DNA from: Brettanomyces bruxellensis
Lineage: Eukaryota; Ascomycota; Pichiomycetes; Pichiales; Pichiaceae
Length of the DNA: 64,000 nt
Assembly: GCF_011074885.1 (NCBI RefSeq)
Contig: NC_054683.1
Location: 186,001 to 250,000, forward strand
Direction: 5' to 3'
This document shows, piece by piece, positions 1-64,000 of this stretch (position 1 is the first letter of the stretch; each line of letters opens with the position of its first letter). The notes beneath the pieces were generated by a model. That model saw only the letters and a list, made by a program, of their open reading frames with translations. It made no database searches and was not told the DNA's origin. A program made the translations under genes and the position numbers.

Positions 1-2
1 GA

Positions 3-863
3 GATTTTAATGAGAATAGGAAGGAATTGATCGAGATGGGAGGCTTTTTTAACATATTTAGTATAGTTGAAGATGACCACGAAATAATTGAAGGATTCGG
101 TGATAAAGTCGACATGACGTTTATTAATATTGAGGTTTTGGTAAACAACCTTACGTGCAAGGTGAAAGAAAAATTAATGATAATACGGCTCACATTGCAA
201 GCAATTTCTCAGGTTCTAGAGTTTAGAAAACTTAAGGAAGTTCAACATTCCGTATTGGAAAAAACAATAATAAAAAAGCAAATGCGGCTTGAGGGAATCA
301 TGAATTGTGCATTAAGTGAGCAGCGTATTAATGAAGTACTTCGTGAAGGAAGTATTAAATCTCCAAGTTTGAGTCGGGCGATTTCAGATTTAAAAGTAAA
401 AAGAAAGGCTCTAAGAAAGCTTGACGAAGTTGGAAATCAGCAATCTGTAGAAAGCAATCAAGGATTTGCTCAAAAGAGAGACCATTCCAGCTGGAGAAAA
501 GCCGTATTAGCTATAGATGATCCAGAGTTAGGGGAAGGAGGTGGAATAACGACAGGAAGCTTGCAGAAAAAGAACATAGAATCTATGAGTGAGAGAGAAC
601 TTCAGATCGAACTAGCAAGACTTGGAAGTGAGCTGAACTGGAAACTTATTCCATGCTTTGAGGAATTATCTGAGGATATCAAGTATATGAGCATTGAAAT
701 CGAGGCTAATGTTAACAAGGAGCTCTGGTTAATAGTAAAAATATTACATGAGGTGTCTGTTAACTGGAAAAAGGAAATTTATGGATTGTATTCGAAGAAA
801 TGCGGGAAGGTTTGGTCAGGAGATGCTGCTAAGGATAGAAATGAATATACAAGCTCAAAGTAA
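3..863 (+). CDS. Probable sorting nexin C-terminal part (Snx41/Atg20-like), cut by window edge
   Basis: The frame is open to the left edge of the window, so the N-terminus, where a PX domain would be, lies outside. The first in-frame ATG in the window is internal and is not taken as the start. About 287 residues remain. They are mostly charged, helix-forming sequence with a conserved-looking block (LQAISQVLEFRKLKEVQ) and a C-terminal helical stretch (ELARLGSELNWKL, then EIEANVNKELWLI). This resembles the BAR-type helical region of the Snx41/Atg20 sorting nexins, which act in endosome-to-Golgi recycling and selective autophagy. No catalytic motif is visible. The family call rests on general resemblance only, and another coiled-coil protein is possible. 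The gene converges on FUN12 across a 264-bp spacer. Confidence 0.45.
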   Translation, partial: DFNENRKELIEMGGFFNIFSIVEDDHEIIEGFGDKVDMTFINIEVLVNNLTCKVKEKLMIIRLTLQAISQVLEFRKLKEVQHSVLEKTIIKKQMRLEGIMNCALSEQRINEVLREGSIKSPSLSRAISDLKVKRKALRKLDEVGNQQSVESNQGFAQKRDHSSWRKAVLAIDDPELGEGGGITTGSLQKKNIESMSERELQIELARLGSELNWKLIPCFEELSEDIKYMSIEIEANVNKELWLIVKILHEVSVNWKKEIYGLYSKKCGKVWSGDAAKDRNEYTSSK

Positions 864-1127
864 TAATATTTAAACATGACACACAAAGAAAACATTGTAT
901 ATAAGGAAGAAAGCGGATTAAAAGCAAAGATATTTAACGTCTACAGTAGCTCAAGTCTTTAACAGATAATTTTTTTCTCTTTTTATTAATGCCTGTACTC
1001 ATAATATGAAGATCGTGATAAACAACAACAAAAAGAAAGATGATTCAAGAAATGTAAAAGAAACATAGAAATAGACATATTTTAGGGAGGGAGGGGTAAA
1101 ATAGCCAAAAAGTAGATATTAATTTGT

Positions 1128-4100
1128 CTATTCAATGTCTAAAACGCCTTTCAATTTCTTAATCAAAAACCAGTCTTCCCTCGGCACGGTACTTCTGAAA
1201 GCTGGATCTTTCAAAGTATCAATTGTCTCTCTTGAAATCATGGAGTAAAGAGGATCATGTTCGTCAACATGACGGCCCCAAATTGGTTGAGAAGCGTCTC
1301 CTTCTAATCTAATAGCAACACCTGCAGAGGTATCTCCTTTTCTAACCGATTCACGGGGTTCATGGTTAATCTCCATCGAGATAACCTTACCGAGAACAAG
1401 TTTGACTCTTCTGTTAGTGGCAGGATCAACCTTAACAGTACCGATTGGCGTTCCAACCTTAACAACACCATCCAGAACATCGACACCAATGATCATAGGA
1501 TTACGCTTGTTGATGATCTGAATGGTCTTCATGACACAAGGGAAGACAGCCTTATCCTTATTCTCCTCTCTCTTCTTCTCTAAAAGTTCCTTCTGGTATG
1601 CTGTGAACTCATCAAATAAGTGGTAGATGATGTTCGAGTTGAAGATACGAATGTTCTGTTCGTCAGCATATTGCTCAGCTTCTTTATCAATCCTGACATC
1701 GAAACAGAGCATAACCGCATACTCTGGAGCCTTCTTAAGCATTGTCACTGCCTTTAAAACATCCTTTCTATACACAGGTCCCAATCCGATAGACATAACT
1801 GGAATCTTCATATCCTTTAGGAAACTCAAAAGAGCTTCCAAGGAACCCAAGGTGGAAGCCTGGACAACAACACCGTTTCCTGTTGGATCAACGGAATCGA
1901 GCAAACCAGTCAAATCATCCATGACGAGGTCCTTCATCTCATCCTCATCATCATCTGGGCCGACAACAAGCAATCTGGAACCAGCAACAGCTTTTTCCAA
2001 GTTATCTGCGGAGATCTTGACACCCAAAGCAGCCTTAACCTCTTTATGATGGACATACTCCGATTTTATACGCAACTCTCTCGATGGAGGAGGCGTCAAA
2101 AGGGCCCTGATGTTCGTCGCTATTGGACCATTTAGGCCACAAAGGACAATTCTGTCACCTTCGTGCAAAACACCGTTTGAGAGAATGACATCGATAGTGG
2201 TTCCGAGACCTTCAACAACCTTAACCTCCAAGATAGTGGCCTGAACGCCCGAAAGATAACGCAACTGCTTGTTCATTCTCTTTTGAGTAAGCTCAAGTAA
2301 CAACCAAAGCAAGTCCGGAACACCTTCACCGGTAGTGGCAGAAGTTGGAACGATACTGACATATCTAGCCATGTTCGAGTTCTTGTAGTAAAGCTCAGAG
2401 TTCAAGCCTTGCTCTGCCAACTGCACCTTAATTTCGTTAAACCGATTCTCGAACTCATTCTGCACTGAGGCCTCCTGTCTGGTGAACGAATCCCTGAAAC
2501 TGTTGTTTGGAATGGCCTTCCAGTTGTAAAGACGATCGACCTTGTTCAAGGCAACCACAAATGGAGCCTTACGGTCTCTAAGCAAACGAAGAGACTCCAG
2601 TGTCTGCTGCTGTAAACCATGTGTAATATCTACCACCAAAATAGCGATGTTACAAAGAGAAGAACCTCTACTTCTCAAATTGGTGAACGACTCGTGACCT
2701 GGAGTGTCGATAACCAACAAACCTGGAACATCGTACGTCAACTTCTCGAACTTCTGCATAACCTCGGTCTTTTTACGAAGAGCGTCAACGGGGAAGTAAG
2801 TGGCACCAATTTGTTGTGTGATACCACCAGCTTCACCGCCTTGGACGTTAGTCTGTCTGATCTTATCCAAAAGCTTCGTCTTACCAGCATCAACGTGACC
2901 CAAGATACAACAGATAGGAGAACGTAATTCTTTCTTTTCTGGTGCTGCTTTTGGTTCTGGACTGCTTGATTTTTTCCCCTTGCTCTTTTTGGCTGGCTTC
3001 TCGACCTCCTTTGAAGCATCCTTTTTTGTAATACTGTACTCATCCACTGGCTTAGCAGTTTCGGCCTTCTGCTCCTTCTTTTCAGTCTTTTTGGAAACTT
3101 CAGCAGTCTCAGTTGTCTCTTCACCATCCAGAAGATCTTCCCAACTGTCTGCGACTTCATCACCAGCAGCAAGTTTTTCCCAGTCATCAACCACTTCATT
3201 CTTTGAGGCTTCTTCGGCAGCCTTTTTCTCGTCCTCAGTCTTTTTAGAAGCTGCCGCTTCTTCAGCCTTCTTTTTCTCATTAGCTTGCTTTATTTCACGC
3301 TTCTTTCTCTCCTTTTCTCTCTCCTTCTCCTTCTCATCGTTCTTCTTACCAGCCTCGGCAACCTTCATCAGCTCGCCATCCTTGACAGCAACACCGGAGA
3401 CATGAATATTTGAAGATTTAAGCAAGAACTCTCTTCTCTTGGCAGCAATTGCTCTTTCACGCCTTTGTTTCTTTGTCAGGTACTTACCTTCCTTCTTCAG
3501 TTGGGCAATTTTAGCTTTCTCTTTCTCCTTTTTCAATTTCTTAGCCTCTTCGCGGGCCTTTTCTTCTTCTTCTCTCTTCTTCTCCTCCTCTTCCAATCTC
3601 TTCTTCTCTTCCTCTTCTGCATTCTTTGCTTCTTCCGCTGCCTTCTTTCTCAGCTCCATCTGCTTCTTCAACAGTGCTAAACCAGCTGGAACCTTCTTTC
3701 CTTTCTTGCTCTTCTTCGACGTAGTGGTCTTCTTTTTGCCTGCTGGCTTTTTCTCTGCCTTCACTTCCTCTTTCTTTCCTTTTGGCTCAGACTTGGTATC
3801 TTCCTTCTTTGCTGATGCCTCCTCCTGAGCCTTGGCATTCTTCTCAGCCGCCTTTTTTTCAGCTGCTGCTTTTGTGCCCTTTCTCTTGCCTCTCTTCTCT
3901 TTGCAGCAGCTTCTTTCTTTCTCTGCTTTTCACGCTCTTTTCTTTCCCTTTCCTTTTCTTTCTTCGACTTGATCACTGTTGTTTGCAGCTTTCTTCTTCT
4001 TCTCCTCTTCCTCCTTCTTCTTTTTTCGTCCTGCTTGTTCTTTGCTTTCTTTAAGTTGGCCATGAAATCATTTGCTGGTGCTTACTTCTGCTTCAGCTGC

Positions 4101-4220
4101 ATCAGCATTATTTTCGTCGCCAGAAACAACAGCTGAAGAATTGTTAGCTTCAGCATCTTCTTCGAACTCTGTATCCCAGTAGTCGTTGTTATTATTATTC
4201 TTCTTGTTCTTTCTACCCAT
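1128..4220 (-). CDS. FUN12: Translation initiation factor eIF5B (Fun12/IF2-like GTPase), two apparent frameshifts near the N-terminus
   Basis: eIF5B is the cytoplasmic GTPase that joins the 60S subunit to the initiation complex. The GTPase core shows G1 ([12 protein letters not shown]), a switch-I region ([13 protein letters not shown]), G3 (DTPGHE) and G4 (NKVD), followed by the beta-barrel domains to a normal C-terminus ([10 protein letters not shown]). The start at 4220 ([22 protein letters not shown]) matches the beginning of S. cerevisiae Fun12, but that frame stops at 4068-4070. The conserved continuation ([25 protein letters not shown]) lies in the next frame, and the reading returns to the first frame between about 3930 and 3761. 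The two shifts cancel (+1 then -1). They fall in a repetitive lysine/glutamate-rich tail, so base-calling errors are the likeliest cause, but a real lesion is not excluded. From 3860 to 1128 the gene is intact. Confidence 0.95.
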
Positions 4221-5314
4221 CTTACTTTCTGAATCAACCTGCCGGCATTCAATACCTTATAGTTTTGAATTATGTATTACCTTGGAGCTCTTCTTGGAAG
4301 TAAAATTAAAAAAATGTAGTTTGAGCCTTTCATTGACTTTTTTTTTCATCGCGACCCGCTTTTTTGCCTATTCTGATCCAAGCTGAAAAATTTTTTTGCT
4401 TAACTTAACTGGTGGTGGGGTGGGGAAAATTTTTGGGATTGAAATCAAAGTATTCATTTTACTTACTTGGGTTTTATTTCATCTATAGTAGTATTTTAAG
4501 AAAGGGATCATATTAATTTAGGAACATAATGCCCAAAAGATATCAAACTATAATAATATGACATTCCCACTATAATTATGACTTTTTTTCTTACCTTTTT
4601 CTCATTTTTTTCTTTTGCTTGTTAGTCTCTCTTTTCAAATATTCATAGGAACCTCCTTTAATTTTAAAAACAAGTCTATTTAAGCAGTTAAAGGATCTTA
4701 CATGATCTTACAATCTATCATAATCACAAACTGAGATTCTTTCCAATACAAACTTCAACCTATCGACTTTTTCAGTATCAATACATGGCTCAGCATACGC
4801 ATACTGCTAATTTTAGAGAGGTAACTTGCGAAATACATGCAATGCTTATACATTCTAATAATTAAAAAAACAAAAACTGAATGATGTATGACTACGGCCA
4901 AAAGGTTCGCATGACATGACTAGCTTATGGCTATCAATTAACCCGTTCAATTATCATGCATCACCTCCCCGCAAAACACTTTGCTTAAAACGAAAAAAAA
5001 GTTATCGATTAATAAGTACAAAAAACTGGGTGGGAACTTAATATTGGATGTTCTTAGACCGCGCCCGGCTCTTATCCCACTATCCAGATAAACCTTTATC
5101 TAGAACAATGCACATTCGCAAGATTGCTTTACCATATATTTTTTTTTTGATGGGAGGCGGAGGCTTAGAAAGATAGACTTACTTCAAATTTATCTTAAGT
5201 ACCACCTAATTGTCTACGTGAAATTGCTGTTCTTACTGCCATGCTAATGCACAGAGCATACAAGTTGATCCAAACAGTATATATTTTTTTCTGCTTGGAG
5301 AAGAAAACTTCAGA
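4221..5314. other. Divergent intergenic region FUN12 / EEP nuclease
   Basis: About 1.1 kb of AT-rich DNA between two divergent genes, so it must hold both promoters. It has short A/T runs and a G-rich patch near 4412-4430 (GGTGGTGGGGTGGGG). I see no convincing coding frame, tRNA or repeat. Confidence 0.6.
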
Positions 5315-6439
5315 ATGACACTTTTGGGATTTGAACACACTAATCAAGCCTCCAGTGAGACATCATCAACAAGATCAGGACCAATTGGCTCTTTCTTTAG
5401 GAATAAACAATCCAACAATGGGAAAATACCAATGAAGACGATCACAAAACCTAATCGAAGCACTATAATAAGGGTGGAATCCTGGAATTTGAGAAATGAT
5501 TCTATGCCGGACAGCGATGATATAAATAAGAGCATCTCAAAGTTGAGACGGGAAATCCCTTTCGAGAAAGGAATTAAATGGTACTCACAATCCGAGGAGA
5601 AGCCGTGGTCAAAGAGAAGAATTGGTGTTGCAAATGAGGTGATATTCAACAGGGCCGATCTTTTCACCGTGAATGAAGCACTAGCTCGGCAGGTGGAAGA
5701 TTTAGACGCCTTGCTTCCGCAGATGAGATATATAGGCATTGGACGTGATGATGGTACAGCAGCAGGTGAATTCGAGGCAATCTATTATGATAGCCGTCGT
5801 TTTGAGGTTTTAGAACAGGACACTTTTTGGATGAGCAACACTCCATGGGTTCCAAGTAAATATCCTGGTGCTGGATCAATTAGATCCGCCACTGTTGGAC
5901 ATTTTCGGGAAATTGCCACCGGTGTTGACTTTTGCTTAATAAATATTCACCTTGATGAACAATCAGATGCCCAGCGAAGACTCGGTGCAGCAATGCTAAA
6001 ACTAAGAGGTGGATATGAGTATGCAAAGAACCACTGCCCGGTTCTTTTGGTTGGTGACTTTAACTCACAAAGTTCAGGGGGCAATTCTGGTGCCTACCAG
6101 ATACTTACAGGTGCTGAAAACTATGATGTCAATGAGATGCCAAGAGAATTTAGAGAGGCATATAGAAATCCATTTGCCGACACTTTTGTCTTTGATGATT
6201 TAATGAAATGTTGCAGGCCCGAAAGAAGGACCGGAAACTTGGCTACATTTACAAACTTTAAGCCTGCTGGAAAAGATTACACGAGAATTGATTTTCAGTT
6301 TGGCGGAAATCCGAACTCGGAAAGACTAGACAAAAAGTGGGATGTGGAGATATTTCGAATTGGCGAAAATTGGTTTGATTGGTCTTATTATTTATCAGAT
6401 CACCGCCCTGTGGTGTGTGATCTAGCCATAAGAACTTGA
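5315..6439 (+). CDS. Endonuclease/exonuclease/phosphatase-fold hydrolase, uncharacterised
   Basis: A 374-residue protein whose second part is an EEP-fold (DNase I/AP endonuclease-like) metal-dependent phosphodiesterase. The catalytic set is complete: N58 in SWNLR, E121 in FTVNEAL, H212 and D214 in NIHLDE, D248 and N250 in GDFN, and D362-H363 in SDHRP. The first 50 residues look disordered, and no signal peptide or membrane segment is clear. The closest-looking relatives I know are fungal and bacterial proteins of unknown substrate, and I do not know an S. cerevisiae orthologue. It could act on nucleic acid, phosphoinositide or another phosphodiester, and the sequence alone does not decide. 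It sits between FUN12 and FUN14, breaking up a group of S. cerevisiae chromosome I homologues. Confidence 0.85.
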   Translation: MTLLGFEHTNQASSETSSTRSGPIGSFFRNKQSNNGKIPMKTITKPNRSTIIRVESWNLRNDSMPDSDDINKSISKLRREIPFEKGIKWYSQSEEKPWSKRRIGVANEVIFNRADLFTVNEALARQVEDLDALLPQMRYIGIGRDDGTAAGEFEAIYYDSRRFEVLEQDTFWMSNTPWVPSKYPGAGSIRSATVGHFREIATGVDFCLINIHLDEQSDAQRRLGAAMLKLRGGYEYAKNHCPVLLVGDFNSQSSGGNSGAYQILTGAENYDVNEMPREFREAYRNPFADTFVFDDLMKCCRPERRTGNLATFTNFKPAGKDYTRIDFQFGGNPNSERLDKKWDVEIFRIGENWFDWSYYLSDHRPVVCDLAIRT

Positions 6440-8013
6440 TCTCAGAAGACAAAGGAGGATTATCCGATAAATAGGGAAATTTATGTAACAAAAGGTAACA
6501 AGGGAGCGTGTTATTCTAACTCTATGATAAATTATATTAAACAAGGTTTAACAGTCTTATTTTGTTTTCTACTTTTTTTCTTTTGTTTCGACGTATTTAA
6601 AGGACTCATTATTTCCTTGGTTTACGATTAATGCTCCAACTTTATTTTATGCTTTTTCCTTTTCTTCAAGCAACGTATTAGCCAAAAATGCCAGCCTATT
6701 ATGGCTGAGATTGGGCTTGCAATTGAAGTATTGTAAATTTGCGTTGCAAAGTTCTGGTATAGTTTGTACCATTACTCTGAACTGGAAATGTGCTTTTTCA
6801 TCGATATCAGTTCGCCTCAACCATTTCCTATGGTCAGTTACATACACTTGAGGGCTTGATACAAGTCACCATGATTCACATACTATCAGAGTGGAACCAA
6901 AGCTCGTGGCAACAATCAAACTTGATGAGAGATAGCAGGCAGAAGCACAATCGGATGATATGACCATGATTGGAAATAATATAGGAAGGGAAATAAAGTC
7001 AAGAAAAGAAAAAACAAATAAACTTCGCCTATATACAGATATGTTTGAAGGGGGCCACCACACCCCTTCGGATATGTTTTGTGTATAGTGCGTGTTGTTA
7101 GAGTTAATGATTTTTTGGCATTAGATCAATTCATTTTGTTGATACCGTACAGGGATTTTCATCAGGTTAGCATTTGCTTATCTGGCGAATACTAGAGCAA
7201 GAATACCATTTTTGCATCAAATATACGATGTCTTGATTGGAAATTTCCGCATTTAGTGCTTTTTTTTACTGGTTTGATGTGCTTCAGGCTATAAATTGGC
7301 AGTCGAACATGATTTGGTATAGTGTCTAAAGTGAATTCCATGAAACGAAATGAGGCAAAAGAAATCAAAGATATCTTCAAAATTTGCAAAGCTCCATTTT
7401 TTTTTCTTATGTTTATAAACACGATATATATGTAAAGATAATCTAAGCATGTTCAATAAATTGAAACACAAGAGAAACCAAACAAGGATTGAATTGGGCT
7501 CAAACTCAAGCATTTGAAAGAAAGTCGATAGTCGGGACTGAATTTGCTCATTTCTGGGAGAACCGACGTAGCAAAACAAAAGTGAGAACATAAAAAAAAA
7601 GTCGGAACGTGATAAGCTTGCATATGGGAACAATGAATCCGGAATAAAGCACAACAAAAATGACAACAATGAAAATTCGAAGAACGGGGTTGTGATATTA
7701 ATTTCGTATGGGGCAGCACAAGGTGGGGAGATTACAAATATAAGTATAACTGGGGTTCTCTGGGCTGAATAATTTCTTAACTTTTTCCTTGCTATGATGT
7801 TTCCTTCGATATTGTTTCAACTAGTTTTGCTTATTTATTACACAGGGCTACTTTCAGTAATTGGGGAAATTCAAGGTACTACAAAAGACTTTGAGGCATA
7901 CTGACTTGAAGAACTAACTAATTGATCATTGGCAATCATACTTTGGGTAAAGTCTAATTGCAAGTAAATATTTAACATAACTGAACTTTATAGAGGCCAT
8001 CCAAAAATCAAAC
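6440..8013. other. Intergenic region, 1.6 kb, no gene recognised
   Basis: AT-rich spacer between the EEP gene and FUN14 on the same strand. Small frames on the minus strand (for example 7289-7669) encode only phenylalanine/leucine-rich low-complexity peptide and are not believable genes. I found no tRNA B-box in a tRNA-like context. A non-coding RNA gene could be missed by eye. Confidence 0.5.
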
Positions 8014-8700
8014 ATGTTTTCGTTTATAGCAAAGACCGCTGGCTGTGCACCAAAGGCTGGAGGAATGCTATCAAAATTTGCCACAAGAGGATTGAAAAGG
8101 CCAGAGATCATGGGGATGAGACAGTTAACGTTTAAGAATGGATTCCATACTAGACCTACATTTACAAATTCCGCATTTTGGGACCATGGACATACTGGAT
8201 CGGTTGCACAGACAATGAGTTTTCGTAATGCGCAGAATTCCAACCTTGGAACAACAGGTCTTCTTCTTGGAATTATGGGATTAAGTGCTACTTATCTTAT
8301 CCATCACAACCCAATCTTGAATGATTCTGCAAATATTTATAGTGTGGAAGGTCTTCCTCCTGCGCCTAAAGGGTATGAGTATGTGAAAGTGCCGGAGAAG
8401 CCAAAATTTGACAAATTATTTGGTGGACGACTTAATTATAAAGAATTAACTCTTGGCTCGATGTTTGGATTGATTTCTGGATTGATCGTTGGGCAGTTGA
8501 GTACTGTCTTTGTGTTTATTGCCTTGGGAGCCTATTTGGCAGCTCAATATCTTCATGCTCAGGGAATTTTAACCGTTCCTGTCACGAAAATCATCAAAGT
8601 TGGATCGGAGGACATTGATGTTCGACAGATGGTGTTTGACCAGCCAAGCTTCAGCATTACGTACATTCTCAGCTTCTTAATCGCAGCATACAATGTTTAA
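8014..8700 (+). CDS. FUN14: FUN14-family mitochondrial outer-membrane protein
   Basis: A 228-residue protein with a basic, mitochondrial-type N-terminus and a C-terminal FUN14 domain (about residues 145-228). The domain starts at KELTLGSMFGLISGLIVGQLS, continues through a second hydrophobic helix (VFVFIALGAYLAAQYL) and a charged segment (DIDVRQMVFD), and ends in a last helix (ITYILSFLIAAYNV). An extra hydrophobic stretch lies near residue 85-97. S. cerevisiae Fun14 is a mitochondrial outer-membrane protein, and animal FUNDC1 is a mitophagy receptor. No LC3-type motif can be assigned here. It ends only 47 bp from the convergent RBG1 gene. SPO7 and MDM10, its S. cerevisiae neighbours, lie 7-9 kb away in this window. 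Confidence 0.85.
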   Translation: MFSFIAKTAGCAPKAGGMLSKFATRGLKRPEIMGMRQLTFKNGFHTRPTFTNSAFWDHGHTGSVAQTMSFRNAQNSNLGTTGLLLGIMGLSATYLIHHNPILNDSANIYSVEGLPPAPKGYEYVKVPEKPKFDKLFGGRLNYKELTLGSMFGLISGLIVGQLSTVFVFIALGAYLAAQYLHAQGILTVPVTKIIKVGSEDIDVRQMVFDQPSFSITYILSFLIAAYNV

Positions 8701-8747
8701 AAGGCTTCTAAAGAAGATTATCATTTATTATATATAGGCACATATAC

Positions 8748-9851
8748 TCACTTCTTCAATATCGTTATCACATCCTCATCCTGTAGTACATGCGCCAAGC
8801 CAACATACTGAGGCTGGTGCTTCACACTACTTCCGTACACCTGTGCCGTTTTGAACTCGTCAACCAAAGTGTGATGTATTTTATTGCAGAAGTCTCTGAC
8901 TGTGCAATGTTGGCCACGTAAAACAACTGGATCCGAAAAATCAGGCATCTTTCCCCTAGGTTTAGTGTAAACACGAACCAAATTCAACCGATCCCACATT
9001 ATACCCAAGAGCTCATCCAAATTCCACTCTTTTCCCGCTGATATAGGCACTGCATTTGGAATTCTGTATAAAAGCTCTAATTCTTCAATTGAGATGGAGT
9101 CAATCTTATTAAGCACGTAGACTGCTGGGATGTATCTCCTATTTTGGGCATTGATGACATCGATAAGGTCATCCACAGTCGCATCGCATCTAAATGATAC
9201 GTTACACGAGTTCATTCTGTACTCCTGAAGCACACTTTTCACTTCATCAGTTGTGATCTTTGTGAGTGGGACTGTATTTGTGATACTGATGCCTCCACTT
9301 TCCTTTGGTTGAACAATAATATCTGGTGGATCCCTGTTCAGTCGAATTCCAAACCCTTCAAGCTCTCTTTCAATAATTTCTTTGTCCTTCAACGGCTTGT
9401 TAACATCTAGAACAATGAATATCAAGTCACACGACCTAGCCACAGCTATAACCTGCTTTCCTCGCCCTTTTCCGTCCTTTGCACCCTCGATAATGCCGGG
9501 TAAGTCAAGCATCTGTATTTTGGCACCTCTATACTTGATGAATCCCGGAACTGTAGTTAATGTGGTGAACTCATATGCTGCTATCTCTGATTCCACACCT
9601 GTAAGCTTTGTAAGAAGTGTACTTTTTCCAACCGACGGGAATCCCACGAATCCAATCGATGCGACACCTGTTTTCTTCACATCAAATCCTTCTCCACCTC
9701 CCCCAGAACTTTGGGCTGCTTCTTTAAGTAAGTCCGCTCTCAGCTTTGCAAGTCTTGCCTTCAATAAACCCAAATGCTTCTCGGTAGCCTTATTTTTCTG
9801 AGTCCTGGCCATTTCGGCCTCAATATCCTCAATTTTTTGCACAGTCGTCAT
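8748..9851 (-). CDS. RBG1: Developmentally regulated GTP-binding protein (DRG1/Rbg1)
   Basis: A 367-residue Obg-HflX-type GTPase of the DRG family that associates with translating ribosomes. The start at 9851 ([21 protein letters not shown]) is chosen because it matches the strongly conserved family N-terminus. An upstream in-frame ATG would add 69 low-complexity residues. Visible motifs are the helical N-terminus ([18 protein letters not shown]), G1 (GFPSVGKST), G2 with the FTTLTTVPG signature, G3 (DLPGI), G4 (NKID), and a C-terminal TGS domain (about 290-367) ending [10 protein letters not shown]. Family members bind a DFRP partner (Tma46 in S. cerevisiae). It is divergent from COG4 over a 387-bp promoter region. 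Confidence 0.96.
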
Positions 9852-10238
9852 CTTTTTTTGATCACCACTTCTTCTTCTTCTTCTTCTTCTATTGATACTA
9901 TATGGTGCAAGTGTGACTTCCTTTGATATAATCTTATTTCTATAAATGTAGTCCCTTTGTACTTTACTGTGATGATTATGGCAAACATGAAAATCCAGCA
10001 GTGAAAAAAAAAAAGATCTCGGAAGATGAAAAAAAAAAAAGTGAAAGGCATTTATCATTTAGATGAACACGAAATAGCGATGAATATATACACACGATAA
10101 CCTACATAGAAACATTCAATTGACCGACAAAAGTATTACATACTTTGCTTTGATCTCATAGGAGCGCATTAGTGATTATTTTTAGGCATACCTACTGTAT
10201 TCTCTCGTTAAATTCCGGCATTTTCTGTCTTTTCCTCA
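9852..10238. other. RBG1/COG4 divergent promoter region
   Basis: 387 bp between two divergent starts. It contains a TTC-repeat tract at about 9870-9890 (read as GAA on the minus strand, just 5' of RBG1) and two A-runs near 10006-10040. No further gene is seen. Confidence 0.6.
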
Positions 10239-12965
10239 ATGAGTAAAGTATCTGGTGATGTTTTCACAGATGAAGTTCTTCGCAGCAAACTTCAGACAAT
10301 AGAGGACGGACTTAAGAATGCAAGCTCGGCCAATCAATTAAGAGTGTTGGAGGGGAGAATTGAAGCGCAAAAATCGACAGTTGATGACGAACTTCATCAT
10401 TTCTGCTTGGAGCATAAAACAAGCCACGAATCACAAATCAGAGCATTAGAGATGTCTAGGATAGAATTATCCTATGCATGTGAGAAATCAAAGCAGCTAT
10501 CGGAGATGTTAGCGAAGACCAGTAATATGAGCAGTAAGATAACTGCAAAAGTGCGGATCTTGGATACGGAAGCATCGAAATTACAGAAATTGAAACAGTA
10601 CGTTGATAATGTGCGATCTTTAAAACGCGCAATTCAGGAAGTAGACGAAAGCATCAGGCACGAGAAATGGAAGGAGGCAGCTGTAGCTGTTGAAATTATT
10701 AGAAAGTTACCCGATGGATTGCTTGAAGATGAATACGTGAAGACTGTGGTTCCGTCAACTGAAATTTCAGACATGCCAACTGATTTACTGCCAAAATGGA
10801 TAGAATCGCTTAAGCAAACGTTTACCAAAGGGTTCGAAAAAGCGTCAGATGCGAGAAATGCCGAACAAATAACTTATTTCTTTCAGCTTTTCCCTCTAAT
10901 CGGCGAGCAGGAAATCGGATTAAAGTGCTACTCAAAGTTTGTGTGCACCATAATCAGCGAGCAGTCGAGAGAAATTCTTAAGGATATACAGGGCAAGTCC
11001 AACCTGAAGCAGAACTTTTACGCTGACATACTTTTCCAATTCTATCAGACTATAGCTTCAATTGTGAACCAGCATTCACCGTTAATCAAAAAGTTCTACG
11101 GCAAGGATGCCTTGCGGCCCATCCTTACACGAATACAGGCAGAGTGCGATTTACAAAGTGGAATGATTCTCGACATTTTTTTGGAGGCAAGGAAAATCGA
11201 CGAAGTTGTCGACCAGATACAGAACTACTCATATCCAAAATTGGTTGACATCATATACAACCATTCTGCGTCTTTGAATGGCCAACTTTCTGATGGGGAA
11301 TCATCAACCTCACCTAACAGGATGTCTTTGGACCATGGAGTTAGAGAGTCGATAGACGCGTCTGTCTCACAGTTTGTCTTGCCCTCTTTGGCCGATATCG
11401 GCAAGCTGACGGATGAACTTTCAGCCATGATGAATCACTGGGAGATGTACTCAAAGTTTTATGCTGTATCTTGGAATAATTCTTTTGAGAAACCGTCCTT
11501 AATTCCAGGAAACGATACAATATATCCGTTTCCACTTGTTTCGTCCCCATTCTTGAAGAAGATAAGCGAGACTGCAACGGTGAAATTTGACGTTTTATGC
11601 ACATTTGCTGTCAGAAGAACACTTGAAAAGGCATGCGAGATCGAGGAAATACCAGCTTTAATAAATGAGCTTTCGACATGTGTGAAGTATCTTTCTGGCC
11701 TCCATGGGTACTCAAGTAGAGGATCATCTTCTGGAAGTTCATTACAGTCATTAATCCCAGAAGATGCACCGATATCATCGATAGTAGATGATATGACGAT
11801 GTCGTTGAATGTGATATTGACGGAGACACTTTCTACAGGACAGTTAATAAGCATTAAGGCGATGATGTCGAATGTGAAGCGTATAATAAGCAGTGATTTT
11901 ATAAATGTGTTCACGGAGAAATTCAACAGTATTGCACTTCGTAATAATGCGACACTTTTGACGCCCAAAAATCTCATGAAGGTGCAAGAGTCTCTTACTG
12001 GTCAGAAAGCACAACTTGACGGGGAGAAACAGGGAGTCAAAGGGCTTGCATTACCTGATATTCCATTTTCAGGCATGGCTCTCGTGAAGAGCATCAATAA
12101 AGCCATAAATATAGCCAGCGAGGAGGTTGGTGCTGGTGCTGAAGCAGGAGCTAAAGCATTGGGTGGATATATCGTGGCATTGAACTCGATATCATCATTT
12201 GCTCAGTACTTGAAAGAGCTTGCGGATCATCTAGTGGGCTACTTAGAAAGACAGGGTCTTTTGATAATTGACGATCAAGTTTACAAGAGGACGTTGCAAG
12301 AAATGGAGGAGCCAGATGTACAAATACAACCGATAAGTGTAAACTTGAAGAGTCAAAAGGGATCAAAGCTAGGCCCATCTGTTCAGGATCGTATAGAAAG
12401 CGTTATAAGGTCGCTTGGGTCTGATTTTGGTGACAAGGCAGACGAGATCCTGACGGCTAGAATTGAATACTTATTCGATACTGTAATCAGAAGCAACACA
12501 ATTGAAATGATTAGTGAAGCATTTCCAGAGAACTCGTACATGGCTTCATCAGAAACGTTTTCTGGAGATGCAAATAACGCTTCCGAGCGTGTGGTGACAT
12601 TTTTGGAGCAGTGGAATAAGCTTGTGGTTCCATATTTGGCAACATTAACAAAACAAAACTTCAGTATTTTAATCAGACTTATTGTGAAGGTTGTGGCTTC
12701 ATCTTTGGAGTCGAAAATCTGGAAAATGAACGGAAATTGCAACGAACTTGGAGCTGCCAGTCTTGAAAGAGATGTCTCCCTTCTTATTATCGAGATTACA
12801 AGGTTCGACTACACACTTCGGGAAAGCTTTGTGCGTGTGACTCAAATCATTATGCTTATGGGATTAGATGATGATGAAGATATTGACGATCTCCAAGATC
12901 TTGATTGGGCACTTACTCCCTCTGAAAGAGTCCGTGCTCGGAATCTTCGTTTAGACAGAAGCTGA
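10239..12965 (+). CDS. COG4: Conserved oligomeric Golgi complex subunit 4
   Basis: A 908-residue subunit of the COG tethering complex, which captures retrograde vesicles at the Golgi. The N-terminal coiled-coil region (about 1-130) precedes the family's conserved helical block (AKVRILDTEASKLQKLKQYVDNVRSLKRAIQEV). The body is helical without enzyme motifs, and the C-terminus ends in the typical LTPSERVRARNLRLD segment. The length is close to other fungal Cog4 proteins. COG4 and YTH1 are near neighbours in S. cerevisiae, and here they are adjacent and convergent, which supports both calls. An internal ACGCGT at about 11356 is coding and is not taken as regulatory. Confidence 0.93.
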   Translation: MSKVSGDVFTDEVLRSKLQTIEDGLKNASSANQLRVLEGRIEAQKSTVDDELHHFCLEHKTSHESQIRALEMSRIELSYACEKSKQLSEMLAKTSNMSSKITAKVRILDTEASKLQKLKQYVDNVRSLKRAIQEVDESIRHEKWKEAAVAVEIIRKLPDGLLEDEYVKTVVPSTEISDMPTDLLPKWIESLKQTFTKGFEKASDARNAEQITYFFQLFPLIGEQEIGLKCYSKFVCTIISEQSREILKDIQGKSNLKQNFYADILFQFYQTIASIVNQHSPLIKKFYGKDALRPILTRIQAECDLQSGMILDIFLEARKIDEVVDQIQNYSYPKLVDIIYNHSASLNGQLSDGESSTSPNRMSLDHGVRESIDASVSQFVLPSLADIGKLTDELSAMMNHWEMYSKFYAVSWNNSFEKPSLIPGNDTIYPFPLVSSPFLKKISETATVKFDVLCTFAVRRTLEKACEIEEIPALINELSTCVKYLSGLHGYSSRGSSSGSSLQSLIPEDAPISSIVDDMTMSLNVILTETLSTGQLISIKAMMSNVKRIISSDFINVFTEKFNSIALRNNATLLTPKNLMKVQESLTGQKAQLDGEKQGVKGLALPDIPFSGMALVKSINKAINIASEEVGAGAEAGAKALGGYIVALNSISSFAQYLKELADHLVGYLERQGLLIIDDQVYKRTLQEMEEPDVQIQPISVNLKSQKGSKLGPSVQDRIESVIRSLGSDFGDKADEILTARIEYLFDTVIRSNTIEMISEAFPENSYMASSETFSGDANNASERVVTFLEQWNKLVVPYLATLTKQNFSILIRLIVKVVASSLESKIWKMNGNCNELGAASLERDVSLLIIEITRFDYTLRESFVRVTQIIMLMGLDDDEDIDDLQDLDWALTPSERVRARNLRLDRS

Positions 12966-13298
12966 TGATGCAAGAAAGTGAAGGAGAAATAAAAAGATGA
13001 CTGGATACATGCTGGTCTGATTAGGATTGTGTGGTAAGTAATTTACGCCCAATTGTAATGTGTACGGTTTTGTGCAAATAGATTAAAAAATAGCATTAGG
13101 TGATTTACAATGTACATAGCGGTATGTATATTAACAAGCCATTCTCAAAAGCGTGTAAACTTTATGGAGGGCCCGCCTTAGCGTAGAAAAGTTCCTTAAG
13201 GCAAAGATAAAAATGCAAAAAGAAGGAGCAAAGGAAAAAAAAAAGAAAGCCAGAACACATCGATAATTCAGCTCACATAAACTCCTAACTTCTGCTTC
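12966..13298. other. COG4/YTH1 convergent spacer
   Basis: 333 bp between two convergent stop codons, so it holds the two 3' ends and terminators. Purine-rich and A-rich near 13195-13250. No gene or clear repeat is seen. Confidence 0.55.
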
Positions 13299-14147
13299 TC
13301 AATGCTCAGAATCTGCTTTTGCTGCATTCTTTCCTTCAGCCTCCTTTTTGGCCTCCTTCATCTCCTGCAACCTTTTCGCTATAATCTCCTCATCAGTCAT
13401 AATATTGAACTTCGACTGTAGCAACAATCCTGGCTTAAATTTTGGATGTGCAAGCTCGCATTCAGGACCCTTAGGGCAGAACCCAGCAAGATACCGGGGA
13501 CACATCACCTTCCTAACGTGTCTGCGAGGACATTTTGGACCCTCTGGACAAAATCCTAAATTGCTGTAATTGTAACACTCAGGGATCTTACTCTTTGGAT
13601 CAACATGCAAATATATGCATTCATCGGCCTGCAAGCAGACGCCATTAGCAGCATAATACGCGCATTCTGGCATTTTTGAGAGATTGTACTCATGCAAAAA
13701 ATCACAGTCGTCGCCCATCTTACATAATCCTCTGAGCCAGTATTTGCACACAATCTTGTTCTTAAATATCTTTGATGGATGCTTCAATGGGCAATCTCTG
13801 CCATATGGACACATGGTACCATTTGAATCATTCCAAAATGGGCATATGGGCCTATCTGGATCGAGCCCAAAGCCGAACTGGCGTCGAAGATGAGGCTCAA
13901 ACTTGAATGTGATCCTATTCTTATTCTTATCCATCATTTGTTGAATCAAGATTCGGTACTCCTGCTCCAATGCAATTTGTTCCGGATTCGACATATCTAT
14001 TTTGGAATCACCCATCATTGGAGGATTGGAGATTACGCCTCCAAAATTTGTATTCATAGGAATTACGGGAACAGGCGTAGGCGAAAGTTGTACGCTTGCC
14101 TGATTGGGAACTCTTGGCAAACTTGGGGGTTTTGCTGGTATCGACAT
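13299..14147 (-). CDS. YTH1: mRNA 3'-end processing zinc-finger protein Yth1 (CPSF30)
   Basis: A 282-residue subunit of the cleavage and polyadenylation factor that recognises pre-mRNA near the poly(A) site. Five CCCH zinc fingers follow one another: C102-H123, C134-H152, C162-H181, C191-H210 and C216-H234. The start at 14147 (MSIPAKPPSLPRV) is preferred, because the upstream ATG would add 28 hydrophobic residues not expected in this nuclear protein. The first 85 residues are longer than in S. cerevisiae Yth1 and proline-rich, and the C-terminal tail is charged. It lies convergent to COG4 and upstream of nothing it needs for function. Confidence 0.96.
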   Translation of the reverse strand: MSIPAKPPSLPRVPNQASVQLSPTPVPVIPMNTNFGGVISNPPMMGDSKIDMSNPEQIALEQEYRILIQQMMDKNKNRITFKFEPHLRRQFGFGLDPDRPICPFWNDSNGTMCPYGRDCPLKHPSKIFKNKIVCKYWLRGLCKMGDDCDFLHEYNLSKMPECAYYAANGVCLQADECIYLHVDPKSKIPECYNYSNLGFCPEGPKCPRRHVRKVMCPRYLAGFCPKGPECELAHPKFKPGLLLQSKFNIMTDEEIIAKRLQEMKEAKKEAEGKNAAKADSEH

Positions 14148-14344
14148 ACTTGCTTGTATCAAGTTAAAGTTGCTATTATATATATTAATGGAAAATACCG
14201 AATGAAGGAAGATGATGTGAAAAATAGTCAAAATACTTAACGAGGGCAGGAGAGTAATAAATAATGAAGCAAGTTGAGGGGGGGGTAAAAAAAAAAAAGG
14301 AAAAAGGAGAGGATTTCAATATATTTTATTACTCCTGAAATATT

Positions 14345-15343
14345 TCAAACTAGATTATTCCAATAAAATTCGGCGTGCGTGCAACCAATAAATTTAGCTA
14401 ATCTTATGGTATTTTGCTTTCTTATTTCATCCTTAGAGGTACCTTGAAAGTCAACGTTAAGTCCATACCGCTTCATAATACTTTCCATCTCCACATTTGT
14501 GCATTTGAAGACATCAAAAATATTGCGGAGCAAGGGCAAAGATACACAGGTTGGAGAGGATCCATCCGTAAATGGTAATAATTCATATGGAATTCGAATC
14601 CCAGATTCCCTGGAAGAGTTCGTCATACGTGCAAACTGTTGCTGAATATTGACCAACATCTGCTTATGCTCCAGCAACTCTTTTTCAACTCTCTGGTTTG
14701 CCTCTTTAAGAAATTGGAACTCTTCATGAACATCCGAGTATTCTCCCGTTTGCTGTTTTGGGGTTGGTGTTGACTGGGCATTATAATATGGATAATAAGA
14801 CAAGCTGTAGGCCATCTTGTTCTGGTCAACTAACGGCCCACTGCAATCAGTAGTAAAACTACTGCCTGCACTTTTGTCCTGATCAGAAAAGATGGAACTG
14901 TTTGCCGAAGACGAAACTGGTGCTTTTCTTCTTTTTCTTGCAGGCTCATTGAAAACTAATGGTGGTAAAGGACGCTCCATAGGGGAAGACATCGCGTTTT
15001 CCCGATTTCCTGGCTCTTCAATTTTCACCTTGTCCGAATCATTGAAGTGAACTGTCGGTTTGCTATGAAAGGAATGGTTCTTTCTTCTATTAACCTCTGC
15101 AGAAGAAATGCTTTGCAAAGCAGAACCCTGTGGATTACCTGGATAGGTGATTGCCTTTTGAGGGACTTGTTCTGGAAGAACATTGTGGGCTCTTGCAAGA
15201 TGCTTGATAAGATTGCGGAAGCCATTTTTTCGAGCATAAAGAAGAGTTAAATGGCAAAGCTTACATTGGGTTGGAAACTTTGGGGCAATATTATCCTGTT
15301 CACTAAAGTATGCCCAAACCCAGGCGTTGGATGTTCTTGACAT
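14345..15343 (-). CDS. BED-type zinc-finger protein, probable DNA-binding regulator
   Basis: 332 residues from ATG 15343 (MSRTSNAWVWAYFSEQD). The N-terminus is a BED-like finger: an aromatic start (WVWAYF), C27-x2-C30, then H48-x4-H53. A basic nuclear-localisation-like cluster (PARKRRKAP) follows, then a coiled-coil stretch (EFQFLKEANQRVEKELLEHKQML), and a C-terminal globular segment ending TIRLAKFIGCTHAEFYWNNLV that I cannot place. BED fingers occur in hAT transposases and in transcription factors derived from them. No DDE transposase domain is present, so a regulator is likelier. Its target is unknown. An upstream ATG at 15406 would add 21 residues. A perfect 11-bp inverted repeat lies 160-210 bp upstream. 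Confidence 0.75.
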   Translation of the reverse strand: MSRTSNAWVWAYFSEQDNIAPKFPTQCKLCHLTLLYARKNGFRNLIKHLARAHNVLPEQVPQKAITYPGNPQGSALQSISSAEVNRRKNHSFHSKPTVHFNDSDKVKIEEPGNRENAMSSPMERPLPPLVFNEPARKRRKAPVSSSANSSIFSDQDKSAGSSFTTDCSGPLVDQNKMAYSLSYYPYYNAQSTPTPKQQTGEYSDVHEEFQFLKEANQRVEKELLEHKQMLVNIQQQFARMTNSSRESGIRIPYELLPFTDGSSPTCVSLPLLRNIFDVFKCTNVEMESIMKRYGLNVDFQGTSKDEIRKQNTIRLAKFIGCTHAEFYWNNLV

Positions 15344-15657
15344 TTGAAGCGTTTGTAATGTGTGCAATATAAAAGTAGTGAAGAAGTCAGGGCAATTAAA
15401 TAGCATACAATTAGTATAAAGGGACTTGAGGCAGAGTTTGAAGTAGAGGGAATAAGCGGGGATATTTATAAAAATTGCAACGACGCGTGAGAATTTACAA
15501 AATTTCCCTTTTCATGAGATCCCTTTTCCTGCGATCCATAAAGGGAAATTTCTGAAAATGATTACGGAGAAACTAGCAAAAGGAAAAAAAATATCGTAAG
15601 ATTCACAATATTTTAAACGGTTTTACCATATACAATACATGCATAGAAGCAGCAAAT
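15344..15657. promoter_or_regulatory. Upstream region of the BED-finger gene with inverted repeat and ACGCGT
   Basis: 314 bp between the SPO7 stop and the BED-finger start, both on the minus strand. It holds ACGCGT (15483-15488) and an 11-bp perfect inverted repeat, AAATTTCCCTT at 15500-15510 and its complement at 15541-15551. A function is only inferred from position. Confidence 0.4.
15500..15551. repeat. Perfect 11-bp inverted repeat, 30-nt spacer
   Basis: Left arm AAATTTCCCTT (15500-15510), right arm AAGGGAAATTT (15541-15551). Lies 157-208 bp upstream of the BED-finger gene start. It could be a dimeric operator or part of the SPO7 3' end. Confidence 0.6.
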
Positions 15658-16911
15658 TTACTGCTGTTTGAGTTGAAGAAGACGCCTGCGACGAATTGTC
15701 TCCTTATTCCAGAACTCGTTTCTATATAGCTCCCATTGCTCCCTAGTCCCAGTCGAAAAAACACGAGGATTAAGCACTATTTTAACACTTTCAACACCTC
15801 CTCTTGCAGATGAGGTTTGAAGCTTTGCCTCAAACTCAACAAGCCAGTTGTTGAGCTTTATAAGAGACTGCCACCGAGGAATAACACGAAGTAGCTGTCT
15901 GCACTGCCATTTGATCAGTATCGTAGGAAATGTGAGGCACACTTTAATTAAATCCAGAAATCTATCTGTCGTCTTTACGTGTACTTTCACCAACCTGATG
16001 TTGAGCCTGCGAATGCCCTTGTTTGTGTACGTGAGAAACCGGCGAGGCTGTGCAATTGTCCGATTGTATTCACCACTGATGTAGTACAAGACGAGAGTTA
16101 GCGAATCGATACTGCAGACGACCTGGCAGAAAATTCGCCAGTATTCTATTTTCGACCCAGAATGCTCTGCTTGGTCACCGAAAGCACACACATACGCGGT
16201 TAAAGAAAGCACTATTAGCATACAGAGCAAGAACACCGTATATTTTGTCTTGATCCGGCTCTGCTGAGCATTCTGCTGTCTTAAAGACTCCTCTAAAATC
16301 AATAGATTCTTAAAAATTTGCGCGCTTGGTGATATTTCTACTTCCTCACGCGTCCGACTCCTCGACCGTGATCTGCTATGATGCCCGCTTCTCCTCCGAT
16401 TTCTCTTGTGAAGTCTCTGTGCACTCGGACTGCCGTTAGACGGCGTTAAATCTGGCGTTTCATCTCCACTTTCCAACATCCCTCTATGTCTCGAAAAATA
16501 CGAGTCTGATGACACCGGAAGAAGTTCTATAGAGTCATCCAATTTTCTACTTCGAGATCTCGGCATCAACGGGGATGTGCTCCCGCTTGTACCCCTGGAA
16601 CTGTCCGCCACCTCTCTCTTCACTATATTCTCACTTGATGGATCTTCCATCACTTTCCCAACACTGCCTGACTTAGTCTGCCTCCCACTGTTGTACAGAC
16701 TAGTCCCACTGCTGCTAAAGCTGTCTCTAACACTACTTCCAGATCGATAAAGTTGTGATGATCGGCCCGAGTTAAGAGACCACGCGTCTGAATCTGACGA
16801 AACTGCAAAATCATCCTCGTTTTCTTTTATTTTAGAAAGCAGACTGGGTGAACTGGGGGGAGATCTTGCAGACACTCTCGGTGAGCACGGTGGAGTTGAT
16901 GACTGCGCCAT
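15658..16911 (-). CDS. SPO7: Spo7, regulatory subunit of the Nem1-Spo7 lipin phosphatase
   Basis: Spo7 anchors and activates the Nem1 phosphatase at the ER/nuclear membrane, which dephosphorylates the phosphatidate phosphatase Pah1. The conserved part (about residues 195-417) begins SPSAQIFKNLLILEESLRQQ, has two membrane spans (TVFLLCMLIVLSLTAYVCAF and IFCQVVCSIDSLTLVLYYI), and includes the hallmark GEYNRTIAQPRRFLTYTNKGIRRLN. It ends KIVLNPRVFSTGTREQWELYRNEFWNKE. The roughly 190-residue serine-rich N-terminal extension makes it longer than S. cerevisiae Spo7 (about 260 residues). It is divergent from MDM10, its near neighbour in S. cerevisiae too. Confidence 0.93.
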   Translation of the reverse strand: MAQSSTPPCSPRVSARSPPSSPSLLSKIKENEDDFAVSSDSDAWSLNSGRSSQLYRSGSSVRDSFSSSGTSLYNSGRQTKSGSVGKVMEDPSSENIVKREVADSSRGTSGSTSPLMPRSRSRKLDDSIELLPVSSDSYFSRHRGMLESGDETPDLTPSNGSPSAQRLHKRNRRRSGHHSRSRSRSRTREEVEISPSAQIFKNLLILEESLRQQNAQQSRIKTKYTVFLLCMLIVLSLTAYVCAFGDQAEHSGSKIEYWRIFCQVVCSIDSLTLVLYYISGEYNRTIAQPRRFLTYTNKGIRRLNIRLVKVHVKTTDRFLDLIKVCLTFPTILIKWQCRQLLRVIPRWQSLIKLNNWLVEFEAKLQTSSARGGVESVKIVLNPRVFSTGTREQWELYRNEFWNKETIRRRRLLQLKQQ

Positions 16912-17534
16912 ACCTTCTATTCTATAAGTAAATTGATGCCGATACTGATACTAGTACTGCCTTTAATATTCGGACCGAATAACTATCGGTAATGCTGTTG
17001 TTAAAATGAAAATTGCCGTGCGAAGTCCGGAAACGATTGAAAAAGGAGCCACAACAATTCTGTACGGTGTTGTTGTTTGCCTCTGACCTGAAGCTTATGA
17101 ACGATAAGACTGTTGAGTAATATTGAATGTGTTCAGATGTTGGGAAGGGAAAATGGACATGAGACAGAAGAAATTGATAGATAACTTTTTTTTTCTCCCT
17201 CTACTTTATTTCACCGCTTTCTTCCCGTATTAATCACTTACCATATTTTTTTTATCTTTTTTTTTTATCTTATTTTATTATTTTTATTTTTTATTTCTTT
17301 TTTTGATGTCCTGCTTTTTCACTTCTTACTCCATTTCATTTTTTACATTGTGGCTTCTTTTCCGTTCCATACATTTCTTATTATCGTAGTTACGGCTGGC
17401 CAGCAATTACCTTCTCCAAAGTTTGAGTGTACAAATACAACAAAACAGAAATTGGCGTAGAATTTTGCACATTTATTTAAACTACATTTCTATATTCCCG
17501 TTTTTACATCAAGACCAGTCAATTGCCCCAATAA
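16912..17534. other. SPO7/MDM10 divergent promoter region
   Basis: 623 bp between divergent starts. It has a long T-rich stretch (about 17190-17330) on the + strand between the two promoters, a typical nucleosome-poor tract. No gene is seen. Confidence 0.6.
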
Positions 17535-18935
17535 ATGCTCACTTACATGGACTACATACAAAAATGCTTTTCCGAAACCAGTGGGTGGAATGATGATATG
17601 TCGTATGAACAAATTCTACGAACACCTAATAATCTGCTTCAATTTAAGATTCCTTCTGGATTCCAAGTGTCTGTAGCATCGAAAAATACAGAGAACAGCT
17701 ACAGCTCGGCTACACTCCGGCAACTCAATCGGTTGAACGGCTCGGTTTCATACTTTTACTCCTCAAATGACATGAAAAATGCATATAAAGGGACAGGAAC
17801 GCTTCCATTGTGGTCTGTAATCGACGATTATAGATTTATTAGGTCACCTAAACAGGAAAGGGTTCTTCAACGGCGGAAGAAGGCGGAGAAAAAAGATCTT
17901 GGAGACAGAAATCCATATTTGTTATACGGCAAGATGTATTTCCCATCCCAATTTTTAGAAGGGATGATAGTGAAAAGATTGTCGGATTCAACACAGATGA
18001 CACTTCGATTTATCAACACTCCAAAGTTCCGCAAACTCACGAAGAATTGTTCAATTCTGACACTTTATCTTCAGCGGCAGAATGACCATAATGCCACCGA
18101 CTTCATTTATTCGTCCACAGAGTCTCTATTAGGACTTAGATGCCTCTATAAGCTTGGATCAGACTTTTCGCTGTCCTCATCACCCGGATACACGGATTCT
18201 ACATCGCTTTCGGCGGGATTCGAACTATGGTTTGCTCTTTTATCGATGTCACCTGGTCTTTCTACTGCCGTTCGTTATTCCACACACATTTCCTCATCTG
18301 GGAAACCACTCACCATGACTCTTGCATTAAACCCGTTGTTGGGTACTATCGAGTCTACATACTCCATAAAGCCGGGGCTCAATTCAACATTCTGCTCTAA
18401 GTACACGTTCAATATTTACTCATACGAATCCGACTTTCTTCTTGGATTTAGTCTTTTCCGTTGCAATGGCTACAATCCACCGTCTCCACAGTTACAATTA
18501 ACCAATAAGACTATTGCAGATTCCCCTGACAAAGTCTCCTTTCAGGCTGGGGAAACACACACTGAGAATTTGCAACCAAACAGATCAAATACTATTCAAA
18601 GAGATGATACTAAAAAGGTTGGAGGGAGATCTGACAAGTATCCATTCAATGTGATGGATGAAGACCAACATCACCAGCTATTGACCACTTTTATGGGTAT
18701 AACACCTGGCAAATTACTTACGGAGAACAATGCTCGTCACTTTTTGGACACTTTCAACAGGTCTCAATTCAGCTCGGCTTTTAAATGTGCTGCTAGTGTT
18801 GCAAGAAAAGACGTAAAATTTGCCTGGGAGGGTCGATTTAAGGATCTCCTTTTGAGCTCGGGTGTGCATATTGACTGCAATGATTCCATACCGAGAGTGG
18901 ATAAATGCGGTTTGGAAATACAGTATTCGAGCTAA
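17535..18935 (+). CDS. MDM10: Mitochondrial distribution and morphology protein Mdm10
   Basis: A 466-residue mitochondrial outer-membrane beta-barrel that belongs to the ERMES ER-mitochondria tether and also to the SAM assembly machinery. The N-terminus MLTYMDYIQKCFSETSGWNDDMSYEQIL is diagnostic. Conserved barrel segments follow: YGKMYFPSQFLEGMIVKRLSDSTQMTLRF, SAGFELWFALLSMSPGLSTAVRY, and SGKPLTMTLALNPLLGTIESTYS. A variable linker lies at about 320-370. No signal peptide is present, as expected. SPO7, divergent on its left, is also close to MDM10 in S. cerevisiae. Confidence 0.95.
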   Translation: MLTYMDYIQKCFSETSGWNDDMSYEQILRTPNNLLQFKIPSGFQVSVASKNTENSYSSATLRQLNRLNGSVSYFYSSNDMKNAYKGTGTLPLWSVIDDYRFIRSPKQERVLQRRKKAEKKDLGDRNPYLLYGKMYFPSQFLEGMIVKRLSDSTQMTLRFINTPKFRKLTKNCSILTLYLQRQNDHNATDFIYSSTESLLGLRCLYKLGSDFSLSSSPGYTDSTSLSAGFELWFALLSMSPGLSTAVRYSTHISSSGKPLTMTLALNPLLGTIESTYSIKPGLNSTFCSKYTFNIYSYESDFLLGFSLFRCNGYNPPSPQLQLTNKTIADSPDKVSFQAGETHTENLQPNRSNTIQRDDTKKVGGRSDKYPFNVMDEDQHHQLLTTFMGITPGKLLTENNARHFLDTFNRSQFSSAFKCAASVARKDVKFAWEGRFKDLLLSSGVHIDCNDSIPRVDKCGLEIQYSS

Positions 18936-19173
18936 TTACTTGTATTAGCACTCAACCACAACAATCCAGTCGATAATGCCCATTGAAACACGTATTTCCA
19001 CATTAAAGATCACCCAGAATTGGGCAAGAGTTGGATTATTGACTTCAGTTGGACCCCACGTTTTAGACATGTAGAATACAACAAATGATGATTCTAAAGA
19101 AACTACAAATGCACGACATAATACGGCACGATCGCTATATATTACTTCTATAAATCTAACGCTTCATATATTA

Positions 19174-22100
19174 CTAATCTCGGTAGTCAGGGTCCGACTT
19201 GCGGTCCACATCCATAGGTAAATCCGACATATCTGATAGACTACTCAAATCGTAAGTTGCATTTTCAACCTCGTCAGTTTTCTTTTCAGGAGAAACAGGA
19301 ATATGCTGCAGTTTGGGTTTGGCTGTTTCATCATATGTGAGTGGAAATTCAATGTAATAGTCCTTGTCTTTTATATTTGTGGTCACCACAACGTCATCAG
19401 CTGTCCCTAAAACATTGGATATGAGGGATTCCTTTTTGATTTGTTTCTTTTCAGGAATGCCTTCTTTTATGGCACCATCCTGATTATCATCATCATTCTT
19501 AACATCCTCATGCTTATTATCATTCTTAATGCTTTCTTTCTTAATATCGCCACTCTTATTCTCATTCTGAACCTCATTCTTAGTCTCATTCTTATTCTCA
19601 TTCTTAACCTCATTCTTAACCTCAGTCTTAACCTCATTCTTAACCTCATTTTTAGTCTCATTCTTAGTCTCAGTCTTAACCTCAGTCTTAACTTCAGTCT
19701 TTTCCTCACTCTTATCATCATCCCCAACTTTCTCTATCAAAGCCTTGTCTATCTCCTCTATCAACGCAGTTTCCACTTTCTTACCTTCGCTCATCATCGA
19801 AGTATCAAGCTCTAACTTGTTGTAGGCCACCTTCAAGATATTTTCTTCTATCGTATCCTTACAGATCAAACGATACACATTGACATCCTTGGTCTGACCA
19901 ACTCTATGCGCTCTGTCCTCTGCCTGCTTATCATCATGTGGATTGAACGACAGATCGTAGATCACCACATTTGTAGCTGCAACCAAGTTGATACCAAAAC
20001 CACCCGCTTTCGTACTAAGCAAAAAAACGGGGATTTGAGCATCGTCACTGAACTTATCAATGATATTCTGACGCTCATCCACAGAAGTGGCACCGTCCAA
20101 ACGAACAAAACGAATATTCTGGAAACTTAACACTTTCTCTAGTACATCAAGAACTTGCGTGAACATACTGAAGATCAACACCTTTTCTTTTCTGCTCACG
20201 ACCCCGTCAAGAATCTCAACCAACTTCTGCACTTTGCCGCTATGCAAGTAAAATTTAACAGGCAAGCAATACTCACCAAGCTCGCCGACAAAATTGTGGC
20301 AAAGCTGGTTTAACTCGAAGTCGGACATCACAGTCATATCCTCATATATGTACTGTTCATTTGCATCCAAATACTGAGAGTTACGCATGATCTTCTTCGC
20401 CATAACGTGCAATGCTGGCTCTGTGTAAAGGTATCGGAACAACATCGGATGAAGACATGCTTTTCGAAGCGTCATCAAGTAGTGGTTGCTACCCAATCTA
20501 GGCAACTTGCTCACCTGATCTGCAGACATAGTCTTTCTCTTCTCTCTCTCCCTGATCTTGTACCGCGCATCAGCAACAGCACCGTCATATATCGCTCTTT
20601 GTGCAGGTGTCATTCCACAATACACGATGTGACTATGCTTTTCCGGCAAATACTTCATGACCTGAGCTTTCTTTCTCCTCAAAACAAACGGTGTCATCAA
20701 AGTCCGCGCTCTTTTAATGGCCTGCTCGGAAAGAAGAGGGTTGAGTTTCCCGTACTCCAAGTTTTGCTGCTGGGTGTCGATGGTCTTGGTTTTCTGGTCA
20801 AACAAATCCTCAAGCTCGCGTTTCTTCTCGTTGAAGACTTGTGGCATGATGAAGGAAAGCAACGAGATGAGTTCACGGAGGTTGTTTTGTAACGGCGTAC
20901 CTGTTAATAGCACCCTAAACTGGCCCTTCAACTTCATGAGGTTCTTATATCTGGTTGAGGTCGAGTTCTTGAGCATATGACCCTCATCGTACACTATCAC
21001 GTTGAACTTACGACTGCGAAGGAAGATCTGGTCATATTTGTTACCGGTGGCCATAGAGTAAGTCGTAACAAGCACATCATACGACTGGTCTTCCTCCAAA
21101 TCCATCCGAAGTTCCTCACGCTCGTTCTGGCTACCATAATATGGACGAACATCCAGCGATGGTGCAAACTTCTCGAATTCTCGAAGCCAGTTTTCCAAAG
21201 TGGACGCAGGAACGACAATTAAGTGTGGAGATGGCGATCCAAACTCCTTCAAGTGAGCAATAAACGCAATCACCTGTATGGTCTTGCCTAGACCCATCTC
21301 ATCTGCCAAAATGCACGAGAGCTCCCGGTCGTATAGAAGCGAGAGCCAGTTCACTCCTATTTGCTGGTATCCCTTCAACTTACAGTCAGAAGACATCAGC
21401 CTTGGCTGCCTCTTGAAGAAATTGAACTTTTTGCACGGCTTTCTCTTCCTCCGTGTCATAATTTCGTGGCGTTCACCCTCCATGTAGTCTGCATCATCTA
21501 GATTGTCAGAATACGACTCTTCTCCGCTCAACACAAGTTCAGGGGTCTCTTTTGGAACCAGCCTGTGCGAAACAACACTGATATCATCGCTCGTATTTCC
21601 TGCTTTCTCTTCACCTTCAACATCACTCTCATCCGAGCATCCAACAGATGCAATCTGCAGCTCTCCGTCCTCACCATTGACTTTGGCACCCCATTTCTGA
21701 ACTGCCCGCTTTATCTCGTCTCCATATGCCTTGCATTTGCCAACTAGGGAATCAACCGTCTCATATCCCCTCAGTTTGCGTACAGTTGTCTCCAAGATCT
21801 TCTCTCCAATCGGCTTTTTCCTTGAATTCCGCTTCACCGGCACAATATGCCTGTTTTCCACGTCATCGTACGACGAATAAGGTCTGAACTTGATGAAACT
21901 TTCGGCAATCTCCGGACTCACACCGGCTATATCCACAATATTCCTGAGATCTGCCGTGTTGAGGAAATGCATCACTCTCTCCGTAAAATCAAGCTGCTCC
22001 ATACCCGAATCCTCCGATTCATCGACATCTTCATCCTCATCCATATCGATATCGTCCTCTCCCGCTTTCATCTCCTCTCTTTTCCTGTACTGTTCTCTTC

Positions 22101-23127
22101 TCCGGCGTCTTTTTTCTTCTCGTAACCGCAATTCTTCTTCCAATGCCTCATCATCAGATCCGATCTCAATTACGTGTTTTCTTTTCAACAGACGCGCTCT
22201 CTGTGCAACTGATCCCCCAACAACTCCATCCAGCAACCCATCCTCCCGCTCATACATATCCGAGCCTCTCACGAGCCTTCTTTTTCTTGAATACGTGTTT
22301 TTCACACTGCCTTTCCCACTATCAAGATCGATCATATATCCATTTTGATTCCGATCGACTCGTTTCCCTCTAAATCGTTTCACGATCGACGCGCTGTCGT
22401 TCAACACGACTTTTGACGACACAACATCCTCTTTTTCGGCTCTGCCTGACTTCTGTTCAGAGTGGTAAAAGCTCCCAGCTTTAACCGGCTTCATTTTCAA
22501 CTTCGAAGCTAAAAACGGCTTTTTCCTGATCTTGAGCGCTTTAAATGGAAGCGAACCCAACGCTCGTGATGCTTCCTCATAGCTGGAGTGTGCCCGAACG
22601 GCATGACTGATCGTAGACTGTGGAATTCTCTTGAACCTTTCACATAATCTCGAAAAAATCACACTTTGCTCTCTGGTCAGTCCGGGAAGCTTTTTATAAC
22701 CAGACCCCTTTTCCACAGTTTTACTTGCCTGAAGCTGCCCTCTGTAGCCAAACCTCTCGGTCAAGCTCGAGAGACGCTTGGTTGACTTTTTAGGTGAGCT
22801 ATCAATGCTCTGGTCGATCAAATCGGAGTCATCCAAGTTGATAATACTGTCTTCATCACTTTCAAAAGTATCGCTATCTGAACCGCTTATCTTTTCCTTA
22901 GTGTGACTTCTCAAATTCCTCCTGGTGCTCGACCGGAGTCTTGCTGTATTTGAATTCCCCTCGCTTTTTTCCCTTTTTTCTTGCTTAAGAGGAGACGAAT
23001 TTGGGACTTGAATGGATGATGACGTGACCAAATCGGAATCACTTTCGCTATCTGTGGAAATACTAATGAATTCCCTAGTTTTCATTCTCCTATCCCTACT
23101 TTGACGCATACCAAATTTCTCCAACAA
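19174..23127 (-). CDS. FUN30: SNF2-family chromatin remodeler Fun30 (SMARCAD1-type)
   Basis: A 1317-residue ATP-dependent remodeler used in heterochromatin silencing and DNA-end resection. The N-terminal third is charged, with a CUE-like ubiquitin-binding helix set (about residues 150-195, TREQSVIFSRLCERFKRIPQ). The ATPase starts at KLKGYQQIGVNWLSLLYD. Walker A is ADEMGLGKT (K615), and the Walker B box is DEGH, as usual for this subfamily. Helicase-C shows FSMFTQVLDVLEKVL, LSTKAGGFGINL and DRAHRVGQTKD. An unusual C-terminal tail (about 1140-1190) is a run of four-residue units of the KNEV/KTEV type. An ACGCGT lies about 120 bp upstream. ATS1 is divergent from it, as in S. cerevisiae. Confidence 0.96.
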   Translation of the reverse strand: MLEKFGMRQSRDRRMKTREFISISTDSESDSDLVTSSSIQVPNSSPLKQEKREKSEGNSNTARLRSSTRRNLRSHTKEKISGSDSDTFESDEDSIINLDDSDLIDQSIDSSPKKSTKRLSSLTERFGYRGQLQASKTVEKGSGYKKLPGLTREQSVIFSRLCERFKRIPQSTISHAVRAHSSYEEASRALGSLPFKALKIRKKPFLASKLKMKPVKAGSFYHSEQKSGRAEKEDVVSSKVVLNDSASIVKRFRGKRVDRNQNGYMIDLDSGKGSVKNTYSRKRRLVRGSDMYEREDGLLDGVVGGSVAQRARLLKRKHVIEIGSDDEALEEELRLREEKRRRRREQYRKREEMKAGEDDIDMDEDEDVDESEDSGMEQLDFTERVMHFLNTADLRNIVDIAGVSPEIAESFIKFRPYSSYDDVENRHIVPVKRNSRKKPIGEKILETTVRKLRGYETVDSLVGKCKAYGDEIKRAVQKWGAKVNGEDGELQIASVGCSDESDVEGEEKAGNTSDDISVVSHRLVPKETPELVLSGEESYSDNLDDADYMEGERHEIMTRRKRKPCKKFNFFKRQPRLMSSDCKLKGYQQIGVNWLSLLYDRELSCILADEMGLGKTIQVIAFIAHLKEFGSPSPHLIVVPASTLENWLREFEKFAPSLDVRPYYGSQNEREELRMDLEEDQSYDVLVTTYSMATGNKYDQIFLRSRKFNVIVYDEGHMLKNSTSTRYKNLMKLKGQFRVLLTGTPLQNNLRELISLLSFIMPQVFNEKKRELEDLFDQKTKTIDTQQQNLEYGKLNPLLSEQAIKRARTLMTPFVLRRKKAQVMKYLPEKHSHIVYCGMTPAQRAIYDGAVADARYKIREREKRKTMSADQVSKLPRLGSNHYLMTLRKACLHPMLFRYLYTEPALHVMAKKIMRNSQYLDANEQYIYEDMTVMSDFELNQLCHNFVGELGEYCLPVKFYLHSGKVQKLVEILDGVVSRKEKVLIFSMFTQVLDVLEKVLSFQNIRFVRLDGATSVDERQNIIDKFSDDAQIPVFLLSTKAGGFGINLVAATNVVIYDLSFNPHDDKQAEDRAHRVGQTKDVNVYRLICKDTIEENILKVAYNKLELDTSMMSEGKKVETALIEEIDKALIEKVGDDDKSEEKTEVKTEVKTETKNETKNEVKNEVKTEVKNEVKNENKNETKNEVQNENKSGDIKKESIKNDNKHEDVKNDDDNQDGAIKEGIPEKKQIKKESLISNVLGTADDVVVTTNIKDKDYYIEFPLTYDETAKPKLQHIPVSPEKKTDEVENATYDLSSLSDMSDLPMDVDRKSDPDYRD
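19561..19702 (-). repeat. 12-bp tandem repeat inside FUN30
   Basis: About a dozen degenerate 12-bp units (plus strand CTCATTCTTAAC and variants), in frame, coding alternating K(N/T)E(V/T/N) tetrapeptides in the Fun30 tail. Because the unit is a multiple of three, copy number can change without breaking the frame. Confidence 0.85.
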
Positions 23128-23508
23128 TTCGGAGAATATGAACTGACGTAAATGGATGTCTGATTTTGCTGAATCAAGTATATAGATGCCACCTTGAATG
23201 AGTCTAAGACACGCTCTGTGCTAGGTTGGAATATCCACCTATGAGACGCGTGAGGAAGGAAAAAATATCGGAAAATATTTGGGCTGAAAAATTTAATTTA
23301 ATTCGATCTTTTTTTTTTTTTTTTCACATAATCGATAACAATCAGGGATCTATGTTGCTACAAAGTGAATAACGACCAAAGGCACAACAAGCAATTTAGT
23401 TGATAAGTTAGAACGCCTACTATCGGAAGCCCGAACTTATGTTGGAGGAATCAAATCAAATATAGATCAAATAGATATTCAACAAGATATTTCATAAACT
23501 TTCACAGG
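23128..23508. promoter_or_regulatory. FUN30/ATS1 divergent promoter region
   Basis: 381 bp. It holds ACGCGT (23246-23251, about -120 from the FUN30 ATG) and a 16-base T run (23309-23324) midway between the two starts, which would favour a nucleosome-free region. ACGCGT is the MCB core bound by MBF in S. cerevisiae. Use here is inferred. Confidence 0.45.
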
Positions 23509-24681
23509 ATGCCATTTTCTCTTTTTGCATGCGGATCAAACGGAGGGTATCAATTAGGAGTGGGAGATAGCAAAGATAGGCATGAAGCAGAGAAGGTGAA
23601 ATTTAAAATAGGCCCGCAAACTACAACAGAATTGAGCCAGCCAATCAAAGCGATGTCATTTGGCGGAAACCATAGTCTTGCTCTTCTAGAAGATGGAACT
23701 TTAATTGGCTCTGGTTCAAATAGTGAGGGCCAACTTTTTTGCCAAAAGGATTTCAAGCAGTTACCTGCTTTTGTGCCCATCGAAAGCGTACACAATGTGG
23801 AAATTAGACGGATAGCATGTGGCTGGGAATTCAGTGTGGCTGAAAACGTAGATGGTGAAATTATAGTTTGTGGTTATGGACCAAACGGTGAACTTGGATT
23901 AGGAAAGGAGTCAAGATTAGATACCAATACTTGCCTCTTTGGGAAACTACCCTTTAACACCAACTCTAAGGGTGGAATAAAACAGCTTTGCACATCAATC
24001 CATTCTGTAATAGTAGTGTTTAATAATGGAGAGGTTTATGGATGGGGAAACAATAAGCGAGGCCAGCTTTTTGCGCATAATGGGGATCGAAAGTTGAAAC
24101 AGGTACGTGAGCCACACAAAATCGAATTTCCGGGAAACCGACGGGTGGTTGCAGTCTGTATGGGTCGGGATTTTACCGTTTTCATGACCACCGATAAGGA
24201 TAATGAGCTACTAATTCCAATTTTTAGAGGCAAGGACAATTTTAACATTGAATCTGGGCTCAGAAAGTTGAAAATCGACCGGGAATACTTTGTATGGATG
24301 CATGCCACCTGGACCTCGGTTCAGATATTAACGAGAGACAATCACATCTTGTCAATTGGTAGTAATACCAAATGCCAGCATTTTCCGGAGATGACAAACA
24401 GCGACGCATCGATCGACTTGGCAGCTGTTGGAAGCGAGCATGGCGTTTGTACACTTGTCAATGAAAGCAGAAGTAAAGCATACGCCTGGGGCTGGGGAGA
24501 GCATGGAAATTGTGGAAAGACTTTTGAAAATACAGTCACGGATGAAAAACCTGCAAAAGACACTTTTGATCATCTCAACGCAATATATGAAACACAGAAC
24601 AACGAAAAGATTACCAGAGTATTTGCAGGTTGTGCCACATCATTTGTAGAAGTCGAAAGAGACAACAGAAAGGAGAAATAA
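23509..24681 (+). CDS. ATS1: RCC1-like repeat protein Ats1
   Basis: A 390-residue protein built of RCC1-type beta-propeller repeats, each marked by a G-x-N/G-x-xGQLG-like turn: ACGSNGGYQLGVGD near the start, GSGSNSEGQL, GYGPNGELGLG, GWGNNKRGQL, and near the C-terminus YAWGWGEHGNCG followed by RVFAGCATSFVEVE. This last pair closely matches S. cerevisiae Ats1, a partner of the Kti11/Dph3 electron carrier in diphthamide and tRNA wobble-uridine modification. It was first described as a suppressor of alpha-tubulin mutations. Adjacency and divergence with FUN30 repeat the S. cerevisiae order and support orthology over a generic RCC1 protein. Confidence 0.88.
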   Translation: MPFSLFACGSNGGYQLGVGDSKDRHEAEKVKFKIGPQTTTELSQPIKAMSFGGNHSLALLEDGTLIGSGSNSEGQLFCQKDFKQLPAFVPIESVHNVEIRRIACGWEFSVAENVDGEIIVCGYGPNGELGLGKESRLDTNTCLFGKLPFNTNSKGGIKQLCTSIHSVIVVFNNGEVYGWGNNKRGQLFAHNGDRKLKQVREPHKIEFPGNRRVVAVCMGRDFTVFMTTDKDNELLIPIFRGKDNFNIESGLRKLKIDREYFVWMHATWTSVQILTRDNHILSIGSNTKCQHFPEMTNSDASIDLAAVGSEHGVCTLVNESRSKAYAWGWGEHGNCGKTFENTVTDEKPAKDTFDHLNAIYETQNNEKITRVFAGCATSFVEVERDNRKEK

Positions 24682-25606
24682 AGCAGAGGAAACAACAACA
24701 AAAGTAAAAGTAAATGTCACATATTATCTTTCCCATATTCATCTATGTTATATATGGTACAGAGATGTTCCTACACGAAGTATGGAAAATATGTCATATG
24801 GATGTCTATCTGGGGCGGTTGTATCGGCACACAAGCAACATTGCGTGGATAAATCGAAATAAATCCACACATATTTATATGTCTTCTTTACTGCCCAACT
24901 TTGGTGTTAGTACTCATATCATAACTTCAGGACTTATGAAACCAAAACAGTGTAAACGTTCACTGTAAGAGCCACATAGGTCCGAGTTTATGCGACTAAT
25001 ACCATGCATCTGGGAATGGAAAAAGTAGGTACAATCTTGAAAACAGAGGTGTCAGTATGGAACGCACTTTGTAAAACTATTTAAGGGGAAAAAATCGGAT
25101 ATGCTTCTCTTTATATAAGCTGTGGAAATATTGAATTTTTTACGGCGCCAAAAATTTTTCACTTAGCCAACTGCGGACTCCCTGATTTGGGTAATGTTGC
25201 ATCACACAAAGGAAATGGGATGCGATATATTTACAAACGTAAGATTTAGAGGAGAAATAAAATAGCCTTGGAAATGACACAATGCCAGTTTGCAATAAGG
25301 CATAAGACTAATAAACAAAGAATGTCAATAAGCAAAGAACGTCATCACTTAAGGAGTAGCTGTAATGAAAGCACTAATTGCATATTTGGTAGGTGATTCG
25401 TATGCAAGGATGTAGACCAGGATAGCGAGACAGCAGACACAAAATATAGTCAAAAAAAAAATTCAGAAAAAAAGTTGTAGATAAATTTTTCAAGCCTACA
25501 GGAGAAAGAAAAGCTGATTGATAAACATTATGCTTCGTAGCAAAGGAAAATAATATTTATAAGAAGCCCGGAGCGGAGCATAAAACAACAGACAACGGCA
25601 CATAAA
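24682..25606. other. ATS1/RPB5 spacer, 925 bp
   Basis: Intergenic DNA before RPB5. It contains a palindrome-like AT block near 25135-25160 around GGCGCC and an A-run near 25450. Short frames (such as 24714-24968) have no recognisable protein and are taken as chance. Confidence 0.5.
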
Positions 25607-26251
25607 ATGGAGGAAGTAGATAGATCAACATCAAGATTGTGGAGGGCATATAAGACGGTAAAGGAGATGGTGAAAGATAGAGGATACTATATTCCACAAG
25701 AAGAAATAGATTTACCATTAGATCAGTTCAGAGAGAAGTTTTGTGACTCAATGGGTGTTCCACAGAGGAAGCTCATGTCATTCCAGGCAACTCCAACACA
25801 AGATGCATTGGAAAAATACGGAGATTTGGGACCTTTATGGGTGGAATTCTGTGATGAGCCTTCTGTTGGTATTCAGACCATGAAGAATTTTTGCGCACAT
25901 ATAGCAGACAAGAACTTCTCAACAGGTATATTCATATATCAGCAGAACATGACACCATCGGCTACAAAGGCCATTGCTGTTGCAGAACCGGCAACTATAG
26001 AAATCTTCCAGGAATCGGAAATTGTTGTTAACATCACACATCACGAGTTGGTTCCTAAGCATATCAGGCTCTCAAACGAGGAGAAAATCGACTTGTTGAA
26101 AAGATACAGATTGAAGGAGTCTCAGTTGCCTAGAATTCAAAGCCAGGATCCGGTTGCAAGGTACCTAGGACTAAAGAGAGGACAAGTTGTTAAGATTATT
26201 CGACGCTCTGAGACTGCCGGTAGATATGCTTCCTACAGGATATGTCTATAG
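25607..26251 (+). CDS. RPB5: RNA polymerase I/II/III shared subunit Rpb5 (ABC27)
   Basis: A 214-residue subunit common to the three nuclear RNA polymerases. The eukaryote-specific N-terminal jaw domain (about 1-140) includes [19 protein letters not shown]. The C-terminal assembly domain, shared with archaeal RpoH, runs [65 protein letters not shown] in overlapping conserved blocks and ends SYRICL. Length and start agree with the family. It converges on RIB7 with a 123-bp spacer, the same arrangement as RPB5 and RIB7 in S. cerevisiae. Confidence 0.98.
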
Positions 26252-26374
26252 AAGTGTGTATGTACCATTAGTATAAACGTAATTGTTGATAGGAAAACTC
26301 ATTCTAAACGTGTAGGAAATGATTATTTTGTAGTTGTAATATACTTTTCTTTCATCTACTCTAATTTCCTATCT

Positions 26375-27196
26375 TCAAGTTTGCTTCTTCTTCACACCCG
26401 AGCACATTATGGAGTCTCTTATTCCAGTCCACCAGGACACATTTTCAAGATCAACTTCATCTGCTGGACTTACTTCAACCCCATCTTTTCCCAAAAAGAC
26501 TGGCCCTATTGTGATAATGAGTGAATCAACAATTGACTTGTGATTGTATTCCGATACAAGAAGACTGTTTATTACTCCCGCACCTCCTTCCACCATAACC
26601 GATTGTATGTGAAAATCCTGCTTGAGGGCCTTGAAAATCTGACACCAGGACAAAACTGGTTCCTTAATCCCATCAATTGTAACTCCAGTGCCCGCAGTAT
26701 GTGGCTCGATTGCCAGTATTCGCAACTGACGTGCACCTGCAAACTTCTTTATCGATTCACCCATCATTTCCAGTACCTTTGAAGAAACAACCACTATTGG
26801 CGGATTAATGGATCCACTCAAAACGTTTTTCTCAAGCTTTGAGTGAGCATAGACGTACTGGAGTCTAAAATTGGGATCTATAATAACCGGTGTAATGATT
26901 CTTTGTGGTTTAGATTCAAACCTGCAATTAAGACCTGGATCATCTGCAAGTACCGTGTTTATACCAATCAAAAGTGCGCCATGCAGCGATCTAATATAGT
27001 GGGTTACCACTTTTGTCTCAATGTGCGAGATCACTGTCCTCAGCCCTCGTTTTTTGCTGATTCTGGAATCTAGTGATTGTGCATAGGTTAGAGTGATAAA
27101 GGGCAACTTATCATGATTATGTTGGGTTTGCGGAAGATACTTTTCCAGAAATTCAGGTATTCCGACCGGAAGATCTTTCTGTGTGAAATATGACAT
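26375..27196 (-). CDS. RIB7: Riboflavin biosynthesis reductase Rib7
   Basis: A 273-residue NADPH-dependent 2,5-diamino-6-ribosylamino-4(3H)-pyrimidinone 5'-phosphate reductase, the second step of fungal riboflavin synthesis. The dihydrofolate-reductase-like fold is marked by PFITLTYAQSLDSRIS near the N-terminus, then LHGALLIGINTVLADDPGLNCR, and the glycine-rich VEGGAGVINSLL before the C-terminus. Length is close to the family norm. It is convergent with RPB5 and divergent from RMD9. Confidence 0.95.
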   Translation of the reverse strand: MSYFTQKDLPVGIPEFLEKYLPQTQHNHDKLPFITLTYAQSLDSRISKKRGLRTVISHIETKVVTHYIRSLHGALLIGINTVLADDPGLNCRFESKPQRIITPVIIDPNFRLQYVYAHSKLEKNVLSGSINPPIVVVSSKVLEMMGESIKKFAGARQLRILAIEPHTAGTGVTIDGIKEPVLSWCQIFKALKQDFHIQSVMVEGGAGVINSLLVSEYNHKSIVDSLIITIGPVFLGKDGVEVSPADEVDLENVSWWTGIRDSIMCSGVKKKQT

Positions 27197-27603
27197 GGAT
27201 AAACAAATAAAAAGAGGCTTTTATGTATCTATATTCCAGCAAGAGAATACTGAGGTATTATTATTTTGATTCTTGTAGTCACGTACGTATCTTGATTTTT
27301 CAATTTTTCAATTTTTTTTTTTTTTGCTTACAGATAAGGGTGAATTTTTCATCATCACTTGGTGACACCATTTGGGTATTTTATACTGTGTGATTGTGAC
27401 AGTCAAAGACAAAGGAACAAAATACAATAAAAACCCGAGGCTGTTGGCTTTATGTTAGGAAGCTTTACATATTGACCATACAACGAGAGTTACCACATAA
27501 AGAAGCCATTTACGAGCATATTTAGTAAAAAAGCCTTTGCTTATACATACATTCAATATCGAAGAAAACTATTTCAAAACCATTTCACTTTCGCATATAG
27601 AAG
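27197..27603. other. RIB7/RMD9 divergent promoter region
   Basis: 407 bp between divergent starts. It includes a 14-base T run (27312-27325). No gene or recognised operator is seen. Confidence 0.55.
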
Positions 27604-29484
27604 ATGCGATATCGGCTGTTACAGTATGGCAGGAATGGGTTTTCTGCATTTACGTGGAGAGGTTGCCCAAGCATACCATGTTTCAGCAGAGCAAGATTTC
27701 AGGGTTATACGTATCAAAAGAGAAACTTTTCATTGTTTGTACCAATAGGCAGTCCACAAAACCAAACAGAAAACAAGAGATACGTAGGCTCGGTGTATGA
27801 GAAAGTGCCACAGCTAAAACAGCTGGTGGATGGAATGCCAAAGCGAGATTTACCGTACTACGAACAACTTATGGCTTTTGATGAATGCTTAGCACATAAT
27901 TCATCGTTTGAGAGCTCTTCAGGAAAGATGCTAGAGCCAGAAATGGGATACTGGAATGCGGTGAAGCAGGTAATGCCGTTATATGAGGAGCTTCTACCGA
28001 CTGGTGAGCTAGATGAGCATCGAATGGATGAGTTGGTGTCACTTTTGAGAAATGGACTTCGTGTTTATAGATGGGAACTTGTCAGACTTCGAAAGAATGT
28101 TGACAGGGATGTGAACAGTCCACTAAAGCGGTTCCACAAGCTTTTAGCAGCTTCCTTACTGCAAATAGGCAACGATTTAGTGGCGAACAACAGCCCTCTT
28201 ACCATTAGTTCAAGAGGTGCGACCAACTTGTTTAAAGCATATGGTGATTTGGGATTTGGAGATGAAGCGTCCAAGATATGGAGCAGGGCAAAGGATAAAG
28301 AGAACTTGAAGGAGGCATTTACCGCGGAATCGGCACTAGGATCCATATTTTCTTTGCTGGTGGATACGGAAAACTTTGATTATGAAGAAACATGGTTGAC
28401 ATACAGCCAGATTAAAGCACAACATACAAAATCGGAGGGAGACTACATACACGGTGAGCTCCAGCTTGCCGTTTTGAGGGCTTGCCTAATAAAGGGACAC
28501 CTTGAGCGGGCAAGCGATATCTTCTCTGAGATTACTGCAAAAGTGATAATGGAGTTTAAGAAGAAGAACGAGGTGGTGCCAAGCCGATTGCTCGGATATA
28601 TGACCAAGGGCCATCTTGACTTTATAGGCTTCTGCACTGATTATTCCACAGCAAGAACATTTTTTGATGCTGCAATCAGAGGACAGCTTCCATACCCGAT
28701 TCCGCTTCAGATGGAAGCAGTTAAGCGCTTTATGCTCAACACATACTCGGCAACAAGATCTCTGGAGAAGGTGGAAGATATTTGGATCTCTTCCTGGAAG
28801 TTTTACCAGTCACATAGCTGGTCAAACTCTTCTATGTCTTCGACTTTGAACAATACATTCATGGAGATCTTTTTCGACAAACATGACACTTTCAACGAAC
28901 AAGCGGCACTTGATCTTCAGCACTCATTATCGCTCTACAATGAGGTGAAACCATTTGACGAGCCTCTTTTCAATTGCCTTCTTATTCAATCCATGGTGTG
29001 GAAAAGCAAGCCATTCTTTAAGTCTTTGATACAGGCGTCAAATATGTACAATTTCCCGAAAACAAGTGTTTTCTACAGATGCTGCTTAAAGGCCACGGGT
29101 GTACTTAATGTGGCTGCTTCGGAGATCTTTGATCTCTTTTCAAACTTACTTGATTCGGATCTTGCCATGGGTGCATCCAAAATAACGAATGCTGATTGGT
29201 TTGCACTTCGTGATGCCACAATCCGGTCCAGGAATGTCAGTTCTGACAAGATCGACCTCTACTTCCGAATGTGGAAATTGTGCTCTCCATATTTTACCAG
29301 CATGAAGAATTTCCGCATGTATATGCGATTCGACATTAAGGAAAACAAGAATTATAGCAAGGTGTTCAATAATATCGACTCCGTTGATACTAGAGATGTG
29401 AATCTCCCGCAGCTTTCTCGGCTGTCGGCGAATAAGGAAATATTGGATTACTACAGGGAGCGGATGGAGACCAGAACACGGTAA
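27604..29484 (+). CDS. RMD9: Mitochondrial RNA-binding protein of the Rmd9 family
   Basis: A 626-residue PPR-like helical protein. S. cerevisiae Rmd9 binds the dodecamer at mitochondrial mRNA 3' ends and stabilises these mRNAs. The N-terminus is rich in Arg and aromatic residues with no acidic residue, as in a matrix-targeting presequence. The conserved core includes GLRVYRWELVRLRKNVDRD, GYMTKGHLDFIGFCTDYSTARTFFDAA, and the block from PYPIPLQMEAVKRFMLNT through WISSWKFYQSHSWSNSSMSSTLNNTFMEIFF. YNEVKPFDEPLFNCLLIQSMVWK follows. The start gives a good presequence, and no better upstream ATG is apparent. The next gene is a YGL108C homologue, the same neighbour as RMD9 in S. cerevisiae, which supports orthology. 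Confidence 0.88.
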   Translation: MRYRLLQYGRNGFSAFTWRGCPSIPCFSRARFQGYTYQKRNFSLFVPIGSPQNQTENKRYVGSVYEKVPQLKQLVDGMPKRDLPYYEQLMAFDECLAHNSSFESSSGKMLEPEMGYWNAVKQVMPLYEELLPTGELDEHRMDELVSLLRNGLRVYRWELVRLRKNVDRDVNSPLKRFHKLLAASLLQIGNDLVANNSPLTISSRGATNLFKAYGDLGFGDEASKIWSRAKDKENLKEAFTAESALGSIFSLLVDTENFDYEETWLTYSQIKAQHTKSEGDYIHGELQLAVLRACLIKGHLERASDIFSEITAKVIMEFKKKNEVVPSRLLGYMTKGHLDFIGFCTDYSTARTFFDAAIRGQLPYPIPLQMEAVKRFMLNTYSATRSLEKVEDIWISSWKFYQSHSWSNSSMSSTLNNTFMEIFFDKHDTFNEQAALDLQHSLSLYNEVKPFDEPLFNCLLIQSMVWKSKPFFKSLIQASNMYNFPKTSVFYRCCLKATGVLNVAASEIFDLFSNLLDSDLAMGASKITNADWFALRDATIRSRNVSSDKIDLYFRMWKLCSPYFTSMKNFRMYMRFDIKENKNYSKVFNNIDSVDTRDVNLPQLSRLSANKEILDYYRERMETRTR

Positions 29485-29852
29485 AGTTTATAAATTTGTA
29501 AATAGGTATTTTGTATATAGAAGCGCTGGAAAATGAACAGCACAGGAAATATTTTACTGAGGTAAACGCGGGGAATCATCTACTTATTGATATTTTTTCG
29601 GATTGATCGCGAAAATTACGAAATGTGGATTTAAGACAAAAAAACTTACTGGAGTACGAGATAAAGAATGCAGCTGGTAGTATGCTCGATTCTCAATAAG
29701 TCATAATTTCCGAACCTAATAGGACCTGAGCAATCATCCAGGATACCCAATTGAATATCAGGGTCTTCATTAGCGGCGTAAGAGCTTCACATTGGAAGAA
29801 GCAAGAGAGCGAAGGTACAAACACGTATCATCAAACTTGAAATTACGTTCAA
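29485..29852. other. RMD9/YGL108C-homologue spacer
   Basis: 368 bp between two genes on the + strand. Nothing beyond AT-rich sequence is recognised. Confidence 0.5.
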
Positions 29853-30257
29853 ATGGGTCTTTGTGGATCAAAAGAGTCGGAAAATCGAGAGGCCATCACA
29901 AAGGTAACAGGCAGAAGACTTGGTGAGGGAAATAGAAAGGTGAGAAATGACATTAAATACACAAAGCAGGCACATGCAAAGGTAAATAATCGCATAAAGC
30001 CGATTAAAGGTGAGCGTCTAGGGGGATCTTCAGAAGATAGTAATGAAGACAAGGAGCATCCAGACAACAACAACAACTCAGCAAAGAGTATGGCTGCACA
30101 GGCAGCGGCTAGACGAATGCAAGAGAAAAAGACAAGAAACGAAAAAGGGACTTTGGGGAAAAAACTAGCGGAGCAAAACCATAAAAAAGCCAAGGATATA
30201 GCTTTAGAGGAGTATAATCAGAAGATATCAAGGCAGAATGAGATTTTATACGACTAG
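29853..30257 (+). CDS. Small N-myristoylation-site protein, YGL108C homologue
   Basis: A 134-residue hydrophilic protein starting MGLCGSKES. Gly2 with Ser6-Lys7 fits N-myristoylation, and Cys4 could be palmitoylated, so it is probably attached to the plasma membrane. The rest is lysine-rich and disordered. The conserved C-terminal part (AAQAAARRMQEKKTRNEKGTLGKKLAEQN) matches the layout of S. cerevisiae YGL108C (MGLCGSK at the N-terminus, KGELGKKLA near the end). Biochemical function is unknown. In S. cerevisiae its neighbour is also RMD9. Confidence 0.85.
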   Translation: MGLCGSKESENREAITKVTGRRLGEGNRKVRNDIKYTKQAHAKVNNRIKPIKGERLGGSSEDSNEDKEHPDNNNNSAKSMAAQAAARRMQEKKTRNEKGTLGKKLAEQNHKKAKDIALEEYNQKISRQNEILYD

Positions 30258-30949
30258 ATGGCTCAGCATAATGTTGCTAAACTCTTATTAATGTGGAATT
30301 TAGTTTTTAGACATAGTACGAAATGCAAATTACACCACATAGCTTGGCTGGACCTTTGTCAATCCAATTTCACGTCGTAAAATCACAGTGTGGCGGTGCA
30401 AGGCAAGGAAGTGGCGGAGTCAACATTCGTATTTTTGATAAAAAAACGTAATTAATTCTGCTGAACTCCTATACGAATTAAGAACAATGAACCTAACAGC
30501 AAAGCAGAAGATATCGGAAAGCTCTCAAGACATTCTGGATCTTTTTTTTGGGGAACGAATACGTACATAATATGATCTAGTTAAACGGTGATCCAATGTG
30601 CTTTGAAATGTATGAATTGTTTTGAGGCTTCTAAGCCTAGCCAGTAGATCAATGCCCGTTAAAGCCGTGCATGTAGGCAGGAGTCGGATCGGGCTTTTTT
30701 TTTTTTAAATTCCCAGTTTTTTTATTTTTATTTTTTTTTTGAATTGATTCAAAGTTCACCTCCTCACCTTCTGAATTCATTTTTTTTTTTTTACTCTTAT
30801 CTATGTGGGAACCCTTTTGACAGATGCAACGGGGATCTCTGAATTCAATCTTGACGCTTGAACTGTAATAATAGTTATCGATAATAGCTATCAATAAAAG
30901 ATATAATAAAGAACAGAAGAGCACCTTTTTATTATCGATTAGGGGCAAA
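30258..30949. other. Spacer before DPP1, 692 bp
   Basis: Holds several long T runs (about 30696-30740 and 30780-30793) shortly upstream of the DPP1 gene, a usual yeast promoter feature. A minus-strand frame at 30649-31032 is built on these runs and is rejected. Confidence 0.55.
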
Positions 30950-31942
30950 ATGAAGATGAAAATTACACCACCAGCAATCGACAGGCAGACTTTTGGACTG
31001 GTGAAATCAAAATGGTTACACACGTTGTACAAATGGAAATTGATCGATGCCAGCTATGCAATCATACTTGTCATTTTAGATGCAACGGTGGTACACTGGG
31101 CACACCCGTACGAAAGACAGTTTACAATAAACGATATCACGATAAGCCATCCATTTGCCGAACATGAGCATGTTCCGGCTTCCATGCTTCTTATTCTTAT
31201 TCTTGCAATTCCACCTGTTGTTTTCTTTGTGGTGGACATGCTTTTCACTCCAAGGGGCCACAGGTTGTACCTGTTCTACATTTCATACTTGGGCTTTGCC
31301 GTTTCTGTCACAACTTGCGACCTTATTGTTGAGACAATGAAGAATTGGATAGGAAGATGCAGGCCAGACTTCCTTGCCAGGTGCATTCCAAGCGACGATG
31401 CGGTTGCAGACACGCTATACTACGCCAGTGAAATCTGCACGACGAAAAACGTCAGTCGACTTCTAGATGGTTTTCGCACGACCCCGTCTGGCCACTCGTC
31501 GATGGCATTTTCGTGCTTTGGATATCTGACACTCTGGATGCTTGGTCAGTTTTTGGGATGCTCCTGCAACTATGTCGGTGCCTGGAGGTTTTTGGTCTCT
31601 TTTGTGCCTTCTCTCTTTGCTGCATATGTTGCATGTTCCAGAACTCAGGACTACAGGCACCATTTTGTGGATGTGATACTTGGCTCCTCCATTGGCTGGC
31701 TTATGGCCTGGTGGTCTTATCGCAGGTACTTCCCTAGTGTCTTTAATAGGAGCTCATATGTACCAAGTATCATCTTGGACATTTCCAAACATGGACTTGA
31801 CGATATTCAGACCCATGACTTCTATAATGAGCATAGCTCAGATATGGAGGGGTTTGACTTGGAAAGTCGCGGTGCTGACATAAGCAGTGAAGCTAATACA
31901 AGCAGCACTGCTCCATTAAATTATGATAGGGATGTTATATAA
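30950..31942 (+). CDS. DPP1: Diacylglycerol pyrophosphate/lipid phosphate phosphatase (PAP2 family)
   Basis: A 330-residue integral membrane phosphatase that dephosphorylates diacylglycerol pyrophosphate, phosphatidate and related lipids. All three PAP2 motifs are intact: KNWIGRCRP (from residue 131), PSGHS (179-183) with the catalytic His, and SRTQDYRHHFVD (230-241). Six hydrophobic segments fit the family topology. The C-terminal 60 residues are acidic/serine-rich and probably cytosolic. DPP1 and LPP1 cannot be separated with certainty by eye. The motif spacing and length favour DPP1. Confidence 0.92.
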   Translation: MKMKITPPAIDRQTFGLVKSKWLHTLYKWKLIDASYAIILVILDATVVHWAHPYERQFTINDITISHPFAEHEHVPASMLLILILAIPPVVFFVVDMLFTPRGHRLYLFYISYLGFAVSVTTCDLIVETMKNWIGRCRPDFLARCIPSDDAVADTLYYASEICTTKNVSRLLDGFRTTPSGHSSMAFSCFGYLTLWMLGQFLGCSCNYVGAWRFLVSFVPSLFAAYVACSRTQDYRHHFVDVILGSSIGWLMAWWSYRRYFPSVFNRSSYVPSIILDISKHGLDDIQTHDFYNEHSSDMEGFDLESRGADISSEANTSSTAPLNYDRDVI

Positions 31943-33320
31943 GGGGAAAGTAATGTGTTTTACGTATTGGCAATAAGGAACATTATACATTTTGTGGCAT
32001 ACAAGGAATGTAGGTATGTAGTTGTATGTAGTTATGACATCGAAATAGAAGCTTCTAGGTTGGGTAGATTGGTTGAATGAAATTATTGGTATGAGTTAAT
32101 GTGCAATAGTATATAGTCTTTTTGAAAACAAGACAAAACACATGCCTTAAAAATGAAAGAAAAGGTGTTGGTATTATGACGTAATAATCACCAGCAGAGT
32201 AAATTATGAAATGAAATTCCGTTAATACGATTGTGATCATGATTGATATCTATCAAACAAACCAAAAGCTGTCAAAGTTGAAGGAAAAAGCAGTGAAGTT
32301 CTAAGGAGAACAAGTCTCATTGTCTATTATACTGTATAAAAAGAGAAATGACAACTATCTAAAACTGAAGATATCCTCAGGTGTTCATACCGAAAGCTGT
32401 AGCAAAAGTTATACACTACAATCAATATCAAAAAACTATACTAAATCTGGCAATAGCAACTTTACCAGATGCAGGCATTTTATTTGACCTATCGCTGTCC
32501 AAATATCAAAAAAAAAGCATTATTGATAAGTTCAACGATCAAACTGCTATCAAAGCTATTATACCGTATGCTACTATTCCTTATGTATATCGGGAGCAGG
32601 GTCCCCTCACTTTTTTTTTTTCATTTTTTTATCGCGCACTATTGTTCTCCAAACTCTTACTCATGCGACTGATGATATCGTTACAATTATCACATTCTGC
32701 TGGGTACCTAAATAAAATTTCTTAAGATTCTGAAAAAGTGTCGGCAATTCTCATAAACAGAACAAAAAGCATCCAGCCAAATGAATGTGACAGATTGCAA
32801 TTAGACGTACCAGACTTTACTAGAAAAACAGTTCCCAATTGTTTGCACAGCCACACATGCTTCTCACCAGCCACATACAGGACTCGTGAATTCGACCGGC
32901 TCAATCTAATTACCCGAACTGAAATATCTCTTTACGAGACCAAAAAAAAAAGCACTGAAATCAGGACAGCCGAACTTTTTTTTTTAGTGGTTCCGTACAT
33001 GAATCTATAAATACTTAGGAAGGTAGGTATTCCATCTTGGGGAATTATGCCTTTTTCTTTTTTATCATTAAACTGCCATATAGTTCTTTTCATCACATTC
33101 ATTCTCTATTCAAGCTGATCGGTTAACACATCAGCCACATCACTCGATCGTGAAACAAGCACATTCTTCTAATTGCTCTAATTATTCCATAGAGCAAATT
33201 TTGGTTTCGGACTACGATATCATACAATTCACGATTAATTCTTGCTTTTACCATACCGTTCTTTCTTGTTTCGAGGATTCAAATTCATCCAAGCTTTAAT
33301 ATTACCCTATCGTGCAACAG
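31943..33320. other. DPP1/ethanolamine-kinase spacer carrying a solo LTR
   Basis: 1.38 kb without a gene. The LTR fragment is at about 32270-32490. The remainder has T runs at 32609-32620 and 32979-32988. A frame at 32381-32725 crosses the LTR and is not a gene. Confidence 0.6.
32270..32490 (+). mobile_element. Solo LTR of the copia-type element
   Basis: Starts TGTC at 32270 and runs in parallel with the 5' LTR at 58076: GTTCTAAGGAGAACAAGTCT against GTTCTAGGAAGAACAAAGTCT, then TTGTCTAT, ATATCCTC against ATATTCTCC, AAAGTTATACACTACAAT against CAAGTTACATACTACAAT, and AAATCTGGCAATA against AAGTCTGGTAATA. No element-coding sequence adjoins it, so it is a solo or decayed LTR. The right end is approximate, because similarity fades after about 32475. 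Confidence 0.75.
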
Positions 33321-35030
33321 ATGCCATCAACATACTGTCTTCTCTCAAATGGAGGACTCCATTTCCTCCCGTATCACAATTCGAACTCGACCGATATTTC
33401 ACTAACGCGAAGTGATATTGGCGAGAATACAACAGGAACAAAGGATTCTGGACAGAGTATGCCTTTGCCCTCACAGTCTGCATTTGGCATTGCCTCCAGT
33501 TCGTCTCTTCCCGGAATGGTGCCAAAAGATAGCTCGAGCCGCATTTTTTCCACAATTTTCACCAGCAAGGCCAGAAACCAGTATCCACAGCAAACATCAT
33601 CGATTATGGGGATTTCATCCAACAGTGTAGCATCTACAGTATCGTCCTCATGCCAATCGTGTGTCTCGAATGCTGATTGGCCGGTTTCAGGTGGGAAACA
33701 AGATGATTATTCATTGTCGAAAAGCCGGTCGACTTCGCCATCAGTGGCTAAGGAAGTGGAGAAATGCTGTGCACATTCGATTTATCTCCCCGATCGGTAC
33801 ATCGAGCCATCCGAATCGTCCAATCAGAAGCTGCAGGTGAGGCAAATGCTTCTAGAAATCTTTCCAGAGTGGGGAAACAACGAGGATTTCATAGAACTTC
33901 ATGAACTTACAGGCGGGATTACCAACATGCTGTTGAAATGTACCTATAAAGGCCCGGAAAACGTCCAAAACGGGTACAAAACTGTCCTGATACGGACATA
34001 TGGTCGCGGAACTGGGTTGCTTATAGACCGGGATCGTGAGTTTGTGTCGCATTTGGTGCTCAACTCGTACAATTTGGCCCCCAAAGTGTTTGCCAGGTTT
34101 GGAAATGGCTTGGTGTACGGGTTTATAGAAGGCCGGGCTCTTCACTTTGACGAGCTTTCGAACCCCAGTGTGTATCCTTTTATAGCGTCTAGATTAGGCC
34201 AATGGCATCGCACTGTGAGAGTCAAAGTGATAGAAGAGGGCTTGAGGCGGATGCGGCTTGAATTTAGGCAAAGTGAGAAAGTCGAGGTGTCAAAAAAAAG
34301 GCCTGGCAATATTTGGGAGCTTATAAAAGGGTGGATAGACATTCTTCCGCAGATCAAAGGTCTGGTAGCAGTTTGCGACAAGAACCAAGACCTTCAGCAG
34401 GTAAGAATGGATGCAAAAGATCCAGAATCGATCCAGTTGACTCTCAAACAGATCCTTTCGAGAGAACTGGAGTGGCTAGCAAGCGAAATTGGTGATTGCT
34501 CTCCCCAGGTAGCTGCTCACAGTGACCTTCTCTGTGGAAACATCATAATACCAAGTGAGCTTTCGAGAGAATTGGAGGAGGCAGGTAGAAACAGCAAAAT
34601 TTCAACCAGACACTTGCATTTTGATACAAACCCGATCTCCTTTATAGATTACGAGTACATGATGCCGGGTCCAAGAGCTTTTGACATCTCAAACCATTTT
34701 CAGGAATGGCAAGGGTTTGCATGTGATAAGAGCCTGATTCCTAAACCCGTGCGGACAAACCAACTTTTGCGCAAGTGGTGTATGTCGTATTTGCAGAAAG
34801 ACGGCAGTGAAGTGACCGAAGTTATGATTGATGACCTCATAGATGAAATTTCCCTGTATTATGGAATGCCGGGATTCTATTGGGGCATTTGGGCCGGAAT
34901 CCAGAGCACTATATCATTGATTGATTTCGATTACGGTGGTTATTCTGGCCAGCGGCTTGTGGAGTACTGGAATTGGAAGAGATGGTATTTAAAGGAGAAG
35001 GGGAGCAGGCTGTATAAATGTGTGAAGTGA
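33321..35030 (+). CDS. EKI1: Ethanolamine/choline kinase
   Basis: 569 residues from ATG 33321 (MPSTYCLLS). A stop lies in frame at 33297, so it does not extend further. The first committed step of the CDP-ethanolamine/CDP-choline (Kennedy) pathway is ATP-dependent phosphorylation of the amino alcohol. The N-terminal 150 residues are serine-rich and variable. The kinase domain shows ELTGGITNMLLKCTY, the Brenner-type phosphotransferase motif HSDLLCGNII (H at about residue 400), and the family motif FIDYEYMMPGPRAFDISNHFQEW. Assignment to EKI1 rather than CKI1 is tentative, since both share these motifs. Three copies of a GGACATTTGTAATTGAGGGA-type repeat begin at its stop codon. Confidence 0.85.
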   Translation: MPSTYCLLSNGGLHFLPYHNSNSTDISLTRSDIGENTTGTKDSGQSMPLPSQSAFGIASSSSLPGMVPKDSSSRIFSTIFTSKARNQYPQQTSSIMGISSNSVASTVSSSCQSCVSNADWPVSGGKQDDYSLSKSRSTSPSVAKEVEKCCAHSIYLPDRYIEPSESSNQKLQVRQMLLEIFPEWGNNEDFIELHELTGGITNMLLKCTYKGPENVQNGYKTVLIRTYGRGTGLLIDRDREFVSHLVLNSYNLAPKVFARFGNGLVYGFIEGRALHFDELSNPSVYPFIASRLGQWHRTVRVKVIEEGLRRMRLEFRQSEKVEVSKKRPGNIWELIKGWIDILPQIKGLVAVCDKNQDLQQVRMDAKDPESIQLTLKQILSRELEWLASEIGDCSPQVAAHSDLLCGNIIIPSELSRELEEAGRNSKISTRHLHFDTNPISFIDYEYMMPGPRAFDISNHFQEWQGFACDKSLIPKPVRTNQLLRKWCMSYLQKDGSEVTEVMIDDLIDEISLYYGMPGFYWGIWAGIQSTISLIDFDYGGYSGQRLVEYWNWKRWYLKEKGSRLYKCVK

Positions 35031-35577
35031 GGGGACATTTGTAATTGAGGGAGTGGGGACATTTGTAATTGAGGGATGCCGTGAGTGAGGATATTTGTAA
35101 TGAAGGATGCCAAGTGTTTGGCTGACTATATTTAATGAATATTTGATGTAACATGTCCATACACTATAATTGTGTACTTTAGCTAGTCAATGTAACCACC
35201 CCGGTATTTGTGAGCATAATTTGCAGAAGGTTTTATTTCTGAATGCAAATACGATGCATTGTAACTTCGCCATGTGCAAGTCTCTGCTTTAAGCTGAAAT
35301 GTACCTCATATATACTTCATGTTTCTTCACTAGACATCTATCTGTAATTTATCCACATACGCTATGCATTTTACATTACACACTTCTACTTCTTACGCAT
35401 CAACTACTTACACTGCGTATTTTATCTCATACACCTCATCCTTTCCTCTATATACTTGTCTAACCTTTAATTTAACTATGCATTTCTATGTACCCCATGT
35501 ATTAAACTGTGTCTCCCATCTATACCTTCTAAGCATTCCAGTAATTATGCAATTCTTAACTCCAAATACTAAACCAG
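35031..35577. other. EKI1/DNA2 convergent spacer, 547 bp
   Basis: Holds both 3' ends. A short tandem repeat adjoins the EKI1 stop (35033-35107), and the rest is AT-rich with no gene seen. The plus-strand frame at 35364-35612 is threonine/serine-rich with no known relative and overlaps DNA2. Confidence 0.5.
35033..35107 (+). repeat. Three-copy tandem repeat, about 26 bp unit
   Basis: Units share the core GGACATTTGTAATTGAGGGA, the third being changed to GGATATTTGTAATGAAGGAT. It begins right after the EKI1 stop, so it would be part of the 3' UTR. Confidence 0.8.
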
Positions 35578-38500
35578 TCATTCGTCACCTTCCTGATCCA
35601 GAACATCCTTGAGTACGCTTGTCTTCCGAAGAACTGCCGAGTTGGAAGATAGCATGAACCTTTTAACGTTATGGTCTGCCCCCATCTTTTTCGGAGAGCC
35701 ATGTTGTGAACCGAAGTCCAAAAAGCCACCGTAAATCTTATCGGCAGAGGGAGGGAGGTTCAAAAACCAATTTCTGCTATCAAAGAGCTCGATAAAGCCC
35801 TCAAACTGGGGGATGGTGCTCATCAACTTGCGAGAACCAAAGACGATAAGCTTCGATTTGGCTCTAGTCATAGCCACATTAACTCTCCTCCATTCCCGAA
35901 GCAAGTCTCCCGCATTATTGTTATCGTTTGAACGGACCAAGGAGATGATGATGCACTCCTTATCCCTACCCTGAAACCGGTCCGCAGTTAGTATATCGAG
36001 GTCGGGAAACATGGAGCCAAAAGACCGGTAGAAAAACCGGAGCTGGGCCTTGTAAAAAGACATAATTCCAATCGAACTCTGGTCCACACCACCCAGAACG
36101 AGCGTCTTCACAAGCTGGACGATCAACTTTGCTTCTGTCGGGTTCTCGATCTTGTCTCCTTTGCAAACCTCTCTTGCCGGCACCTCATCGTGGTTGATGA
36201 ACAGCACTTTGGTCTCTGGCTTCAGAACCTGGGCCATCCACCTCTTTTCGGGGGGCAAAATGCCGAATTTCTGCACAACACGGTCGGGAAACGGAACATC
36301 AAGCGTCTGCATTGCAACCTTGTCATCACCACACTTAAGACGGCCCTCATATATCAAGGTGTTGGACACAGCCATGATGTCGGAGCACATTCTGTACTGG
36401 TAGGAAAGCTGGACGACACTCTCAGGGTGGGCCTCACTTAAACGCCTAAAAAGCGACTTATCAAGGCCTCCAGCCCGTGCCTCAGCACTCAATATTAGAG
36501 GTGGAAGCTGGTAGTGGTCTCCGACAAGCACAAATTTGTCCGCCAGTGCCAGAGGACCCAAGCAAACCGGCATTGACACCTGTGAGGCCTCATCCACTAT
36601 GCAGTAGTCGAAGTCCCGCCTGTGGACAAACACCAGATCGCCGATTCCAAGACACGTGGTAGCCACAATCTGGGTGTTCATGATGGCATCGTCGAAATCG
36701 TCCTGGGTCTTGATCTTGTAGATGCTGTCCTCAGAGTAAAGCGAGTACTTGCGGACTTTGTCACTTATGCGTGAGGGAGAGCCAACTCTGAGAACAGACG
36801 GCTTGTCTGTGATCTCCAGTACTTTTTCAACGATATTATCCACCGCTGAGTGCGTATACGAGGCGATGAGAACTGACTTGCCGGCTTCAGCCAACGCCAC
36901 GATGATTTTCGCAATTACCGTCGTCTTCCCTGTACCAGGCATGCCAAGAATTAGGCAGTAGTCCTGCGTTCGCAACACCTTGTCAAAGGCAGCTTTCTGG
37001 TCGGCGTTAAAATCAGAAGTGTCCATTTTCACGTCCACAATTGGTTGTCTTGTGAAATGTGGAGTTTTCAGATCAACAACCATCTCGCGGCGCCTGTGGT
37101 CGCCAACAGACAGGAAAAGATTCAAGATGTTGAACCGTGCCAGTGCCATACCATGAAACATTTCATCCTTGTCGATTCTGTACGTTTTACCGGCCACAAC
37201 CTCGGGTATTTGCAGGTTAAACTCGCGCTCGTCCACCCCATCTTGCAACCGGCCGTTTTTCCTCCTCTGCGTTGAGTATGACGACTCTAGAACAGTCTGG
37301 AACACCTGGTTCCCGCTCTCGTTGAACTCCTTCATCCGCACACTCGAGTTGATCCACTTGCGGTCCGTACTTATGATGATTGAGTCCTCCCTGATGTTCT
37401 CCACAAACCCAAACGACAACCCGTACTTGCCCTGTTCATCGCTCACGATGATCCGGTCGTGTCTGGAAAGCTGCGAAAGCATCATGCTTGGGTTTGCGGC
37501 TTTATCACGAGTGAACCAGTACATGTACCTTTTTGATGCCTGCAGAGACTCGGTTGCTCCAACAACACGGAGATTCCCCACCGCTTTTCCGCCATTTTCC
37601 TCCCTCTCCTTGGACGAAAGACACCACAAGTGCTTCTTAAAGCTGTCCAGAAGAGCCTCCTCCTTGGTCAAAGTCTCGTTCCAGTGCCGGTAGAATTTCT
37701 TGTAGTGCGGATCGACGCAGAATTCGGTCAAACTGTTGTACGTGGCCTCATCTATGCCGAAATCTGCTGCACTGCCGTCCTCTGCAAGGCTGTTTACAGC
37801 AGCACACTCTGCAAGAACAGGGCACCGCTCACAGCTGGCCGCCTTTTTGATTGGTGGAAGTGTGGCCATGCCAGCCACCATGTACTGGGAAAGCTTATTG
37901 CGAATGTTGACAAGCATGCGGAGGTCATTCTTCTTCAAAGCCTCGAAATATGACGATACCGTCTTCGTGTACACCAAGGAGAGCAAATCGGTGTGCAAGT
38001 CGTACCTGTCACGAATCAATAAGGTGTACAACGAGGCCTGGGCCCTGTTCGTGATGTATTCCCGCCCGGTTTTGATCTCCATCGGTACAACAAACTTGCT
38101 GTGCTGATTTGTGAGCATAGCCTCAATGACCACATCGATAAGACCCCTTATGCCGAACATGGGCGACATGATATTCTCCTCAACGTCTAACACGTTGGTC
38201 ACCTTATAAGGAATGGAAGTCTTCGATGGATACACTGTATCAGAAAACGAGGTCGTCTCACCAGAGCCAACCATCCCATGAAGCTCCTCTTTTGGCACAT
38301 AAGTCTTCATCCACGTCTTTATGTGTGCCATGTGCTCAACAAGCATCTTTTTCACGCTGGCCCTGTCTGACTGGGCACTCATGATGGGCAGCAGATTCGC
38401 ATCAAGCTCCTCTTCAACAATATCCAGCATGAACTTGGTGTCTATGTTCCGCTCAATGAGACACTGCTGAAAAAGACGGTGAACAATGTTTCCCACAAGC

Positions 38501-40377
38501 ATTGGGATCACAAACTCACCCGGGCCTTGAAATTTGTTGTTGATGACTGCCACTCTCGGGCAGTTTATCGACTGCGAAACCATCGTTGCCGAAAGAAGCG
38601 TGTCCGGGTTCCAGATCAACAAGTTGTGCGTTTTATCCACAAGATGCGAGTTGCCATCTGTATTCTCGGCAACTATATTGATGATATCGTTTTCCTTGAA
38701 CTCTAGCTCTGCCCACAGGTCTCGAACCACAATGTTCTGCATGCTGTCATCTTGCGAAAGACATCTCAGTATGAGTTGCTCCTGTTTTCCTTTGAAATGG
38801 CTTTTGATGATTTTCTTGATCTGAAACCTGTGACAGTCTTTCTTCAAGATACATGCTTTAGCACCATTTGTGGCTTTCACATCCGTCACATACTGTGTTT
38901 CTGGATCCACTTTCATGTCTTTGAATGATGTAGATTTGGAGATTGGCGCTGGGCTAATCTCTTTCTCAGACTCTGTTCTGGTGTCTATGCTAATTGTTTG
39001 TTTGCTTTGCCTGCTGGGAGTTATAGTTTTACTGGCACTCGGAGCATTAGCAATGTAAATTTGATCCTTTTTAGCCTTGCTGATGTCAGTCTCATCATAT
39101 TTATTGCCATTTCCACCTTTTATATCTGTACTTTCCTGCTCTCTCTTGGAAGATCCCTCATACAAACTAAGAACTTCATCACCATCATCCGTAAAGCTGT
39201 CATCTGAAGAAATATTGCCAGTCTGCTTTCCATTCTTCTCTTCCTTCTCAGTACTTCCTATCTGACTCATTCTCTCTCTTCTAGCCTCATTAGCAAGCTC
39301 ATCTATCTCCAACATGTCCACATCATCATCTGAAAACTCATCTCCAGAGTCTGTTTCTGGATGCTTGTCGTTTTCTGGTTGCGAATTTTGCTCAGTTACA
39401 TTTCCACTTGGCAGCTTCTCTTCCCCGCTTACAACTCCCCTCTCCTTTGACAACTTACTCCCTATTTCGATTAACAGCTGCGAAACATCCTTGCCTGCAG
39501 CAGGAGACTCATCTCCATCCTGTTTGTGTGCTTGGTAAAGTTTTCGACTGTGCAAACTCTGCTCGAAACTCTCACTAAGTGTACTTTTTCTTGCAATTAT
39601 AGGCCCAAGCTGCCCGGGAACATTCCTCAGTGTTCTCCTCTTACCTAGAGACCTGGGATCGGAACTTGATCGAAGAAACGAGGGTGTTATCATAAGCTTT
39701 GGAAGCTTTGTTCTGCGTGAGTCAGATGGTCCTCTATTATACTTATCAATCATTCGTTTCAAGTCTGGATCCAAAATCTGTGCAATGCTGTCAACATTAG
39801 ACGCACTATGCGTGCCTTTAATACGTAGTGGTGATGAAGATAGTGCACCTCTATTAGTGGGGCTCTCCAATGGATCCTCTGTATCACTTTGATTGTCCTT
39901 TTGGTGCTTTAAATCCGGAGTTATGGCCCAAAATATGTTGTCATCAGAAGATGGGTGATGCTGATTGGATACCGAGCGGTTAGCCGAGGATTTTCGACCC
40001 ATCCCATTTACACCTGCATCTCCTCTATGTGGTGTTTGTATGTCTGACGGTATTGCACCCTTATCATCGCTGGAAATTGGCCAATTATCGTTCGTAGACT
40101 GTTGGCTCGACCCAAACGGACTGGAAGGTTGTGGACTGCTAGAAATGCCTGTTGTGATTGTATTCTGGTTTTCCAAAAGATTGGTTCTTGCTCTCTTGAG
40201 CTCCAATACCGAAACCGCTTTTTTGGATTTCGCCACCCCGAACGAAACTACATTATTTGTCAAGTTGTCTGTCGGTATTCTTCTTGTACTAAATCGGCGC
40301 TTATGCTTTGTACCTGATTCATCGAGCGAGTTTTTATCGGATCTCATCCGTTTGACCGCACGATTAAATGGCTGCAT
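35578..40377 (-). CDS. DNA2: DNA replication nuclease/helicase Dna2
   Basis: A 1599-residue enzyme that removes long flaps in Okazaki-fragment maturation and resects double-strand breaks. The first 500 residues are serine-rich and disordered. The RecB-like nuclease domain follows, with VVPMEIKTGREYITNRAQ as its metal-binding motif, and four cysteines for the Fe-S cluster (C606, then C849, C852 and C858 in CERCPVLAEC). The SF1 helicase shows motif I GMPGTGKTT (K1151), motif II DEAS, and late motifs DRFQGRDKECIIISLVRS and VNVAMTRAKSKL. It is a little longer than S. cerevisiae Dna2 (1522), mainly in the N-terminus. The upstream region has ACGCGAAAA at about -125 and a 12-bp CACGTG palindrome. 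Confidence 0.97.
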   Translation of the reverse strand: MQPFNRAVKRMRSDKNSLDESGTKHKRRFSTRRIPTDNLTNNVVSFGVAKSKKAVSVLELKRARTNLLENQNTITTGISSSPQPSSPFGSSQQSTNDNWPISSDDKGAIPSDIQTPHRGDAGVNGMGRKSSANRSVSNQHHPSSDDNIFWAITPDLKHQKDNQSDTEDPLESPTNRGALSSSPLRIKGTHSASNVDSIAQILDPDLKRMIDKYNRGPSDSRRTKLPKLMITPSFLRSSSDPRSLGKRRTLRNVPGQLGPIIARKSTLSESFEQSLHSRKLYQAHKQDGDESPAAGKDVSQLLIEIGSKLSKERGVVSGEEKLPSGNVTEQNSQPENDKHPETDSGDEFSDDDVDMLEIDELANEARRERMSQIGSTEKEEKNGKQTGNISSDDSFTDDGDEVLSLYEGSSKREQESTDIKGGNGNKYDETDISKAKKDQIYIANAPSASKTITPSRQSKQTISIDTRTESEKEISPAPISKSTSFKDMKVDPETQYVTDVKATNGAKACILKKDCHRFQIKKIIKSHFKGKQEQLILRCLSQDDSMQNIVVRDLWAELEFKENDIINIVAENTDGNSHLVDKTHNLLIWNPDTLLSATMVSQSINCPRVAVINNKFQGPGEFVIPMLVGNIVHRLFQQCLIERNIDTKFMLDIVEEELDANLLPIMSAQSDRASVKKMLVEHMAHIKTWMKTYVPKEELHGMVGSGETTSFSDTVYPSKTSIPYKVTNVLDVEENIMSPMFGIRGLIDVVIEAMLTNQHSKFVVPMEIKTGREYITNRAQASLYTLLIRDRYDLHTDLLSLVYTKTVSSYFEALKKNDLRMLVNIRNKLSQYMVAGMATLPPIKKAASCERCPVLAECAAVNSLAEDGSAADFGIDEATYNSLTEFCVDPHYKKFYRHWNETLTKEEALLDSFKKHLWCLSSKEREENGGKAVGNLRVVGATESLQASKRYMYWFTRDKAANPSMMLSQLSRHDRIIVSDEQGKYGLSFGFVENIREDSIIISTDRKWINSSVRMKEFNESGNQVFQTVLESSYSTQRRKNGRLQDGVDEREFNLQIPEVVAGKTYRIDKDEMFHGMALARFNILNLFLSVGDHRRREMVVDLKTPHFTRQPIVDVKMDTSDFNADQKAAFDKVLRTQDYCLILGMPGTGKTTVIAKIIVALAEAGKSVLIASYTHSAVDNIVEKVLEITDKPSVLRVGSPSRISDKVRKYSLYSEDSIYKIKTQDDFDDAIMNTQIVATTCLGIGDLVFVHRRDFDYCIVDEASQVSMPVCLGPLALADKFVLVGDHYQLPPLILSAEARAGGLDKSLFRRLSEAHPESVVQLSYQYRMCSDIMAVSNTLIYEGRLKCGDDKVAMQTLDVPFPDRVVQKFGILPPEKRWMAQVLKPETKVLFINHDEVPAREVCKGDKIENPTEAKLIVQLVKTLVLGGVDQSSIGIMSFYKAQLRFFYRSFGSMFPDLDILTADRFQGRDKECIIISLVRSNDNNNAGDLLREWRRVNVAMTRAKSKLIVFGSRKLMSTIPQFEGFIELFDSRNWFLNLPPSADKIYGGFLDFGSQHGSPKKMGADHNVKRFMLSSNSAVLRKTSVLKDVLDQEGDE

Positions 40378-41145
40378 TATGCTTAAATGCTCTGCAAATT
40401 ATTCGTTTACCGGCAACTCCCTATATTATTTCTGTTTTAGTGGATCAAGATTGATCTTATATCTTTTCACATTCTGAGCAGCGCGGCAAAATATAGACGC
40501 GAAAAGTTTAGTTCTTCTGGCGTGGGTCACGTGACCAATCATTTTGGCTGGAGATGCGTGTGTAACGGGAGGCTTGAGAGATTTGGAAGTACTTTTGAGC
40601 ATAATACGGGTTGTTAGTAGTTTGTGTTTTACTGTATCATAAAAAAAAAGCCTAGTATTTTTGTGCTTATGTGCCGTATACAGCTTCCTGACTTTTGTTA
40701 GCACTATCCGGTAAAATGCGGTAGGACTAATCCTAGTGAGTGCTTATTCCTCGAGCCGCAAGTAAGAAAAAATGATATAAAATAAAAAAAATAAAAAAAT
40801 GCAATAGGAGAAGCGGGGAGGCTGATAATGCAACGTAACAACAAGAGGGAAATGAACACATATCTTAATTTACATCACCATTGAAAACAAATTAAAAACA
40901 AATACATATATATACGATTCAATTGAAAGCGAAGTGAAAGTGCACTACATCCTGAAATTGCATCGAACTGATTATTGATCAATTGACCTTCTATTTAAAT
41001 TGAGTCTGTTTGTTGCCCGAAAAGATCCGATATAGATAAGCAAATAGATATTTTGTGCAACGCAATCAGGAAAGCATCTTAATTTAGTTTAACCCAATAG
41101 TGCTGGTCAATCGGCAGAAATTGTTCAAGCAACACTTGGAAGAAA
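40378..41145. promoter_or_regulatory. DNA2/BBC1 divergent promoter region
   Basis: 768 bp. Near DNA2 it carries ACGCGAAAA (40497-40505, a combined MCB/SCB-like core, about -120 to -128 from the DNA2 ATG) and the perfect palindrome GGTCACGTGACC (40525-40536). In S. cerevisiae these cores are bound by MBF/SBF and by Cbf1/Pho4-type bHLH factors. An A-rich tract lies at 40767-40800. Confidence 0.5.
40525..40536. promoter_or_regulatory. Perfect 12-bp E-box palindrome
   Basis: GGTCACGTGACC, about 150 bp upstream of the DNA2 start. The TCACGTGA core fits Cbf1-type bHLH binding. Only the motif is seen, and occupancy is inferred. Confidence 0.5.
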
Positions 41146-44100
41146 ATGGTACAAGTCCCATACACAGTAATTGCACAATATCCATACACTCCGGAAGCGG
41201 AAAATGCCGTTGATGACTTGGCATTCGGAACCGGGCAGCTAATTACAGTAACAGAAGTGGTGGATGATGATTGGCTGTACGGATCGTACAAGGATTTAAA
41301 GACGGGCGATATTTTGAGTGGATATTTTCCAAAGAGTTTTGTAGAGACAAAGAAGGAGGAAGAGGAGAAAGAAGAGAAGGAGGAGGAGAAAGAAGAGGAG
41401 AAGGAGGAGAAAGAAGAGGAGAAGGAAGAAAAGGAAGATGAGGTGAAAGAAGAGAAATTGAATGAAGCGAACAATGAAGCAGAGAATGAATTTAACGATT
41501 CAATTCCTGAACAAGAAGTAAGCAAGCAAAAAGAGGCAGTGAAAACAGCGGCTGAACCACAGATAACTAAAAAGGAGGAAAAATTGAATGATTTGAATGA
41601 AAAAGAACCTGCTTCAGATAAAATATTGTCATCCCCAATTACGAAGGCAGCCTTGAAGGAACCAATCACGAAAGCCTCCGGGTTCAAAGATAAGATTAAT
41701 GCTTTCAACGATGTATCTGCACCACCTCCGATTCCGGGAAAGGTTCCCGAGGAGTCTTTTGTGCAGAAAAGGTATGTTGCTCCATCGAGCAGCTCGGTTG
41801 AGGTTTTAACTGCAGCAGAAAGAGATATAATTGCAAGGCGGAAACAGGCATTGCGAGAAAAGCAAAAAGCCGAGCAGCAAAAGCTAGAAGTGGTGAAAAG
41901 TAGGGAGACGGAGCAGCAGCAAGAAGCTGAAGAAGAAAAGGAGGAAGCAGTTCCAAAAATGACATTGAAAGAAAGACTAAAGATGTTGGAGGAGCGTCAA
42001 AAACAAGATGAAGAAGCTCTTGCGGCTGCAATGAAGAGGAGGGAGGAGAAAAAGAGGCAAAGAGAAAAGAAGAAAGAGGAAGAGGAAAGCAAGAAAGCGG
42101 AAATAGCGGATGCGGAAAATGTGGATGATGTTGAAGAATTGAGTGAAGAAACTAAGCAACAGGAAATGGTAGGTGGAGAAGGTAAGAATGAGGAAGGTGA
42201 TAAGGAAGAAGGTAAGGAGAAATACGATGATGAAATTGCAGATGAGGGAAGTGATAAGGAAGCAAATGCCGAAAATGCGATGGAGGAGCATAGGATAGAC
42301 GAAAATGCAGATGAGAACGAAAAAGAAGAGAATGGGGATGAAGAAGAAGAAGAAGAAGAAGAAGAAGAAGAAGAAGAAAATGAAAATGAAGAAGAGGAAG
42401 AAGAAGATGAAGAAGATGACGAAGAATTAAGGCGAAGAAGACTAAGAGAAAGAATGGCAAAGCTTTCGGGAGGAATGGGCATGATGGGAATGCTTGGACT
42501 GGGCGGTGCTAGTCCAGTAGAACCCAAAAAGAGTAAGAAGAAGACTAAAACAAACAAGCATGCAGGAGAAAAGCAAAAAGAGACAAGCACTCTTCCTGAA
42601 GCAGTTCCTGTTTTTCCATTTGCGAAGGGCTCACCGTTTCCGCTGAAAAAGCCACTGGATGTGGAGGAAGAGAAGGAACCTTTGGAAAATGCAAGTGTGG
42701 AAGAAGGAGAACGTGCAAAGGAAGATGTCGAAAAGCATCCGTACACTGAGCAAAACCTGGACGCAGTCGCGCCCCCTGTTTCAGAACATCCGTACACCAC
42801 TACCTCATCAGCAACTTCTGCACCGCCACCTCCAATTCCAACGGGCGGAATCTCTGCACCTCCCCCGGTTCCTGCCGTGGTTCCTAACATCCCACCAACA
42901 CCAACACGCTCTGCACCGCCTCCTATTCCTGGAAGTGTTCCCGTGACTCAAGAAGTGAAAACAGAGGACTCAGTTGAAAAAACGAAGCTTGCAGGAAGTT
43001 CGAGTCTGCAACCACCCCCACCTGTTCCGGGATCGAGACCTGAGCCGCCGGAACCAACGGGAACGATAATGAATGCTCCACCTGTGCCTAAAGCATCGAC
43101 ACTTCCGCCTTTGCCTGAAGCAGCATTGAAAAATAAGCAATCATTGACAAATGCTGATTCTTCGGAGAGAGCAGCCACCTCGTTGCAATACTCAACTTTA
43201 TCACATAACCAAACACCTTCCTTGCCAAGATCACACCTTCCACCACCACCCCCTCCTCCGGTTCCTCAAACTGAGGCACCTCCAGTCAGGAATTCGCAGC
43301 TTTTTGCCTCATCCTCATCCTCATCACAATCTCCAGTGCCGGAATTCGAACCCGCGACTGCAGCCCAGATGGACGATCTACAACCAGAAATACCTGCTGC
43401 ACAGCCCGATTACCCTCCGGAGCCCCGTAGCATACCGTTTACAGCACCACCACCTCCACCTCCGACAGTTCCGGTGGCGAGCCGAGCCGTGGAAGCCGGC
43501 GGAATTGCCGCTGGAACTGCACCGGCACAGCTCCAGCCAAGAAGAACCACCTCGACGGATTTTGCTCCGCGAAGAAACTCACTCTTCTCTCTTGACCGCG
43601 TTTTGGCACATCGCTCACATTCTGACACGTGGTATACGAGAGGAGAGCTTCCGCAACAGTTGAAGGATGCAGAAGTGTACTTTGAAGTTGAGAAACATGA
43701 AATTTCCAAGAGATATGGGCGCACAGTTGTGTATGTGGACTATTATTTGTTGAATAAAGACCTTTCGTCGCGTCTGTGGGAGTTGTCGTTTGAGAAAAAC
43801 GATGCGTCGACTTTGCTCGGGTGGCACGGCTTCAGTTTTGAAAAGCCAAAGCCAGATATTGGCTCCTTAGTCCGGTTTTCCGAAAGTTTGGGAAGCAAAG
43901 CTTACCGGGTTGCCGCCTCAAGCCTCAACATGGACTTTGACGGCCAGCCGGACGGGCTCGTGAGTCACGTGATTTCGCAACTTCCCTCCTCGGTAGTTCC
44001 TCCAGTTGCTGGCAAGACGTTTGGCGCGACTATCTACCGAAATAACGACAATATTGATATCCGGAAGATTGAGCAAATTCGCCCTGGTGATATTTTCGTT

Positions 44101-44346
44101 GTGGTAAAAGGTCGGTTTGAGGGAAAGTCATCGCGTCTGATTCGGACGAAGAAGGTGCACGAATTGGGCTTTGATGGCCGGCCATATGTTGGATTTGTTG
44201 CCAGCTTTGATGAGCAAAAGATGAAGTTGAAGGTGATTGAACAGACTAACAACTCAGTCGGGGTTGGCAGTTACAGGTTGGGCGACTTTAAAAGTGGAAA
44301 AATCCGGGTGTTCCGATTTGTTGAGCGGCCTTACATTGGCTGGTGA
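41146..44346 (+). CDS. BBC1: SH3-domain actin patch regulator Bbc1 (Mti1)
   Basis: A 1066-residue cortical-actin protein that restrains Las17/WASP- and myosin-I-driven actin assembly at endocytic sites. An N-terminal SH3 domain (about residues 4-69; YTVIAQYPYTPEAENAVDDLAF, DDDWLYGSY) is followed by a long acidic/lysine-rich low-complexity region. Part of this region is a pure Glu run coded by GAA repeats near 42341-42378. Proline-rich segments (PPPPIP, PPPPPPPVP) suit other SH3 partners. The conserved C-terminal domain (about 825-1066) begins SDTWYTRGELPQQL and ends VFRFVERPYIGW. Large antisense frames here are by-products of the low-complexity sequence. Confidence 0.9.
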   Translation: MVQVPYTVIAQYPYTPEAENAVDDLAFGTGQLITVTEVVDDDWLYGSYKDLKTGDILSGYFPKSFVETKKEEEEKEEKEEEKEEEKEEKEEEKEEKEDEVKEEKLNEANNEAENEFNDSIPEQEVSKQKEAVKTAAEPQITKKEEKLNDLNEKEPASDKILSSPITKAALKEPITKASGFKDKINAFNDVSAPPPIPGKVPEESFVQKRYVAPSSSSVEVLTAAERDIIARRKQALREKQKAEQQKLEVVKSRETEQQQEAEEEKEEAVPKMTLKERLKMLEERQKQDEEALAAAMKRREEKKRQREKKKEEEESKKAEIADAENVDDVEELSEETKQQEMVGGEGKNEEGDKEEGKEKYDDEIADEGSDKEANAENAMEEHRIDENADENEKEENGDEEEEEEEEEEEEENENEEEEEEDEEDDEELRRRRLRERMAKLSGGMGMMGMLGLGGASPVEPKKSKKKTKTNKHAGEKQKETSTLPEAVPVFPFAKGSPFPLKKPLDVEEEKEPLENASVEEGERAKEDVEKHPYTEQNLDAVAPPVSEHPYTTTSSATSAPPPPIPTGGISAPPPVPAVVPNIPPTPTRSAPPPIPGSVPVTQEVKTEDSVEKTKLAGSSSLQPPPPVPGSRPEPPEPTGTIMNAPPVPKASTLPPLPEAALKNKQSLTNADSSERAATSLQYSTLSHNQTPSLPRSHLPPPPPPPVPQTEAPPVRNSQLFASSSSSSQSPVPEFEPATAAQMDDLQPEIPAAQPDYPPEPRSIPFTAPPPPPPTVPVASRAVEAGGIAAGTAPAQLQPRRTTSTDFAPRRNSLFSLDRVLAHRSHSDTWYTRGELPQQLKDAEVYFEVEKHEISKRYGRTVVYVDYYLLNKDLSSRLWELSFEKNDASTLLGWHGFSFEKPKPDIGSLVRFSESLGSKAYRVAASSLNMDFDGQPDGLVSHVISQLPSSVVPPVAGKTFGATIYRNNDNIDIRKIEQIRPGDIFVVVKGRFEGKSSRLIRTKKVHELGFDGRPYVGFVASFDEQKMKLKVIEQTNNSVGVGSYRLGDFKSGKIRVFRFVERPYIGW

Positions 44347-45044
44347 AAACCTGGAAGAGAAAGCAAGAACGTTGAGCCGACGAGTGATTATGGTGCATGT
44401 ATGATTTATTTAAGGTGATAAGTATAAATATAGTGATTTGACATTATAGGACATGTAAGCGTAGTTGTGGAGTCAGTAGATAAGTTTGGGTGTGTGGAAT
44501 TATTGAATAGAAGGGAAGGATAAGCCATGCTTTATTTAGTCAAATGTATATTGATTACGTGCGCAAGTCTGGAAGAAGTACACCGAGAGTTATTTAAAGT
44601 GGTGATGATTTAATTACCATGATATAAATGAGATTGAGAAATAAGACAACTACGAAAGCACGCAATAAATAATTCAAACTGCTAGACAAGTAGGTAGTTT
44701 TTGGTGGCAGTTATTAGCGGAGTAAGAAGTCAGATATGAGAGAAGTGTGGAATAATCACTTCAGTGGAAGAAGTAATTATGTATTGGAAATGTATACAAT
44801 AATTAAACCACTATGGCTATTGTTGAACCAAATAATGTAGTGTAAATCAATGTAACCAAGAAATAGCCACCAAGATAATGTATTTAACTCCTCAAGCACA
44901 CATTACTTACTATACAATGTACAGAATCCTGCGTTCGAGGTATTTCATATTTTTGTGTGTTCTCTTTTTAGACGCCGACTAAAATATTTCACTTATCTCT
45001 TCCCTCGTACAATCAACAATCTTAACAAAGTTTATCCTACCCAC
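44347..45044. other. BBC1/glutaredoxin-like gene spacer, 698 bp
   Basis: AT-rich spacer between two + strand genes. The frame leading into the glutaredoxin-like gene is open from 44955 but has no ATG before 45045. No RNA gene or repeat is recognised. Confidence 0.5.
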
Positions 45045-45377
45045 ATGAATTGCCTGCTGAAATCGGCATTTTCGACTTACAGCCGGCTTGCTCACCATTC
45101 ACAGCCAACCGTGCACCTGAAGTTGTTTACTAAGCAGAATTGCATGCTTTGTGAAGAAGCCAAGAGAGTTCTTGATCGGGCGCTAAAACGGACTAAGAAT
45201 ATAGATTTCGATTTGACAGAGGTGGATATTGAAGCGCTGGGAAACGAAGTAAGTAGAGATAAGTACAGATACGATGTTCCGGTGTTGGATTTTGAAAGAT
45301 CCGGATTTCAGAAGGTGACATATATGCACCGCTTGGATGAGAACGAGATAGTAGAAGAGTTGGATGAGGAGGTGTGA
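45045..45377 (+). CDS. Glutaredoxin-like thiol protein, YDR286C homologue
   Basis: 110 residues from ATG 45045 (MNCLLKSAFSTYSRL). The basic, serine-containing start could be a mitochondrial presequence. The thioredoxin-fold core LKLFTKQNCMLCEEAKRVLDRAL carries a CxxC pair (C33, C36) and a cis-proline (P79 in DVPVL), followed by HRLDENEIVEEL. This is the DUF836/glutaredoxin-like layout of S. cerevisiae YDR286C, whose role is unknown. Only ATG 45045 gives the expected length. A 14-bp minisatellite lies in its 3' spacer. Confidence 0.85.
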   Translation: MNCLLKSAFSTYSRLAHHSQPTVHLKLFTKQNCMLCEEAKRVLDRALKRTKNIDFDLTEVDIEALGNEVSRDKYRYDVPVLDFERSGFQKVTYMHRLDENEIVEELDEEV

Positions 45378-46195
45378 TATAAGTAGTGGAGGATCGTTTT
45401 GGGATTTGTACGGATGTGCTACAGGAATTGTTGATAGGCGGTGTGGTGGTTAGAGATATATTTGTTTAGCTATAATATTTATTTGGTGAGATGGGTGGTA
45501 GTTAAGTGTTGAAGCGTTGCTTGTGGTTGCTTAAAGCATTAGCAGTGATTGCAAGTTAAGTCACAGTAGTTATTACTTAGTTGGCAGAGTTGGTGGATAC
45601 TAGTTTCAGGCTAATACCTAGTTAATTATTAATATCAGTATGGTTAGTTACTTGGTAGTAGTTAGGGATGATATTACTTAACTGTCGGATAGTCACCAAC
45701 CAAGTCTGTTGTAATTACTTAGTTAATAGTACTTAGTTGATAGTACTTAGTCGATAGTACTTAGTTGATAGTACTTAGTTGATGGTACTTAGTTGATAGT
45801 ACTTAGTTGATGGTACTTAGTCGATAGTACTTAGGCTAACTCAGTTGATAGGGAGGTCCTAGTTGGTAGTACTTTCTCAGTTGATAGGTATCACTCGGTT
45901 GAAGGCAGCTAGTAGTAAATACCATGTTCATAAAGACCATTCAGTTGATAGTAATTAATCAGCTGATAGTAATTACTAAGTTCATAGGAATTATTCAGCT
46001 GATCAATTAGCCAGCTAATAATTGATGCTACTTGATGGAAGTACTTAGTTGATACCACTCACTCACTCCATTTCCGTTCTCAATCAGTTCAAGCTCACCC
46101 TCCTTAGGTACTCCTACAAAGATCACAATGAACCTATTTATTATGTTTCAAAGCCTAATTGCGGCATACAAAGAGTACAAAAAAAAAACTCGCAA
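45378..46195. other. Convergent spacer filled by degenerate repeats
   Basis: 818 bp between the glutaredoxin-like gene and TOS1, which converge here. A well-ordered 14-bp minisatellite sits in the middle, with worn copies of the same unit from about 45570 to 46055. Confidence 0.7.
45717..45834 (+). repeat. 14-bp minisatellite, about 8.4 units
   Basis: Eight consecutive 14-bp units ACTTAGTTGATAGT (variants GTTAAT, GTCGAT, GATGGT) plus a partial ninth. Degenerate relatives flank it on both sides. Confidence 0.95.
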
Positions 46196-47476
46196 CTATG
46201 CGATAGTAGCATCAGATGCACTCTGCGACAACCATGAGCTCACGGTACTCTCAGAAATAGTCGAACCGAGAGTCGTGGAGTTGTCCAACTGAGCAATCAT
46301 AATGGTGCTGCCAGAGAAAACAGCAACGGCACTCATTGTGTCGTCAACAGGTCTGGCGAAGTAGTCCTGGGAACCACCACCGCCTTGAGCGTTACCATTG
46401 TTGCCCTGGCCATCGTGCAAGTGGGAAATCAACTTGTCGGAACCCTGAGACAAGATCTCAAAGAGATCAAGCTCACCACAGCCGGTAGACCAGCATGAGC
46501 AAGAAGAGTCACCATACTGGAGAGTTCTTGGGATTTTGGCGTTCAAAAGCCAGATTGCAGGCATGTCTGGGTTTGTTCCGGAAGCGGACGAATCAGAAGG
46601 CATCTGAAACTCGAAGAAAAAGATCTTGTCTGCACCGCCAAAGCCGTGGAATGCAGGGATGTCGGATCTGTAGTAGCCACAGTCGCCGGAGGCCGAGGAG
46701 TCGCCGCATTCGGACGAAGACATCACCATGAACTCAGTGTTTGACTCGAGAGTGACATCATCCAAGATTTCGGCCGAGCCGGCGGCAGACGAGCCGTCGG
46801 AAGCGCAGTAGGACAAGGAGTTACCGAAACAGGTGGACCAGGTTCCGGAGCCGGCTGTGCCACCGAGAGTGTTCAAGAATGTGACATTCGTGGCTGAACC
46901 CGGCTTGTAGTACGAGGTTCTGACCCAATCTCCGGCGGCAGCAGAAGAGGAGGAAGATGATGAAGAGGAAGATGAAGAAGATGAAGGGGCAGCCTTGGTG
47001 CTCGAAGTTGCAGCATTAGTGCTTGCAGCCTCTGCATTAGAGCCATCGGCATAAACCGTGGCAGTTGTCTCGACATAAGTGACGGCTGCTGCCCGCTTAT
47101 GCATGTGATGAACATGCTGGACGGTCTCGCAAGACTCGCCTTCATCCCTCTTTGCCTTCTTGGTAGACGAGGAGCCGGAAGCAGGATAGTAGACGGCAAA
47201 TTGAGAGAGCTTGATTGGGCCTCTGAAATGAACAGATAACTCCTCGTCAAGGGGACTCATAGATCCAGAAAACGAAACTGACTCCTGCGAGCACTTGCAC
47301 GAGGACTCATCCATGTTGGTGACGTCCGAGTACGAGCCCGAGTATCCGATATTCTCGTAGGCGACTGCTGTTGTCTCCGAACAGTAGTAGTTGCCACCAA
47401 CAAGCTGGCAATCAGCCTGTGCCCTTTGCACAAGCAAAGCAGCAATTGAAGTAAACACTGATGTCAAGAAAAGCAT
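46196..47476 (-). CDS. TOS1: Cell-wall protein Tos1, glycosidase-like
   Basis: A 426-residue secreted wall protein. It has an N-terminal signal peptide (about 1-22, cut near AQA-D), an N-terminal domain with paired cysteines (DCQLVGGNYYCSETTAVAYENIGYSG; SSCKCSQESVSFSGSMSPL), a KR site (AKRDEG) typical of Kex2 cleavage, and a serine-rich linker. The C-terminal catalytic-like domain includes WLLNAKIPRTLQYGDSSCSCWSTGCGELDLFEIL, with the ELDLFE acidic motif seen in glucanase-type folds. S. cerevisiae Tos1 is a target of SBF, and here an ACGCGT lies 111-116 bp upstream. The enzymatic role is not established. Confidence 0.92.
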   Translation of the reverse strand: MLFLTSVFTSIAALLVQRAQADCQLVGGNYYCSETTAVAYENIGYSGSYSDVTNMDESSCKCSQESVSFSGSMSPLDEELSVHFRGPIKLSQFAVYYPASGSSSTKKAKRDEGESCETVQHVHHMHKRAAAVTYVETTATVYADGSNAEAASTNAATSSTKAAPSSSSSSSSSSSSSSAAAGDWVRTSYYKPGSATNVTFLNTLGGTAGSGTWSTCFGNSLSYCASDGSSAAGSAEILDDVTLESNTEFMVMSSSECGDSSASGDCGYYRSDIPAFHGFGGADKIFFFEFQMPSDSSASGTNPDMPAIWLLNAKIPRTLQYGDSSCSCWSTGCGELDLFEILSQGSDKLISHLHDGQGNNGNAQGGGGSQDYFARPVDDTMSAVAVFSGSTIMIAQLDNSTTLGSTISESTVSSWLSQSASDATIA

Positions 47477-47586
47477 CTGTGAAGGAGCGAAATGGTTCCT
47501 GTGGGGCTGTATTGTAAACTGGGGGCTAACTGAAATAAACCTTGGGGCCTTTAAAACTTGCTAAAAGCTGTGTTTCTTTTAAACGA

Positions 47587-47592
47587 ACGCGT
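47587..47592. promoter_or_regulatory. MCB-like element upstream of TOS1
   Basis: ACGCGT, 111-116 bp before the TOS1 ATG. This fits known G1/S control of TOS1 in S. cerevisiae, but the hexamer also occurs by chance in coding DNA of this window. Confidence 0.4.
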
Positions 47593-48467
47593 GGTCTGTG
47601 CAGGCACCTTAAAAATGAGCGAAACGAAACTAACCGGCTGGTGAAGGAATGAAAAAGCAGTTGGTCTAGTTAGAGTCTGAGCGCGGAGCCTGGTGATGCA
47701 AAAAGCTGTTGGTTAAATACGAAGATAAGAAAGAAGAAAGTAGTTGGATAAGAAAAGAAACACCGGGGAAAAAATTTGGGATAAATAAAAATGACAATAA
47801 TTTTGGGGCCATAATTTTGATGAGCCTACATATCAGCTGGAAACGGGGGGGGGGAGGGGAAAAATGTAGAAATTAAAAGGGAAAATATTAAAAAAAAAAG
47901 TGAAAAAAAATAACAAATATTGAATTTGCACTAATTACGATCAGTACAATCAGATTGGGTTGCATTCATAATTTCTGGGTCTTGCTTCACGGGGAATGAA
48001 TATGCACTCATATGCGGTGACCACTCCAACCAGATCAAACACGCTTTGTCTCGCGTATTGTCTCTTTGCCTGATTCAGTCCCGCTAAATATTTTAACAAT
48101 GCAATTTGAGCAAATTCTCAGATCCGTTCCAAAGGAGTATCATTCGCGCAAAGCCCCTCCGGCCTTTCAGCAAATGCTGTTTGCGTCCACACTATTATCT
48201 GTATTTTTTTTTTTTTTTCTTTTTCTTTTTATCTCGTTCCCAGCCAATCGTCTCTGGCCTCACATCTCTCAATATTTTCCGCATTCGGCTTTTTTTGTAA
48301 ACAAGCCACGCCCGCATAGTTTTGGGGGGAAAATTTGCAAATCTACATCTTGGGCGCGACTTGCTACTTTTCGCTTTAAGCAGCATTAATACGCATGAAC
48401 TAATATGAAACACATGTCTAAAGACATGAACAGGATTCGACTGTCCTTGAAGCATCACTAATAGATG

Positions 48468-48560
48468 CCCTTTTAAAATATCACTGAACTGTCCTTTCCA
48501 AAATATCACAACTATCCTTTTTAAAATATCACAACTATCCTTTCTTAAAGTTCACTAAAT
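48468..48560 (+). repeat. Four-copy tandem repeat, about 23 bp unit
   Basis: Units of the form CTATCCTTTTTAAAATATCA plus 2-3 bases, four in a row with decay at both ends. They are followed after about 130 bp by another repeat family. Confidence 0.85.
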
Positions 48561-48690
48561 ATCCCTCTGAACAAACTTCAACGCTTCACACTATCACATT
48601 TACTAGATGATTTCAGCATCTGAAATTCGAAAATGCACCAAAAGTAACCGCAGTTGAAATTCCCTCGTGTCACATTCTAGATCTTATCAG

Positions 48691-48800
48691 TTGGCTGCAT
48701 CCGTACACCGGCAGCCAATCGCACGATAACACCCCTACACCGGCGGTTGATCGCACCCCTACACCGGACACACAAACTTTCCACCTCCTTACACCGTATC
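48691..48800 (+). repeat. TACACCGG repeats and an 8-bp hairpin
   Basis: CGTACACCGG, CCTACACCGG (twice) and CTTACACCG recur, with GATCGCACC/AATCGCACG between them. TTGGCTGC (48691-48698) and its exact complement GCAGCCAA (48711-48718) can form a stem around the first copy. Confidence 0.8.
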
Positions 48801-48842
48801 TACACTCAGCTCAATGCAAACGTTTACTATTAATTAATAATG

Positions 48843-50132
48843 CTACCACGACTCCTTGTATATTTTGGCGTGCCTATGGCGAACCATCACCATTGGATCC
48901 GACTCGTCCTCGTTGTCGTCGAAATTCTCCATGAACGGAGACATAAGTGCCTTTTTTGGCATGACAAGCACATCCGAAACCAATTTGGGCACTTCCAACT
49001 CATGGAAATCCTTCCATGTGACCTTGCTGAAGACTCCACTCAGAACATAGTCGTTGAAAAATCGAAGACTGATGTCCGTAAACACTCCCTCACCTGTCCA
49101 CTCCATCAGAGCAATATCACGACCACTTTCTGGAAGTTGAAGCTGGTGGATTCGTTTTTTCTGTAGTGTCTCCTCTGTAATCGCTGCAATGACCTCCCGC
49201 AAAATCGGATGGCCCGGTTTGGCCTGCATCACACCGGTTGCAAACTGAAATTTGCGTGCACGGGTGTTTCTCCAGTCCTCAGATGCTTCTCCTTCAACAT
49301 CGTAGTCAACACCGATAATCATTCCCAATTCTGATGGTTCGACATTCTCCGGTATCCAATTTGGGATCGGCCGAACCGGATACGTGTCAATATCAGCCCA
49401 CACACCACCTTTGGCATATAGAATGAGGTACCGGAAAAATTCCACTTTTAGAACCGCGTTTGGAAGTGCGTCAAATGCCTCGGTCACATCCGGCACGTTC
49501 AAATATAAGAAATGGATAAAAGCACTCGATGTATCATCGTTGAAAATCTCGTGGACAAAGCCTGGATTCTTGCCAGGCCATTTGCTTTGACACTTTGAAT
49601 ACTCGTCTCCAAATCTTTCATCGTTCAGTCCGTACTTCCAACTTTGCCATATATAGCCGGGGAACTTTGCGTTCGGGTCGAACGGATACAAGAATGAGAG
49701 TTTTTCACGCAACGAGAGTTCATCACTTGGTCTTCTCAGTCTCTCAAGCTGTCTTTCCAACCCTTGACGCTCTTTTTCAAGTCTGTTAATACGTTTTTCT
49801 TGATCATCCACCAACTTCTGCGTCATCTCGCTCAACTTCTTGATCATCTCAGTCTCCTCATCTTGCCGTTTGTACGTAAATCCAAGAGCAGCCAATCCTT
49901 TTGCTCCAATCTCGTTTTTCTGCTCTTTACCCGTTTCCGAATTCTTTCTGTCTCGAACCAGTTCAGAAAAGAGGTCTCCTTTTTCGTTGTTACCATATAG
50001 TTGCGGAACTTTCTTCAGCATTTCATCCAACGATGTGCTTTTGCCCTTGAAGAGTTGAACGCTTACAAAAAGTGTTCCCAAAAGAGCCACTGCAAAAAGC
50101 AATGCTTTTCGTGCAGAGTGTACTTTTAACAT
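48843..50132 (-). CDS. Golgi alpha-1,6-mannosyltransferase of the Och1/Hoc1 type (GT32)
   Basis: A 429-residue type II Golgi membrane protein. It has a short cytosolic tail, a signal anchor (about residues 9-27, ALLFAVALLGTLFVSVQLF), a stem with a coiled coil (about 95-140), and the GT32 catalytic domain beginning FPGYIWQSWKYGLND. The donor-site DxD is in GGVWADIDTYPV. FATGVMQAKPGHPILREVI and GPGVFTD-like EGVFTD follow. Och1 starts the N-glycan outer chain, and Hoc1 is part of the M-Pol II complex. The long coiled stem leans towards Hoc1, but I cannot decide. Divergent from the MDM31/32 gene. Confidence 0.88.
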   Translation of the reverse strand: MLKVHSARKALLFAVALLGTLFVSVQLFKGKSTSLDEMLKKVPQLYGNNEKGDLFSELVRDRKNSETGKEQKNEIGAKGLAALGFTYKRQDEETEMIKKLSEMTQKLVDDQEKRINRLEKERQGLERQLERLRRPSDELSLREKLSFLYPFDPNAKFPGYIWQSWKYGLNDERFGDEYSKCQSKWPGKNPGFVHEIFNDDTSSAFIHFLYLNVPDVTEAFDALPNAVLKVEFFRYLILYAKGGVWADIDTYPVRPIPNWIPENVEPSELGMIIGVDYDVEGEASEDWRNTRARKFQFATGVMQAKPGHPILREVIAAITEETLQKKRIHQLQLPESGRDIALMEWTGEGVFTDISLRFFNDYVLSGVFSKVTWKDFHELEVPKLVSDVLVMPKKALMSPFMENFDDNEDESDPMVMVRHRHAKIYKESW

Positions 50133-50768
50133 CTACCCAACTTGTCTATCTTCTCTTCCTGATTATTTTGTATTTCCAAACTTTGCTGTGTTCTTTGAAA
50201 TCGTACCGACTCTGAGAAGAGGTCTAAATAAAACTGAGACCCCGAAAAAATCAAATCAAAACACCTCGATATCAAATCAGCCAAATGATCTTGAATTTTC
50301 GGCCAAAACAGAACTCCAATATTATTATATCAAACTGAGTTTCCAACGAAAACAGAGCACTTCTATATCTGCTTTTCCGAATTCACTTTTAAGTTGCACC
50401 AGCAGTCACAACCACTCTATATACAAAGTACAGTGCAGTTGATCACACCCTATTTTCCGAATGTGTGCAAAATCGGCGATATGATGTCTTGACTGTATTA
50501 GTAGATCGCCTTTCGCATCAACAAAAAGAAGCGAAAAAAAGTAGAAATAAAAAAACACTTAAAAATGATGAATAGAAAATCAGGGATAAAAAAAAATAAA
50601 AAAATTAGAAGTATCACTAAAAAAACTAAACTTTATTTCCTATTTATTCCTGATACAATTTTATCCCCCGCTTTATTTATTCTCAACTTCTTGCTTCCTA
50701 CACTTTTCTATTTTATCACATCTTCCATACACTATTTCTGCTCAAAGGCACACCAGATACTGCCAAAT
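50133..50768. other. Mannosyltransferase/MDM31 divergent promoter region
   Basis: 636 bp if translation of MDM31 starts at ATG 50769. An in-frame ATG at 50565 would shorten it by about 200 bp, but the added residues are A/T-driven and precede a good mitochondrial presequence. No RNA gene is seen. Confidence 0.5.
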
Positions 50769-52970
50769 ATGAGTCTGGCTAATCGGAGCACTGCATTACT
50801 TCTCCGACCGCTTTGTATCGGGCCTTTGACCCGGTCTTTGCGGTTGTTGCCTGCCACCAGAAAGATAATACTTTCATCACATTTTTCAACATGCACATAT
50901 CGAAATCACAACATGAAGTTAGTGTACAACCATCAATGCGGAATTCTGCCATGGTGTTTCCGCAATAATTTACATTTAGGACTAACCGGTCGGTCTGGAA
51001 TCTTCCGGTTTGTTCACACAGACAAAAATGGCACTTTTATAGGACCGGAGTACGGGATGCCAGGCATGCCTAAATTACCACAAAGGATACGACAGCAGTC
51101 AAAGAAGGATGATGCGGGGAAAAAGCAAACAGCAAAATCCCCTTTGGCGACTTCTCTTGTGATGGCGAAGACAGGAAAGTGGCAAACGTTAAAAAATAAG
51201 GTCAGATGGATGCTTTTCAGGCAAAGCAGGTCGTTTAATGCAGATGACATTTCAGCGTTCGTGTCCTGGATTATGATGGGCAACTTGTTCTGGATATTCA
51301 TTGGGACAACCACCTTTGTTGGGCTCCTCATTTACCTTGGAAACATGTTTGTTGGCGGGGATATCAACAAGCGAATTGTTCAGCAGTTGGTGACTTTTGA
51401 CAACAATATGGAGATAGATGTGAGTAATCCACGGTTTAAGGCCACGTGGGAGAACGGGACGCTCAGATTTCGCAACATTAAGGTGAAATCGAAGCAGTCC
51501 AACGAGATAGATTACACTTTTGACATCGACACAGTCAACTTAACACTTTCTCTTAACAAGTGGCTCGATGGGCATGGGCTCATCAAAGGGATTGATATTT
51601 CTGGATTGGAAGGAACAGTTACGTTTCCACAATCGGACCAGCTTTCGGACAGCTCTTTTGCAGACACATATGTGTTTGACAGCTTTAAAATGAGTGATTC
51701 GAGGATTAAAATGGAAGGGAAGAACTTCAAAGAGCCCTTTGAGCTCGATCTCTTCACTTGTGAGATGGGCAGGCTTCGCAGAACGTGGCTTATGTATGAT
51801 TTCTTGAATGCAGATGCACTTTCTGGGTCGTTAAATGGCTCATTATTCACTTTGCACAAGCGGCAAAACAGATATGCTCATTTTGCTGGTATGGACGATG
51901 ATGATGATGCGGAAGCCAATGGAACTAGTCCATGGAAGAAAATAAGCCGCATTCGTGTTGATCAGGTTGATCTCTCGAAAATTTTCACTGAAAACTCCAA
52001 GGTCAACTGGTTGACTTCGGGAAAAGCAGAGCTTATAGTTGATATTATGCTTCCTACTGACGATGGCAGCTTGGAAATTGCCGTTTCCGATCGTGGCTTA
52101 GTTCAAGGGGTGAGGGAAGAGATGAGAAAGCTCTATTCATCTGGAGAGGAGCGTGAAAAGGCCAAGCAGAATATTGGAAGTTTTGTTAAATCGCGCTTTG
52201 AAGCCTTAAAATCTGCATTTGGCAAACACAAGGCCGAAGATAAGGAGGCTAAAGAGAGCACTGCTGAAAAAGGCAAGGCTGAAGATGTTGTGTTTGAAGA
52301 CGAATCGGCAGTGAAGTCTTTGAATGCAACTGTGGACTCCTTAGCAAGCAAATCAGCAGAGAAGAAATACGTGGTGATGGACTTCAAGATCAACTTATAC
52401 GACTTGAAAGCGGCAACACCCGAAACCATTCCTGCTTCCTCTTTAACTGGTGCCCCCTACATATCCGAGAAGGACATGAACTCGTTGGTTACATTCATTA
52501 ATGACAAAAAGTACGGTCTTTCCTCAGGATCTTCCAGTTTCAACGATGGAAATAGTTCAAAAACGGACAAACCAGACTTGGCTGACCAAACCACTGGAAA
52601 CGGAGATAATGGTGCTGATGCCAAAGATGCGGATATAAGTCCGTTTGATGAAGAGAACCCAATTCCTCCATTAAAGTTCCGAATTGTGCAAAATGTCAAC
52701 AACTTCCAGTTTATAGACTTCCCTACACTTATTGCTTTAGCAAACCAGAAAAGAACAACCAATGGAAACTCACAGATAGCATTTGAGCACACACACCAAC
52801 TCATGGATTCGCTTGTTTCGGAAGCATTGAGTCTATTGTTGTTGTATAAAGAGGAAATGAGAATGTACCTTATGCGGAAATATTCCCAAAGGTCTGGAAT
52901 GCAAATTGTGTTCAATAACTCTGCATTGGGAAATCTCCTTTTGGTTGGATTAGGCAGTTTTGCGATTTGA
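50769..52970 (+). CDS. MDM31: Mitochondrial inner-membrane protein of the Mdm31/Mdm32 family
   Basis: 733 residues from ATG 50769 (MSLANRSTALLLRPL), chosen because it begins an arginine-rich matrix-targeting presequence. An earlier ATG at 50565 is possible. Mdm31 and Mdm32 are inner-membrane proteins needed for mitochondrial shape, mtDNA nucleoid distribution and cardiolipin/phosphatidylethanolamine homeostasis. The family core is seen in SRSFNADDISAFVSWIMMGNLFW, the first membrane span (WIFIGTTTFVGLLIYLG), and then NPRFKATWENGTLRFRNIKVKSKQ. A second hydrophobic segment closes the C-terminus (LGNLLLVGLGSFAI). A charged insert (about 465-520) and an aspartate-rich loop are variable. MDM31 rather than MDM32 is a guess. 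Confidence 0.82.
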   Translation: MSLANRSTALLLRPLCIGPLTRSLRLLPATRKIILSSHFSTCTYRNHNMKLVYNHQCGILPWCFRNNLHLGLTGRSGIFRFVHTDKNGTFIGPEYGMPGMPKLPQRIRQQSKKDDAGKKQTAKSPLATSLVMAKTGKWQTLKNKVRWMLFRQSRSFNADDISAFVSWIMMGNLFWIFIGTTTFVGLLIYLGNMFVGGDINKRIVQQLVTFDNNMEIDVSNPRFKATWENGTLRFRNIKVKSKQSNEIDYTFDIDTVNLTLSLNKWLDGHGLIKGIDISGLEGTVTFPQSDQLSDSSFADTYVFDSFKMSDSRIKMEGKNFKEPFELDLFTCEMGRLRRTWLMYDFLNADALSGSLNGSLFTLHKRQNRYAHFAGMDDDDDAEANGTSPWKKISRIRVDQVDLSKIFTENSKVNWLTSGKAELIVDIMLPTDDGSLEIAVSDRGLVQGVREEMRKLYSSGEEREKAKQNIGSFVKSRFEALKSAFGKHKAEDKEAKESTAEKGKAEDVVFEDESAVKSLNATVDSLASKSAEKKYVVMDFKINLYDLKAATPETIPASSLTGAPYISEKDMNSLVTFINDKKYGLSSGSSSFNDGNSSKTDKPDLADQTTGNGDNGADAKDADISPFDEENPIPPLKFRIVQNVNNFQFIDFPTLIALANQKRTTNGNSQIAFEHTHQLMDSLVSEALSLLLLYKEEMRMYLMRKYSQRSGMQIVFNNSALGNLLLVGLGSFAI

Positions 52971-53215
52971 GGTTAGATTGCGCCGCTTTTTTCTCATGTA
53001 TATAGATACAATATGTGTCCTTTAACGGGCACACTTTAGATCTAATGCGGGTCTGTTGCTATACTTATATAGACGATCCTTTTTCTTGTGCTTTATGTTT
53101 CTTTTCTTTCTTGTCATTATTATCTTTGTGCTACTTACGGTTTACCGCACTTTGTCTTTACGCTTATATTTTCGGTCCTTTTGAATATTATGAACATGAT
53201 ACCATATACTGAGTA

Positions 53216-53375
53216 GACAAAATAAGATGAAATAGAAATAATAGGATGGATAGAAGGAATAGGAATAGAAGGAATAAGGAGCAATAGAAGCAATAAGATG
53301 AAATAGAAATAATATGGCGAAATAGATGTAATACAATGAAATAGAAGTTAATTTGGTCAAATAAAATGAATCTCG
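53216..53375 (+). repeat. Degenerate purine/AT repeat
   Basis: Repeated words AAGATGAAATAGAAATAAT, GGAATAGAAGGAATA and GAAATAGA with loose spacing, downstream of MDM31/32. It contains many in-frame stops and is not coding. Confidence 0.6.
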
Positions 53376-53689
53376 ATAGTCGTCCGGTAAACTCCATCTC
53401 TTTATACACATCTTTGCACCAGAAATCTGACTAGTTATGTCCAATTGAATATTGTGTAATGCTACATAAGTATCATTTTGGATCATCTGGCTTTCCTGCT
53501 TGTATACTTTGTCTTTTGTGTTATTTGCTTGCCCTTAATATTTTCTTTCCAGAAGAAATTTGACAATTAAACCGTTTGACGTGCTAATTATGTTTTTTTG
53601 CTAGGGAAACGGTTTTACATAAAATAATATATAAATGTTTTTGGGTTGCATATTATCTTTCGAAAGAGATAAAAAAAGCTTTCTGTATG

Positions 53690-54130
53690 CAATGCACACA
53701 GTGCAAGCGGAGTAGGAATAAAGTCAGGCGCGGTTTAAGCGCTCGCAGACACATCCGCACACCGGCCGTTGCGCCAGTTTTGGGAGTCATGCGCATGACG
53801 TCACACAGGATTAGCGGCCGCAAGCTTGGCGCAGAGCGCGCAGAGCGCATTTATTTATCTAATTCAGGCATTAACGAAGTATGGTGTTGAAATAAAGGTC
53901 TGTTCTGTGGTAACAAAAGAAAGCAGATTACAGCTAACGAAGCGCCTCACCTGAATGCAGAATTACATAAAAAAAGTAGTTGCCCTGGCCGTTTTGTGGG
54001 TATTGGCGCGATGGATGCGCGCGCAACCTGGTGCCTTTTTCTCACTAAAATTAATTACTTTTGCGCCTGCCCAAATGTCAAAAAAACGAAGCGCATTGAA
54101 ATTGGGAAATGCAGGTCTGTCCCCGCGCAG
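53690..54130. other. GC-rich island in an AT-rich spacer
   Basis: About 440 bp clearly richer in G+C than the surrounding spacer. It contains a TGACGTCA palindrome (53796-53803), GCGGCCGC (53814-53821) next to AAGCTT (53822-53827), a 9-bp direct repeat GCGCAGAGC, and several GCGC/CGCG words. Small frames here have no known relatives. Confidence 0.6.
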
Positions 54131-54982
54131 GAAATCAATCAAAAGCTAATTTTTTAGCTAGACTTTTTTTTCTTGCTGTTTTGACGCAATTGCTATTCTT
54201 AGGCTAAGTCCGATGCTTTTACCTTATTTTTTTTATTTTTTTTTATTTTTTTATTTTTTTGCTCTAATTAATATATTTCCGTGATTAATTGGTAGTTCCC
54301 CATTCAATCTCCATTTGTCCCATACTTATTTATCTTGGCTTTATATTCACCACATATCTTCTTTTATTATACTTTAAGTTCCCACTATTCCCTTGGCTAC
54401 TTGACTTTTGCAAATCCAAAGAGGTTCCTTTCCTTCAATTTCAGGAGTTCGAAGTTAGCACAGCCACTTTGAAGGGGGAAAATTATCAGAAAAATAAAGA
54501 CACGAGGAAAAAAAAGCAAAAGAGAACCCAAGATATAAATAAATCCATAGAGATAAATTCACTAAATTGCAATAATCTGACTACAATCCATCGGTTGCAC
54601 TGCAATCCACAAGCTATACTACGCTATAACTGCTACAGCAAGCCGAACTAGCTTTATTACACTGAAATAATCGCGTTACATTCAACGAGCTTTTAAAACT
54701 TAACTAGCTACACTACACATTAGAAGCAGTTAGGCATTATTCAATTGGACGTTAGTTTACGCCACCTGTCTTGTTTTAGCATTGATACATTACATTATAT
54801 TAAAGTTTCATTGCATCGATTGGTTGGTTTAGAGTGCATAATAGGCGACGAACTTTTTCATTTGCCTTCATTGCTCGCATTCGCGTATTCTGTCAATTAG
54901 CGGAACGGAAAGCAGCAGAAACAGTTTAGAATAGAGGTCTGCAACAGAGATAGTATAGAGAAGGCAGATAGCGGTACACTAG

Positions 54983-55203
54983 TGATACATTGTCAATAGA
55001 TCGATAATAAGTTAGCAAACGATAATACATCAGCAATTTATCGATACATCAGCAATTGATAATACATTAGCGATATATCGATACATCGGCAATATATTGA
55101 TAATACATCAGCAATACATATCAGCAATATATTGATAACAAACCAGCAGTACATTGATAACTCTTCAATAGTACTTCGATAATACATCAACAGTACATTA
55201 TAA
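54983..55203 (+). repeat. Tandem repeat in the PSP1-domain gene leader
   Basis: About nine units of 15-22 bp built on AATACATCAGCAAT followed by (A/T)TATCGAT or ATATTGAT, ending about 170 bp before the start codon, so probably in the 5' leader or core promoter. Confidence 0.85.
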
Positions 55204-55372
55204 AGATAGACAGACTTTTGAATCCTCTTTAGTCGAACCTTGCACTTTTCCAACAGGGCTTCGCTCACGACAGGCAAATCTATCAAGCACAGCGGATCAG
55301 CAAGACAAACACTTGGCTTCTCATACATTTGTTAGGCCTTTACGTCTGTATCCGTTTCGCATTTTGTTGATT

Positions 55373-55847
55373 ATGTCGACAATAATCCCTCCAACAAACA
55401 AATTCACACCAGAATCGCGTTCTATCACAAAAGAGCGGGCCAGTATTCCGGGTAACAGCAACACAGACAACAAAGAAGCCAGAGACACATTTCGGGCAGA
55501 AAGCATACTAGGCGAAAAAGACATCATGCCGACATCTGCGAGATCCTCGCTTAGCACTTCCGATTCCTCGCTTCACAACTACAATTATAGCTATGGGACT
55601 GGTGCTGACAGCAACAATCTAGCACTAGGAATGGGCTTTGGTGCCCAACAGGGAGCAGGAAATGTTGGAAGCAGCATTGGAAGTCTCAACAGTAACATTA
55701 ACAGCATTACATCCTCGCTCAATCACATTAACAGCATTACATCCTCGCTCAATCACATTAACAACAGTCTCGCAGCTCCTCCGCTCTTCCGGATGGACGA
55801 ATCCTCGCACCAGGATCAGCAGCAGCAACAACAGCGGCAGCAGCAGC

Positions 55848-55878
<31 letters not shown>

Positions 55879-57502
55879 GCAATTAACACCTCAAGCGTTA
55901 GCCCAGCAACCGATGCATCAGCACTTAATGCCGGAAATTGATCCCTTTACGAGTCCGTTTGAGATCAATTCCAAGATTTGGGGTAGTGATGTGTCCGATG
56001 GCCAGAGAATCGCCAAAGACTACAGGCGGAATTCTGTTCCTGCGACGATCGGCGCGTCCTTCATGACATCGCCGGGTCGATCGTCCTATCCGGAGAACCG
56101 GGCCTCTCCCTTTGTGATGAATTATGGTGGGTTCCAGTCTCAAATTCCGTCCCAGGTTTCGGGCCCAATTTTCCACCAATCATCTCTGGGAAACAATGCT
56201 GATTTCAGCACTTCTCCAGTTCGCGAATCGATTTGGAGCGAGCACCGGTCGTCCGCGGGTTCGATTCCAGCCACTTCCCCTCTTACGGGTCTTGCGGCGC
56301 TAGCGGACCGGGGCGCGCAGCAGACGCTTCGTGCGCAGATGCAGGCGCAGGCGGCACAGGCGGCACAGGCAGCTCAGGTGCAAGTGCAAGTGCAAGCGCA
56401 GGGGCAGGCGGCGCAGGCGGACAGCGTCATGCGCAACAAGTTGCAGTCCAGAAGCGTTTCAGACTCAACGACGAATGCTCTAAGCGGCGCATTCAATGCG
56501 GGCGCCCCGCAGAGCGCAGGGCTGTCTTTCAGAAGGGCGTCATACGATGCAGGAATGTCGCAGTTTTTGCAGATGGGTGCGCCGCGCCTTGCGGCGCCAG
56601 TTGGTGGCGCTCCAGCGCCCACAGCGACCACAATGCCTGCGGGCGCATCTGGGCCTGCGGGTGTGCCACCAAATGCGCCAGCGCTCGACTACGTCAAGAG
56701 CTTCGACAACCCCCTCGGAAGCCAACAGATGCATCAGAAAAAGCAGGAGGAGCAACTGCTGTCCCGTTTCAACAACTTGCGTTTGGACAACTTCGAGGAT
56801 CAGTACTCACAGGCTTATGATGAAGCTGAGCAGTACTTTAAGTCGCCTGCACCCGAATCTTTACAGTTAGGAAAGGTGTTATCGTACCTAAACGGTCCGC
56901 AATTGCCGAATTTTTCGGGTGGCGGATTGGCAGACGTCCAAATTGTGCTTGCATGCTTTAAAAACTCGCGTTTGGACGTTTTCTACGTTCCATCCGAGGC
57001 TCAGCAGCAAATGCAAGGCCTCAAGTTGGGAGATTTGATCATTGTCGAGGCAGATCGTGGCCGAGACTTGGGAAAAGTGGTGAAGTTGGACGTTACACTG
57101 CTTGAGGCTCGATTGTTGAAGTTGAAGCAGTTCAGGGACCAGCAAGCGGCATTAAACCAGGATCACGATAATGGAAATGGCGAGAAAAGGCCGACGCTCC
57201 ATTTCCCAAAGCCCGTTGTGCGTTTTGCGTATCCAAACGAGGTTGCCGAGCTCATGTTGAAGAAAACAGACGAGGAAAGAGCAAAAAGCGTCTGCCAGCT
57301 CAAAGTGAAGTCGCACGGCCTTGTTATGAGCATCACAGACTCGGAATATCAGTGGGACCGCCGCAAATTGACGTTTTACTACAAGTCCAGCAAGCGGATT
57401 GACTTCCGGGACTTGGTCAAGGAGCTGTTCAAGATATACAAGACACGTATCTGGATGTGCAAGCAGCCAGAACCAATAGCGGGTCTAAAGAGGGGAATGT
57501 GA
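55373..57502 (+). CDS. PSP1: PSP1 C-terminal-domain protein
   Basis: 709 residues from ATG 55373 (MSTIIPPTNKF). The frame is open upstream but without ATG. Most of the protein is low complexity: a poly-glutamine tract (about residues 150-175), an Ala/Gln-rich stretch (about 320-350), and a perfect 10-residue duplication near residue 110-130. The C-terminal domain (about 515-709) is the conserved PSP1 domain, with LKLGDLIIVEADRGRDLGKVVK, LKVKSHGLVMSITDSEYQWDRRKLTFYYKSSKRIDFRDLVKELFKIYKTRIWM in overlapping blocks. S. cerevisiae Psp1 suppresses DNA polymerase alpha mutants at high dosage and is found with mRNP granule factors. The molecular role is unknown. The upstream spacer is unusually long. 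Confidence 0.88.
55695..55764 (+). repeat. Perfect 30-bp duplication inside PSP1
   Basis: Two identical 30-bp units (55695-55724 and 55725-55754) and the first bases of a third, coding the peptide INSITSSLNH twice in frame. Followed at 55817-55880 by a CAG/CAA glutamine tract. Confidence 0.9.
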
Positions 57503-58398
57503 GTGCTTTCATTGGTTGTTTGCGTTCTTCGACTTGTCGCCAATCGCATTATAAAAGTTCAGAATTACACAGTTGCCTTGATAGAAATAGTTACAAAGGT
57601 ACTAATAGTTTCTCGTGTTATAATTTATTTGTTTGTTGTTATTTTAATCTCTCACATATTCTTTTCATTATAAAGTGCAACGCTTTTCTTCGTTCTTCTT
57701 TTTGGTTATTGGGTCTTCTTTGTTTATTCAGCGTTCTTTTTTTAGGTAATACCGGTCGAATTCAATTTCAGGTTTTGAATTTATCTTAACTGGGATGTGG
57801 GTTGTATTGAGGTGGTAATTGTGTTATTCTGGATGGGTTTAATAGCTTTATTGGGCATCATATCTTTATTGAGCTGAACTGGAGTGAAAGCATAAAAGAG
57901 AACATATGCATGGTAGTGTTTATGCTAAAGTAATACAATTCTCAAACAATGAAACCCAACTGATAAATTATCACTTGAGATAAGCCGTATGATAAGAACT
58001 CATACTATATGAAGTGCGTACTCTCCCGCTCCGCTCGCTTAAGTATACATTTTTATACATTTCAAAAGTATCAGTTGTCCAAACAATGGAAGAATGGAAC
58101 AATAAGGTTCTAGGAAGAACAAAGTCTATTGTCTATATTGTCGTATAAGCACAAGAAAAATAACTATATAAAGATGAGATATTCTCCTGTGTCTATACTA
58201 AATTTTAGGTACAAGTTACATACTACAATAAATATAGAATTACTACACATATCGAATTACTACACAAGTCTGGTAATACCAACGTCAACGAATTTCCATT
58301 TCTCAACAGATAAGGACAAAAATTCGACCCCGACAACTTAACATCCTAATCGAAAATAAAGGTCAAGTTGGCGGCACCCCATACCAAAATATCGACCG
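57503..58398. other. PSP1 3' region and 5' part of the copia-derived element
   Basis: About 570 bp of AT-rich 3' flank without a gene, then the 5' LTR (from 58076) and a 53-bp leader before the element's ATG. The leader holds GTTGGCGGCACCCC at 58367-58380. I cannot match it to a known tRNA primer site. Confidence 0.55.
58076..58345 (+). mobile_element. 5' LTR of the copia-derived element
   Basis: Begins TGTCCAAAC at 58076, contains TATATAAAG (58165-58173) as a likely TATA box, and shares a stretch of roughly 80 percent identity by eye with sequence after the coding frame (TGTGTCTATA, GTACAAGTTA, ATACTACAAT, AATTCG). The right end is approximate. Confidence 0.7.
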
Positions 58399-60984
58399 AT
58401 GATGAATTCAAACCAAACCAACACGACCGTCATAGGTGATATGCCGGATATTACTAGGGATGAAGCAAAGACAATACTTGACATTAAAGGAGGTGATAAA
58501 ATTATTGATGCGTACCAAATTCCGTATGCAATAAGAACCATCGCTGAGAATATGGAAAGTGTGGAAAGCAAATTTCCAGTGAGAAAATTTTTAGCCATGG
58601 AAAGTGGTGACCATTGTCCAGCAAGAATTAAACAATGCTTGCAACACTGTATCAGGCTGATCTTTCCAGAGACTCTTATTAGTGATGACAATCCGTCGAA
58701 TCTCAAGGCATTCTTTCGACTCAAGAATCGATGGTGCACCGACAAACCATCTGTGGTTGTCGATGCAGTTCTTACTCTAACTGAAAGACTTGCCAACGGA
58801 AAGTCAAAGTATCCAAGAAATGATAGCGAATGCTTGGCATGGTACATGGACATTACTGGAGGAAGGTATCATCCGGTGCTAGCGTTTTATTCATACGATA
58901 AATCATCCATTAAAATGGCATTTCAGCTAAATTATATCCCAAATGATGAATCATTCTATAATATCGGAACTGCTGAAATGGTAGACATTCTCCGGTACCT
59001 CAAAAATAATGGTGACTTGAAAACTGCAAAGCAGGAACCGGAGAAAGCAATGATTGCGAAACCCTCGGATGACTCAGGTGACAAAGATGAAAAGGGCATA
59101 TCTGCCAAGGGAAGACAATACCGCGAGGAAAAGGAATTTCGTTCATTCAAGAGAAAGGATTATGTACTTACCAAATACTGTACCTGCTTCATTTGCCATA
59201 GGCAGGGTCACATTGCAAGATATTGCCGCCACAGAAATGAATATAGCGGAAATTCCTGGAATCTCTATCACAGTACCTTCCGTGAGTGTGATCCAGGTGA
59301 TTCGTTGAATCACAACTCTTACATAAAAAGCACATACAAGATACCTCGGAACTATAAAGATGTATGTGAAAGTCCCGAAAGAAGCGAGTGGGAAGAAGCT
59401 ATTCAAACTGAGATGGAAACAATGAAAGAATACCATGTCTACACCTCACTCACAAAGAAGTCAATCCCACCCACTACCTCCATTATCCCGGGGAGACTGG
59501 TTTACGATGTCAAGAATGAAGGTAATGGGAAAAAAAGTTTCAAATGCAGACTTGCTGCGAAAGGTTTCAAACTGAAGGCAAGAACAAACTACACGGACGC
59601 ATATCCAGAGGTAATAGAGCATAGTTCACTACGAATGATCCTATCGCTAGCTGCCATACATGGATTGAAGATTAAACAGGTTGATATAAAGAATGCATTT
59701 TTGAATGGAAAACTCGAAAGCACAATTTACTTCGAGCCACCAAATGAGGTCAAACAATATAATGATGAAGTATGGGAACTTCACAAGGGACTATACGGTC
59801 TTAAACAAGCTCCTTTTATATGGTATAAAACGCTACGGAGAGCACTAGAAGCACGTGGCTTTACAATGTGCCCTCATGAGCCATGCATCGCATATAGAAG
59901 TGACTGCATCATTGCATTGTATGTCGACTATCTATTAATGTGCGGAAAAACTGATAAAGTTAACACTGAAGTTGTAAAGCAATTGGAAACGCAATTTAAA
60001 ATGGAGGACCTTGGATGTCCACGGATGTTTCTTGGAATGAATATTGATATGAACGGAAACGGAATCCAACTATCATTACGAGATTTCACTCAAAGGATAG
60101 CTGATGATTTCAAAATACAGGTCAAGGACAAGAAGGTGAATCAGCCGATTAATTGTAAAGAAGATATTATGATACTCCAAGAAATGGTGGGAATCGATAA
60201 TGGAACAATTGGTATCAAAGATGAATTAAACAAGGAAGAACAAAAAAGGTATCGATCAATAGTAGGTAAACTTCAATTCATGGCTTCATTAGTCAGATAT
60301 GATTTAGCCTATGCCACCTCATTCCTTGGAAGATTCTACACAAAGGCCAATCATAAACTCCTTAAGACAGCAGAAAAGGTATTGATGTATGCGATACAGA
60401 ATAAGGAATTTAACTTGAAATATAGGAGGAATCAAACCATTAATACTGAAATTATACCTGTAACTCCTGATGATGAAGTGGAAGAATCGGGAAAAACCAA
60501 TGATTACCCGTCTCCAAATGAATGGAATCTCACAACCATAACTAACTCAACTTTCGACTCTGATACTACTAGAGCACCACAATACGGATATATGGTATTC
60601 TTAAATGGAAACATAATCCAGTGGAAAAGCAAACACCGAGCAAGACCACAAACGTCATCAGCAACAGTCGAATACGTGGTATATGAGAGGGCATACATTG
60701 ATACTTTGGGTATAAAACGCGTTCTCGAATGCCTGAACTCTGCACCAAAATATATGATAATTGCGAACGATAACATGGCTGGTTTAAAGATGTGTTCAAC
60801 ACTAGGTCATCGAGAAGGAAATAGAGATCTAGATAGGAAATACTTAGAAGTGGCAGATGCAGTCGTACTAGATAGGGAAATCAAATTGATGTACATTGAA
60901 GACGAATTTAATCCAGCACACATGTTAACCAGATCATTAAACAAAAATATATTGGAGAAAGAACTTCAAGTGATAAATCAATGA
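58399..60984 (+). CDS. Copia-derived Gag-reverse transcriptase-RNase H fusion, RT active site altered, no protease or integrase
   Basis: One uninterrupted 861-codon frame. A Gag-like N-terminal part ends in a zinc knuckle CFICHRQGHIARYC (C263, C266, H271, C276). About 50 residues later the copia RT begins (NYKDVCESPERSEWEEAIQTEM) with CRLAAKGF, VDIKNAFLNG (catalytic D429) and GLYGLKQAPFIWY. The YxDD box reads YVDY (508-511), so one metal-binding Asp is lost. RNase H follows (IQWKSK, TVEYV, NDN, DLDRKY). The protease (DSG/DTG) and integrase (HHCC, DDE) that normally lie between Gag and RT are absent. It cannot be a self-sufficient element. An intact frame with broken LTRs suggests either recent trans-mobilisation or a retained host function. 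This is a yeast retroelement and no infectious agent. Confidence 0.9.
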   Translation: MMNSNQTNTTVIGDMPDITRDEAKTILDIKGGDKIIDAYQIPYAIRTIAENMESVESKFPVRKFLAMESGDHCPARIKQCLQHCIRLIFPETLISDDNPSNLKAFFRLKNRWCTDKPSVVVDAVLTLTERLANGKSKYPRNDSECLAWYMDITGGRYHPVLAFYSYDKSSIKMAFQLNYIPNDESFYNIGTAEMVDILRYLKNNGDLKTAKQEPEKAMIAKPSDDSGDKDEKGISAKGRQYREEKEFRSFKRKDYVLTKYCTCFICHRQGHIARYCRHRNEYSGNSWNLYHSTFRECDPGDSLNHNSYIKSTYKIPRNYKDVCESPERSEWEEAIQTEMETMKEYHVYTSLTKKSIPPTTSIIPGRLVYDVKNEGNGKKSFKCRLAAKGFKLKARTNYTDAYPEVIEHSSLRMILSLAAIHGLKIKQVDIKNAFLNGKLESTIYFEPPNEVKQYNDEVWELHKGLYGLKQAPFIWYKTLRRALEARGFTMCPHEPCIAYRSDCIIALYVDYLLMCGKTDKVNTEVVKQLETQFKMEDLGCPRMFLGMNIDMNGNGIQLSLRDFTQRIADDFKIQVKDKKVNQPINCKEDIMILQEMVGIDNGTIGIKDELNKEEQKRYRSIVGKLQFMASLVRYDLAYATSFLGRFYTKANHKLLKTAEKVLMYAIQNKEFNLKYRRNQTINTEIIPVTPDDEVEESGKTNDYPSPNEWNLTTITNSTFDSDTTRAPQYGYMVFLNGNIIQWKSKHRARPQTSSATVEYVVYERAYIDTLGIKRVLECLNSAPKYMIIANDNMAGLKMCSTLGHREGNRDLDRKYLEVADAVVLDREIKLMYIEDEFNPAHMLTRSLNKNILEKELQVINQ

Positions 60985-60985
60985 G

Positions 60986-61165
60986 CACGAGAGATATCTT
61001 CTTGTGTCTATATTAAATCTTATGTACAAGTTATATACTACAATGAATGTCGAAATACTGTACAAATCCGGTAACACTAACTTGAGCACAGATGCTATTA
61101 CAAATCTGATAACATTAACTTCAATACACCAAAATTCGCCCAGATAGAACATAATTAACCATGTA
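60986..61165 (+). mobile_element. Truncated 3' LTR remnant
   Basis: Starts only two bases after the stop codon and matches the 5' LTR from about 58150 on (GCACGAG, AGATATCTTCTTGTGTCTATA, GTACAAGTTATATACTACAAT, CCGGTAACACTAAC). The first 70 or so bases of the LTR are missing, as is any TG start, so the copy cannot act as a normal 3' LTR. Confidence 0.65.
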
Positions 61166-63526
61166 TTTCGAGTATTTTTAAGTCGAAACCTAACAACTAC
61201 CACATTTGTCGTGAATTCCGAAACGGGAAGAATCCGCAGATAAAATGAGAGCAACTCATTTCTTTCATCATTGTAACATACTAGTTGTTTTGTTCCTAAT
61301 AAACCACTACCTAACGCTTATTGTAACATTTCAACTGAAAGCAGCGGTAGATGTGGCTTTTGGTGCAAGGATGCTGTTCAGACTGCAAATGCTAGATACA
61401 GCAAGCAAAAGCAGGATCCTACCGAAATAGGAAAGCGACACTTTATCTTGCACTTTTTATACAACTTATGAACAAGATGTAACAGATGCGTCGACAGTCG
61501 CGTCTACATAAAGCTGCCCTGCCTTGTTTGTGCCCAAGAAAGCCCCGCTCATAAGGATTAAAGGTATTTAAGCATGTGCATTTCCCCTTTTTATCCAGTT
61601 CATTTACCTTCGTACTTAGTTCTTTTTACTTTTATACCTTTCCTTTCTTTAGCCTTAAAAACACCCAATACTAGTTATAACACAAACCTCACAAAGTAAT
61701 TGGCGTCACACTTAAACCAATTAACTAAAATACTACACAAGAAATACGATATGATATCGAGTTATCATCTCTTCACTTTACTCAGGGTATTCGAATTTGA
61801 ATGCTTGCAGTATATAAAAATATAGTTGCATACATTTCTAAATATAATGTGCTTCTTTATTATTCTCAGTTCTTCACTCTCAAACCTGCAAAGCAATAAA
61901 CAATGTGACATATGAAATGTCAAACAAATAGTAGCTAAAATTCACACTCATAAGATTTTCGATCGGTGGAGAGTGAAACAGTTCAATATTAGTATGGAAG
62001 CAAGAAAATCAGACAGGTATGAAATAGTAAAAATGGCGAAAACGTTTAATTGTGCTGAGAAGATATGTATGATACTGATGCTGGTTGAACCTGTATTTAA
62101 TGTATTACGATTATTTAGTCTGAAGAATAAATGACTAATAAGAAAGCTATAGTGTAATCCAGGTTCTGTGTGCAAAATGAAGACACTTACCCATATTGTG
62201 CGGACTACATTTTTAATAAGGAAGTTAAAGTGTTAGGTGAGTATTGTGCTGGTATTATATCTCTGAGAAGTTGTGACTAATTGTTCTTCGCCCTTGTTGT
62301 AACTAGTTAATGCTTATGTTTAGAGAATAGAACGTGTACCAGGCAAATGAAATGCACTTTCTGCTATTTGGATCAAGTACTAAATACAATATCGTGGGCA
62401 ACCTCTTGAAAATACAAAGAAACGATGCAACTTCTTACCCCACGGAAAACACAGACTTTTAAAGTCATCAAATCTAAAACGGTCCGATTGTTACGAAGGC
62501 GAGAAACCCCGACTTGATAATATTGGAAGACACGTGACATGATAAAAAAATACTACTCTGAGCATTTCTTGGCGATCCTGCAGATATCAGCATGTAAAAA
62601 AGCGGATATTATTTATGGTTAATTTTTGTGGATAGCAAAAAGTGGAACGTTAAGTCCTTGGGAAACGAGGGCATAAAATAGAGAAATGGTGACGTAATTA
62701 CAAACGGAGAAAGGGTTTGAAGACTACAGTCCCGTTAATCGACGCTAAAAAACGTGTGGGATAGAAAAAAACTTTAAACTTGAGAAAGTCCAATCAGAGT
62801 AAGCGGATGAATCGGCAAAAATATTTACAATGTCGCAAGCGCCTTTATTCGGCAAGGTGAGAATGTGACATCTCCCACATACAGGTCATAACCTATGATA
62901 GTACAAACTAGCTGTGCTAGATAAATAGAGTAAAACGAAAGAGATCCAATTAGAGGATTCGTTCGGGTCACTTAAAGGAAAAAAAATATAGGTACAGGAA
63001 TCCCACCTTTTTTTGAAGGATTTCTACTGGCCCAAAACCGAAAACCCCGACCTTGAGAAATTCAACGAGAGACGCCGGAACAAAAAAAGTTTTTCTCCGT
63101 CCTTTAGTATGCAATGTGGCTATGGCTGTGCAGTGGTTGGGGTGAAAAAAGAAAAAGAAAAAAGAGATAATTACCGCCCGCCAGATGAGCCAAACAATTT
63201 GGTTGGTTGAAGGATCAAAAGAGGGCATCGCGATTCAAAAAGCAGCCGCACAACGAGCAATAAGGTTAGCCGAATACGGGATCTGGGCGATTGAATCATT
63301 GTTATTGTTCCTGGCATCTGAGCGATGACTATTTCAGCCTTGTACCAGCATAGATGTTTAAATATGGCATGTATTCCCAAATATAAATGATCTGGAGACG
63401 ATATAAGGTGATTTTTTGAAGGGCAAGGATAATTGGCATTCAGATAGAGTATCGTTTGACTTTCTGAAGAGAAAGTAAGTGAATAGAATCTGAATCACGG
63501 GGATTGGTCAGATTTGGATATTAGCA

Positions 63527-63726
63527 TAGATCAAGATAGTAAGAATTACGCAAGAGATCAGGATAATAATTGGAGAAGACCAAGATAATAATTGGAGAGG
63601 ACCAAGATAATAATATTGCACGATATCAAGGTAATAATTGCAGAAGATCAAGATAATAATTGCGGAAGATCAAGATAATAATATTGCAGAAGATCAAGAT
63701 AATAGGATTACGCAAGTGTTCAAGAT
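63527..63726 (+). repeat. Tandem repeat upstream of the FNT gene, 21-24 bp unit
   Basis: About nine degenerate units of the form GATCAAGATAATAATTGCAG plus 1-4 bases, starting about 390 bp and ending about 190 bp before the ATG of the next gene. Variation is mainly GATC/GACC and an extra AT. Confidence 0.9.
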
Positions 63727-63917
63727 AAGCAGTAAAGAAAGCAGGACATAAACCAATACAAACTAATACAATCGGACACAGCCCAGTACAACACTATAGC
63801 TAGGAACAAACAAACTGCAGGTTTCACACAAGAAAACACAGTGTATAGATATTGAATAGCGTCTGAGCATAACCGGTATTAAAGAAGCATATAGTATAAT
63901 AAGCACAATCCAAAATC

Positions 63918-64000
63918 ATGGTGGACGATACACTATACATCACACCCCACGAGACAGCACTGGCAGTTGTTGCCACGTCAATGAAGAAGGCTAGACTGCG
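63918..64000 (+). CDS. Formate/nitrite-transporter family protein, N-terminus only (cut by window end)
   Basis: Starts at ATG 63918 and runs off the window after 27 full codons (MVDDTLYITPHETALAVVAT, then SMKKARL). This closely resembles the N-terminus of S. cerevisiae YHL008C, a fungal member of the FNT family of membrane channels for small monocarboxylates or related anions. The first membrane helix would lie just beyond the window. The call rests on a short but characteristic segment. Confidence 0.8.
   Translation, partial: MVDDTLYITPHETALAVVATSMKKARL

What the first reader, a model, noticed from the sequence alone, without database searches (positions are those of the whole stretch)
58399..60984. 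Intact Gag-RT-RNase H fusion without protease or integrase: domesticated copia gene or non-autonomous element
Copia elements are ordered Gag, protease, integrase, RT, RNase H. Here the middle is missing and the flanking parts are fused in one 861-codon frame with no stop, while both LTRs are diverged and the 3' one is truncated. An inactive element this decayed would be expected to carry stops or frameshifts. The intact frame therefore suggests selection for the protein (capsid-like or RNA-binding use of Gag plus RT fold) or a young internal-deletion copy moved by a partner element.
Basis: partly seen in the sequence, partly recalled or inferred. Interest (0 to 1): 0.78.

Follow-up and report, generated by a model that had tools for sequence, protein, structure and literature searches.

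The report
Maintained dead Gag-RT-RNase H yeast gene
A yeast chromosome carries an ancient jumping-gene remnant whose shell protein is fused to a copying enzyme with altered active sites; the gene has stayed readable while relatives decayed, so the cell may be using the protein for something else.

Summary
In detail: 58399-60984 is one open 861-codon frame joining a copia Gag (1-307, intact CCHC knuckle) directly to RT and RNase H, without protease or integrase. The window lies in a 13.1 Mb yeast genome, genus Brettanomyces by its best named neighbour hit.

(2) Two database proteins (95-96% and 89% identical) share the junction and both lesions, so this is a lineage, not one odd copy. (3) No near-identical full-length copy was found in this genome; nearest pol 82% (aa), nearest Gag 48%, so the gene looks mosaic at the junction. 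(4) A 126-base deletion between GAGATAT repeats removed the purine tract and 3' U3, so the locus should not template new copies. (5) Sixteen LTR relics average 16% apart; the neutral expectation for the ORF at such an age is roughly 6-11 stops plus 6-11 frameshifts, against none seen.

Best reading: a replication-dead, selectively maintained (domesticated) fusion gene, perhaps a Gag-based restriction factor like yeast DRT2. Orthologous dN/dS and synteny could not be tested, and several amino-acid tests gave no sign of constraint.

The parts
58076..58290 (+). 5' LTR (family 'A'), full length, starts TGTCC
   Evidence: Alignment with C9 LTRs and A-type relic LTRs; best DNA relative listed in the genome 85%, nearest of 16 compared relics 16% different
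58165..58173 (+). TATA-like box TATATAAAG in the 5' LTR (promoter role inferred)
   Evidence: Sequence; TATAAA also in 16 of 24 A-type relic LTRs
58174..58398 (+). Leader; 58176-58398 has no ATG, so the ORF start would be the first ATG downstream of 58176
   Evidence: 0 ATG in 223 nt (1.6-2.9 expected from composition); 21 of 24 A-type relic LTRs carry an ATG in the matching LTR part, the C9 and C1 LTRs carry none
58399..60984 (+). Gag-RT-RNase H fusion ORF, 861 aa, intact
58399..59319 (+). Gag part (residues 1-307), full length up to just before the protease in the C9 relative
   Evidence: (47.7% over 308 columns)
59185..59226 (+). CCHC zinc knuckle, residues 263-276
   Evidence: sequence; conserved in P0001, P0003 and C9 and P0002; weak PDB nucleocapsid match 262-291, E 0.56
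59317..59337 (+). Gag|RT junction (residues 307-313), where protease, integrase and the linker are missing
   Evidence: same junction in P0001 and P0002, the latter three residues shorter
59464..60120 (+). Reverse transcriptase domain (RVT_2), residues 356-574
   Evidence: RT part mostly pLDDT 80-97 with weaker stretches; the 50 listed Foldseek hits are viral or virus-derived RTs, E from 7e-12, target TM-scores 0.29-0.57
59920..59931 (+). RT motif C, YVDY: second catalytic Asp (residue 511) replaced by Tyr
   Evidence: Asp in 45 of 48 aligned rows (two of them Gag-protease rows without RT, so 43 of 46 RT rows), Tyr only in window, P0001, P0002; C9 and C1 have YVDD
60499..60981 (+). RNase H region, residues 701-861 (bounds set by me)
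60544..60546 (+). Asn716 in place of the first RNase H catalytic Asp (catalytic role recalled from the copia motif)
   Evidence: Asp in 43 of 48 rows, Asn only in window, P0001, P0002, Pro in the two Gag-protease rows
60985..60998 (+). Deletion scar: one GAGATAT (60991) left of two; 126 bases (purine tract + U3 + TATA) lost
   Evidence: by comparison with the relic at C8:1369504-1369999, which has both repeat copies 126 bases apart
60991..61088 (+). 3' LTR remnant (R-U5 part only)
61096..61128 (+). Second LTR 3'-end-like fragment
   Evidence: read from the sequence, not separately scored

Best explanation
This is an old insertion of a copia-type element in which the end of Gag became joined in frame to the start of RT, so that protease and integrase were lost. 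The unequal divergence of its two halves suggests that this happened by recombination between element lineages (inferred). By the common ancestor of the window copy and two relatives, RT had lost its second catalytic Asp and RNase H its first. At this locus a microhomology deletion then removed the purine tract and 3' U3, so the locus should no longer be copied (deletion shown from sequence; the consequence follows from the known LTR-element cycle). The frame has nevertheless been kept open far beyond the neutral expectation, so the protein is most likely used by the host (inferred). Likely working: transcribed from the 5' LTR TATA box, translated from the first ATG, giving a Gag with RNA-binding knuckle tethered to a folded but inactive RT-RNase H. 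The most likely role is a dominant-negative capsid partner that enters and poisons virus-like particles of related copia elements (about 0.3 within this reading); RNA binding or packaging for the host is the alternative.
For: Intact 861-codon frame. Three proteins share junction, YVDY and Asn716; apart from their starts they differ in length only by 9 residues in the linker (P0001) and 3 at the junction (P0002). Relics of the same pol are broken: C8 relic 2 frameshifts and no stop in about 100 codons; C6 relic 2 one-base gaps (one at its poorly aligned edge) and 2 stops in 85 codons. Joint neutral probability of no stop and no frameshift 1e-5 at d 0.06, 4e-8 at d 0.09. Window-C9 pol dN 0.084, dS 0.72, ratio 0.12. 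At d 0.12 the window branch alone should hold about 129 nonsynonymous changes; 96 separate both branches, P 0.001. Window-P0002 replacements are more conservative than random single-base changes (BLOSUM mean 0.53 against -0.24, p below 5e-5). Changes are unevenly spread, densest in the linker (chi-square p 0.002 and 0.006, domain bounds set by me). RT fold confidently modelled. No ATG in the leader.
Against: In the last about 100 codons, window-derived changes are 4 synonymous: 10 nonsynonymous, the same ratio as in the dead C8 relic (8:19; Fisher p 1.0); the C6 comparison is likewise even (10:9 against 20:20, p 1.0). Window-P0001 replacements do not differ from random (p 0.10). Window-P0002 changes do not avoid sites conserved across copia RTs (p 0.70); Gag and pol ancestral-site tests are not significant (p 0.08-0.38). 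At d = 0.09 the total of 96 nonsynonymous changes is not below the neutral expectation (P 0.49), nor at d = 0.06. Window 5' and 3' LTRs are not sisters in the poorly resolved LTR trees, so the clock is soft. P0001 and P0002 were found because they are long ORFs. Synteny, expression and orthologous dN/dS are untested. Known yeast Gag restriction factors are subfamily-specific (PMC12530519, abstract read), while the extant Gag here is only 48% identical, so its target may be extinct.
Confidence: 0.55

Rival explanations
1. A decaying relic. The fusion served the element (or nothing), died with the family, and the window allele happens to have escaped stops and frameshifts so far.
For: Neutral-like ratio of changes in the last 100 codons; window-P0001 changes near random; no avoidance of conserved RT sites by window-P0002 changes; no target-site duplication recognised.
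Against: Neutral chance of an intact frame at LTR-derived ages is 1e-5 or less (subject to selection bias); same-family relics are broken; the two relatives are also open over their listed length, though found because they are long ORFs.
Confidence: 0.2
2. A non-autonomous mobile lineage. The fusion element lost protease and integrase and was moved in trans by an autonomous copia element; P0001 and P0002 are copies at other places, and the window copy is a later, crippled insertion.
For: Related element with a protease-type domain and an integrase-like region in the same genome, with LTRs 99.5% alike and a TTATC duplication, so recently active; loci of P0001 and P0002 unknown.
Against: One copy only found in this genome, no near-identical LTR listed; 3' U3 and purine tract gone. 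A passenger has no need to keep 861 codons with dead RT and RNase H. If P0002 is another insertion, only about 15-25 window-side pol replacements post-date the split (tallies), against about 65 or more expected at neutral LTR age, which again means constraint.
Confidence: 0.2
3. RT is not dead: YVDY still polymerises and the gene is a working RT.
For: Ty1 D211N, at the same second Asp, keeps in-vitro polymerase activity (PMC2148107, passages read).
Against: Same source: D211E and changes of the other two Asp abolish polymerisation and D211N blocks transposition; a bulky Tyr is less likely to be tolerated (inference), and RNase H has lost an Asp too.
Confidence: 0.05

Closest known systems
DRT2 of Saccharomyces cerevisiae (domesticated Ty1' gag restriction factor; PMC10951436, abstract and two Results sections read)
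   Same: Yeast copia-type (Pseudoviridae) Gag-derived ORF left intact in a decayed insertion bordered by LTR fragments at a fixed locus; [quoted passage not shown]
   Different: DRT2 keeps only the capsid C-terminal part; here Gag is complete and fused to RT and RNase H with lost catalytic residues. Restriction has been shown for DRT2 only
Ty1 p22/p18 copy-number control (PMC4599808, search listing only; PMC12530519, abstract)
   Same: A Gag-derived protein that poisons particle assembly would be the same mechanism
   Different: p22 comes from an alternative transcript of a live Ty1; here the gene is a separate, replication-dead locus
PEG10 / RTL1, mammalian Gag-Pol-derived genes (search listing only; details recalled)
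   Same: Host genes with Gag and Pol homology
   Different: Metavirus origin; as recalled PEG10 keeps a protease and makes Pol by frameshifting; here protease is absent and RT-RNase H is fused in frame
Non-autonomous LTR elements (TRIM, LARD, BARE-2; recalled)
   Same: LTR-bounded, missing genes needed for movement
   Different: As recalled, those have several copies with complete LTRs and purine tract; here one copy, truncated 3' LTR, coding frame kept

Membership tests
Ty1/copia (Pseudoviridae) element | copia-type RT | tested here: met
   RVT_2 E 3e-47
Ty1/copia (Pseudoviridae) element | Gag-protease-integrase-RT-RNase H order, complete | tested here: not met
   Protease and integrase absent. 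The C9 relative has Pol_BBD after Gag and an integrase-like region (rve E 0.13, SH3 E 0.04, below Pfam cut-offs; D24/D84/E119 counted by eye in the piece)
Ty1/copia (Pseudoviridae) element | two complete LTRs, purine tract, target-site duplication | tested here: not met
   5' LTR complete; 3' U3 and purine tract deleted; no duplication recognised by eye
Non-autonomous mobile LTR family | several near-identical copies in the genome | tested here: not met
   single copy found; nearest Gag 49%, nearest pol 83% DNA (counts are lower bounds by the tool's note)
Domesticated retroelement gene | ORF intact while family relics decay | tested here: met
Domesticated retroelement gene | locus no longer mobile | tested here: met
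   loss of U3 and purine tract read from sequence; mobility itself not assayed
Domesticated retroelement gene | same locus in related strains or species | tested here: inconclusive
   P0001 and P0002 contig lengths (5289, 8859) do not appear among the 4 PSP1 hits or the 120 of 267 listed FNT hits; only longest contigs are shown and flanks cannot be read here
Domesticated retroelement gene | dN/dS below 1 among orthologues | not testable with these tools
   Only proteins of the relatives are reachable; proxy tests mixed
Domesticated retroelement gene | transcribed and translated | not testable with these tools
   No expression data; TATA box and ATG-free leader only
DRT2/p22-like Gag restriction factor | capsid C-terminal domain fold | tested here: inconclusive
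   Gag model pLDDT 37 with a four-row alignment; not searched against structures
DRT2/p22-like Gag restriction factor | inhibits a cognate element | not testable with these tools
   needs a retromobility assay

The most novel reading that the evidence does not exclude
A host gene made from a whole copia Gag joined to a catalytically dead RT-RNase H: a pseudo-polymerase capsid protein kept by selection, either to poison particles of related elements or to carry RNA for the host.
Probability: 0.45. Interest if true: 0.72.

Novelty: new variant of a known kind. Interest (0 to 1): 0.55.

Why it matters
Domesticated Gag genes are known; DRT2 is the studied yeast case that I found. A Gag that keeps an inactive RT and RNase H as fused domains would extend this to pseudo-enzymes and would ask what a polymerase fold is good for without catalysis (RNA or hybrid binding, blocking the live enzyme inside particles). 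A B. bruxellensis reference genome is reported to hold 26 LTR elements and at least 96 solo LTRs (PMC7313668, passages read), and this genome holds a recently active relative, so restriction could be tested directly. My literature searches (open-licence PMC papers; titles and abstract starts seen) listed no report of such a fusion in yeast; one search found no paper at all.

Tried and rejected
Simple recent deletion derivative: rejected, no near-identical parent found. Viral contigs as a source of relatives: none confirmed; phage records and PHROGs: no match. Synteny by contig-length fingerprint through PSP1 and FNT searches: no shared contig length with P0001 or P0002. Another contig length, 38630, appears for both a PSP1 and an FNT homologue (P0123, P0127) and for none of the 120 listed of 378 hits of the fusion search. 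Polarised change counts with relics: no difference between window and relics. Site-conservation and ancestral-site tests on the fusion proteins: five of six not significant. Capsid fold by AlphaFold: unusable model. Species name: the passages of a Dekkera centromere paper gave no primer letters, a microsatellite search found no paper; only the genus is inferred, from the best named FNT hit, B. naardenensis, 53%. Passages on repeats in PMC6493715 did not bear on this family. tRNA genes as insertion targets: ARAGORN with the bacterial code found none in the window. The integrase of the C9 relative is not found by Pfam at E 0.01, only weakly at E 10. In the first frameshift count (18.2 expected) end-of-alignment gaps inflated the number; one search replaces it (5.6-11). 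The replacement tallies were redone on separate rows and differ slightly.

Full report
What is there. The frame 58399-60984 is real and intact. It encodes a Gag of 307 residues with a CCHC knuckle, then within a few residues the start of a copia RT (RVT_2, E 3e-47) and an RNase H. Flanks: PSP1 upstream (PF04468, ends 57502) and, starting at window position 63918, a formate/nitrite transporter gene (PF01226), then a PMT gene. The genome has 13.1 Mb in 9 contigs; neighbour searches put it in or near Brettanomyces (best named hit B. naardenensis).

Relatives in the same genome. Protein and DNA searches of G000 (counts are lower bounds by the tool's own note) give one other Gag, at C9:1880592 (48-49%), and two long pol relatives, C9 and C1, 83% identical in DNA to the window and 99.2% to each other over 3,910 bases. 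C9 has Gag, a Pol_BBD domain, an integrase-like region (weak rve E 0.13) and RT-RNase H, in split frames; C1 shows no significant Gag match in the 10 kb fetched. C9 LTRs are 99.5% alike with a TTATC duplication, so that family moved recently. Nothing near-identical to the window element was found, as would be expected of a recent deletion derivative.

Mosaic. Against C9 the pol part has pS 0.46 (dS 0.72) and dN 0.084; the Gag part has pS 0.73 (dS near saturation, 2.8) and dN 0.42 (difference in pS, chi-square p 2e-8). Amino-acid selection alone does not produce this, so Gag and pol of one of the two elements probably have different histories, with the break at or near the junction. Which of the two is the recombinant cannot be told.

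Altered enzymes. In 48 aligned rows (46 with RT, 2 Gag-protease rows) the second Asp of YVDD is Tyr only in the window, P0001 and P0002, and Asp in the other 45; the first RNase H Asp is Asn in the same three, Asp in 43 and Pro in the two Gag-protease rows. In Ty1 the second Asp to Asn keeps in-vitro polymerase but loses transposition, and to Glu blocks polymerisation (PMC2148107, passages). The window change is to Tyr; loss of transposition is near certain, loss of polymerisation likely (inference). Yet the RT-RNase H part still models as a confident RT fold and its 50 listed Foldseek hits are RTs, with modest TM-scores (target 0.29-0.57).

Relatives elsewhere. P0001 (854 aa, 96% and 95%, whole length, cluster of 14 members) and P0002 (686 aa, 89%, starting at window residue 173) have the same junction and both lesions. 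Differences: 35 of 852 and 75 of 686 positions. P0001 starts two residues earlier and lacks 9 linker residues; P0002 lacks 3 at the junction. Their loci are unknown. For scale, FNT is 99% in the nearest and 69% in the next database relative, PSP1 99% (75% covered) and 71%.

Age and decay. I aligned 24 A-type LTR relics with the two window LTRs. Sixteen of them, mostly the closer ones, differ pairwise by 16% on average (9-23%); the window 5' LTR is 16% or more from each of the 16. The two window LTRs differ at 21 of 99 sites and share no obvious derived base (my reading). The 3' LTR was shortened by a deletion between two GAGATAT copies that a relic on C8 still shows 126 bases apart, which supports that it is the original 3' LTR; but the two window LTRs are not sisters in poorly resolved trees, and no target duplication was recognised. 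Neutral expectation at d 0.06, 0.09, 0.12 (ts/tv weight 4): about 6, 9, 11.5 stops and 6, 8, 11 frameshifts; none seen. Two relic pieces of the same pol, about 100 and 85 codons, hold 4 frameshifting gaps (one at a poorly aligned edge) and 2 stops together.

Selection tests. For constraint: window-C9 ratio 0.12; conservative window-P0002 changes; uneven spread over domains, with the linker fastest and the knuckle slow (1 of 53 and 2 of 53); window-P0001 pol changes at less conserved sites (p 0.03, n 15). Against or neutral: window-P0001 BLOSUM p 0.10; window-P0002 site conservation p 0.70; four ancestral-site tests p 0.08-0.38; window-derived 4 synonymous to 10 nonsynonymous in the last 100 codons, equal to the dead relic. 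RNase H is almost unchanged between window and P0001 (1 of 161), which may be constraint or a conversion tract. Together this favours maintenance of the frame with loose amino-acid constraint. DRT2, which functions, has a reported dN/dS of 0.84 (PMC10951436, sections read), so weak constraint does not exclude a function.

Working model. Shown: intact frame, lost catalytic residues, lost U3 and purine tract, ATG-free leader after a TATA box. Inferred: expression, particle entry, restriction. p22/p18 and Drt2 act by poisoning capsid lattices and are specific to their own subfamily (PMC12530519, abstract). With 48% Gag identity to the extant element, the original target may have been the A family itself, of which only LTRs and fragments were found here.

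Noticed in passing
window 32298-32470: Another LTR relic: 71% to the window 5' LTR over 32298-32441 and 81% to the C9-type LTR over 32409-32470.
   Followed up: no
window 61096-61128: A second LTR 3'-end-like fragment directly after the 3' LTR remnant, either a tandem duplication or another relic.
   Followed up: partly
window 58176-58398: The leader has no ATG, whereas 21 of 24 A-type relic LTRs have one in the matching part and the C9 and C1 LTRs have none; loss of an upstream start could favour translation of the ORF.
   Followed up: partly
G000 C9:1880592-1885559 and C1 from 5112 upward (minus strand): Recently active copia relatives whose frames are each split at different places; real decay or assembly error cannot be told apart.
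   Followed up: partly
database contig of length 38630 (P0123, P0127): The same longest-contig length is listed for a PSP1 and an FNT homologue, suggesting that these neighbours stay together in another yeast; no listed hit of the fusion search has that contig length.
   Followed up: no
window residues 701-861 against P0001: RNase H region nearly identical (1 of 161) while the rest differs at 34 of 691 positions; possible gene-conversion tract.
   Followed up: no
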